Source: Chitinophagaceae bacterium (GTDB lineage: Bacteria; Bacteroidota; Bacteroidia; Chitinophagales; Chitinophagaceae). From it: a stretch of 33,282 nucleotides of DNA. Below are positions 1 through 33,282 of the stretch, piece by piece. The stretch spans positions 1 to 33,282 of the forward strand of contig JACCYQ010000007.1 of NCBI GenBank assembly GCA_013696395.1. Direction: 5' to 3'. Each line of letters starts with the position of its first letter. Within the stretch, counting starts at the first letter, position 1. The translations under genes and the position numbers were made by a program. The notes under the pieces are model-generated. The model did no database searches. It was not told where the DNA came from and saw only the letters and a program-made list of their open reading frames with translations.

Positions 1-350
1 ACTTTTTTATTATTGGATGATTGCGTTCCAAAAGAGGTGTCAGCATAATTATCAACAACTGTTTGAATCCAGAAATTATCAGCTATAGAAAAATTTAGAA
101 AACCTTTTATCAAATTGTAACCGGTAAATAGTTCAGGGTGTGCCTTTATTAAATAATCGCCGATTTCTTTTCCCAATTCATCGGGTGATTTTTTCAATAA
201 TTTGATAAATGAAAATAAAACCAAGGTATAATCACCCTCAAATTCTGGTTTGGTGGTATTGATGGTCAGCTCCTTTTCAGTGAACGACTGACCATATAAG
301 TTTTCAAGTGCGGAAACAAATAAAGGCTTTAACTGGTTTACAAGAGACAT
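1..350 (-). CDS. argS: Arginyl-tRNA synthetase, N-terminal part (cut by window edge)
   Basis: Reading the minus strand from an ATG at 348-350 gives an open frame of 116 codons that runs off the left edge. It starts MSLVNQLKPLFVSALENLYG and continues through INTTKPEFEGDYTLVLFSF, ELGKEIGDYL and IKGFLNFSI. These match the N-terminal additional domain of bacterial class I ArgRS, which contacts the tRNA D-loop; the catalytic HIGH and KMSKS regions would lie outside the window. The enzyme charges tRNA-Arg in the cytoplasm. A near-consensus -7 element (TAAATTCG, minus strand of 373-380) lies about 20 bases upstream of the start and there is no Shine-Dalgarno sequence. The gene is divergent from the GtrA-like gene. 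The identification rests only on the N-terminal domain, but the motif run is distinctive. Confidence 0.9.
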   Translation of the reverse strand, partial: MSLVNQLKPLFVSALENLYGQSFTEKELTINTTKPEFEGDYTLVLFSFIKLLKKSPDELGKEIGDYLIKAHPELFTGYNLIKGFLNFSIADNFWIQTVVDNYADTSFGTQSSNNKK

Positions 351-490
351 GTAATGTTTTTTATTTTGGGTGCGAATTTAACTTTAAACCTTTGAATTCT
401 ATGAATCTGAAAAGAAGATGTCCTTTAATTTGTTTGATTTCGATTCTCATTTGCAGACCAATTTTATATTTTCCACTACATTTCATCTTT

Positions 491-498
491 TATCTTTG
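491..498 (+). promoter_or_regulatory. Promoter -7 element of the GtrA-like gene
   Basis: TATCTTTG is an exact match to the Bacteroidota -7 consensus TAnnTTTG. It ends 9 bases before the ATG at 508, which predicts a 5' leader of only about 5 nt. No convincing -33 TTTG is visible. Confidence 0.65.
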
Positions 499-507
499 CG
501 GGCTTAC

Positions 508-1026
508 ATGAATAAAAATATCCAACAGGTAAGTAATGTTATTAACCGGGTGATAGATTTTTTTTACCCACCCTTCCGCCCATTTTTTAACAGGCAAACT
601 TTCGGTTATGCAGCTTGTGGCGGAGGTAATACCATGCTGGATATATTTCTTTATTTTATTGCTTTTCATTTTATATTAAATAAGGAAATTCTTTATACTC
701 CCGTAGTTGCTATCAGTCCGCATATTGCCGCTTTTTTAATTTCATTTCTTATCACTTTTCCTTTGGGTTTCTTTTTATCCAAGTACGTAGTGTTTTCTGA
801 ATCTGATTTAAGGGGCCGGGTGCAGCTAATCAGGTATTTTAGTTTGGTGCTGGCTTGCCTATTATTGAATTATATATTCATTAAATTTTTTGTTGAATAC
901 ATGGGAATATTTCCTACCCCCGCCAAAATATTCACTACGTTTTTTGTAGTTGCCTTTAGTTACCTGAGCCAGAAACATTTTACTTTCCGGGTTAGCAAAG
1001 TTGCTTCACAGGCTGAACCCGATTGA
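508..1026 (+). CDS. GtrA-like integral membrane protein
   Basis: A 172-aa protein with about four membrane segments (roughly residues 32-55, 72-95, 107-127 and 140-155) and a basic, aromatic C-terminal end (SYLSQKHFTFRVSK). This is the layout of the GtrA/DPMS-associated family, whose members are thought to help flip undecaprenyl- or polyprenyl-linked sugars across the inner membrane during surface glycan modification. The frame is open from 418, but the ATG at 508 is preferred: it sits just after an exact TAnnTTTG element, and residues from the upstream portion look like untranslated sequence. No glycosyltransferase partner lies next to it, so its substrate cannot be deduced. The 3' end overlaps the convergent DUF4403 gene by 21 bases. 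Confidence 0.75.
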   Translation: MNKNIQQVSNVINRVIDFFYPPFRPFFNRQTFGYAACGGGNTMLDIFLYFIAFHFILNKEILYTPVVAISPHIAAFLISFLITFPLGFFLSKYVVFSESDLRGRVQLIRYFSLVLACLLLNYIFIKFFVEYMGIFPTPAKIFTTFFVVAFSYLSQKHFTFRVSKVASQAEPD

Positions 1027-2433
1027 TTCAACTTTTATCGTCAGATCACCACTGATATTACTGCGGATCACCAGGTTGTCTTTGAGTGGATAAAGTCCCA
1101 ATAACACTAGCTGGTTCATTTTTCCATAGCTTTTAATGCCGGGCATAATTTCCCTGTTCAATTGCTGGTTCATCGTGATCATGGAGGAATCAATAAGCGA
1201 ACCCAGGTCAAAACGGGAATACTGCTGTATTTCATTCAATATTTTTTTATTGAATAACCAGCCGGCAGATTTTACCAATAAATCTTTTGTGCGGATATCA
1301 AAGTCAAGTTGAGCAAACTGCATGATCCTTTCACTTGCATCATAAACAGGTTTTCCTGTCAGGTAAATGGTGCCTTTATCAGAGCCTTCGAAATCCAGGC
1401 GAATGACCAGTTTTTCATTGTCCTGCCCAATGAGTTGAATATTTTTTACAATAAATATTTTTTTAACCGGTCCCTTGTCAAATTCATATTGCTGATCCTT
1501 GAGTTGGGTTGTAAGAATGTTGCTTAGTGAATCATAATTTAAAACCGCATCCAGGAAAATATTAAACCCTGTATTTGTTTTAAAGGGTGCAAGCATGGGC
1601 AGCGCTTTGGATGTTTCTCCAGGTTTATCCAGCCGGATAACTGGCCGCGCAGAAAGTCCCAAAAACAAATTCAGTGAATCATTGCGGGCAAATAAATTAT
1701 TAAGCCTGAATTGTTGCGGATTAACCTGCAACCAACCCAGTCCGGCAAGATTAATGGGCTGATTAAGCTGGTTCCATATTTCTCTGAAACGAGGAGCCAG
1801 GTCCACCGTTCCGAAAGAATCTTCTATTGCTTTTTTTGCCAGGTCAAGTTCTTCTTTTAAACTACTCATAACCGTTTTGGTTATATCCTGGCCCCAAAAG
1901 CAAATAGTGCATTTATCAATAGCTACCGGTTCCATCCGTTCAATATTCAATTTTACCTTATAATCATTCATAAAAGCAATGGAATTATTGAAACTGACAT
2001 TCACCCGCCGTTCACCTTCTTCAAAGCCACAACTACAGGGTGGCGTCCAGGGCGAAAGGATTGTGCCTCCCACACAAGCACGGGTAGAGCCGATCATTTG
2101 ATAATTTCCGGTAAACCCGAGCGAAAGGCTTAACCCGGATGCCCGAAATTGCAAAGGGCCACGCCTAAACCTGTATTTATACCTGGTAGCGCAATCCGGC
2201 TGAATCCATTCATTGGGCCAGTTTGGTGAATTGAATTCTTTATCAATACTCTTTTCCGCCATCGCATATACCGGGAGAAGGTTTACCTGGATAGGAATGT
2301 TAAACTCAGAAGATGGTAAGGAATCCAGTTTGAAATATGAATCACCCAGGACTGGTTTTTCAGGCACCAGTTTTTTGGAGCAGGCAAATAATGTAATTAC
2401 AGGGATCAGGATAAGCCATCGTTTTTTCATCAT
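1006..2433 (-). CDS. DUF4403 family lipoprotein
   Basis: A 475-aa predicted lipoprotein when read from the ATG at 2431-2433 (a second ATG follows immediately). The N-terminus is MMKKRWLILIPVITLFACSKK, a signal peptide with lipobox LFAC and Cys18 as the lipidation site, which is why the upstream part of the open frame (to 2640, overlapping dnaK) is rejected. The C-terminal half carries RLDFEGSDKGTIYLTGKPVYD and FDIRTKDLLVKSAGWLFNKK, characteristic of DUF4403, a Bacteroidota-rich family of unknown function that resembles lipid-binding tubular folds. Paired cysteines occur in PCSCGFE and CTICFWG. It is expected to be anchored in the periplasm or outer membrane. It is divergent from dnaK and convergent with the GtrA-like gene. 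Confidence 0.82.
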   Translation of the reverse strand: MMKKRWLILIPVITLFACSKKLVPEKPVLGDSYFKLDSLPSSEFNIPIQVNLLPVYAMAEKSIDKEFNSPNWPNEWIQPDCATRYKYRFRRGPLQFRASGLSLSLGFTGNYQMIGSTRACVGGTILSPWTPPCSCGFEEGERRVNVSFNNSIAFMNDYKVKLNIERMEPVAIDKCTICFWGQDITKTVMSSLKEELDLAKKAIEDSFGTVDLAPRFREIWNQLNQPINLAGLGWLQVNPQQFRLNNLFARNDSLNLFLGLSARPVIRLDKPGETSKALPMLAPFKTNTGFNIFLDAVLNYDSLSNILTTQLKDQQYEFDKGPVKKIFIVKNIQLIGQDNEKLVIRLDFEGSDKGTIYLTGKPVYDASERIMQFAQLDFDIRTKDLLVKSAGWLFNKKILNEIQQYSRFDLGSLIDSSMITMNQQLNREIMPGIKSYGKMNQLVLLGLYPLKDNLVIRSNISGDLTIKVESIGFSL

Positions 2434-2606
2434 GCCTTTGAATCTTTGAATGATAAAAATAAGTGCTGAAAAGGAAAAGCTTTGTGAAGAATGTAATGTG
2501 ATTTGATAATTAGAATAATATCTGCTTAATCCCTGCCATTTTTTCATTATGATCTTCAACGGCATAATCATTGTAAAACTTATGGAAACAATTAAATTTT
2601 TCAATA

Positions 2607-4520
2607 ATGGGAAAAATAATAGGAATAGATTTAGGAACAACCAATAGTTGTGTTGCAGTAATGGAAGGAAATGAGCCAGTAGTCATTGCAAATGATGAAG
2701 GACGTCGTACAACCCCGTCTGTAGTGGCTTTTTTGAAGAATGGCGAACGCAAAGTAGGTGATCCTGCAAAACGTCAGGCTATCACAAATCCAATTCATAC
2801 TATAAGTAGTGTAAAACGTTTTATGGGCAGGCGTCATGATGAGGTATCAGAGGAAATGAGCCATTGGAGCTATAAAATTGTAAAAGGTGACAATAATACC
2901 GTTCGTATTGACATTGATGGCAGGTTATATACACCACAGGAAATTTCTGCAATGATCTTGCAGAAAATGAAAAAAACCGCTGAAGATTACCTGGGCCAGG
3001 AAATAAATGAAGCCGTAATCACCGTTCCTGCCTATTTTAATGATGCCCAAAGGCAGGCGACAAAAGAAGCTGGTGAAATTGCCGGTTTAAATGTGCGTCG
3101 TATTGTAAACGAGCCCACAGCTGCCGCATTAGCTTATGGCTTGGATAAAAAACATCATGATTCTAAAATCGCGGTTTTTGACCTTGGTGGTGGAACATTT
3201 GATATTTCAATACTGGAATTGGGTGAAGGTGTTTTTGAAGTGAAATCAACTAACGGTGATACACACCTTGGTGGTGATGACTTTGATAAAGTGATAATGG
3301 ATTGGCTGGCAGAAGAATTTAAAAAGGAAGAAAATGTAGACTTGCGCAAAGATCCTATGGCCTTGCAGCGTTTAAAAGAAGCGTCAGAAAAAGCAAAGAT
3401 AGAATTGAGCAGTTCTTCTGAAACAGAGATTAACCTGCCATACATTACGGCTATTGACGGTGTACCTAAGCATATGGTTAAAAAGCTTTCAAGAGCAAAG
3501 TTTGAGCAGTTGGCTGACAATTTATTTGCACGATGCCTGAAACCTTGTGAGCAGGCATTGAAAGATGCAAACCTGAAAGCCAGTGATATTGATGAAGTAA
3601 TCTTAGTAGGTGGTTCAACACGTATTCCAAAAGTTCAGGAGATAGTAGAAAAGTTTTTTGGCAGAAAGCCTAATAAAGGCGTTAACCCGGATGAAGTTGT
3701 TGCAGTAGGCGCGGCTATCCAGGGGGCAGTTTTAACTGGGGAAGTGAAAGATGTTTTATTGCTGGATGTTACACCATTATCATTGGGTATTGAAACATTG
3801 GGTGGTGTGATGACCCCATTGATTCCGTCTAATACGACCATTCCAACTAAAAAATCAGAAACTTTTTCAACAGCAAGTGATAATCAGCCTGGAGTACAAA
3901 TTCATGTATTGCAAGGTGAAAGATCTTTAGCAAAAGATAACAAGAGCCTTGGAATTTTTAACCTTGATGGTATTCCCCCGGCTCCAAGAGGTGTTCCCCA
4001 GGTTGAAGTAACTTTCGATATTGACGCCAATGGTTTGATACATGTAGCAGCTAAAGATAAAGGCACTGGTAAGGAGCAAAAAATTCATATTGAAGCAGGC
4101 AGTGGTTTAAGTAAGGAGGAAGTTGAAAAAATGAAAGCGGAAGCAAAAGCAAATGAAGAATCAGATAAAGAAGCAAAAGAAAAAATTGAAAAGATAAACC
4201 AGGCTGATAGTTTAATATTTCAGACTGAAAAGCAGATCAAAGAGTATGGAGATAAAATTAGTGCAGATAAAAAAGCGCCAATTGAAGCAGCATTGCAGAA
4301 ATTAAAAGATGCGCATAAATCCCAGGATATCCCACAGATTGATGCTGCCATGGCAGAAATGAATACGGCATGGACTGCGGCCAGCGAAGAAATATATAAA
4401 GCATCGCAGCAAGGTGAGACAGCTAACGCACAACCACAACCGGGAGAAGATGAGCAGCCACAAACGGAGAATGCCACCGGAGATAATGTTACAGATGCAG
4501 AATTTGAAGAAGTAAAATAG
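2607..4520 (+). CDS. dnaK: Chaperone protein DnaK (Hsp70)
   Basis: A 637-aa full-length Hsp70. The ATPase domain begins [15 protein letters not shown] (phosphate-1 loop), has DLGGGTFD at about residues 192-199 (phosphate-2) and [10 protein letters not shown] from about 334 (adenosine loop). The substrate-binding domain follows ([14 protein letters not shown], then [15 protein letters not shown]), then the helical lid and a glutamine-rich linker ending in DAEFEEVK, the usual DnaK tail. It uses ATP cycles with DnaJ and GrpE to fold and rescue proteins. Neither dnaJ nor grpE is adjacent; it appears to be a single-gene unit with a strong terminator immediately downstream. No SD sequence precedes the ATG. 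I saw no CIRCE operator or clear heat-shock promoter upstream. Confidence 0.99.
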
Positions 4521-4543
4521 AAATAGGAGTAACCTCAACAATA

Positions 4544-4571
4544 AAACCCGCAAATTAAATTGCGGGTTTTT
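4544..4571 (+). terminator. Intrinsic terminator of dnaK
   Basis: Ten-base-pair stem AAACCCGCAA/TTGCGGGTTT (4544-4553 with 4560-4569), loop ATTAAA, followed by a short T run. It lies 23 bases after the dnaK stop. Confidence 0.9.
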
Positions 4572-4632
4572 CATTTTAAAAAACGTTCAACCCTTAACTT
4601 TATGAGGTAAACAAAAACCACTCAATAGAAAA

Positions 4633-5094
4633 ATGAAAAGATTTTTAAAATTTGCAGTGATCAGCATGGGCTGCATTCTTCTTTATTTTCCTGTCAGTGC
4701 GCTTTCAGACATGAATGCTATTTCTCCTGAATTCCTCAGTGTAAACACCAGTAAAACTCATTCTTTTACATTAAATCAAATAATTGAACTTACTCCCAGG
4801 AAATATAAACTGGTCACTGGTAAAAAAATGAGCCTGGCTCAAAAAATAAGTTTAAAATATTTACAGCATTCAATAAATCGCAAATTAAAAAATGGTCAAC
4901 CGGTGGACCTTCAACAGGTAAACCAGGATATTGATGCCACAGATTTTAATTTCGTTGGTTTTTTGATGGGCTTATTCTTCAGCATTTTTGGAGTTTTGAT
5001 TGCTTACCTTATTGGTGAACGGAGCAAAATAAAGTGGTCATGGGTTGGTTTTGGATTCGGAGCTGTTATTCTTTTACTCATTTTAATACGTTAA
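4633..5094 (+). CDS. Small membrane protein with signal peptide, unknown function
   Basis: A 153-aa protein of no function known to me. It begins with a signal peptide (MKRFLKFAVISMGCILLYFPVSA), then an extracytoplasmic or linker region with a basic stretch (RKYKLVTGKKMSLAQKISLKYL), and ends in two membrane helices (about residues 109-130 and 136-152) separated by the short basic turn GERSKIKW. The layout, leader then lysine-rich helix then membrane hairpin, mirrors the Pmp3-domain protein encoded 44 bases downstream, although the hairpin itself is not a clear Pmp3 domain. The basic segment recalls small Bacteroidota envelope proteins that I cannot name. It follows the dnaK terminator, so it has its own transcription; TAACTTTA (4595-4602) is one mismatch from the -7 consensus. 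Confidence 0.75.
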   Translation: MKRFLKFAVISMGCILLYFPVSALSDMNAISPEFLSVNTSKTHSFTLNQIIELTPRKYKLVTGKKMSLAQKISLKYLQHSINRKLKNGQPVDLQQVNQDIDATDFNFVGFLMGLFFSIFGVLIAYLIGERSKIKWSWVGFGFGAVILLLILIR

Positions 5095-5138
5095 TCATTT
5101 AATAATCACTGATCTCTTAAAACAAAAAATCATCCATT

Positions 5139-5549
5139 ATGAAAAAGAAGGTACTTATTTTATCGTTGGTATCGGCATTATTACTACAGGGCACTGCAGG
5201 TTTTGCCGTATCCTTACCATCTTCAACACCTGTAAGCGCAAATTCTGAACCGGATCCTGCTGCAGTTAAAGCTGCGGTAGCGGAATTTAAAAGCTTATCA
5301 AAAAAAGAAAGAAAAGCCAGGATCAAATCAGTTAAAGCTGAATTGAAAAAGGCAAAATCTAACATGAACGCAGCACCTTCTACTAACACGCTGTTATTGG
5401 TGATCCTTGCTATTTTATTGCCACCATTGGCTGTTTACCTTCACCAGGGGGAGATCAATAGCAAATTCTGGATCGCTCTTTTATTAACCTTGTTGTTTTG
5501 GATTCCCGGTATAATTTATGCATTGGTTGTAATCCTGGGTGGTGCTTAA
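5139..5549 (+). CDS. YqaE/Pmp3-domain membrane protein with N-terminal leader
   Basis: A 136-aa protein. Residues 1-23 form a signal peptide or signal anchor, about 45-75 is a lysine-rich helical segment (FKSLSKKERKARIKSVKAEL), and about 85-136 is a Pmp3/YqaE domain: LLVILAILLPPLAVYLHQGE, then FWIALLLTLLFWIPGIIYAL. The PPLAV and WIPGIIYAL motifs are diagnostic. Stand-alone Pmp3 proteins are about 50 aa and affect membrane potential and salt tolerance in yeast and plants; the role of the long bacterial form is not established. It probably shares a transcript with the preceding small membrane protein (44-base gap) and is followed by a strong terminator. Confidence 0.87.
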   Translation: MKKKVLILSLVSALLLQGTAGFAVSLPSSTPVSANSEPDPAAVKAAVAEFKSLSKKERKARIKSVKAELKKAKSNMNAAPSTNTLLLVILAILLPPLAVYLHQGEINSKFWIALLLTLLFWIPGIIYALVVILGGA

Positions 5550-5570
5550 TAAGAAGAACAAATTTTGGAA

Positions 5571-5605
5571 AAAAAAATCCATTCAATTTGAATGGATTTT
5601 TTTTT
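5571..5605. terminator. Bidirectional intrinsic terminator
   Basis: Stem ATCCATTC (5577-5584) with GAATGGAT (5590-5597), loop AATTT, flanked by A runs on the left and T runs on the right. It can therefore end transcription of the Pmp3-domain gene from the left and of the 56-aa membrane protein gene from the right. Confidence 0.88.
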
Positions 5606-5618
5606 GAAGATAAATTTA

Positions 5619-5789
5619 TTATATAAGATCCATGGCAATTACGAACGAAGTACCCCAAAAAGGTATAATCAAAGTAAGCCATTCCCAATGAGTAATTATA
5701 GCTACAGCCAGGGCAACTGTTGAAATGAAAAATATTATCCAGGCAAGTGATCTATTCTTTTTTTTGTTAGCTGTTTGTTCTTGCGCCAT
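5619..5789 (-). CDS. Small two-helix membrane protein (56 aa), unknown function
   Basis: Minus strand, ATG at 5787-5789 and TAA at 5619-5621. The 56-aa product begins MAQEQTANKKKNRSLAWIIF, has one membrane helix at about residues 15-33 and a second at about 37-54, and ends IAMDLI. Three things support it as real: a hydrophobic two-helix layout with a basic N-terminal cytoplasmic tail, an exact -7 element (TATTTTTG, minus strand of 5803-5810) giving a leader of about 9 nt, and a bidirectional terminator placed just beyond its stop. It resembles the many small 2TM-type envelope proteins of Bacteroidota, but I cannot assign a family or function. Convergent with the Pmp3-domain gene. Confidence 0.75.
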   Translation of the reverse strand: MAQEQTANKKKNRSLAWIIFFISTVALAVAIITHWEWLTLIIPFWGTSFVIAMDLI

Positions 5790-5802
5790 TATATTTTTTT
5801 TG

Positions 5803-5810
5803 CAAAAATA
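5803..5810 (-). promoter_or_regulatory. Promoter -7 element of the 56-aa membrane protein
   Basis: Read on the minus strand this is TATTTTTG, an exact TAnnTTTG, 13 bases before the ATG. It supports the reality of the short gene. Confidence 0.6.
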
Positions 5811-5865
5811 GGGGGGAATGAGTAAAACTAAAAATTACATGCATAAAGGATTAATTTGCGGGACC

Positions 5866-6213
5866 ATGGATATTGAAAATTTAAGAACACTCTGCCTGCA
5901 TTTACCCGGCGTTACAGAGGATGTAAAATGGGATAATGACCTGGTTTTTTCAGTGGCCAATAAAATGTTTTGTGCTGCTTCATTAGAGCCACCTTTTAGG
6001 ATTTCTTTTAAAGTAACTGATGAAGAGTTTGAACTATTAACGGACAGGGAAGGTTTTATGCCAGCACCTTACCTGGCAAGAGCTAAATGGATAGCTGTAA
6101 CCGATCCGGTTAAATTAAGCCTGCAAGAATGGGAATATTATACGGAACAAAGTTATCAGTTGGTTAAGGCCCGCCTACCTAAAAAAACAAGGTTGTCCCT
6201 TGGATTGGAATAA
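5866..6213 (+). CDS. MmcQ/YjbR family protein
   Basis: A 115-aa protein read from the ATG at 5866 (MDIENLRTLCLHLPGVTEDV). Features of the MmcQ/YjbR (CyaY-like fold) family are visible: LPGVTEDVKWDNDLVFSVANKMFC near the N-terminus, then FRISFKVTDEEF and the conserved GFMPAPYLARAKWIAV, and a final helix with YTEQSYQLVKARLPKK. Family members are small, single-domain proteins whose biochemical function is unproven, though a nucleic-acid-binding role is often suggested from the fold. The frame is open from 5818, but the later ATG gives the usual family length and lies 8 bases after TTAATTTG (5851-5858), one base from the -7 consensus. It is a single-gene unit. Confidence 0.85.
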   Translation: MDIENLRTLCLHLPGVTEDVKWDNDLVFSVANKMFCAASLEPPFRISFKVTDEEFELLTDREGFMPAPYLARAKWIAVTDPVKLSLQEWEYYTEQSYQLVKARLPKKTRLSLGLE

Positions 6214-6249
6214 GCTTGAAATCCATGATGTTTTTTTACCAAAAATAGC

Positions 6250-6257
6250 TACCTTTG
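6250..6257 (+). promoter_or_regulatory. Promoter -7 element of rpmI-rplT
   Basis: TACCTTTG, an exact TAnnTTTG. Using the spacing seen at rnpB, transcription would start near 6262, giving a leader of about 104 nt before rpmI. Confidence 0.6.
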
Positions 6258-6261
6258 CTGC

Positions 6262-6365
6262 CCGTTTAAAAAACGGTTCATTCCGAAAGGAATATTTCCT
6301 GAAAAGGCTCAATAAGTTTTTCCCGGTGGAAAACGCCTCAAGGGTGCACTCATAAAGCATTTAAA
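6262..6365 (+). promoter_or_regulatory. Structured 5' leader of rpmI-rplT (candidate autoregulatory RNA)
   Basis: Several hairpins occur in about 100 bases: CCGTTT/AAACGG (6262-6267 with 6271-6276); ATTCC-GAAA-GGAAT (6280-6293, a GNRA tetraloop); TTTTCC-CGGT-GGAAAA (6318-6333). The second hairpin competes with an alternative pairing GGAA/TTCC (6289-6292 with 6296-6299). In other bacteria this operon is controlled by L20 binding its own mRNA, so a similar role is plausible but inferred. The sequence does not obviously match the Bacillus or E. coli L20 leader. Confidence 0.5.
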
Positions 6366-6563
6366 ATGCCAAAAGTAAAAACAAACTCCAGCGCCAAAAA
6401 GCGTTTCAAAGTAACTGGTACTGGAAAAATCACTCACCAAAAAGCCTTTAAACGCCACATCCTTACCAAAAAAAGCAAAAAACGCAAGCGCGGTATGCGG
6501 ATAGATGGTATTGTTAGTAAAGCCAATCTTGATTTTGTAAAACGATTACTGAGATTAAAGTAA
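6366..6563 (+). CDS. rpmI: 50S ribosomal protein bL35
   Basis: A 65-aa, very basic protein beginning [20 protein letters not shown], with [20 protein letters not shown] in the middle; this is the standard bL35 sequence and length. It is a structural component of the large ribosomal subunit. It is followed 75 bases later by rplT, the usual partner. In most bacteria infC (IF3) sits directly upstream; here the upstream gene is a YjbR-family protein and infC is absent from the window, so rpmI-rplT has its own promoter and structured leader. No SD sequence precedes the ATG. Confidence 0.98.
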
Positions 6564-6592
6564 TTCCTGGTGGATTACATCTGTAGATCAAC

Positions 6593-6606
6593 CTGCCACC
6601 TGGCAG
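6593..6606 (+). promoter_or_regulatory. Hairpin in the rpmI-rplT spacer
   Basis: Perfect five-base-pair stem CTGCC/GGCAG with loop ACCT, 32 bases before the rplT ATG, without a T run, so not a terminator. It may affect rplT translation or be a processing site; this is inference. Confidence 0.4.
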
Positions 6607-6638
6607 TTATTAAATTAAAATTCTAAAATAATTAAGAT

Positions 6639-6983
6639 ATGCCTCGTTCAGTAAATGCTGTTGCTTCTAAAGCTCGCAGAAAAAAAATATTAAAACAAGC
6701 CAAAGGCTTTTACGGTAAACGTAAAAACGTTTATACTGTAGCCAAAAACGTTGTTGAAAAAGGTATGACCTATATGTATGTAGGTCGTAAATTAAAGAAA
6801 AGAGAATACCGTGCATTATGGATTGCCCGTATTAACGCGGCCGTTCGTGAAGAGGGTATGAACTATTCACAATTCATCAACGCATTGAATAAAAAGGGTA
6901 TCACGCTGGACAGGAAGATGCTGGCAGATATAGCCATGAATAATCCAGAATCATTCAAAAATCTCATTGCACAGGTAAAATAA
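6639..6983 (+). CDS. rplT: 50S ribosomal protein bL20
   Basis: A 114-aa basic protein beginning [20 protein letters not shown], with [22 protein letters not shown] and the globular C-terminal part ([42 protein letters not shown]). These are hallmark bL20 motifs and the length is typical. bL20 binds 23S rRNA early in large-subunit assembly and, in several phyla, also represses its own operon by binding the mRNA. The structured leader ahead of rpmI and the spacer hairpin are possible targets. A terminator follows 20 bases after the stop, closing the two-gene operon. Confidence 0.99.
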
Positions 6984-7003
6984 TTGCCAGTGATTTTCAT
7001 AGT

Positions 7004-7036
7004 AAACCGGGTCAAATTTTTGCCCCGGTTTTTTTT
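7004..7036 (+). terminator. Intrinsic terminator of rpmI-rplT
   Basis: Stem AACCGGG (7005-7011) with CCCGGTT (7024-7030) followed by eight T residues. Confidence 0.88.
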
Positions 7037-7085
7037 ATGTAATAATGCGGGTTGTAAATTTTTCGTTTCTAATTTATCAAACCTT

Positions 7086-7093
7086 TACTTTTG
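7086..7093 (+). promoter_or_regulatory. Promoter -7 element of the decarboxylase gene
   Basis: TACTTTTG, an exact TAnnTTTG, giving a predicted leader of about 37 nt before the ATG at 7135. Confidence 0.6.
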
Positions 7094-7134
7094 TTCCGTA
7101 ATTTTTTTTTACCAGAAAATCTTTCAAATTTTAA

Positions 7135-8529
7135 ATGGATAATTCCTATAACGACCTGGTTCAGCAAACTTTTAATTTCCCCCAGGAGGGTTTTGAGGTT
7201 AAAGACGGCTTTTTGCAATTTAATGGAATAGAACTTAAAGCGTTGATAGATAAGTATGGTACTCCGCTGAAGTTAAGTTACCTCCCTAAAATAGGCAAAC
7301 AGATCATTAAAGCACAAACGATGTTTGCCAATGCCTTTAAAAAACACCGTTATGAAGGGGAGTATTTTTATTGTTATTGCACTAAAAGTTCTCATTTTTC
7401 TTATGTGGTGGAAGAGGCATTAAAGCAGAATATTCACCTGGAAACTTCTTATGCATATGATCTGGAAATCATCAAAAAACTTTATGCAAAAAAGAAGATT
7501 AATAAAGACATTTTCATTATTTGTAATGGATTTAAACAAAAACCTTATACAAGGCGCATTGCCAACCTGATCAATACAGGATTTAAAAATGTAATCCCTA
7601 TCCTTGATAATAAGGAAGAATTGAAAGAATATGCTAAATCCGTTAAAGTGCCCTTCAAACTGGGTATTCGTGTAGCAGCTGAGGAAGAACCCACTTTCCC
7701 ATTTTATACTTCAAGGTTAGGAATAAGGGCTAAAGATATCCTGGAATTTTATGTAGACCGTATAGAAGGTTATGAAAATAAGTTCCAGTTAAAAATGTTA
7801 CATATCTTTTTAAATAAAGGGATAAAAGATGATATCTATTACTGGAGTGAACTGAATAAGATCATCAATTTATATTGCCAGTTAAAGAAGATATGTCCGG
7901 AACTGGATTCAATTAATATCGGTGGAGGATTTCCGATAAAACATTCGCTTGGTTTTGATTATGATTATCAATTCATGATCAATGAAATTGTACGCAATAT
8001 TAAAGTGGCTTGTAAACGAACCAAAGTGCCCATGCCAAATATTTTCACTGAATTTGGTAGTTACACAGTAGGCGAGAGTATGGCTCATATTTATAGTGTA
8101 CTGGATCAAAAAAGTCAAAATGAAAGAGAGATCTGGTATATGATCGATTCATCTTTCATTACTACTTTACCCGATACATGGGGTATTGGTGAACGTTTTT
8201 TACTGCTTCCCATTAATAAATGGGAACAGGATTACCAACGCGTTGTGCTGGGAGGTATCACATGCGATAGTCATGATTATTATGATTCAGAAGAACATAT
8301 TAACGAAGTTTTTCTGCCTAAGCTTGCCGGAGAAAATCCACTTTACCTCGGATTTTTTCATACCGGTGCTTACCAGGACCAGATCAGTGGTTACGGAGGA
8401 ATTAAACATTGCATGATCCCTTCTCCAAAACATGTTATTGTGACCCAGGATAAAAACGGTAAAATGATTGATACCCTTTATGCCAAAGAACAAACCGCCC
8501 AAAGCATGCTTAAGATCTTAGGATATTAA
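7135..8529 (+). CDS. speA: Fold-III PLP-dependent decarboxylase, arginine decarboxylase-like
   Basis: A 464-aa member of the alanine-racemase-fold (type III) PLP decarboxylases. Visible landmarks are the PLP lysine in YCTKSSH (Lys84), the glycine-rich phosphate loop NIGGGFP (263-265), TEFGSY (305-310, the place of EPGR), the partner-subunit active-site motif CDSHD (377-381) and HTGAYQ (409-414). Bacteroidota and Flavobacteria orthologues of this length are annotated arginine decarboxylase, making agmatine for polyamine synthesis; the substrate (arginine, or possibly another basic amino acid) cannot be proved from sequence. It is shorter than E. coli SpeA (about 650 aa). It stands alone with its own promoter and terminator. 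Confidence 0.83.
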   Translation: MDNSYNDLVQQTFNFPQEGFEVKDGFLQFNGIELKALIDKYGTPLKLSYLPKIGKQIIKAQTMFANAFKKHRYEGEYFYCYCTKSSHFSYVVEEALKQNIHLETSYAYDLEIIKKLYAKKKINKDIFIICNGFKQKPYTRRIANLINTGFKNVIPILDNKEELKEYAKSVKVPFKLGIRVAAEEEPTFPFYTSRLGIRAKDILEFYVDRIEGYENKFQLKMLHIFLNKGIKDDIYYWSELNKIINLYCQLKKICPELDSINIGGGFPIKHSLGFDYDYQFMINEIVRNIKVACKRTKVPMPNIFTEFGSYTVGESMAHIYSVLDQKSQNEREIWYMIDSSFITTLPDTWGIGERFLLLPINKWEQDYQRVVLGGITCDSHDYYDSEEHINEVFLPKLAGENPLYLGFFHTGAYQDQISGYGGIKHCMIPSPKHVIVTQDKNGKMIDTLYAKEQTAQSMLKILGY

Positions 8530-8534
8530 TGAGA

Positions 8535-8564
8535 AAACCCCGTTTGTAACGGGGTTTATTTTTT
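8535..8564 (+). terminator. Intrinsic terminator of the decarboxylase gene
   Basis: Ten-base-pair stem AAACCCCGTT/AACGGGGTTT (8535-8544 with 8548-8557), loop TGT, then a T-rich tail. Confidence 0.9.
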
Positions 8565-8582
8565 CAAAGGAATGGAAACTTA

Positions 8583-8933
8583 TTAATTACCGCGACCAAG
8601 AACTTTTTCCTTGCTGTTTTCTATTTTACGGGTATTTTCCTGTCTTCTTTCTTCGTTTTGTTGTTGTTTTTCCCGGTTACGATTTTCATAATTTGGATTG
8701 CGCTGGGGTGTTCTGCCATAATAATAGCGGTCACCATAATATCTGTTTGGATAAGCCCTCATTGGCCCGCCATAATATCCATAGGGATCGTATATGCCAT
8801 AACGGTCATAATATCCATAAGGTGTTCTTTCACTGTAACGGTCATCACCATATACCCTTGATGTGGTACAACTGATTGCAAAGACGGAAATGAATGCGAT
8901 CAATGCCAGGGTTAAAAAAAATCTATTTTTCAT
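8583..8933 (-). CDS. Tyrosine-rich small lipoprotein, unknown function
   Basis: A 116-aa predicted lipoprotein beginning MKNRFFLTLALIAFISVFAI, with lipobox AISC and the lipidated Cys at residue 22. The mature part is of two low-complexity blocks: a Tyr/Gly/Pro/Arg-rich segment (about 38-80) in which tyrosines recur every two to four residues, then a charged Asn/Arg/Glu/Gln segment (about 77-110) likely to be helical or disordered. No enzyme motif is present. Such Tyr-rich lipoproteins may associate with the cell wall or outer membrane, but this is a guess. It converges with the terminator of the decarboxylase and diverges from the NTF2-like secreted protein. Confidence 0.75.
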   Translation of the reverse strand: MKNRFFLTLALIAFISVFAISCTTSRVYGDDRYSERTPYGYYDRYGIYDPYGYYGGPMRAYPNRYYGDRYYYGRTPQRNPNYENRNREKQQQNEERRQENTRKIENSKEKVLGRGN

Positions 8934-8976
8934 GTTACTCCTTTTTATATTTATTGTTCAATTAATCTGCCAGTTT

Positions 8977-9438
8977 ATGTTTAGAAACAGCCAATTCAAA
9001 TACTTTTTTATTATATTAACACTTGTTAGTTATAATGTCACGGCCCAGTCTAAAGACTCCGTGAAAGCTGTTATTAATAAGATGTTTTTAGGTATGAAAA
9101 ACGTTGACACGTTAATGTTAAAAAATTGTTTTTCTGATAGTGTTATATTTCAAACCATAGTAGTAAATAAGGAAGGCCATGTTAGTGTAAGGAATGAAAA
9201 TGTAAGCAACTTTATCCGCTTTGTAGGCAAGGAGCAAAAAGGAATGCTTGATGAACAAATTACCTTTGAGTCCATAAATATAGATGGAGATCTGGCTAGC
9301 GTATTTACCCCTTATAAATTTTTTTACAATGGTAAATTCAGTCACTGTGGAGCAAACTCATTCCAGTTAGTCAGGATAGGGGGACATTGGAAGATTCAAT
9401 ACCTAGTAGATACCCGGCGAAAAACCGGTTGTGATTGA
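8977..9438 (+). CDS. Secreted NTF2/SnoaL-like (DUF4440-type) protein
   Basis: A 153-aa protein read from the ATG at 8977, beginning MFRNSQFKYFFIILTLVSYN followed by VTAQS, a signal peptide with probable cleavage after TAQ. The mature part has the cone-shaped NTF2-like pattern: an N-terminal helix pair (VKAVINKMFLGMKNVDTLML), a strand with FSDSVIFQTIVV, and C-terminal strands ending GANSFQLVRIGGHWKIQYLVDTR; the GHWKI ending is typical. Family members bind small molecules or serve as dimer scaffolds; no catalytic residues are identifiable. The frame is open from 8863, but upstream methionines would bury the signal peptide and overlap the divergent lipoprotein gene. Its stop codon directly abuts that of the next, convergent gene. 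Confidence 0.72.
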   Translation: MFRNSQFKYFFIILTLVSYNVTAQSKDSVKAVINKMFLGMKNVDTLMLKNCFSDSVIFQTIVVNKEGHVSVRNENVSNFIRFVGKEQKGMLDEQITFESINIDGDLASVFTPYKFFYNGKFSHCGANSFQLVRIGGHWKIQYLVDTRRKTGCD

Positions 9439-9458
9439 TTATTTATTATTCAACCGGT
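9424..9458. terminator. Bidirectional terminator spanning two abutting stop codons
   Basis: Stem ACCGGTTG (9424-9431) with CAACCGGT (9451-9458). A five-base A run precedes it and T6 follows soon after, so it can act in both directions. The stem arms are coding sequence of the two convergent genes, and both stop codons (TGA 9436-9438, plus strand; TAA 9439-9441, minus strand) lie in the loop. Confidence 0.75.
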
Positions 9459-10719
9459 ATTTTTTATTGACTTTAGGACTATTAAAATACCTATTTAATT
9501 CTTCCTCAGTCATATTAGTATTAAGTTCAACAGGTATGTCGATCAACTGTATCTGAATTTGTTTTAGTTCTTCTCTTAACTTAGTTGTTTTGCGAGTTAC
9601 ATCCGGGTCTTTTTCACCAACCAGGTAATTATCATTTACCATATATTCCAATCTTTTGATACTTGTCCTGATTAATGCTGCCTGATTTTGCTCCACTACT
9701 TTGTTGGGTGCCACTGCTTCTTTTACCGGAACAACCGCAACACCAACACTAGGTAATACTTTTCCCACCTTTTGTGCACCCGGATCACTACTTACATTTA
9801 ATATTGTTCCTGCAAGTGCGGTTGTTCCTGAAGTCAGGTCAAAAGTAGTACGGAATGATTTTGTTTTTTTTAAACGCTTATCAAGTTGTAAAAAAGAATA
9901 TTTTAACTGCATGGTATAAGTTCTGATATTCTTTATTAATTGATTAAACTCCATGTGAGCTATAGGATAATTCAAAGCGTTTTTAACAATGATTTGAACC
10001 ACGGAAGTATCTTTTACTTTAAACCGGGTGCTTCCGATAAAATGCAGTAAAACCATCCTTTCCTTATCCTTATCTGTTTCCCTGACAAAATCATAACCTG
10101 GCGTCCAGGTAAATTCATCGTTACATTCTTTAACCAAAGAAAAATTATTGATAGGTATATTGCTGTTAAATAAAATATTTTCAATGGGAAAACTTCCAGT
10201 TTCGCATTGTACTTTAAAAGTGATGGTTTCTCCTTCATCCATTATTAAATAATTGCTCACACTGGGCTTAACCCGGGATGGAATGATATCGGTATTAAAA
10301 AATAATAAAGTAAAAGAAGTATCAACCCTTTCAGTAGGGTCATCCAGGCTTTGCACGCCAATATTCACTTTATATTCCTGGTCGTATTTTAATTTGTTTG
10401 AAAGAAAAAAGCTTTTTTCCGGCTTAAAAGTGAGCAGTCCTTTATTATTTATCTGTAAACCAACAGGTGAGTTTTTTAAAAACCAATAATACCTTTCAGG
10501 ATCTTTATTGATTTCTAATTTATACTTTAAAATGGAATCAACATGTAATGTTATGTATGGATTAATATTTGTGATTCGCAATGAATCTGGAACAATATCA
10601 GGTAAGGTATCCGGGTGAAGAATCATGGTGTCTGTGGTGATCAGCGTATCCGGAATTATTTGTGCCTGGGAAACAGAATACCACAAAAATATAATTATAC
10701 AGGTTAGTTTTTTAGTCAT
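9439..10719 (-). CDS. Secreted protein with Ig-like repeats, unknown function
   Basis: A 426-aa protein I do not recognise. It begins with a signal peptide (MTKKLTCIIIFLWYSVSQAQ, cleavage probably after SQA). Residues 22-50 are Asp/Thr/Pro-rich. Two beta-sandwich-like stretches follow: about 50-150 (YWFLKNSPVGLQINNKGLLT resembles cadherin/Ig-type putative repeats, as does the FKPEK region) and about 155-250 (ending VKDTSVVQIIVKN). The C-terminal third is mainly helical and polar (about 255-290 and 345-400), with an Ala/Val-rich linker near 300-335. It lacks a C-terminal secretion sorting domain, so a periplasmic location is likely. AATATTTG (minus strand of 10730-10737), one base off consensus, precedes the start. 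Confidence 0.7.
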   Translation of the reverse strand: MTKKLTCIIIFLWYSVSQAQIIPDTLITTDTMILHPDTLPDIVPDSLRITNINPYITLHVDSILKYKLEINKDPERYYWFLKNSPVGLQINNKGLLTFKPEKSFFLSNKLKYDQEYKVNIGVQSLDDPTERVDTSFTLLFFNTDIIPSRVKPSVSNYLIMDEGETITFKVQCETGSFPIENILFNSNIPINNFSLVKECNDEFTWTPGYDFVRETDKDKERMVLLHFIGSTRFKVKDTSVVQIIVKNALNYPIAHMEFNQLIKNIRTYTMQLKYSFLQLDKRLKKTKSFRTTFDLTSGTTALAGTILNVSSDPGAQKVGKVLPSVGVAVVPVKEAVAPNKVVEQNQAALIRTSIKRLEYMVNDNYLVGEKDPDVTRKTTKLREELKQIQIQLIDIPVELNTNMTEEELNRYFNSPKVNKKYRLNNK

Positions 10720-10775
10720 GTTTTTAGTTCAAATATTTGAATGCGATCCAGGCGAAATTAGTATAAACTGAAATT

Positions 10776-10807
10776 AAAAAAAACCCCGTCGTAGAAACGA
10801 TGGGGTT
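10776..10807 (-). terminator. Intrinsic terminator of hsp20
   Basis: Eleven-base-pair stem (10782-10792 with 10797-10807, one G-T pair), loop AGAA. On the minus strand it is followed by a T run (A run at 10776-10783 on plus). It lies about 45 bases past the hsp20 stop. Confidence 0.87.
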
Positions 10808-10851
10808 GTAAACCAAAACCAACTGCTTATGAGAAAAATTTTATATTGTAA

Positions 10852-11277
10852 TTACTGAATTGAAATTTGTTTAACAGGTGCCTTGACTTCAATTTTAAAT
10901 GGAAGGTTTATCGTTAAAATACCATTGACATATGCGGCTTTGATTTGTTCCGCGTCAATTTTTTCATCTAATGTAAAAGAACGTTTAAATGGTCTGATAG
11001 AATATTCACTTCGTAATTGTTTAACATTTTCTTCTTTCTTTTCATTTTCTTCTTTTTCCAGACTTAAAGTAAGCAGGTTTTTATCAATACTTATTTTAAA
11101 ATCATTTTTGTCAAATCCCGGAGATATGACGTCAATCCGGTATGCATCGTTGCTTTCAGAAATGTTAACAGGAACATTATTTTTAAAATTGGCATCGGCA
11201 TTATGTTTAAAAAAATCGTTCATTAAATTGTTTAATGAATGATCTACAGGACGGTTTAAAAATTTAACGTGTGTCAT
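10852..11277 (-). CDS. Small heat shock protein Hsp20 (alpha-crystallin family)
   Basis: A 141-aa protein. The N-terminal part (MTHVKFLNRPVDHSLNNLMN, DFFKHN) resembles other Bacteroidota Hsp20 proteins; the alpha-crystallin domain covers about residues 38-130, with VPVNISESNDAYRIDVISPG, FDKNDFKISIDKNLLTL and the signature AAYVNGILTINLP (A-x-x-x-G-I-L-x-I-x-L-P). The C-terminal tail carries the short I-x-I motif (ISI, in KQISIQ), used for oligomer assembly. It holds unfolding proteins for refolding by DnaK, which is also in this window. It is divergent from the bacilliredoxin gene and closed by its own terminator. Confidence 0.95.
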   Translation of the reverse strand: MTHVKFLNRPVDHSLNNLMNDFFKHNADANFKNNVPVNISESNDAYRIDVISPGFDKNDFKISIDKNLLTLSLEKEENEKKEENVKQLRSEYSIRPFKRSFTLDEKIDAEQIKAAYVNGILTINLPFKIEVKAPVKQISIQ

Positions 11278-11466
11278 ATTTATTATTTTAAGGTTTAAAA
11301 TTTTAATATAGTTTTCAAAGCTTGTACCATTTTAATAATTTGAATTTTCTCTGTCGAAATAGAGCTCATTAACCGGAAAAGAGTGACATTTTATCCTGAT
11401 CTCATTTTTTAACTGACATCTTTACTGCTTACTATATTAAGAGCTTATTTCTACTTTAGAATTTGT

Positions 11467-11474
11467 TACTTTTG
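11467..11474 (+). promoter_or_regulatory. Promoter -7 element of the bacilliredoxin gene
   Basis: TACTTTTG, an exact TAnnTTTG, 21 bases before the ATG; predicted leader about 17 nt. Confidence 0.6.
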
Positions 11475-11495
11475 CAGTTCTAAAAAATATTCAAT

Positions 11496-11912
11496 ATGTA
11501 TCCAGAAGAATTTGTAGTTCCCATGAAAGAGGAGCTTACCGATAATGGTTTTACGGAACTTTTATCCAGTGCTGATGTTGATGATCAATTAAAAAAAGAA
11601 GGTACTACGTTGGTTATGATCAATTCAGTTTGCGGTTGTTCCGCGGGAACTGCCCGCCCGGGAGTTGTGATGGCTGTAATGAATAGTGAAGTAAAGCCAG
11701 ATTTTCTAACAACTACTTTTGCTGGTTTTGATACGGAGGCAGTTAATGCTGTAAGAAAACATTTATTGCCTTATCCTCCTTCATCACCTGCCATTGCTTT
11801 ATTCAAAAATGGAGAATTAGTGCATTTTATTGAAAGGCATCATATCGAAGGTCGTTCGGCACAAATGATAGCGCAAAATCTTATCGGTGCATTTCAGGAA
11901 CATTGTAATTAA
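11496..11912 (+). CDS. BrxA/BrxB family bacilliredoxin
   Basis: A 138-aa protein of the YphP/YqiW family. The redox motif CGC is at Cys46-Gly47-Cys48 in NSVCGCSAGTARPG, and the length, the PPSSPAIALFKNGELVHFIE segment and the RHHIEGRSAQMIAQNL helix are typical. In Firmicutes these proteins remove bacillithiol from mixed disulfides; in Bacteroidota, where bacillithiol occurs in some members, the same role is likely but unproven here. The fold is thioredoxin-like. It is a single gene with promoter and strong terminator, between hsp20 and lgt, and fits the redox-stress theme shared with trxB downstream. Confidence 0.93.
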   Translation: MYPEEFVVPMKEELTDNGFTELLSSADVDDQLKKEGTTLVMINSVCGCSAGTARPGVVMAVMNSEVKPDFLTTTFAGFDTEAVNAVRKHLLPYPPSSPAIALFKNGELVHFIERHHIEGRSAQMIAQNLIGAFQEHCN

Positions 11913-11933
11913 CCATTTCCTTATAAGGTTAAG

Positions 11934-11962
11934 ACCTCTCCTTGTCAGGGAGAGGTTTTTTT
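11934..11962 (+). terminator. Intrinsic terminator of the bacilliredoxin gene
   Basis: Stem ACCTCTCC (11934-11941) with GGAGAGGT (11949-11956), loop TTGTCAG, followed by a T run. Confidence 0.9.
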
Positions 11963-12040
11963 ATATTCCTGCTGAACCATTATTTAAATGGTTATTAATA
12001 TATTCGCCCTTTCATGCCTTTAAACTGCTAAACCCAAAAA

Positions 12041-13204
12041 ATGTATCCTAACCTTTATTATGCTTTTAAAGACCTTTTTGGGGTAGAATGGTCTTTTTTA
12101 CGTTTTGTAAATTCCTTTGGTTTTTTTGTTGCCCTTTCTTTTATTCTGTCAGCAATGATTTTAGCCCATGAATTGAAAAGAAAAGGAAAGGAAGGTTTAT
12201 TGCATCCAACAGAAGATACCGTCCTGGTAGGTAAACCTGCATCGATTGCAGAATTGATAATGAATTTCTTCTTAGGTTTTTTATTGGGCTATAAGATTTT
12301 AGCGCTGTTTATTATGGATAGTGCTGTAACAGAAGATCCACAAGCATTTATTTTTTCAGCTTTAGGAAGTTGGCCATTGGGATTATTAATGGGTGGTTTA
12401 TTTGCCTGGTTGAAATATTATGAAAAAAACAAACAGAAATTACCAAAACCGGAAAAGCGCAAAGTCAGAATTTGGCCACATGACAGGGTTGGAGAGATAA
12501 CGGTATTAGCGTTAATCTTTGGATTGATCGGTGCAAAAATGTTTGACATTTTTGAGAATTGGAGTGATTTTCTGGAACACCCCTCAGCTTATTTGCTTTC
12601 CCCTGCTGGTTTAACTTTTTATGGTGGATTGATCTGTGCAGGTATTGCAATTGCTTTATATACTAAAAAGCATAAAATCGGTTTCTGGCACCTGGGAGAT
12701 GCCATGGCACCTACCATGATGTTTGCTTATGCAATCGGGCGCATTGGATGCCAGGTGTCGGGTGATGGTGACTGGGGTATTGCAAATCCGGCCCCCAACC
12801 CATATAAATGGTTGCCTGATTGGATGTGGTCCTATACATTCCCACATAACGTAAATGAAGAAGGTGTAAAAATTTCTGATTGTGTAGGTAAATATTGTTA
12901 TGAATTACCTGTTGGTCATTATCCTACATCTTTTTATGAAACAGTCATTTGCCTGGCTTTGTTTGGTATTCTGTGGGTAATTCGTAAAAAGATCAGGTTA
13001 CCGGGTGTTTTGTTTGGAATATACCTGATACTAAATGGGCTTGAAAGATTCTTTATAGAAAAGATCAGGGTTAATAATCGCCTGGATATTTTTGGAATGC
13101 ATCCTACCCAGGCTGAAGTAATTTCTTTCTTTTTGGTACTTTCCGGTCTTGTATTAATTGTTTACCTGTATAAAACCCGACCTCCGGTTAAACCAGCTGC
13201 ATGA
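12041..13204 (+). CDS. lgt: Prolipoprotein diacylglyceryl transferase
   Basis: A 387-aa polytopic membrane protein. Lgt landmarks appear in order: a hydrophobic N-terminal region (about 22-42, 70-92, 105-124), LTFYGGLICAGIAIA near 191-205, the signature GRIGCQVSGDGDWG at about 233-246, YPTSFYE at 294-300 (the HPTQLYE equivalent) and RFFIEKIRVNN at 336-346. It moves diacylglycerol from phosphatidylglycerol to the lipobox Cys of prolipoproteins; clients in this window include the DUF4403, Tyr-rich and phytase-like lipoproteins. It is longer than E. coli Lgt (291 aa), owing to a longer N-terminal half, as seen in Bacteroidota. No SD; no clear terminator downstream. Confidence 0.95.
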   Translation: MYPNLYYAFKDLFGVEWSFLRFVNSFGFFVALSFILSAMILAHELKRKGKEGLLHPTEDTVLVGKPASIAELIMNFFLGFLLGYKILALFIMDSAVTEDPQAFIFSALGSWPLGLLMGGLFAWLKYYEKNKQKLPKPEKRKVRIWPHDRVGEITVLALIFGLIGAKMFDIFENWSDFLEHPSAYLLSPAGLTFYGGLICAGIAIALYTKKHKIGFWHLGDAMAPTMMFAYAIGRIGCQVSGDGDWGIANPAPNPYKWLPDWMWSYTFPHNVNEEGVKISDCVGKYCYELPVGHYPTSFYETVICLALFGILWVIRKKIRLPGVLFGIYLILNGLERFFIEKIRVNNRLDIFGMHPTQAEVISFFLVLSGLVLIVYLYKTRPPVKPAA

Positions 13205-13371
13205 TTTATAACATATTTCGGTAATGGATAGGGTAAATTTCTTAAAACTATTTTACTGGAATGCCCTTACTATAATGGATGAAAGTAAATACTGGCATCA
13301 TTTTTTCGCATTGGATTAATAAAAAACATAAAGTTTATTAACAACCATTATGATAAACGGAGTTCAATTTG

Positions 13372-13379
13372 TACTTTTG
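13372..13379 (+). promoter_or_regulatory. Promoter -7 element of rpoD
   Basis: TACTTTTG, exact TAnnTTTG. It predicts a start near 13384 and a leader of about 101 nt. The leader contains complementary GTTTACC (13396-13402) and GGTAAAC (13450-13456). The gap 13205-13484 otherwise shows no convincing gene. Confidence 0.6.
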
Positions 13380-13484
13380 TCGGTAGTATCCTCTGGTTTA
13401 CCCTAATTTAACTTTCCTTTATACATCCTTTGGCTAACTTTTTATGTCTGGTAAACGTTTTTTCATTATTAACTATTCATTACT

Positions 13485-14342
13485 ATGAGGCAGCTGAAAA
13501 TTGCGACCCAAATTACTAACAGAGATTCACAAGCGGTTGAAAAGTACTTACAGGAAATCTCGAAAATTTCGATGATCACGCCTGAAGAGGAAACCACGCT
13601 TGCACAAAGGATCAAAATGGGCGATCAGCGAGCCTTGGACAAACTGGTTCAGGCTAATTTACGTTTCGTCGTATCTGTGGCCAAACAATACCAGCACCAG
13701 GGATTATCACTGAGCGATTTAATTAACGAAGGCAACCTTGGTTTAATCAAGGCCGCCCAACGTTTCGATGAAACCAAAGGTTTCAAATTTATTTCTTACG
13801 CCGTATGGTGGATTCGCCAATCCATTTTACAAGCGTTGGCAGAGCAGGGCAGATTAGTCCGCTTGCCTCAAAACAAAATTGGCACCTATAACAAAGCGAA
13901 CAAAGCTTACATGGCCTTTGAACAGGAGCATGAAAGAGAACCAAGCACCGAAGAACTGGCTGAATTGCTGGAGATGAGCGAAACAGAGATCAACAACATC
14001 TTTCAAAGCAATACCCGTCACACTTCACTGGATGCACCTGTGCATGAAGCGGAAGATGTAGCCATGGGCGATCTGCTTGAAGGTGGTGATGACACGGATG
14101 ATGATGTGATGAAAGATTCTTTACGCAATGAAATCCGCCGGGTTTTAAAATCTTTAAGCCCAAGAGAAGCAGAAATTGTGAATGCTTACTTTGGATTAGA
14201 TGGAGAAAACGGTGTTACCATCGAACAAATTGGTCAGAAGTACGATCTTACGAAAGAGCGTATCCGCCAAATCAAGGAAAGAGCCATTAAACGCCTGCAA
14301 AAAGCAAGGTACAGCAGTGCTTTAAAGGCCTATTTAGGTTAA
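13485..14342 (+). CDS. rpoD: Primary sigma-70 factor, short Bacteroidota type
   Basis: A 285-aa sigma factor beginning MRQLKIATQITNRDSQAVEK, the standard start of Bacteroidota SigA. Regions run in order: 1.2 (YLQEISKISMITPEEE), 2 (NLRFVVSVAKQYQHQGLSLS, DLINEGNLGLIKAAQRFD, FKFISYAVWWIRQSILQAL), 3 (EREPSTEELAELLEMSETEI) and 4 (LSPREAEIVNAYFGLDG, then LTKERIRQIKERAIKRLQ helix-turn-helix). Region 1.1 and the large non-conserved insert of E. coli RpoD are missing, as is normal for the phylum. It directs RNA polymerase to the -33 TTTG / -7 TAnnTTTG promoters seen throughout this window. It has its own promoter, a roughly 100-nt leader and a terminator. Confidence 0.98.
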   Translation: MRQLKIATQITNRDSQAVEKYLQEISKISMITPEEETTLAQRIKMGDQRALDKLVQANLRFVVSVAKQYQHQGLSLSDLINEGNLGLIKAAQRFDETKGFKFISYAVWWIRQSILQALAEQGRLVRLPQNKIGTYNKANKAYMAFEQEHEREPSTEELAELLEMSETEINNIFQSNTRHTSLDAPVHEAEDVAMGDLLEGGDDTDDDVMKDSLRNEIRRVLKSLSPREAEIVNAYFGLDGENGVTIEQIGQKYDLTKERIRQIKERAIKRLQKARYSSALKAYLG

Positions 14343-14370
14343 TTTTATTTTCAATGATCTTTACATTGAG

Positions 14371-14397
14371 CCCTGGTCTGGTACCAGGGTTTTTTTT
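14371..14397 (+). terminator. Intrinsic terminator of rpoD
   Basis: Stem CCCTGGT (14371-14377) with ACCAGGG (14383-14389), loop CTGGT, followed by eight T residues. Confidence 0.92.
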
Positions 14398-14465
14398 ATG
14401 GTATTTGAATATGAGAATTAGAGTATAAGAAAAACTACTGTAGTTGATTTCTAATCTAATCAGGT

Positions 14466-14473
14466 TAAATTTG
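14466..14473 (+). promoter_or_regulatory. Promoter -7 element of trxB-folB
   Basis: TAAATTTG, exact TAnnTTTG; predicted leader about 41 nt to the ATG at 14519. Confidence 0.6.
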
Positions 14474-14518
14474 CTGCTTTATAAAATTCAATTAAAATAA
14501 AAATCTACTATAAATAAA

Positions 14519-15463
14519 ATGGTACAGGCTTCAGAAAAAGTTCATTGCTTAATTATAGGTTCAGGACCTGCGGGTTACACTGCTGCAATTTATGCTGCAA
14601 GAGCAGATATGAAACCGGTATTATACCAGGGCATTCAACCGGGAGGACAATTGACTATAACTACGGAAGTTGAAAACTATCCTGGTTATGCAGATGGGAT
14701 ACAAGGACCGCAAATGATGATTGATTTTGAAAAACAAGCTGTTAGGATGGGGGCAGACATACAGTTCGGTCTTGCAACCAAGGTTGATTTTATGGAACAG
14801 CCATTGAAAGTATGGATCGATGATGAAAAATTAATTGAGGCTGATGCGGTAATCATTGCAACTGGTGCCTCTGCCAAATGGCTTGGTTTGGAAAGTGAAC
14901 AAAGATTAAATGGATATGGCGTTAGTGCTTGTGCTGTATGCGATGGCTTTTTCTTTAAGGGGAAAGAAGTGGCTATCGTTGGTGCTGGCGATACGGCTGC
15001 TGAAGAAGCTCTTTATCTTTCCAAATTATGTTCTACGGTTCATATGTTTATTCGCAAAAGCGAAATGAAAGCTTCAAAAATTATGCAGGAAAGAGTGTTC
15101 AAAACTCCCAATATTAAAATTTACTGGAACACAGAAACAATGGAGGTGTTGGGTGAAAAGAAAGTAAATGCTGTAAAAGTGAAGAATAATCAAACAGGCA
15201 GTGAACAGGAAATTCCGGTTAGTGGATTTTTCGTTGCGATTGGCCATGAACCCAATTCAGCTATTTTTAAGGGTTGGGTTGATATGGATGAAGCCGGCTA
15301 CCTGGTAACAATTCCCGGATCTACCAAAACAAATGTTGAAGGTGTTTTTGCTGCAGGTGATATACAGGACAAGATATACCGGCAAGCAGTAACCGCAGCA
15401 GGAAGCGGTTGTATGGCTGCACTCGATGCAGAAAGGTATCTTAGCGCTAAAGGGCATATTTAG
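14519..15463 (+). CDS. trxB: Thioredoxin-disulfide reductase
   Basis: A 314-aa low-molecular-weight TrxR. The FAD-binding motif GSGPAG is at residues 14-19, the redox-active disulfide CAVC at 138-141, the NADPH-binding motif GAGDTAAEEA at 155-164, and the second FAD contact VFAAGDIQD near 280-288. Length and order match E. coli TrxB (321 aa). It uses NADPH to reduce thioredoxin in the cytoplasm. It probably heads a two-gene transcript with folB, which begins 25 bases after its stop, and has its own -7 element. The thioredoxin gene itself is not in the window. Confidence 0.98.
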   Translation: MVQASEKVHCLIIGSGPAGYTAAIYAARADMKPVLYQGIQPGGQLTITTEVENYPGYADGIQGPQMMIDFEKQAVRMGADIQFGLATKVDFMEQPLKVWIDDEKLIEADAVIIATGASAKWLGLESEQRLNGYGVSACAVCDGFFFKGKEVAIVGAGDTAAEEALYLSKLCSTVHMFIRKSEMKASKIMQERVFKTPNIKIYWNTETMEVLGEKKVNAVKVKNNQTGSEQEIPVSGFFVAIGHEPNSAIFKGWVDMDEAGYLVTIPGSTKTNVEGVFAAGDIQDKIYRQAVTAAGSGCMAALDAERYLSAKGHI

Positions 15464-15487
15464 CATACGCAATTCAAAGTTTTTGTT

Positions 15488-15859
15488 ATGACCCATCATT
15501 CCCATCAATTAACTATTGAATTGAAACAGGTTCGATTATATGGCTATCACGGCTTGTATGAGAATGAATCATTTACCGGTAATGAATTTGAGATCGACCT
15601 TCATGTTCGCATTGAACCTACAGTAGCTGTTATTCGTAACATAGACGAATCAATTAGTTATGTAAACTTGTTTGAGCTGTTGAAAAAAAGAATGCAGCAA
15701 AGCGAGGCATTATTAGAAACATTGGCAATGGAAATAGCTAACTTGATTCATAAAGAATATACAGGCGTAAAAGAAGTAACGATCTCTATTACAAAGATCA
15801 CTCCGCCATTCGAGAATTTCTCAGGAAAAGTAGGTGTTACTTATCAGAAATCTTTTTAG
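15488..15859 (+). CDS. folB: Dihydroneopterin aldolase
   Basis: A 123-aa protein of the FolB (T-fold) family. Key parts are LYGYHGLYENE (about 18-27), which includes the conserved Gly-Tyr-His-Gly substrate loop; SYVNLFELL (57-65); LLETLAMEIA with catalytic-pocket Glu77; and VTISITKITPPFENFSGKVGV with conserved Lys103 and the Pro-Pro turn. It converts 7,8-dihydroneopterin to 6-hydroxymethyl-dihydropterin plus glycolaldehyde in folate synthesis. It follows trxB at 24 bases without an intervening terminator, so co-transcription is likely. It converges with the MATE gene; only 14 bases separate the two. Confidence 0.94.
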   Translation: MTHHSHQLTIELKQVRLYGYHGLYENESFTGNEFEIDLHVRIEPTVAVIRNIDESISYVNLFELLKKRMQQSEALLETLAMEIANLIHKEYTGVKEVTISITKITPPFENFSGKVGVTYQKSF

Positions 15860-15873
15860 TCTACATACATAAA

Positions 15874-17232
15874 TCAGATCACTTTCAGTTTCCATCTCCC
15901 GGTTCTCATATAAAGAAACGATAGAGCGAATAAGCTTAACCAGTATATCCACTCAGCCATCCAGCCATAGCTTACAGGCATTTTCCATTTCTCCATAATA
16001 AAGTAAACATATAGGCAATAAAAAATGATAGCCACTACTTCGATCAGTAAAGTGATCCGGCTGTTACCTGTACCAGTCACTGCATTCAACCAAACGGATG
16101 CAAATGTCATAAAGATCATGGCTATTGAAATTACCCGTACCACGGGTATCGCAGCATTTAAAAATTCCTGTGGTTGACCATAAACAGAGAGCAAAACCGA
16201 TGGAAATAAATTTAAAAGTACGGCTGCAGAAATTGATCCGATCAAACTTAATTTAATGATCTTATGTACCAGTTTAATGACTTCTGGTTGTCGTTGCTGC
16301 CCCATAACATTACTCACCATAGTATTTGCTGTGGCAGCAAAAGCCCAGATAAAAACACCGAAAAATCCAAAAACATTTCGCATCGTATTCGAAACCGCCA
16401 GGTCGTATGGATTTGACTGGTTTCTTTCAATCAAAATAAAAAAGAACTCCCAACTTATAATACTGATAGCATGTTGAAAGATCAATGGTGAAGACATCGA
16501 TAAAATGAGTTTCATCACTTTTTTATCCAGTCTGAATGTGGCAAATAATGAAAACCGTTTGCTGATACCTTTGAACAGGATCACCAGGTAAATAACCAGC
16601 ATGCCTATAAATTCTGCAATAACAGAAGCTATAGCGGCACCGTTAAAACCGAATGCTGGCAATCCCATTTTACCAAATATCAATGCATAATCAAGTATGA
16701 TATTAGTTCCTGTTTCTGCAATACTTCCGATCACCAGGTATCTGGCCTGGTTAGTTCCTACGAGTAATGCATTACGCATCTGAAAAATATAAAGAAAAGG
16801 TAAACCCCATATCCGGATCTTTAAAAATGATATGGACTGCTCGTATTTTTCAGGAGAACTGAGCGCATATTTTAATATGACAGGCGCTGCATAATAAGTC
16901 AGTAGAATACCTAACACCGCAATACCCATGGCGATATAAACACCCTGGTTAAAAAGCTTTCCAATTTCATTAATTCTCCCTTCACCTGCTCTTCTTGAAA
17001 TCAATGCCTGCAGTCCATTGTTCAAACCATAACCAATACCTGCGAAAATCAGGTAATATACTCCGGTGATGCTGGCCACTGCCAGGGCTTCCGTACTGTA
17101 ATGCCCCAGGAATATATTATTGGTTATAAAATTTAATTGAGGAACTAATATGGCAAGACTGATGGGTAAGGCGATCTTAAGAATCTGCCTGTTTGTGACC
17201 GTTAATTGGAGTGAATTTTTTTCGGATGCCAT
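15874..17232 (-). CDS. MATE family efflux transporter
   Basis: A 452-aa membrane protein with about twelve hydrophobic segments arranged as two similar bundles, the MATE fold. It starts MASEKNSLQLTVTNRQILKI followed by ALPISLAILVPQLNFITNNI, the conserved first helix with the IxLP motif, and has NGLQALISRRAGEGR, the loop after helix 2 that is a family hallmark. It exports drugs or metabolites in exchange for Na+ or H+; the substrate cannot be read from sequence. An exact -7 element lies 13 bases before the ATG, predicting a leader of about 8 nt. It is the only long minus-strand gene between 11 and 29 kb and has no co-directional neighbours. Confidence 0.95.
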   Translation of the reverse strand: MASEKNSLQLTVTNRQILKIALPISLAILVPQLNFITNNIFLGHYSTEALAVASITGVYYLIFAGIGYGLNNGLQALISRRAGEGRINEIGKLFNQGVYIAMGIAVLGILLTYYAAPVILKYALSSPEKYEQSISFLKIRIWGLPFLYIFQMRNALLVGTNQARYLVIGSIAETGTNIILDYALIFGKMGLPAFGFNGAAIASVIAEFIGMLVIYLVILFKGISKRFSLFATFRLDKKVMKLILSMSSPLIFQHAISIISWEFFFILIERNQSNPYDLAVSNTMRNVFGFFGVFIWAFAATANTMVSNVMGQQRQPEVIKLVHKIIKLSLIGSISAAVLLNLFPSVLLSVYGQPQEFLNAAIPVVRVISIAMIFMTFASVWLNAVTGTGNSRITLLIEVVAIIFYCLYVYFIMEKWKMPVSYGWMAEWIYWLSLFALSFLYMRTGRWKLKVI

Positions 17233-17244
17233 TGGTTAAGTCCG

Positions 17245-17252
17245 CAAACCTA
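17245..17252 (-). promoter_or_regulatory. Promoter -7 element of the MATE gene
   Basis: Minus-strand TAGGTTTG, an exact TAnnTTTG, 13 bases from the ATG at 17230-17232. Confidence 0.6.
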
Positions 17253-17334
17253 CAATTTAAATGCTTGCAGAAACCAATGGATAGGACACATGCTTCGATA
17301 AAAAAAATTACATTGCAGCGTTAAAAAATAGTTT

Positions 17335-18168
17335 GTGAATCAATTATTAAATATTCAACCAGGTGCTCAGGCAGATGCGGCTCAATCAGTTTTATTGATG
17401 GAGGCGGGTCTGCAACATGTTTTCTTCGGCATAATGAGTATGGGCAACAAAGAAATTCAACAGGCTTCGTTTTATTCCTGTAATCAGCAAGAGGAGGATG
17501 TTATACTTCACCAGGTATTTGAAAAACATCCGGAGTTAAAAGCTTCTTTTTACCAGGTAATAATTGGTTTTCAATTTGCGCAAAATGTTTTGATCCCTGA
17601 CAAATTTTACCAGGAACAATCTACGCATGCTTTATTAGAAGTTTTACATGGCCACTCAAATAATAATAAAGTGATCAGTGAACAAGTAGAAGGGTTTGGT
17701 TTTTACAATGCATATCAGGCACCGCAACATATTTATAATTGGATGAACCGGCATTACAGTCATGCAAAATATTTGCATGGATATACCGCTGGCATTCGCA
17801 ACATCCACTTCTCACCGGATGAAACGCCTCAATTGATCGTTGATTTTAAACCTTCGCAAATTACAGTGTATGCATTAAAGCATAATCAATTGCAACTGGT
17901 GCAAATGTTTCCATATGAGTCACCCTCGGATGTTGTTTATTACCTGGCAAGAATTTGCTTCCAGTTGGGTATTCTGCAGCAGGAAGTGAAAATAATTATT
18001 GAAGGTTTAATTGATGAATCATCGGCAGCTTACGCAAATCTGCATAAATATTTCACGAATGTACAATTTAGCCAGGTACCAGACCAGGTGCGTTTTGCAG
18101 ATAATTTTAATGAACACCCGGCACACTTTTTTTCATCCATATACAAATTGGCTGCATGCGTATCATAA
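17335..18168 (+). CDS. DUF3822 family protein, GTG start
   Basis: A 277-aa cytoplasmic protein of the DUF3822 family, which is found mainly in Bacteroidota next to rsmD; its fold has been related to the actin/ribonuclease-H-like ATPases, but no function is established. Recognisable parts are the opening LLNIQPGAQADAAQSVLLME, the strand-rich middle ending GIRNIHFSPDE, then LIVDFKPSQITVYALKHNQL and the C-terminal VKIIIEGLIDESSAAY. The start is GTG at 17335: an in-frame TAG at 17329-17331 excludes anything earlier, and the next ATG (17398) would remove family-typical residues. It overlaps rsmD by 13 bases and heads a tightly packed run of genes to 23483. Confidence 0.82.
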   Translation: MNQLLNIQPGAQADAAQSVLLMEAGLQHVFFGIMSMGNKEIQQASFYSCNQQEEDVILHQVFEKHPELKASFYQVIIGFQFAQNVLIPDKFYQEQSTHALLEVLHGHSNNNKVISEQVEGFGFYNAYQAPQHIYNWMNRHYSHAKYLHGYTAGIRNIHFSPDETPQLIVDFKPSQITVYALKHNQLQLVQMFPYESPSDVVYYLARICFQLGILQQEVKIIIEGLIDESSAAYANLHKYFTNVQFSQVPDQVRFADNFNEHPAHFFSSIYKLAACVS

Positions 18169-18695
18169 GTGGTTCACTGGGTGGAAGAAAAGTAAAACCG
18201 CCTGCTAAAATGCCCCACACCAGGCCTACAACAGATATTGCCAAAGAAGCACTCTTTAATATTTTACAAAACAATATTGATTTTGAAGATTTGAAAACAT
18301 TGGATTTGTTTGGGGGCACTGGAAGTATAAGTTATGAATTGGCTTCACGGGGCGCAAAAGATTTGACTGTGGTTGAAAAAGATGAAAAGATGTACAATTT
18401 TATTAAATCAACCGCAGCTGAATTTAAAATTCCAAATTTCAATGTGGTGAAAATGGATGTATTCAGGTTTATTGAACAATGCGATGAAAAATTTGATTTC
18501 ATATTTGCGGGTCCTCCTTATGCATTAACTACCATCGATGATTTGCCCGTTAAAATTTTTGAAAAAAAGTTATTAATAAAAGATGGATGGTTTGTGCTTG
18601 AACATACTCCCCGCAATAACTATAAAGGGCAACCGCATTTTCATGAGGAAAGAACATATGGTACTACTGTATTTTCCATTTTTATTGAATCCTGA
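18156..18695 (+). CDS. rsmD: 16S rRNA (guanine966-N2)-methyltransferase RsmD
   Basis: A 179-aa class I SAM-dependent methyltransferase. It opens MRIISGSLGGRKVKPPAKMP followed by HTRPTTDIAKEALFNIL, diagnostic for RsmD; SAM motif I is LDLFGGTGSISYEL (about 49-62), and the acidic ribose-binding Glu is in VVEKD (about 72-76). The catalytic motif IV, normally D/N-P-P-Y, is here FAGPPY (Gly119-Pro-Pro-Tyr122), an unusual substitution due to GGT in place of GAT. The C-terminus has GWFVLEHTP, typical of the family. It methylates G966 (E. coli numbering) of 16S rRNA. The start overlaps the end of the DUF3822 gene by 13 bases, indicating translational linkage. Confidence 0.93.
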   Translation: MRIISGSLGGRKVKPPAKMPHTRPTTDIAKEALFNILQNNIDFEDLKTLDLFGGTGSISYELASRGAKDLTVVEKDEKMYNFIKSTAAEFKIPNFNVVKMDVFRFIEQCDEKFDFIFAGPPYALTTIDDLPVKIFEKKLLIKDGWFVLEHTPRNNYKGQPHFHEERTYGTTVFSIFIES

Positions 18696-18712
18696 TCATT
18701 TAAATCGAATGC

Positions 18713-19282
18713 ATGAAGAAAACGGAAGCAAGGTCATTATTTAAACAACAGCGATCGGAATTGGCGGAACAGGAAATGGATAAGTTAAACGATTTAATGT
18801 TGATCCAGTTTCAAAGTTGCGATCTGCCTTTTGTTGATTGTCTTTTTAGTTATTGGCCCATACAGGAGAATAACGAACCGGCTACACATCTCTTTACTGA
18901 ATTTCTACGGTTCAGAAATCCGGGTATGCAGGTGCTTTACCCAAAATCTGATTTCGAAAAAAATGCCATGCATGCTGTGGTAACGGATATAGATACTCCT
19001 TTTGAAAAACATGAATACAATATTTATGAACCTGCCAGCGACCAGGTGGTTGACCCAAAAACGATCGATCTTGTTTTTGTTCCACTGATTATATGCGATC
19101 ATCGGGGTTACAGGGTAGGATATGGTAAAGGATTTTATGACAGGTATCTTGCCCAATGCCGTGCAGATTGTATAAAGATTGGTTGTTCATTTTTTGAGCC
19201 CATTCCCATGCTGGAAGATGCCAACGAATTTGATGTACCTTTAGACCTTTGTATTACACCCCAAAACGTGTATGTTTTTTAA
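18713..19282 (+). CDS. 5-formyltetrahydrofolate cyclo-ligase
   Basis: A 189-aa protein of the YgfA/MTHFS family. The basic N-terminus (MKKTEARSLFKQQRSEL) supplies ATP-binding residues, FSYWPIQENNEP forms the folate-binding region, and the hallmark RGYRVGYGKGFYDRYL lies at about 131-146 and is followed by PLDLCITP near the end. The enzyme turns 5-formyl-THF into 5,10-methenyl-THF with ATP, salvaging the storage folate. It starts 17 bases after rsmD and overlaps lpxK by 11 bases, so it sits inside the packed operon. It shares a folate theme with folB but is not in the same transcript. Confidence 0.94.
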   Translation: MKKTEARSLFKQQRSELAEQEMDKLNDLMLIQFQSCDLPFVDCLFSYWPIQENNEPATHLFTEFLRFRNPGMQVLYPKSDFEKNAMHAVVTDIDTPFEKHEYNIYEPASDQVVDPKTIDLVFVPLIICDHRGYRVGYGKGFYDRYLAQCRADCIKIGCSFFEPIPMLEDANEFDVPLDLCITPQNVYVF

Positions 19283-20405
19283 CGGCTTCCTTAAATCATT
19301 TCGCATTTTGTTAATACCATTCTCTATTTTTTATTGGGTGGCCATATGGGTGCGCAACAAACTTTATGATGCTGGTTTATTTAAATCGGTAAGTTTTAAT
19401 CTGCCATTAATTAATGTAGGCAACTTGTCAATAGGTGGGACCGGGAAATCTCCTATGATTGAATATCTCACCCGTTTACTTCAAAATGAAAGAAAAATAA
19501 GTATTCTGAGTCGGGGTTATAAAAGAAAAACGAAAGGTTATAACCTTGCCAATGAACATTCAACCGCACTTGAAATTGGCGATGAGCCTTTGCAATTTCA
19601 TAAAAAATTTCCCGGAGTGGCGGTGGCTGTTGGCGAAGAAAGGATTGCGGCTATTCCCCAGCTTTTGCAGGACAGGCCAAATACTGATGTGATTTTATTG
19701 GATGATGCTTTTCAACATCGTTCTATTAAAGCTGGTTTGAATATTTTATTAACCGATTGCAGCAACTTATTCACCCGGGACTTTTATTTACCGGCAGGTG
19801 ATCTCAGGGATCTAAAAGAAAGCTATAAAAGAGCGGACATCATCGTAGTAACAAAATGTCGCTTTGATCTTTTTCAAAAAACAAAAGAAGAAACCATCAA
19901 AGAAATCGATCCGCTGCCACACCAGCATATTTTTTTCACCACTATCGAATTTGGGCTGCCATACCATATCCTATCTTATCACCAGCATAAGGTTATAAAC
20001 GAACAAACAGAAGTGTTGCTGGTAACTGGAATTGCCAATCCTGAGCCTCTAAAAAACTATCTTGACGAACAGTGCGACCTTTACAATATGATCACATACC
20101 GGGATCACCATATTTTTACTATAGATGACTGGAAAGATATCGGCAAACGTTTTGCATCAATGGAATCGCAGGATAAGATCATTCTTACAACGGAAAAGGA
20201 TGCCATGCGTTTAATAAAATTTGAAAGCAAAGCGGTGGAATTGCCTTTATTTGTAATTCCAATTGAACATCGGTTTTTGTTTAATGAAGGTTCAGAGTTT
20301 GATCATTTGGTGATTAAATTCATACAACAGTTTAATCCTGGATCTGAGGCTGCCAACATGCGGCAACCATTCATGAATGCGGTTGATCATCAAAAAGAAA
20401 ATTAG
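19272..20405 (+). CDS. lpxK: Tetraacyldisaccharide 4'-kinase
   Basis: A 377-aa LpxK. A single N-terminal membrane anchor (about 9-28, ILLIPFSIFYWVAIWVRN) is followed by VGNLSIGGTGKSP, the Walker A/P-loop at about 54-61, LSRGYKRKTKGY, the GDEPLQFHKKFP region, and DVILLDDAFQHRSIKAGLNI, the conserved catalytic Asp-Asp-x-x-Gln-His segment. YRDHHIFTIDDW and LTTEKDAMRL lie in the C-terminal part. It phosphorylates the lipid A disaccharide at the inner membrane, showing that the organism makes lipid A. It overlaps the cyclo-ligase gene by 11 bases and ends one base before the preferred rnr start. Confidence 0.96.
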   Translation: MFFNGFLKSFRILLIPFSIFYWVAIWVRNKLYDAGLFKSVSFNLPLINVGNLSIGGTGKSPMIEYLTRLLQNERKISILSRGYKRKTKGYNLANEHSTALEIGDEPLQFHKKFPGVAVAVGEERIAAIPQLLQDRPNTDVILLDDAFQHRSIKAGLNILLTDCSNLFTRDFYLPAGDLRDLKESYKRADIIVVTKCRFDLFQKTKEETIKEIDPLPHQHIFFTTIEFGLPYHILSYHQHKVINEQTEVLLVTGIANPEPLKNYLDEQCDLYNMITYRDHHIFTIDDWKDIGKRFASMESQDKIILTTEKDAMRLIKFESKAVELPLFVIPIEHRFLFNEGSEFDHLVIKFIQQFNPGSEAANMRQPFMNAVDHQKEN

Positions 20406-20406
20406 T

Positions 20407-22515
20407 ATGGGACGAAAAAACGACAAAGAGAAAAAAAATAAAAGATCGGCAAAAGAAGTAACCATCAAAGGTGTATTGGATATTACACGTGCGGGTATGG
20501 GATATGTTGTAGTTGAAAATGTGGAATCGGATATTATGGTAAAACCAGGCGATTTCAATACTGCTCTTCATGGTGATACCGTGCGGGTTAAAATCAAAGA
20601 CGGACAAACTGGTAAAAGAATGCAGGGTGTGATAACGGAGGTGGTTAAACGAAAACAAAACGAGTTTATCGGACGGCTTGAAGAAAATAAAAACTTCGCT
20701 TTTTTTATTCCTGAAATGGAAAAACCCATGCCCGATGTATATATTTCTCAAAAAAATTTCAATGGAGCAAAAGATGGCGATCGGGTAGTGGTTCGTTTAT
20801 TGGAATGGGAAAAAGCAGGTAAACGTCCTGAAGGTGAAGTGATATCTGTTCTTGATCCGGAAGATCAGAATGACATGGTGATGAAGGAAATCCTTTTGCA
20901 GAATGGCTTTCCATTAATTTTTCCCGATAATGTGCAGGAAGAGGCTGCAAGGCTCCCGGAGACTATAGGTCAAAAGGAAATTGATAGCAGGCGGGATTTC
21001 AGGAACGAACTTACTTTAACGATAGATCCATTCGATGCAAAAGATTTTGACGATGCATTATCCATTAAAATATTACCCAACGGTCATTATGAAATTGGTG
21101 TTCACATTGCTGATGTAAGTCATTACGTTTTAGCGGGGACTGAATTGGATAACGAAGCCTATGAAAGAGCAACATCTGTTTATTTGCCCGACAGGGTTAA
21201 TCCAATGTTACCAGAACATATTTCAAATGTTTTATGTTCACTTCGTCCCAAAGAAGATAAACTAACTTTTTCTGCGGTATTTGAAATGGACGCGGAAGGA
21301 AAAGTGTATAAACATTGGTTAGGTCGAACGATCATCCATTCCAATCATCGTTTTACATACGAAGAGGTGCAGGAGATCATTGAAACAGGTGAAGGATTAT
21401 ACAGGGATGAAGTGATCCTCTTTAATAATATCGCTAAAAAATTAAGAGCTCAGCGATTTACAAAAGGAGCCATTAATTTTTCATCAACTGAAGTTCGGTT
21501 TAAGCTGGATGAAAAAGGAAAACCCATTGGAATTGTTGTAAAGGAAAGTAAAGAATCGCACCAGCTTATTGAAGAATTTATGTTGCTGGCCAATCGTTTT
21601 GTTGCACAACATTTTTCAAAAATTATCGTGAATGAAAAACCCTTACCGGCACCTTACCGAGTGCATGATAATCCAGATGAAGAAAAGTTGTTACCCTTTG
21701 TAGCATTTGCACGGAAATTCGGACATAAGTTCGACACCTCTTCACCTGAATCTATCACAACTTCTTTTAACCAGATGTTGAGTGAGGTGAAAGGTAAGCC
21801 CGAGCAGCATGTGCTGGAACAATTGGGTATTCGCACCATGGCCAAGGCTGTTTACACAACTGAGAATATTGGTCACTTCGGTTTGGGATTTGAGAACTAC
21901 TGTCATTTCACCTCACCCATTCGTCGTTATCCCGATGTGATGGTTCATCGTTTATTACAACAAACGCTGGATAAGCAGTATTTGATTGATAAAAAAATGG
22001 AAGCCAAATGCAGGCATTGCAGTGAAAGAGAAAGAGCCGCCATGGAAAGTGAAAGATCCGCATCGAAATACAAGCAGGTTGAATACATGAAGAACTTTTT
22101 GGGTGAAGAATTTGAAGGAGTGATCAGTGGCGTTACTTCATTTGGTTTTTTTGTTGAAACGGTTTTGCATAAATGCGAAGGGTTAGTAAGTATTGCCAGC
22201 TTATCTCATTATGATGATTTCAGGCATGTGGAAAGCGAGTATGCATTGGCGGGGTTACGAAGTGGTAAACAATTCCGCATGGGTGATAAAGTGAGTATTA
22301 AAGTGGTGGCGGCAAACTTGATAAAACGCCAGCTTGATTATGAATGGGTGGTTGCAACCAGTATGAAAGAAGAACATGAAATGAATATGTCAACACAGGA
22401 AAGGCAAAAGACTACGCAACAAAAAAAGAAATCTGCAAAGACTTCTAAAGCGGTAAAAAAGAATGGTCAATCCGGTAATGGAAAAACCGGGAAGAAAAAC
22501 GGAAATAATAAATAA
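20407..22515 (+). CDS. rnr: Ribonuclease R (RNB-family 3'-5' exoribonuclease)
   Basis: A 702-aa protein from ATG 20407, directly after the lpxK stop; an in-frame ATG at 20377 would give ten more residues overlapping lpxK. Domain order: basic N-terminal segment, two cold-shock/OB domains (about 15-150, including GVLDITRAGMGYVVVEN), the RNB catalytic domain with IDPFDAKDFDDAL (Asp cluster from about residue 207, Mg2+ site) and HFTSPIRRYPDVMVHRLL, then an S1 domain (EEFEGVISGVTSFGFFVETV) and a Lys-rich, low-complexity tail of about 45 residues. It degrades structured RNA processively. The position in an operon with rsmD, lpxK and folate genes suggests housekeeping co-expression only. Confidence 0.96.
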   Translation: MGRKNDKEKKNKRSAKEVTIKGVLDITRAGMGYVVVENVESDIMVKPGDFNTALHGDTVRVKIKDGQTGKRMQGVITEVVKRKQNEFIGRLEENKNFAFFIPEMEKPMPDVYISQKNFNGAKDGDRVVVRLLEWEKAGKRPEGEVISVLDPEDQNDMVMKEILLQNGFPLIFPDNVQEEAARLPETIGQKEIDSRRDFRNELTLTIDPFDAKDFDDALSIKILPNGHYEIGVHIADVSHYVLAGTELDNEAYERATSVYLPDRVNPMLPEHISNVLCSLRPKEDKLTFSAVFEMDAEGKVYKHWLGRTIIHSNHRFTYEEVQEIIETGEGLYRDEVILFNNIAKKLRAQRFTKGAINFSSTEVRFKLDEKGKPIGIVVKESKESHQLIEEFMLLANRFVAQHFSKIIVNEKPLPAPYRVHDNPDEEKLLPFVAFARKFGHKFDTSSPESITTSFNQMLSEVKGKPEQHVLEQLGIRTMAKAVYTTENIGHFGLGFENYCHFTSPIRRYPDVMVHRLLQQTLDKQYLIDKKMEAKCRHCSERERAAMESERSASKYKQVEYMKNFLGEEFEGVISGVTSFGFFVETVLHKCEGLVSIASLSHYDDFRHVESEYALAGLRSGKQFRMGDKVSIKVVAANLIKRQLDYEWVVATSMKEEHEMNMSTQERQKTTQQKKKSAKTSKAVKKNGQSGNGKTGKKNGNNK

Positions 22516-22517
22516 TC

Positions 22518-23483
22518 ATGCACGCTTTTGAAACACTGTCAGAAAAATTTTCAGCGCAATTCAACAGGTCACATTTTCCCGCAGAGCCTTCGTCATTATA
22601 TCAACCAAATGAGTATTTTTTAAAGCTTGGTGGCAAACGGGTGCGCCCGGTACTTTGTTTGATGGGTAATGAATTATTTGGTGAAATTGAATCAGATGCC
22701 TGGCATGTTTCCAATGCTATTGAACTCTTTCACAATTTTACATTGATACATGATGATATAATGGATAAAGCCCCTCTGCGCAGAGGTTTGCAAACACTTC
22801 ACACAAAATATGGTGAGAGTACGGCATTACTTGCCGGCGATGTTATGTTGGTGGTGGCCTTTGATTATTTAAATCATATAGGTACCCAATTTATTCATCG
22901 CATCATCCGCATATTTAATCAAACAGCTATGAAAGTTTGCGAAGGACAGCAACTGGATATGGATTTTGAAAAAAGGAATGAAGTCGGCCTGGATGAATAT
23001 ATTGAAATGATCGGTTTAAAAACTTCCGTAATGCTTGCGGGCAGTTTACAAATGGGCGCCATCTTGGGTTGTGCCGGAGAACGGAATCAACATTTATTGT
23101 ATGAGTTTGGCAGAAAACTGGGACTTGCATTCCAGGTGCAGGATGATTACCTTGATGCTTTTGGCGATCCGGGCAAATTTGGTAAACAAGTGGGGGGTGA
23201 TATTATAAGCAATAAGAAAACATTTTTGCAAATACATGCCTGGGAAGTTGCTGATTCATCACAAAAAGAAGAACTGCTTTTTTTGTCTCAAAATAATGAC
23301 CCGGCAAAAGTGGAACGTACCCTTCAGTTATACCATGATTGTGGCGCTGATGAATGGACATGCAGGCTGAAAGATAAATATCTTGATGAGGCATTGGCGC
23401 ATTTAGAAGATATTGCGGTAGTGAGTAAAAGAAAAGAACCGCTTAAGGAGTTGGCTCATTACCTGGTGCAACGTCAAAGCTGA
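22518..23483 (+). CDS. Polyprenyl synthetase (trans-isoprenyl diphosphate synthase)
   Basis: A 321-aa enzyme of the FPP/GGPP synthase family. GGKRVRPVL (38-46) binds IPP; the first Asp-rich motif is HDDIMDKAPLRRG with D79-D80-x-x-D83; the second is QVQDDYLDAFGD with D209-D210-x-x-D213; and KT-type residues GLKTS lie near 166-170. It condenses IPP with allylic diphosphates. Phe74, five residues before the first Asp motif with a non-aromatic Thr75 next to it, is the pattern known from GGPP (C20) synthases, so a short-chain product is inferred rather than a long menaquinone side chain. It begins two bases after the rnr stop and is the last gene of the packed run. No clear terminator follows. Confidence 0.92.
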   Translation: MHAFETLSEKFSAQFNRSHFPAEPSSLYQPNEYFLKLGGKRVRPVLCLMGNELFGEIESDAWHVSNAIELFHNFTLIHDDIMDKAPLRRGLQTLHTKYGESTALLAGDVMLVVAFDYLNHIGTQFIHRIIRIFNQTAMKVCEGQQLDMDFEKRNEVGLDEYIEMIGLKTSVMLAGSLQMGAILGCAGERNQHLLYEFGRKLGLAFQVQDDYLDAFGDPGKFGKQVGGDIISNKKTFLQIHAWEVADSSQKEELLFLSQNNDPAKVERTLQLYHDCGADEWTCRLKDKYLDEALAHLEDIAVVSKRKEPLKELAHYLVQRQS

Positions 23484-23574
23484 AAAATAATTTTTTGTTT
23501 TTGATCTAAATGGTGTCTATTTAAAAAAGGAAGTCGCTTTATTAATTAATCCAGCCATTCTAATTAATCAATTC

Positions 23575-25092
23575 ATGCAATCCGATAAGTCCATACCGCA
23601 AGCAACACTATTCCAGGCATTGATTCCTATCATTGTTTTAATTGTACTCCTTACATTCAATGTAATGTTTTATGGAGATATGGCCACATCCGGGGCCAAC
23701 CAACTGGCATTGATACTGGCAGCAACCGCCGCTGCACTGGTCGGATTTTCTTTAAAAGTTTCTTTTTCTAGAATGCTGAAAGGCATTGTTGACAGTATAA
23801 CTGCATCTATGAGTGCCATCCTCATATTGTTGCTGATTGGCGCTTTAGCAGGCACCTGGCTGATAAGTGGCATTGTACCCACCATGATTTATTACGGATT
23901 GCAAGTACTAAATCCAACTATATTTTTAACGGCTGCAGTTATCGTGTGCGCCATTGTATCAATTGCTACGGGAAGTTCCTGGTCAACGGTGGCCACAGTT
24001 GGTATTGCATTATTGGGAATCGGTAAAGCATTGAATATCGGTGAAGGCTGGATTGCAGGCGCCATAATTTCCGGTGCTTATTTTGGAGATAAATTATCGC
24101 CTATGTCGGATACAACAAACCTGGCACCAGCTATGGCAGGCACAGATTTGTTTACGCATATCCGTTATATGTTGATCACCACAGTACCTTCTATGATCCT
24201 GACACTTTTGATTTTTTTAGGTGTTGGTTTATTCACTGATCATGATGCATCTGTAAACAACACCGCTGCACTTTCAGAAGCCGTAAGGGAAAAGTTTTAC
24301 ATTTCCCCTGTGTTATTTATTGCACCTGCTATTGTAATCTGGATGATTGTTAAAAAAGTAAACGCCCTACCCGCATTATTAGCAGGCGTTTTACTGGGTG
24401 CATTGTTTGCGGTTATTTTTCAACCACATATTATAGCGGAAGTTGCAGGTGCCACAGGAAGTTATGTAAAACAATCTTACATGGCCATCATAAATGCAAT
24501 GGGCGGATCTGTTTCTGTTGCATCAGATAATGAAATTGCTGCCGGATTATTAAGTTCACGAGGCATGGCCGGCATGTTAAATACTATCTGGCTTATTCTA
24601 TGTGCGCTGTCATTTGGTGGTGTAATGGAGGCAGTAGGCTTATTAAAACGCATCACCAGTCCACTTGTAAAAAAAGCCAAATCAAATGGTTCTCTGGTTG
24701 CCACCACGGCCGGAAGCTGTGTATTTATTAATGTAACCGCATCCGATCAATACCTCTCCATTGTAGTTCCTGGGAAAATGTTTGCCCAAACATATAAGGA
24801 AAGAGGATTGGCACCGCAAAACCTGAGTCGCACCCTGGAAGATGCAGGAACCGTCACATCTGTACTTGTTCCCTGGAATACCTGTGGTGCCACGCAAACC
24901 GCTGTTTTGGGTGTTTCAACTTTCGTTTATGCACCATTTTGTTTCTTTAATATTATCAGTCCTTTTATGACTATCCTGGTGGCTTACCTGGGTTTTAAAG
25001 TTGCCAAACTTCCGCCTTCAAAAATGGATGATGTTCATCCTGCACAGGTCTCTGATGATCCTTCAGAAAAACCGGTAGAATATATGCAGTAA
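23575..25092 (+). CDS. nhaC: Na+/H+ antiporter NhaC
   Basis: A 505-aa membrane protein with about eleven to twelve hydrophobic segments. Family signatures are GSSWSTVATVGIALLGIG (133-150) and GAYFGDKLSPMSDTTNLAPA (167-186), the conserved substrate-path region of NhaC, and a second re-entrant stretch FINVTASDQYLSIVVPGKMF in the C-terminal half. It exchanges Na+ for H+ to control cytoplasmic pH and sodium. NhaC-type proteins may also carry malate or other organic acids in a few lineages, so the ion specificity is inferred. It begins 91 bases after the polyprenyl synthase and has no clear -7 element, so some read-through from the operon is possible. Confidence 0.93.
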   Translation: MQSDKSIPQATLFQALIPIIVLIVLLTFNVMFYGDMATSGANQLALILAATAAALVGFSLKVSFSRMLKGIVDSITASMSAILILLLIGALAGTWLISGIVPTMIYYGLQVLNPTIFLTAAVIVCAIVSIATGSSWSTVATVGIALLGIGKALNIGEGWIAGAIISGAYFGDKLSPMSDTTNLAPAMAGTDLFTHIRYMLITTVPSMILTLLIFLGVGLFTDHDASVNNTAALSEAVREKFYISPVLFIAPAIVIWMIVKKVNALPALLAGVLLGALFAVIFQPHIIAEVAGATGSYVKQSYMAIINAMGGSVSVASDNEIAAGLLSSRGMAGMLNTIWLILCALSFGGVMEAVGLLKRITSPLVKKAKSNGSLVATTAGSCVFINVTASDQYLSIVVPGKMFAQTYKERGLAPQNLSRTLEDAGTVTSVLVPWNTCGATQTAVLGVSTFVYAPFCFFNIISPFMTILVAYLGFKVAKLPPSKMDDVHPAQVSDDPSEKPVEYMQ

Positions 25093-25158
25093 ATTTTATC
25101 TTATTTTACCGTTATGTTCAAGCGCTAAGATTTAAACTATCTTTTTCAGTTTCCGGCT

Positions 25159-25166
25159 TAATTTTG
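25159..25166 (+). promoter_or_regulatory. Promoter -7 element of the DUF2027-Smr gene
   Basis: TAATTTTG, exact TAnnTTTG, only 4 bases before the ATG at 25171. The predicted mRNA starts at or next to the ATG (leaderless). Confidence 0.6.
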
Positions 25167-25170
25167 TGCC

Positions 25171-26193
25171 ATGAAATTCCAGGTAGGTGATACGGTCCGT
25201 ATTATACATTCAAATGAAGAAGGGCAGGTTATTGATATCATCAATGAAAAAATGGTGATGGTAGATGTGGATGGTGTCAAGTTTCCGGTGTATGCCGACC
25301 AGGTGGAATTTCCTTATTTCAAAAGATTTTCCGATAAAAGAACTGCCGATATAAAACAGCCAGCCAAAAAATATATTGAAGATGTAAGAAAGGAAAAAAG
25401 AGAAGAAAAAACCCGTGAGGAAAATGGTGTTTGGCTAACTTTTCTACCGGTTATGGAGTTGGATGAATTTGGGGATGAGGTAGTTGAATTATTAAAACTT
25501 CACCTGGTAAATCACACATCTTCAGGGTATCGCTTTATTTATAATCTTAATTTCTTTGGGCGTTCGGATTTTGAACTTAGGGGAGATGTACAATCCTTTG
25601 CGGATTTCTACCTTCACGATGTTCCATTTGAAAACATGAATGATAATCCTTCGTTTGATTTTGAATTTTCATTAATCAATCCCGATAAGAAAAAAGCGGA
25701 TTATTATGAATATTCTCTCAAATTAAAACCCAAACAATTATTTGGTAAGATTGAGACATTAAGAAAGAAAAACGAAGCCACTTTTTCTTTTTTATTATTT
25801 GATAAATATCCCCCGCGCTCTGTAGAAGATGATTATTCATTTGATTTGCTTTCTTCAAAATACAAAGTGTATGATGCTTCAAAAAAGCGAGTTCCTGCTG
25901 AACCGGCCCGTTCAATGGTCGATCTCCACATTGAAAAACTAAGTGACGACTGGAAACATCAAACCAACTTCGAAATTCTTTCCATCCAACTAAAAACCTT
26001 TGAAAAATATTATGAACTGGCTATACAGCATTACCAGCCCAATCTGGTAGTGGTGCATGGAATAGGAAGCGGTAAATTACGGGATGAGATCCATGAAATA
26101 CTTCGGTTAAAAAAAGAAGTGAAATCTTTCGTAAACCAGTATCATCCTTTATATGGCTATGGCGCTACGGAAATTTATTTTCAATATCTGTGA
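25171..26193 (+). CDS. DUF2027 domain protein with C-terminal Smr domain
   Basis: A 340-aa protein. The N-terminal 60 residues (MKFQVGDTVRIIHSNEEGQV, IDIINEKMVMVDVDGVKFPV) form a KOW/Tudor-like beta barrel related to that of MutS2; a charged linker (about 65-85) and a central DUF2027 beta-sandwich region follow; and the end (about 248-340) is an Smr domain with VDLHIEKL (the LDLHG equivalent), LVVVHGIGSGKLRDEIHEIL (the HGxGxG motif) and YGYGATEIYF. Smr domains of MutS2 and related proteins have endonuclease activity, including on stalled ribosome mRNA. The role of the DUF2027-Smr combination, common in Bacteroidota, is unproven. Single gene, apparently leaderless. Confidence 0.9.
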   Translation: MKFQVGDTVRIIHSNEEGQVIDIINEKMVMVDVDGVKFPVYADQVEFPYFKRFSDKRTADIKQPAKKYIEDVRKEKREEKTREENGVWLTFLPVMELDEFGDEVVELLKLHLVNHTSSGYRFIYNLNFFGRSDFELRGDVQSFADFYLHDVPFENMNDNPSFDFEFSLINPDKKKADYYEYSLKLKPKQLFGKIETLRKKNEATFSFLLFDKYPPRSVEDDYSFDLLSSKYKVYDASKKRVPAEPARSMVDLHIEKLSDDWKHQTNFEILSIQLKTFEKYYELAIQHYQPNLVVVHGIGSGKLRDEIHEILRLKKEVKSFVNQYHPLYGYGATEIYFQYL

Positions 26194-26257
26194 ATCGTAA
26201 CCGGACATTATTTCATTACCCACTTAATATTTGCAATAGCGGAAATTTATTAATCTG

Positions 26258-26265
26258 TATTTTTG
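26258..26265 (+). promoter_or_regulatory. Promoter -7 element of the DUF389 gene
   Basis: TATTTTTG, exact TAnnTTTG; predicted leader about 39 nt to ATG 26309. Confidence 0.55.
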
Positions 26266-26308
26266 GAAGGTCTTTTATTTTGGAAATCCAGGTATTAAAC
26301 ATCATTTA

Positions 26309-27625
26309 ATGGTTAGAAGGCTTTTACATTTTGATCTCATTAAGGAACTTGAAGATTATGATACGATTCATACGGAGATTCAAAACGATGCTGTATTCAA
26401 AGGAACCAAATTATGGATTCTCGCCTTTGCCATTGTAATTGCATCCATCGGTTTGAACACCAATTCTCCGGCTGTAGTGATTGGCGCCATGTTAATTTCG
26501 CCTTTAATGGGACCTATTAATGGTATGGGCTACAGTATCGCGACTTATGATTTCAGATTGTTCAGGATGTCTCTGCGTAATTTTGGTTTTGCTGTAGTTG
26601 CGGGCCTTATTACTTCAACAATTTATTTTGCCGTAAGTCCCGTTTCAACTGCCCATTCGGAATTGCTTGCACGCACCAGGCCTACCATTTATGATGTTCT
26701 TATTGCTTTGTTTGGTGGCCTGGCGGGCATTGTCGCTATCAGCAGCAAATTAAAAGGGAATGTAATTCCAGGTGTCGCCATTGCAACCGCATTAATGCCA
26801 CCGTTATGCACGGCGGGCTATGGTTTGGCAACAGCACAATTCAGTTATTTTTTTGGCGCTTTTTATTTGTTTACTATCAATAGCGTTTTTATCGGGATTT
26901 CATCCGTAGTTATTTCCCAGGTCTTTAAATTTCCCATCCGCTCTATTGTAGATCCATCCCGTATAAAACGCATCAACCAATACATAACATTGATTATATT
27001 AATTACCCTGATACCCAGCATTTATTTTGGTTATCAACTGGTGCAGGAAGAAAAATTTAATAAAAATGTAGATAGGTTTGTAAAAAGTATAACGGTATAC
27101 GAGGGGGCATATTTATTAAGAAATGAAACCAGTCCTTCAGCAAAAACCATTAAACTGGTTTATGGTGGCCATGCATTATCAAAATCAGATAAACAACAAA
27201 TAAAAGGGAAGTCGGGTGATTTTGGTTTGATTGATGCCAAATTATTTATTGACCAGGGATTCAGCATCAATGATAATCTGGTACAAAAGGATGAGAGTGA
27301 AATATTAAAAGGTAAGATCAATGCCTTGACTTTTTCATTAATCCAAAGTGAACAAAAATCAGACAGCATACTTAAACTGCAATTAACGGGCAGGCAATTA
27401 CTTCGGGAAATCAAACCCTTATATCCTCAAATTAAATCCTGTTCCTATGCGGAAACTTTGAACTTTTTAGATGCAGATAGTTTGGTTACAACAAAAAAAA
27501 TGGTGATTGTCGCATTTGGGCTCACACCTGGGCCATTAGATGGTACCGAGAAAGAGAAATTGGAAAAGTGGCTTATCTCCAGGCTAAGTACCACCAATCT
27601 CAAAGTTTATTATGAAGAAGAATAA
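26309..27625 (+). CDS. DUF389 family membrane protein
   Basis: A 438-aa protein. Residues 30-245 hold about six membrane helices with the DUF389 signature: FAIVIASIGLNTNSPAVVIG, then AMLISPLMGPINGMGYS, FGGLAGIVAIS and GVAIATALMPPLCTAGYG. The last 190 residues are a soluble domain (KSDKQQIKGKSGDFGLIDAK through the LKVYYEEE end) with alternating strands and helices, resembling an OmpA- or BON-like periplasmic fold only loosely. The family has no established transport substrate. The next gene, DUF2254, encodes another membrane protein of unknown role with a large soluble end, 98 bases downstream; the two may be co-transcribed. No terminator separates them. Confidence 0.9.
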   Translation: MVRRLLHFDLIKELEDYDTIHTEIQNDAVFKGTKLWILAFAIVIASIGLNTNSPAVVIGAMLISPLMGPINGMGYSIATYDFRLFRMSLRNFGFAVVAGLITSTIYFAVSPVSTAHSELLARTRPTIYDVLIALFGGLAGIVAISSKLKGNVIPGVAIATALMPPLCTAGYGLATAQFSYFFGAFYLFTINSVFIGISSVVISQVFKFPIRSIVDPSRIKRINQYITLIILITLIPSIYFGYQLVQEEKFNKNVDRFVKSITVYEGAYLLRNETSPSAKTIKLVYGGHALSKSDKQQIKGKSGDFGLIDAKLFIDQGFSINDNLVQKDESEILKGKINALTFSLIQSEQKSDSILKLQLTGRQLLREIKPLYPQIKSCSYAETLNFLDADSLVTTKKMVIVAFGLTPGPLDGTEKEKLEKWLISRLSTTNLKVYYEEE

Positions 27626-27723
27626 ACCTTAAGGGTTCAAAAATAGTTCCGTGATTATTCGCTCAATAATATTATTAGTAAACCACATCAGGACCATTTG
27701 GAATAATTGAAAAATTAAAATAG

Positions 27724-28956
27724 ATGATAACCAGTTTGAATCTTTGGATAAAGAGCCAATATCAGAAAGTGATCAATAGCATTGCATTTTATCCTGCTTT
27801 TATTGGGTTGCTTTTCCTGGTAGTTGCTTTTTTTGTTATACAATTTGATTATTCTGATGCCGGTAAAGAAATAAAATCAAGACTCGATTACCTCACTTTA
27901 AAAGATTCTTCAACAGCCAGGTCAATTATTTCGGCAATTGCAGCCGGCATTATTTCCCTTACTGTTTTTAGTTTTTCCATGGTGATGATCGTATTAAACC
28001 AGGCCGCTTCGCAATTGAGTAACAGGGTTCTGGACAAATTGATCGGGAACCGTTTTCAACAAGTTGTGCTGGGAATTTATATCGGTACCATAGTGTATGC
28101 ACTGTTTTTATTAAGCACTATCCGTGATATTGATTCCGGTATTTATATTCCGGCTATAAGTACCTACCTCCTTATCCTAATCACCATATTGGATATTTTC
28201 CTGTTCATTTATTTTTTGCACTACATAACTCAATCTGTAAAGTATAAGGTTATTATTGAAAGAATTTACTATGACACGAAAGAGTCGCTCGAAGATTCGT
28301 GCAGGCTTAAGAAGGAGCCAGCCAAAGCCGCGGTTTTTGAAAGTGATCACCTTGTCAGGTGTCCTTCTTCTGGTATCTATACAGGCTTCGATAAAAAATC
28401 TTTATTAAAAATTTGCCGTGATAATAATTGCTGCATTTTATTATTACATACACCGGGAACATTTGTACTGGAAGGGGTTTTATTATTTAAATTGAATAAG
28501 CAAATTCAGGAGGAAGTCTGTAAAGAAATGCTGCAATCAATGTATTTGGATAATGATGAAAATATTGAACAGAATTTCTTTTATGGTTTAAGGCAACTTT
28601 CTGAAATAGCTGTTAAGGCATTGAGCCCGGGAATAAACGATCCGGGTACGGCCATTGAAAGCCTCAGAGCCCTATTCAGGTTATACGCATACCGGGTTTC
28701 ATTTTTCCCGGATAATACTATTTATGATGAGGATGCCAGGCCAAGAGTCATCATGCAGGAATTGCCTTTTGAAAAAATCTTTGCCGATACGCTTTTACCT
28801 GTTTGGGACTATGGTAAAAATGACAGAATGATACAAAATGAGTTAACTCACTTATTAACCCAGCTTGAAATACTGTATGCCACTCCGGTTATCAGTAAAA
28901 TATTAATGGAAGTAAAAAATAAATCGCAACAACAATTGCCAATGATAGTTTATTGA
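27724..28956 (+). CDS. DUF2254 family membrane protein
   Basis: A 410-aa protein of the DUF2254 family. Four membrane helices occupy about residues 20-43, 60-95, 117-137 and 146-168, including the family-typical ARSIISAIAAGIISLTVFSF and VLNQAASQLSNRVLDKLIGN. A soluble C-terminal domain (about 175-400) carries PSSGIYTGFDKKSL, IEQNFFYGLRQLSEIAVKAL and SPGINDPGTAIESLRAL, the most conserved stretch of the family. Function is unknown; proteins of this family have been described only as predicted membrane proteins. It follows the DUF389 gene and precedes rnpB. No promoter element or SD could be fixed. Confidence 0.9.
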   Translation: MITSLNLWIKSQYQKVINSIAFYPAFIGLLFLVVAFFVIQFDYSDAGKEIKSRLDYLTLKDSSTARSIISAIAAGIISLTVFSFSMVMIVLNQAASQLSNRVLDKLIGNRFQQVVLGIYIGTIVYALFLLSTIRDIDSGIYIPAISTYLLILITILDIFLFIYFLHYITQSVKYKVIIERIYYDTKESLEDSCRLKKEPAKAAVFESDHLVRCPSSGIYTGFDKKSLLKICRDNNCCILLLHTPGTFVLEGVLLFKLNKQIQEEVCKEMLQSMYLDNDENIEQNFFYGLRQLSEIAVKALSPGINDPGTAIESLRALFRLYAYRVSFFPDNTIYDEDARPRVIMQELPFEKIFADTLLPVWDYGKNDRMIQNELTHLLTQLEILYATPVISKILMEVKNKSQQQLPMIVY

Positions 28957-29039
28957 TTTTGGTGGTTGAGATGTTTTTATGATCATAAATGTATTGGCCC
29001 TTGCATTCAACTTTAATTAAACCTAAACTTTTCAAGCCT

Positions 29040-29047
29040 TAATTTTG
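29040..29047 (+). promoter_or_regulatory. Promoter -7 element of rnpB
   Basis: TAATTTTG, exact TAnnTTTG, ending 4 bases before the first P1 nucleotide. Because the RNA end is fixed by the P1 pairing, it calibrates the start point used for the other promoters here. Confidence 0.7.
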
Positions 29048-29051
29048 TAAC

Positions 29052-29450
29052 GTTACAAACCGGGTTATCGCGTCTCGTTAATAGCGGGAGGAGGAAAGTC
29101 CGGACAGCATAGGGCAATGTACCGGTGAACAGCCGGCTGCCGTTTAACGGTAAGAGATAGTGCCACAGAAAATTACCGTCCCTTTGGGGATAAGGGTGAA
29201 AATGTGAGGTAAGAGCTCACAGTATTGACAAGTAATTGTTTTTACGGGTAAACCTTGCATGCTGAAATGCCACATAGGCTTCGATTGTTATGGCCGGGTT
29301 TCCGGCTCTGACAGCTAAGCGGCCCGCTTAGTTCATTTTTGTGAATCGGGGTGGGTAGGCAGATTGATCCCTGCAAGTAATTGCCGGGACAGATAAATGA
29401 TAACCACCATGCTTATGCGTGGTACAGAATCCGGCTTACAGGTTTGTAAC
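29052..29450 (+). ncRNA. rnpB: RNase P RNA component
   Basis: A 399-nt gene for the catalytic RNA that removes 5' leaders from pre-tRNAs. The ends pair perfectly: GTTACAAACC (29052-29061) with GGTTTGTAAC (29441-29450), the P1 helix. The universal CR-I region GAGGAAAGTCCGGAC lies at about 29091-29105, and the matching CR-V region ACAGAATCCGGCTTA at about 29424-29438 together form P4. The interior AGAGATAGTGCCACAGAAA is the conserved P10-P11/CR-II-III area. The layout is bacterial type A. A short T run (29453-29457) follows P1, so P1 itself may serve as terminator stem. The 3' end is only 4 bases from the stop of the convergent CPBP gene. Confidence 0.97.
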
Positions 29451-29454
29451 ATTT

Positions 29455-30372
29455 TTATTCTTTCAACACATTACCCAGGTAACCTCCGAGTTCCATTAAC
29501 CACGCAATCCCAACATGGATCATGAGTCCACCCATGATTGATCGGGTATTGTAAACTATAATTCCCAATAGTATTCCTCCGAAATAGGAACTGATACATT
29601 CGGCTAATGGCTTTCCAAAATGAATGGCACAATAAAAGCAAGCCATGGGTAGGATAACATTTTTGCCTGCATACTTTATAAATCCTAATACCAGGAAACC
29701 CCGGAAAAAAAGTTCGACAGTTAAAAAATCAGAACCATAACTCAATTCGAAAATGCCGGCATAAAACCATTTATTTTCTACGCTTGCCGGAAATGGAAGA
29801 ATCATTTTTAGTTTAGGATAGGTTTGTAAAAAGTCAGGTTGTGTTGAAACAATGGCTAATGCCGGGACCATTATTAAAATCATTAGCGCATATGTTTGGA
29901 AGTGAAACTTTTTTATCGTTAGGCCATAGAACGAATCAGTGGTTTTTCGATAATTCCAGGTTATGTATAAAATAACCGTAACAATGAGTAACAGGGCAGG
30001 CCAATAAATTAGCTGGTTGATGTACCGATCCCAATACGCATTAATAGCCGGATATATTTTTGGATTTATCGCCATTTTCAATGCAAAAATGGCCGGCGCA
30101 AGGAATAGCAGGATTAGAAAACTTCGGTGCTTGAATATGTTATTTTTTCGGATAATGACATATAACAGGTATGATAAACCGAAACAAAAAAGGAACAAAA
30201 TATATAAACCAGAAAAGCGGGGAAATGGAATAGGGAAATTAGTGATCCATTTTAAAAGGTTAAAATTGTAATTTAAAAAAACAGTAATCGCAGTCAATAA
30301 ACTAACCAACAGTAAATAAGTTTTATCCGTCTCTTTAATCCACGTAAGAATATATCGGATAATTATTCTCAT
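29455..30372 (-). CDS. CPBP-type (Abi/CAAX-protease-like) membrane protein, degenerate active site
   Basis: A 305-aa protein with about eight membrane helices. The last 100 residues match the CPBP (Rce1/Abi) fold: TVELFFRGF (218-226), YCAIHFGKP (247-255) and GGLMIHVGIAWLMELGG (281-297). In active members motif 1 is EExxxR, the second FxxxH and the last HxxxN; here the first Glu is Val219, the residue four before His251 is Tyr, and the Asn position is Ala290. Glu220, Arg224, His251 and His286 are kept. Protease activity is therefore doubtful; Glu294 or Glu220 could compensate. It follows the GNAT gene with a one-base gap, so the two are translated from one transcript. Confidence 0.85.
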   Translation of the reverse strand: MRIIIRYILTWIKETDKTYLLLVSLLTAITVFLNYNFNLLKWITNFPIPFPRFSGLYILFLFCFGLSYLLYVIIRKNNIFKHRSFLILLFLAPAIFALKMAINPKIYPAINAYWDRYINQLIYWPALLLIVTVILYITWNYRKTTDSFYGLTIKKFHFQTYALMILIMVPALAIVSTQPDFLQTYPKLKMILPFPASVENKWFYAGIFELSYGSDFLTVELFFRGFLVLGFIKYAGKNVILPMACFYCAIHFGKPLAECISSYFGGILLGIIVYNTRSIMGGLMIHVGIAWLMELGGYLGNVLKE

Positions 30373-30373
30373 T

Positions 30374-30979
30374 TTATAATTCCTGTTCTATTGTAAACTC
30401 TTTAAAAATACTGTGCTTTATGGATGGCCATTCAACTTGCAGGATGCTGAAATAAACGGTATCGCGGAAGCTGCCGTCTTCCTGTATCATGTGCTTTCGT
30501 AAAACACCTTCTTTCGTGGCCCCGATTTTTGAGATAGCTGTTTGTGATTGCTGGTTTAAATTTCCTGTCTTTAATTCAACCCGGATGCAATCCAAATGTT
30601 CAAATGCAAATTGCAGCAATTCAAATTTGCAGGCGCGGTTTAAACCGGTGCGTTGAAAAACAGGAGCATACCATGTCCAGCCAATTTCCACGCGGCGGTG
30701 TACATGTGAAATATTTCCATAACGGGTGCTGCCAGCTATTTTCCCGGTGGCCACATCATAAATTACAAATGGATATGATTGAAGCTTTGCACGTTCTTCA
30801 ATAGCTATGTCAATATAATTGCGCAGATCATCATCCGAATAGATTTTGGTTATAGTGTATTTCCATAGCGATTCATCAAAAGCAATGGTTTTCAATTCTT
30901 CAAAATGATCTTTTTGCAAGGGTATCAACCTGGCTTTTTGGTTTTGCAGCAAGGGGGGCGTTAAAAACATTTGTTGCAT
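30374..30979 (-). CDS. GNAT family N-acetyltransferase (RimJ/RimL-like)
   Basis: About 201 aa from the ATG at 30977-30979 (MQQMFLTPPLLQNQKARLIP). An ATG at 30997 is excluded because it lies in an exact -7 element (minus strand of 30995-31002); one at 30970 is possible. Acetyltransf_3-type features: ARLIPLQKDHFEEL, then HRRVEIGWTWYAPVFQRTGL with the acetyl-CoA-binding turn QRTGLNRA, FEHLDCIRVELKTGNLNQQS and the final KIGATKEGVLRKHMI, the last being a RimJ/RimL hallmark. Such enzymes acetylate protein N-termini, amines or antibiotics; the substrate here is unknown. The CPBP gene follows after one base. It is divergent from the phytase-like lipoprotein gene. Confidence 0.9.
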   Translation of the reverse strand: MQQMFLTPPLLQNQKARLIPLQKDHFEELKTIAFDESLWKYTITKIYSDDDLRNYIDIAIEERAKLQSYPFVIYDVATGKIAGSTRYGNISHVHRRVEIGWTWYAPVFQRTGLNRACKFELLQFAFEHLDCIRVELKTGNLNQQSQTAISKIGATKEGVLRKHMIQEDGSFRDTVYFSILQVEWPSIKHSIFKEFTIEQEL

Positions 30980-30994
30980 AACACAATTTATGAT

Positions 30995-31002
30995 CAAATT
31001 TA
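30995..31002 (-). promoter_or_regulatory. Promoter -7 element of the GNAT-CPBP unit
   Basis: Minus-strand TAAATTTG, exact TAnnTTTG; predicted leader about 11 nt to the ATG at 30979. It rules out the upstream ATG at 30997. Confidence 0.6.
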
Positions 31003-31060
31003 ATATCAGCTATTTTAAAACCTGGTAAAAAGCAGTTATAAATATTGGTTTCTTTGCTCA

Positions 31061-32212
31061 ATGAGAAAAAAAGTGTTACTCTCACTTTGGGTGATTTTTA
31101 TTTTAGCGGCATGTTCTACATCTAAAGTTTCAACAACTGTTTCATTGCTGGAGCCTTCATTGCACTTGCTTGATGTATATGAAATTCCATTTAATACAAA
31201 GTTTCAACAAACTGCGGTTGGGGGCCTTTCATCCATTGATTACCATATTGAAGATGATGTTTACTATATGATATCCGATGACCGGTCTGCATTTAACCCC
31301 GCAAGATTTTATAAGGCAGCTATCCGGATCATAAATAATAAAATGAAGGACATCCGTTTTCTTTCTGCAGATACACTTCGCCGTTACGATGGTTCCATGT
31401 TCCCGTCTTTTGCCAACGATCCATTTCAATGTCCTGACCCGGAATCTTTGCGTTACCTGTCAACAAATAAGCAATTTATATGGGCTAATGAAGGCGAGCG
31501 GTTAATAAACAATGAAATTACCATTCTGCTTGATCCGGCTATTTATATTTCCAATCAGGAGGGTAAAGTAACAGACAGTTTTAAAATTCCATCCATCTTT
31601 AAAATGAAAGCTGAAGAAAAAGGACCACGTAGAAATGGAACGTTTGAATCTCTTTCTTTAAACAAACATTTAAACATGTTATATGCATGTATGGAGGAAC
31701 CCCTTTATGAGGACGGTCAAAGGGCAGGGCTTCATGATTCAGTTGCATGGGTGCGAATGATAAAATTTGATATTGAAACCAGGAAACCGGTTCTTCAATA
31801 TGCTTACCAGGTAGAACCCGTAGTGCACACGCCCAAACCGGAAAATGCATTTCGGATAAATGGCGTATCGGAAATTCTATATGTAGGTAATAAAAGAATG
31901 ATTGTGGTGGAACGTTCCTGGTCTGCCGGACAAAAATCAAGTAATATAAAAGTTTTCCTGACGGATCATTCTGAAGCAAGCGATGTATCATCCATAAAAT
32001 CACTTACTGCTGGCAGCTTTAAACCAATTCAAAAAAAATTGCTGGTAGATATGGATAAATTGGGTATTAATATTGACAATATAGAAGGCGTAACATTTGG
32101 TCCCAGGTTATCCAATGGAAACCCCAGCCTGGTATTTGTTTCAGACAATAATTTCAATAAAGAGCAGGTCACTCAGATACTGTTATTTGAATTAAAAAAT
32201 TTTATTGAATAG
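31061..32212 (+). CDS. Phytase-esterase-like (PF13449-type) lipoprotein
   Basis: A 383-aa predicted lipoprotein beginning MRKKVLLSLWVIFILAACST, with lipobox LAAC and Cys18 as the lipid site. The mature part has the beta-propeller-like pattern of the 'esterase-like activity of phytase' family: GGLSSIDYHIEDDVYYMISD, then DPESLRYL, KGPRRNGTFESLSLNKHLNM, VSEILYVGNKRMIVVERSW and the closing IEGVTFGPRL with FVSDNNFN. Family members may hydrolyse phosphate esters, but the catalytic centre is not defined, so activity is uncertain. TTTCTTTG (31049-31056) lies 4 bases before the ATG, one base off the -7 consensus, which suggests a leaderless mRNA. Divergent from the GNAT gene. Confidence 0.87.
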   Translation: MRKKVLLSLWVIFILAACSTSKVSTTVSLLEPSLHLLDVYEIPFNTKFQQTAVGGLSSIDYHIEDDVYYMISDDRSAFNPARFYKAAIRIINNKMKDIRFLSADTLRRYDGSMFPSFANDPFQCPDPESLRYLSTNKQFIWANEGERLINNEITILLDPAIYISNQEGKVTDSFKIPSIFKMKAEEKGPRRNGTFESLSLNKHLNMLYACMEEPLYEDGQRAGLHDSVAWVRMIKFDIETRKPVLQYAYQVEPVVHTPKPENAFRINGVSEILYVGNKRMIVVERSWSAGQKSSNIKVFLTDHSEASDVSSIKSLTAGSFKPIQKKLLVDMDKLGINIDNIEGVTFGPRLSNGNPSLVFVSDNNFNKEQVTQILLFELKNFIE

Positions 32213-32263
32213 TTCTTTCATTTAAGCAATTAAAAACGGGCATTTATAAACTACAAACTTCTT

Positions 32264-32271
32264 TATCTTTG
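32264..32271 (+). promoter_or_regulatory. Promoter -7 element of prfB
   Basis: TATCTTTG, exact TAnnTTTG, 6 bases before the ATG; predicted leader about 2 nt. Confidence 0.65.
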
Positions 32272-32277
32272 CGCCCT

Positions 32278-33282
32278 ATGACAATTGAGCAATTAAAAGA
32301 TATAAGGTCCCGCGTTGATGGATTGAGGAGGTTTCTTTGACGTCGCTAACCGACAACATAAGATAGACCAGGATAAGCAATTAACCCTTTCTCCGGGTTT
32401 CTGGAATGATAATGCACGTGCAACACAAATTCTGAAAGATATTAAGCTGAATGAGTATTGGGCAAAGTTATATGAGCAAGTAAACGCTGCTGTAGACGAC
32501 TTTGCAGTGCTTTTTGAATTTTGGAAAGAAGGCGAAGCAGAAGAAACAGAGGTAAAAGCTGCATGGCAAAATGCCCAAAGAGAAATTGAAGAAGCAGAAT
32601 TTAAAAGTTCTCTCAATGAACCTGAAGATGAATTGCCTGCAGTACTGCAGATCAATTCTGGCGCCGGGGGAACAGAAAGCCAGGACTGGGCCGAAATGCT
32701 GGCCCGAATGTATCGCATGTATGGTGAAAAACAGGGCTGGAGTGTATCCGAACTGGATTGGCAGGATGGCGATGGAGCAGGTATAAAATCTGCAACCCTG
32801 CAATTTGACGGCCCATTTGCCTATGGTTTTTTGAAAGCGGAAAGTGGTGTACACCGGCTTGTTCGTATTTCACCTTTTGACAGCAATGCACGCAGGCACA
32901 CTTCTTTTGCCAGCGTTTACGTATACCCGTTAATTGATGATACCATTGAAATTGAAGTAAGCCCTGCCGATGTGGAATGGGCATTCTTTAGAAGTGGAGG
33001 TAGTGGCGGACAAAACGTAAATAAAGTAGAAACAGCCGTGAGACTAACGCACAAGCCAAGTGGTATAATAGTGGAATGTCAGCAAGCCCGTACACAAGGT
33101 GAGAACCGTGAAAAGGCCATGACCATGCTGAAGAGCCGCCTGCATGAAGAAGAAATGCGTAAAAGGGAAGCTATTCAAAACGCCAATAATGCCACCAAGA
33201 AAAAAATAGAATGGGGAAGCCAAATTAGAAGTTATGTTTTTCACCCCTACAAAATGATCAAAGACCACCGTACCGATTTTGA
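32278..33282 (+). CDS. prfB: Peptide chain release factor 2 with programmed +1 frameshift (cut by window edge)
   Basis: RF2 ends translation at UGA and UAA. The first 20 codons ([20 protein letters not shown]) end at an in-frame TGA at 32338-32340; a +1 shift at CTT-T moves reading to GAC at 32339 and gives an open frame to the window edge, 314 further codons. That frame holds the anticodon-mimic SPF ([15 protein letters not shown]) and the catalytic GGQ loop ([19 protein letters not shown]). It ends IKDHRTDF at the edge; about 20-30 residues are probably missing. When RF2 is low, slow termination at UGA favours the shift, so RF2 controls its own synthesis. The gene is intact: the stop is regulatory, not a mutation. 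The leader is predicted to be only about 2 nt. Confidence 0.96.
32326..32340 (+). promoter_or_regulatory. RF2 programmed +1 frameshift site
   Basis: AGGAGG (32326-32331), spacer TTT, slippery CTT (32335-32337), stop TGA (32338-32340) then C. This matches the RF2 recoding site of E. coli in order and spacing. AGGAGG acts as an internal Shine-Dalgarno sequence that pulls the ribosome into the +1 frame. Confidence 0.95.

Follow-up and report, generated by a model that had tools for sequence, protein, structure and literature searches.

How the genes for ribosomal proteins L35 and L20 are controlled in a bacterium whose rpmI-rplT pair is not preceded by infC, and whether the RNA ahead of them is a leader through which L20 regulates its own operon, are the questions raised by this locus. 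The window, by which we mean the whole 33,282-nt stretch of Chitinophagaceae DNA that was analysed, carries rpmI (L35; 6366-6563, + strand; a predicted ORF with a PF01632 match) followed by rplT (L20, the proposed ligand; 6639-6983, + strand, from the translation of a predicted ORF).

The rpmI leader and its conserved core

Positions 6250-6257 on the + strand read TACCTTTG, which has the form of the Bacteroidetes -7 box (TAnnTTTG); the consensus and its position, -12 to -5, are taken from excerpted text of PMC9723704. Box and published position together place the predicted transcription start at 6262 and give a leader of 104 nt, both as initially annotated, and the leader stretch would be transcribed from this box. 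The leader had also been called longer than most in the window. A box match at most 200 nt upstream was found for eight of the 14 window genes scanned, with predicted leaders of 17, 18, 29, 30, 37, 101, 104, and 180 nt. Five of these eight are 37 nt or shorter, in keeping with that description, but two others measure 101 and 180 nt, and the 104-nt rpmI leader is therefore unusual among the window genes and not unique. A sigma-factor-like gene at 13485-14342 is one with a long predicted leader (about 101 nt). On the 3' side of rplT, at ~7003-7033, an inverted repeat CCGGG...CCCGG followed by a T-run was noted by eye and is likely a terminator; the terminator scan did not return it, its loop presumably lying above the limit of the scan.

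The best fold of the window's leader contains the three hairpins that had been described, all on the + strand: a 5' terminal hairpin CCGUUU/AAACGG (6262-6276), a hairpin AUUCC-GAAA-GGAAU with a GNRA loop (6280-6293), and a third hairpin at 6316-6334. Folded alone, the leader is no more stable than expected by chance (z -0.77; 39 of 200 shuffles equally stable), and its 5' part gives a z of -1.0.

Alignment with relatives, in contrast, delimits a compact conserved RNA element at 6298-6344 (47 nt), which stops 21 nt before the rpmI start codon and consists of two helices, P1b and P2, and a hairpin, P3. The 5' and GNRA-loop hairpins of the window lie outside it. All parts of the element are on the + strand. 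P1b pairs CCU (6298-6300) with GGG (6342-6344), with U-G as the inner pair; its register comes from the relatives, and its 3' strand was placed by column-pair covariation and sequence. In P2, taken from the MAFFT alignment, GGC (6306-6308) pairs with GCC (6335-6337). The 5' unpaired segment UCAAUAAGU (6309-6317) follows, and P3 pairs 6318-6323 with 6328-6333 around a CGGU loop (6324-6327). The pairs G6306-C6337 and G6307-C6336 and the dinucleotide A6314-A6315 within the unpaired segment are invariant in 102 of 102 aligned sequences.

Compensatory changes, which the initial annotation had proposed to look for by covariance analysis in relatives, occur in this core. In the sequence-only MAFFT alignment of the 102 sequences, 94.5% of the P2 and P3 cells are paired, against 72.2% with shuffled partners; 219 cells are altered on both sides, compared with 72 in the shuffles; and the covariation score reaches 0.657, where shuffles score 0.228 and slid structures at most 0.243. 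The paired-cell and shuffle figures refer to the unshifted alignment. Column pairs were then ranked by background-corrected covariation, with identical rows counted once (100 of 102 are distinct) and with the 5' arm of one subtype, type 2, shifted by script by one column, which affects P1 and leaves P2 and P3 as they were. The six pairs of P3 are the six highest of all 1,905 column pairs. The variable third pair of P2, which changes from C-G to U-A in 11 of 100 distinct rows, ranks 11, and the P1b pairs 11-60, 9-63, and 10-61 rank 15, 19, and 23, while the inner pair 12-59 ranks 104. Pair 11-60 is C-G in 95 rows and U-A in five, and pair 10-61 is C-G in 88, U-A in three, and G-C in three (100 rows each); at pair 9-63, 69 of 99 rows have a standard pair, and the window has a U-U mismatch. 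Ranks 7-10 and 12-14 are not consensus pairs (two are loop-column pairs and five separate the subtypes), and columns that do no more than distinguish the two subtypes also reach high scores in this measure. Without guidance, RNAalifold recovers P2 and all but one of the six P3 pairs. On an L35+L20 protein tree, which was built independently of the leader sequence, each P3 pair undergoes 20-47 state changes, one-sided ones included. We also considered an outer helix, P1a (conserved AUU/AAU), and rejected it; its pairs are standard in 79, 84, and 49 of 100 rows and show little covariation (ranks 50, 1,527, and 1,060 of 1,905).

For 6298-6345 of the window, the lowest-energy structure (-10.1 kcal/mol) keeps all three helices but places P1b and P3 in slipped registers; folding in the consensus registers gives -9.1 kcal/mol, less favourable by 1.0 kcal/mol. 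Slipped P3 sets a U-run opposite an A-run (6316-6322 with 6328-6334) and is 0.8 kcal/mol better, and the 3' strand of slipped P1b is 6341-6343, one base over. P1b is short, with three pairs of which one is G-U in the window.

The idea that the leader works as a switch between competing stems is not supported. Two mutually exclusive pairings can indeed be written at 6280-6299, but they fall nearly entirely outside the conserved core, and the 5' part of the leader, hairpin 6280-6293 included, has no sequence conservation in relatives. We rejected the switch because its stems are not conserved.

Distribution in the Chitinophagaceae and history of the locus

A first covariance model (R1) was built from 16 rpmI upstream regions, that of the window included, and run over 147 whole genomes of Chitinophagaceae. 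It matched 95 genomes, once each (E <= 0.001), and all 95 matches are on the rpmI strand with the model end 10-18 nt before the start codon; 16 of them are the training sequences and 79 lie outside the model. An L35 search located rpmI in 139 of the 147 genomes and gave no match in the other eight; an additional weak match in one genome (G080) was ignored. A permissive search of the other 44 rpmI loci returned nine lines, of which seven are weak copies at the same place (E 4.9e-5 to 0.045) and two (L131 and L022; E 0.25 and 0.66) were excluded from the count. In total, 102 of the 139 family rpmI loci carry the element, and L20 was detected in 101 of these carriers. The model searches did not detect it in the remaining 37, and, judging from these loci, related species can do without it. 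Two basal members of the family that lack it (L151 and L155) were seen to carry another kind of leader, in which a CCUUAGGAAAGG hairpin lies at most 110 nt before rpmI.

The element was also found in 75 of 80 named L20 loci (E at most 2e-6), which had been kept from 570 candidates; their L20 is 80-90% identical, and many are titled Chitinophagaceae or one of its genera. In the 17 of these 75 loci that were measured, the element ends 229-358 nt before rplT. Carrier genera by title include Flavisolibacter, Flavihumibacter, Niabella, Niastella, Hydrotalea, Segetibacter, Ferruginibacter, and Sediminibacterium. R2, an enlarged model, matched 69 of 298 genomes in a sample of the order, 5 of 295 in the class, and 9 of 296 in the phylum, the samples overlapping. 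None of these matches fell outside Chitinophagaceae, under strict filters that divergent forms could escape. The half-site pattern described below occurs in five of 30 class loci from outside the family, at positions that look by eye like the infC end, these 30 being the best L35 scores among 106 genomes with L35.

All 102 carriers have a -7 box of the form TAnnTTYG no more than 110 nt upstream of the sequence covered by the model, compared with 10% of shuffles, and 95 of the 102 have the strict TAnnTTTG form. Since the box is this close in every carrier, the element would lie early in a predicted transcript of its own. Predicted leaders in the carriers are 74-150 nt long, with a median of 98 nt.

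We also examined the position of infC. The initial annotation had noted that infC is not upstream of rpmI here, and the window genome (84% complete) indeed has a single infC match, on another contig. Its further argument, that the control elements of infC-rpmI-rplT operons could not be the same, is circumstantial, given that 19 of 102 carriers have infC upstream of the element on the same strand, at a distance of 98-676 nt. In the other 83 carriers and in the 37 non-carriers, infC was not found within the upstream sequence searched (1.1-1.5 kb at most; ~1.8 kb for the window). Outside the family, infC is 29-173 nt upstream of rpmI in 30 of 30 class loci (L270-L299, the same best 30 L35 scores), so it seems to be characteristic of the Chitinophagaceae that rpmI-rplT and infC are apart.

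On the L35+L20 tree (137 rows; the two of 139 loci without L20 in tblastn were left out), presence of the element maps to one change with a support of 87, on a tree that is weakly supported and does not give direction to gain or loss. A single gain is favoured because there is one change on the tree and the element is absent outside the family; one gain would be the simplest reading of the two together. It is likely that rpmI-rplT acquired a private promoter within the family and that an L20 leader subsequently arose in one lineage.

Resemblance to the L20 site of 23S rRNA and mode of action

A profile of the conserved half-site (internal loop, GGYYC, short gap, AAG) has its best place in the whole E. 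coli 23S rRNA at nt 998-1011 (CUAAGGUCCCAAAG, 12.2 bits), a stretch that we take, by helix numbering, to be the H40-H41 region; the second-best place is nt 1569 (11.3 bits). L20 contacts helices 40 and 41 of 23S rRNA at their junction, according to excerpted text of PMC6962249. The leader's GG together with UCAAUAAGU resembles GGUCCCAAAGU of the rRNA (E. coli 1002-1012), and the invariant G-C pairs and AA would equal 23S nt 1002-1003 and 1009-1010. The GGYYC and AAG part alone has four equal best places in the E. coli molecule. We also scanned the relatives' own 23S rRNA, to which the match is weaker, in four of five rRNA loci, the fifth not matching the locating pattern; the site ranks 1, 7, 15, and 10 of 4,542-5,863 positions, and with the type-2 profile alone, which represents the window's subtype, it ranks 3, 19, 30, and 26 in the same four loci. 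Strand order, 5' to 3', is shared by leader and rRNA, and P3 stands where the next rRNA arm follows. An earlier idea, that type-2 leaders copy the GA/AA internal loop of 23S rRNA with strands swapped, was dropped, as the same-order GGYYC-AA arrangement scored best at the right E. coli place. Published L20 leaders are described, in the text excerpted from PMC7247131, as sharing two conserved parts that correspond to the rRNA site, an AA dimer and a stack of two consecutive G-C pairs, and this signature is present in 102 of 102 of our sequences. The leader thus appears to resemble the H40-H41 L20 site, a resemblance modest in strength. For rRNA mimicry the case is good but not conclusive, as the match is short.

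Bacteroidota mRNAs largely lack Shine-Dalgarno sequences. In the mechanism we propose, free L20 would bind the element once 23S rRNA is saturated, and would clamp a structure ~20 nt upstream of the rpmI start codon. The clamped structure would hinder 30S loading and lower rpmI translation, and rplT translation would fall along with it by coupling. The leader probably represses translation of rpmI-rplT. The L20 leader of B. subtilis instead works by transcription attenuation (PMC10931766, excerpted text), and in some type-1 relatives a weak A/U-rich hairpin with U residues after it does precede the start codon. In the window, however, no G+C-rich hairpin with a U-run lies between the element and rpmI; the terminator scan reported no + strand terminator-like site in the leader, and no U-run follows the element, which makes attenuation less likely here. 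Overall, we regard an attenuating L20 leader as unlikely.

A second reading dispenses with a protein ligand and treats the RNA as an mRNA 5'-end stabiliser or a structured initiation spacer. The hairpins that accompany the element give it some footing. The sequences form two subtypes, set apart by the internal loop below P2 and assigned from one alignment column (type 1, 72 rows; type 2, 30 rows), and the window belongs to type 2. An additional hairpin, UAAUC/GAUUA, abuts the rpmI start codon in many type-1 relatives; it is exact in 42 of 72 and takes a compensated form, UAACU/AGUUA, in four of 72, and it extends into the 3' flank of the L20 element (for example in L055, L058, L061, and L070). 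The tails of type-2 leaders before rpmI fold no better than shuffled ones, so this hairpin cannot be the window's mechanism. Leaders also bear 5' hairpins of varying sequence: among the 50 leaders with a 5' part of at least 20 nt (52 of 102 had less and were left out), 22 have a strong fold (z < -2) near the predicted +1, and its sequence varies between species. L063, L066, and L111 are examples. Yet a stabiliser need not keep an unpaired AA and two G-C pairs in 102 of 102 sequences while P3 varies freely, and we consider a leader without a ligand very unlikely.

The conserved element could also bind another protein, L35 or IF3. The gene immediately downstream is rpmI, which encodes L35, and infC lies upstream within the examined stretch in the 19 carriers mentioned above; in the window genome, however, infC is outside the operon, the invariant parts fit both the published L20-leader signature (PMC7247131, excerpts) and the L20 part of 23S rRNA, and L20 is the known repressor of the operon in E. 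coli and B. subtilis (PMC10931766, excerpts). We judge a different ligand highly improbable. That the stretch is an ordinary AT-rich leader, as its insignificant single-sequence fold might suggest, has a negligible probability and is refuted by the conservation, covariation, and exclusive rpmI linkage seen across about 100 genomes.

Relation to known L20 leaders

Among these readings, we favour a bL20-binding ribosomal leader, and 6298-6344 very probably represents a new family of such leaders specific to Chitinophagaceae. The initial annotation's suggestion that rpmI-rplT is preceded by a new L20 autoregulatory element is supported at this level by the covariation, the strict rpmI linkage, the L20-leader signature, and the similarity to the 23S site. 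A comparison with the Rfam L20 leader models had been proposed at the same time. No family in Rfam 15 matches the window's leader, even at E 10, and none matched in the loci of 20 relatives; RF00558 reaches its gathering score neither in the window nor in those loci. The window as a whole gave seven chance-level Rfam lines, all outside the leader; the only line for the RF00558 family is one of chance level (15.2 bits, E 6) at 6954-7042, again outside the leader. RNase P RNA, class A, is located elsewhere in the window, at 29052-29454 (239.6 bits). By position and signature, the predicted leader is of L20 type and is not an RF00558 member.

L20 leaders described in the open-licence literature, as far as its excerpted text extends, are from Gammaproteobacteria, Firmicutes, and Deltaproteobacteria only; neither that text nor Rfam 15 includes one from Bacteroidota. 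The closest known systems share features with the present element and differ from it in others. The Firmicutes leader (RF00558, of infC-rpmI-rplT in B. subtilis) is likewise an L20-operon leader held to mimic the 23S site (excerpts of PMC7247131 and PMC10931766), while the leader described here precedes rpmI and not infC, has no Rfam match, and showed no terminator between element and rpmI in the window. The E. coli operator also controls rpmI-rplT, as ours presumably does, at translation, and also mimics the 23S site (PMC10931766, excerpts). It has two sites, a long-range pseudoknot and an irregular hairpin, whereas here, comparing on this element alone, there is one compact 47-nt element with its own predicted promoter and without infC upstream. 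A deltaproteobacterial candidate (Eckert and Weinberg 2020, PMC7247131) bears the same two parts, G-C pairs in succession and an AA dimer, on a scaffold of its own; it comes from another lineage, no Rfam family matched the present leader, and the likeness concerns these two parts as described in excerpted text.

A fuller evolutionary scenario, on which we are evenly divided, would have the L20 leader arise de novo once inside Chitinophagaceae, after rpmI-rplT had gained a promoter and begun to leave infC, with rRNA mimicry evolving convergently on a minimal scaffold of 47 nt. One large subgroup would have tied it to the second, start-codon hairpin. The 5' arm of that hairpin overlaps the 3' flank of the element, and through it L20 binding could be passed on to ribosome access. 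A Bacteroidota L20 leader would add one more apparent origin of such rRNA mimicry, with scaffolds differing among lineages, and an element this compact may serve as a minimal test object for what L20 binding needs. For the family, it would be a case of an operon gaining its own autoregulation, by one change on the tree, in a phylum mostly without Shine-Dalgarno sequences.
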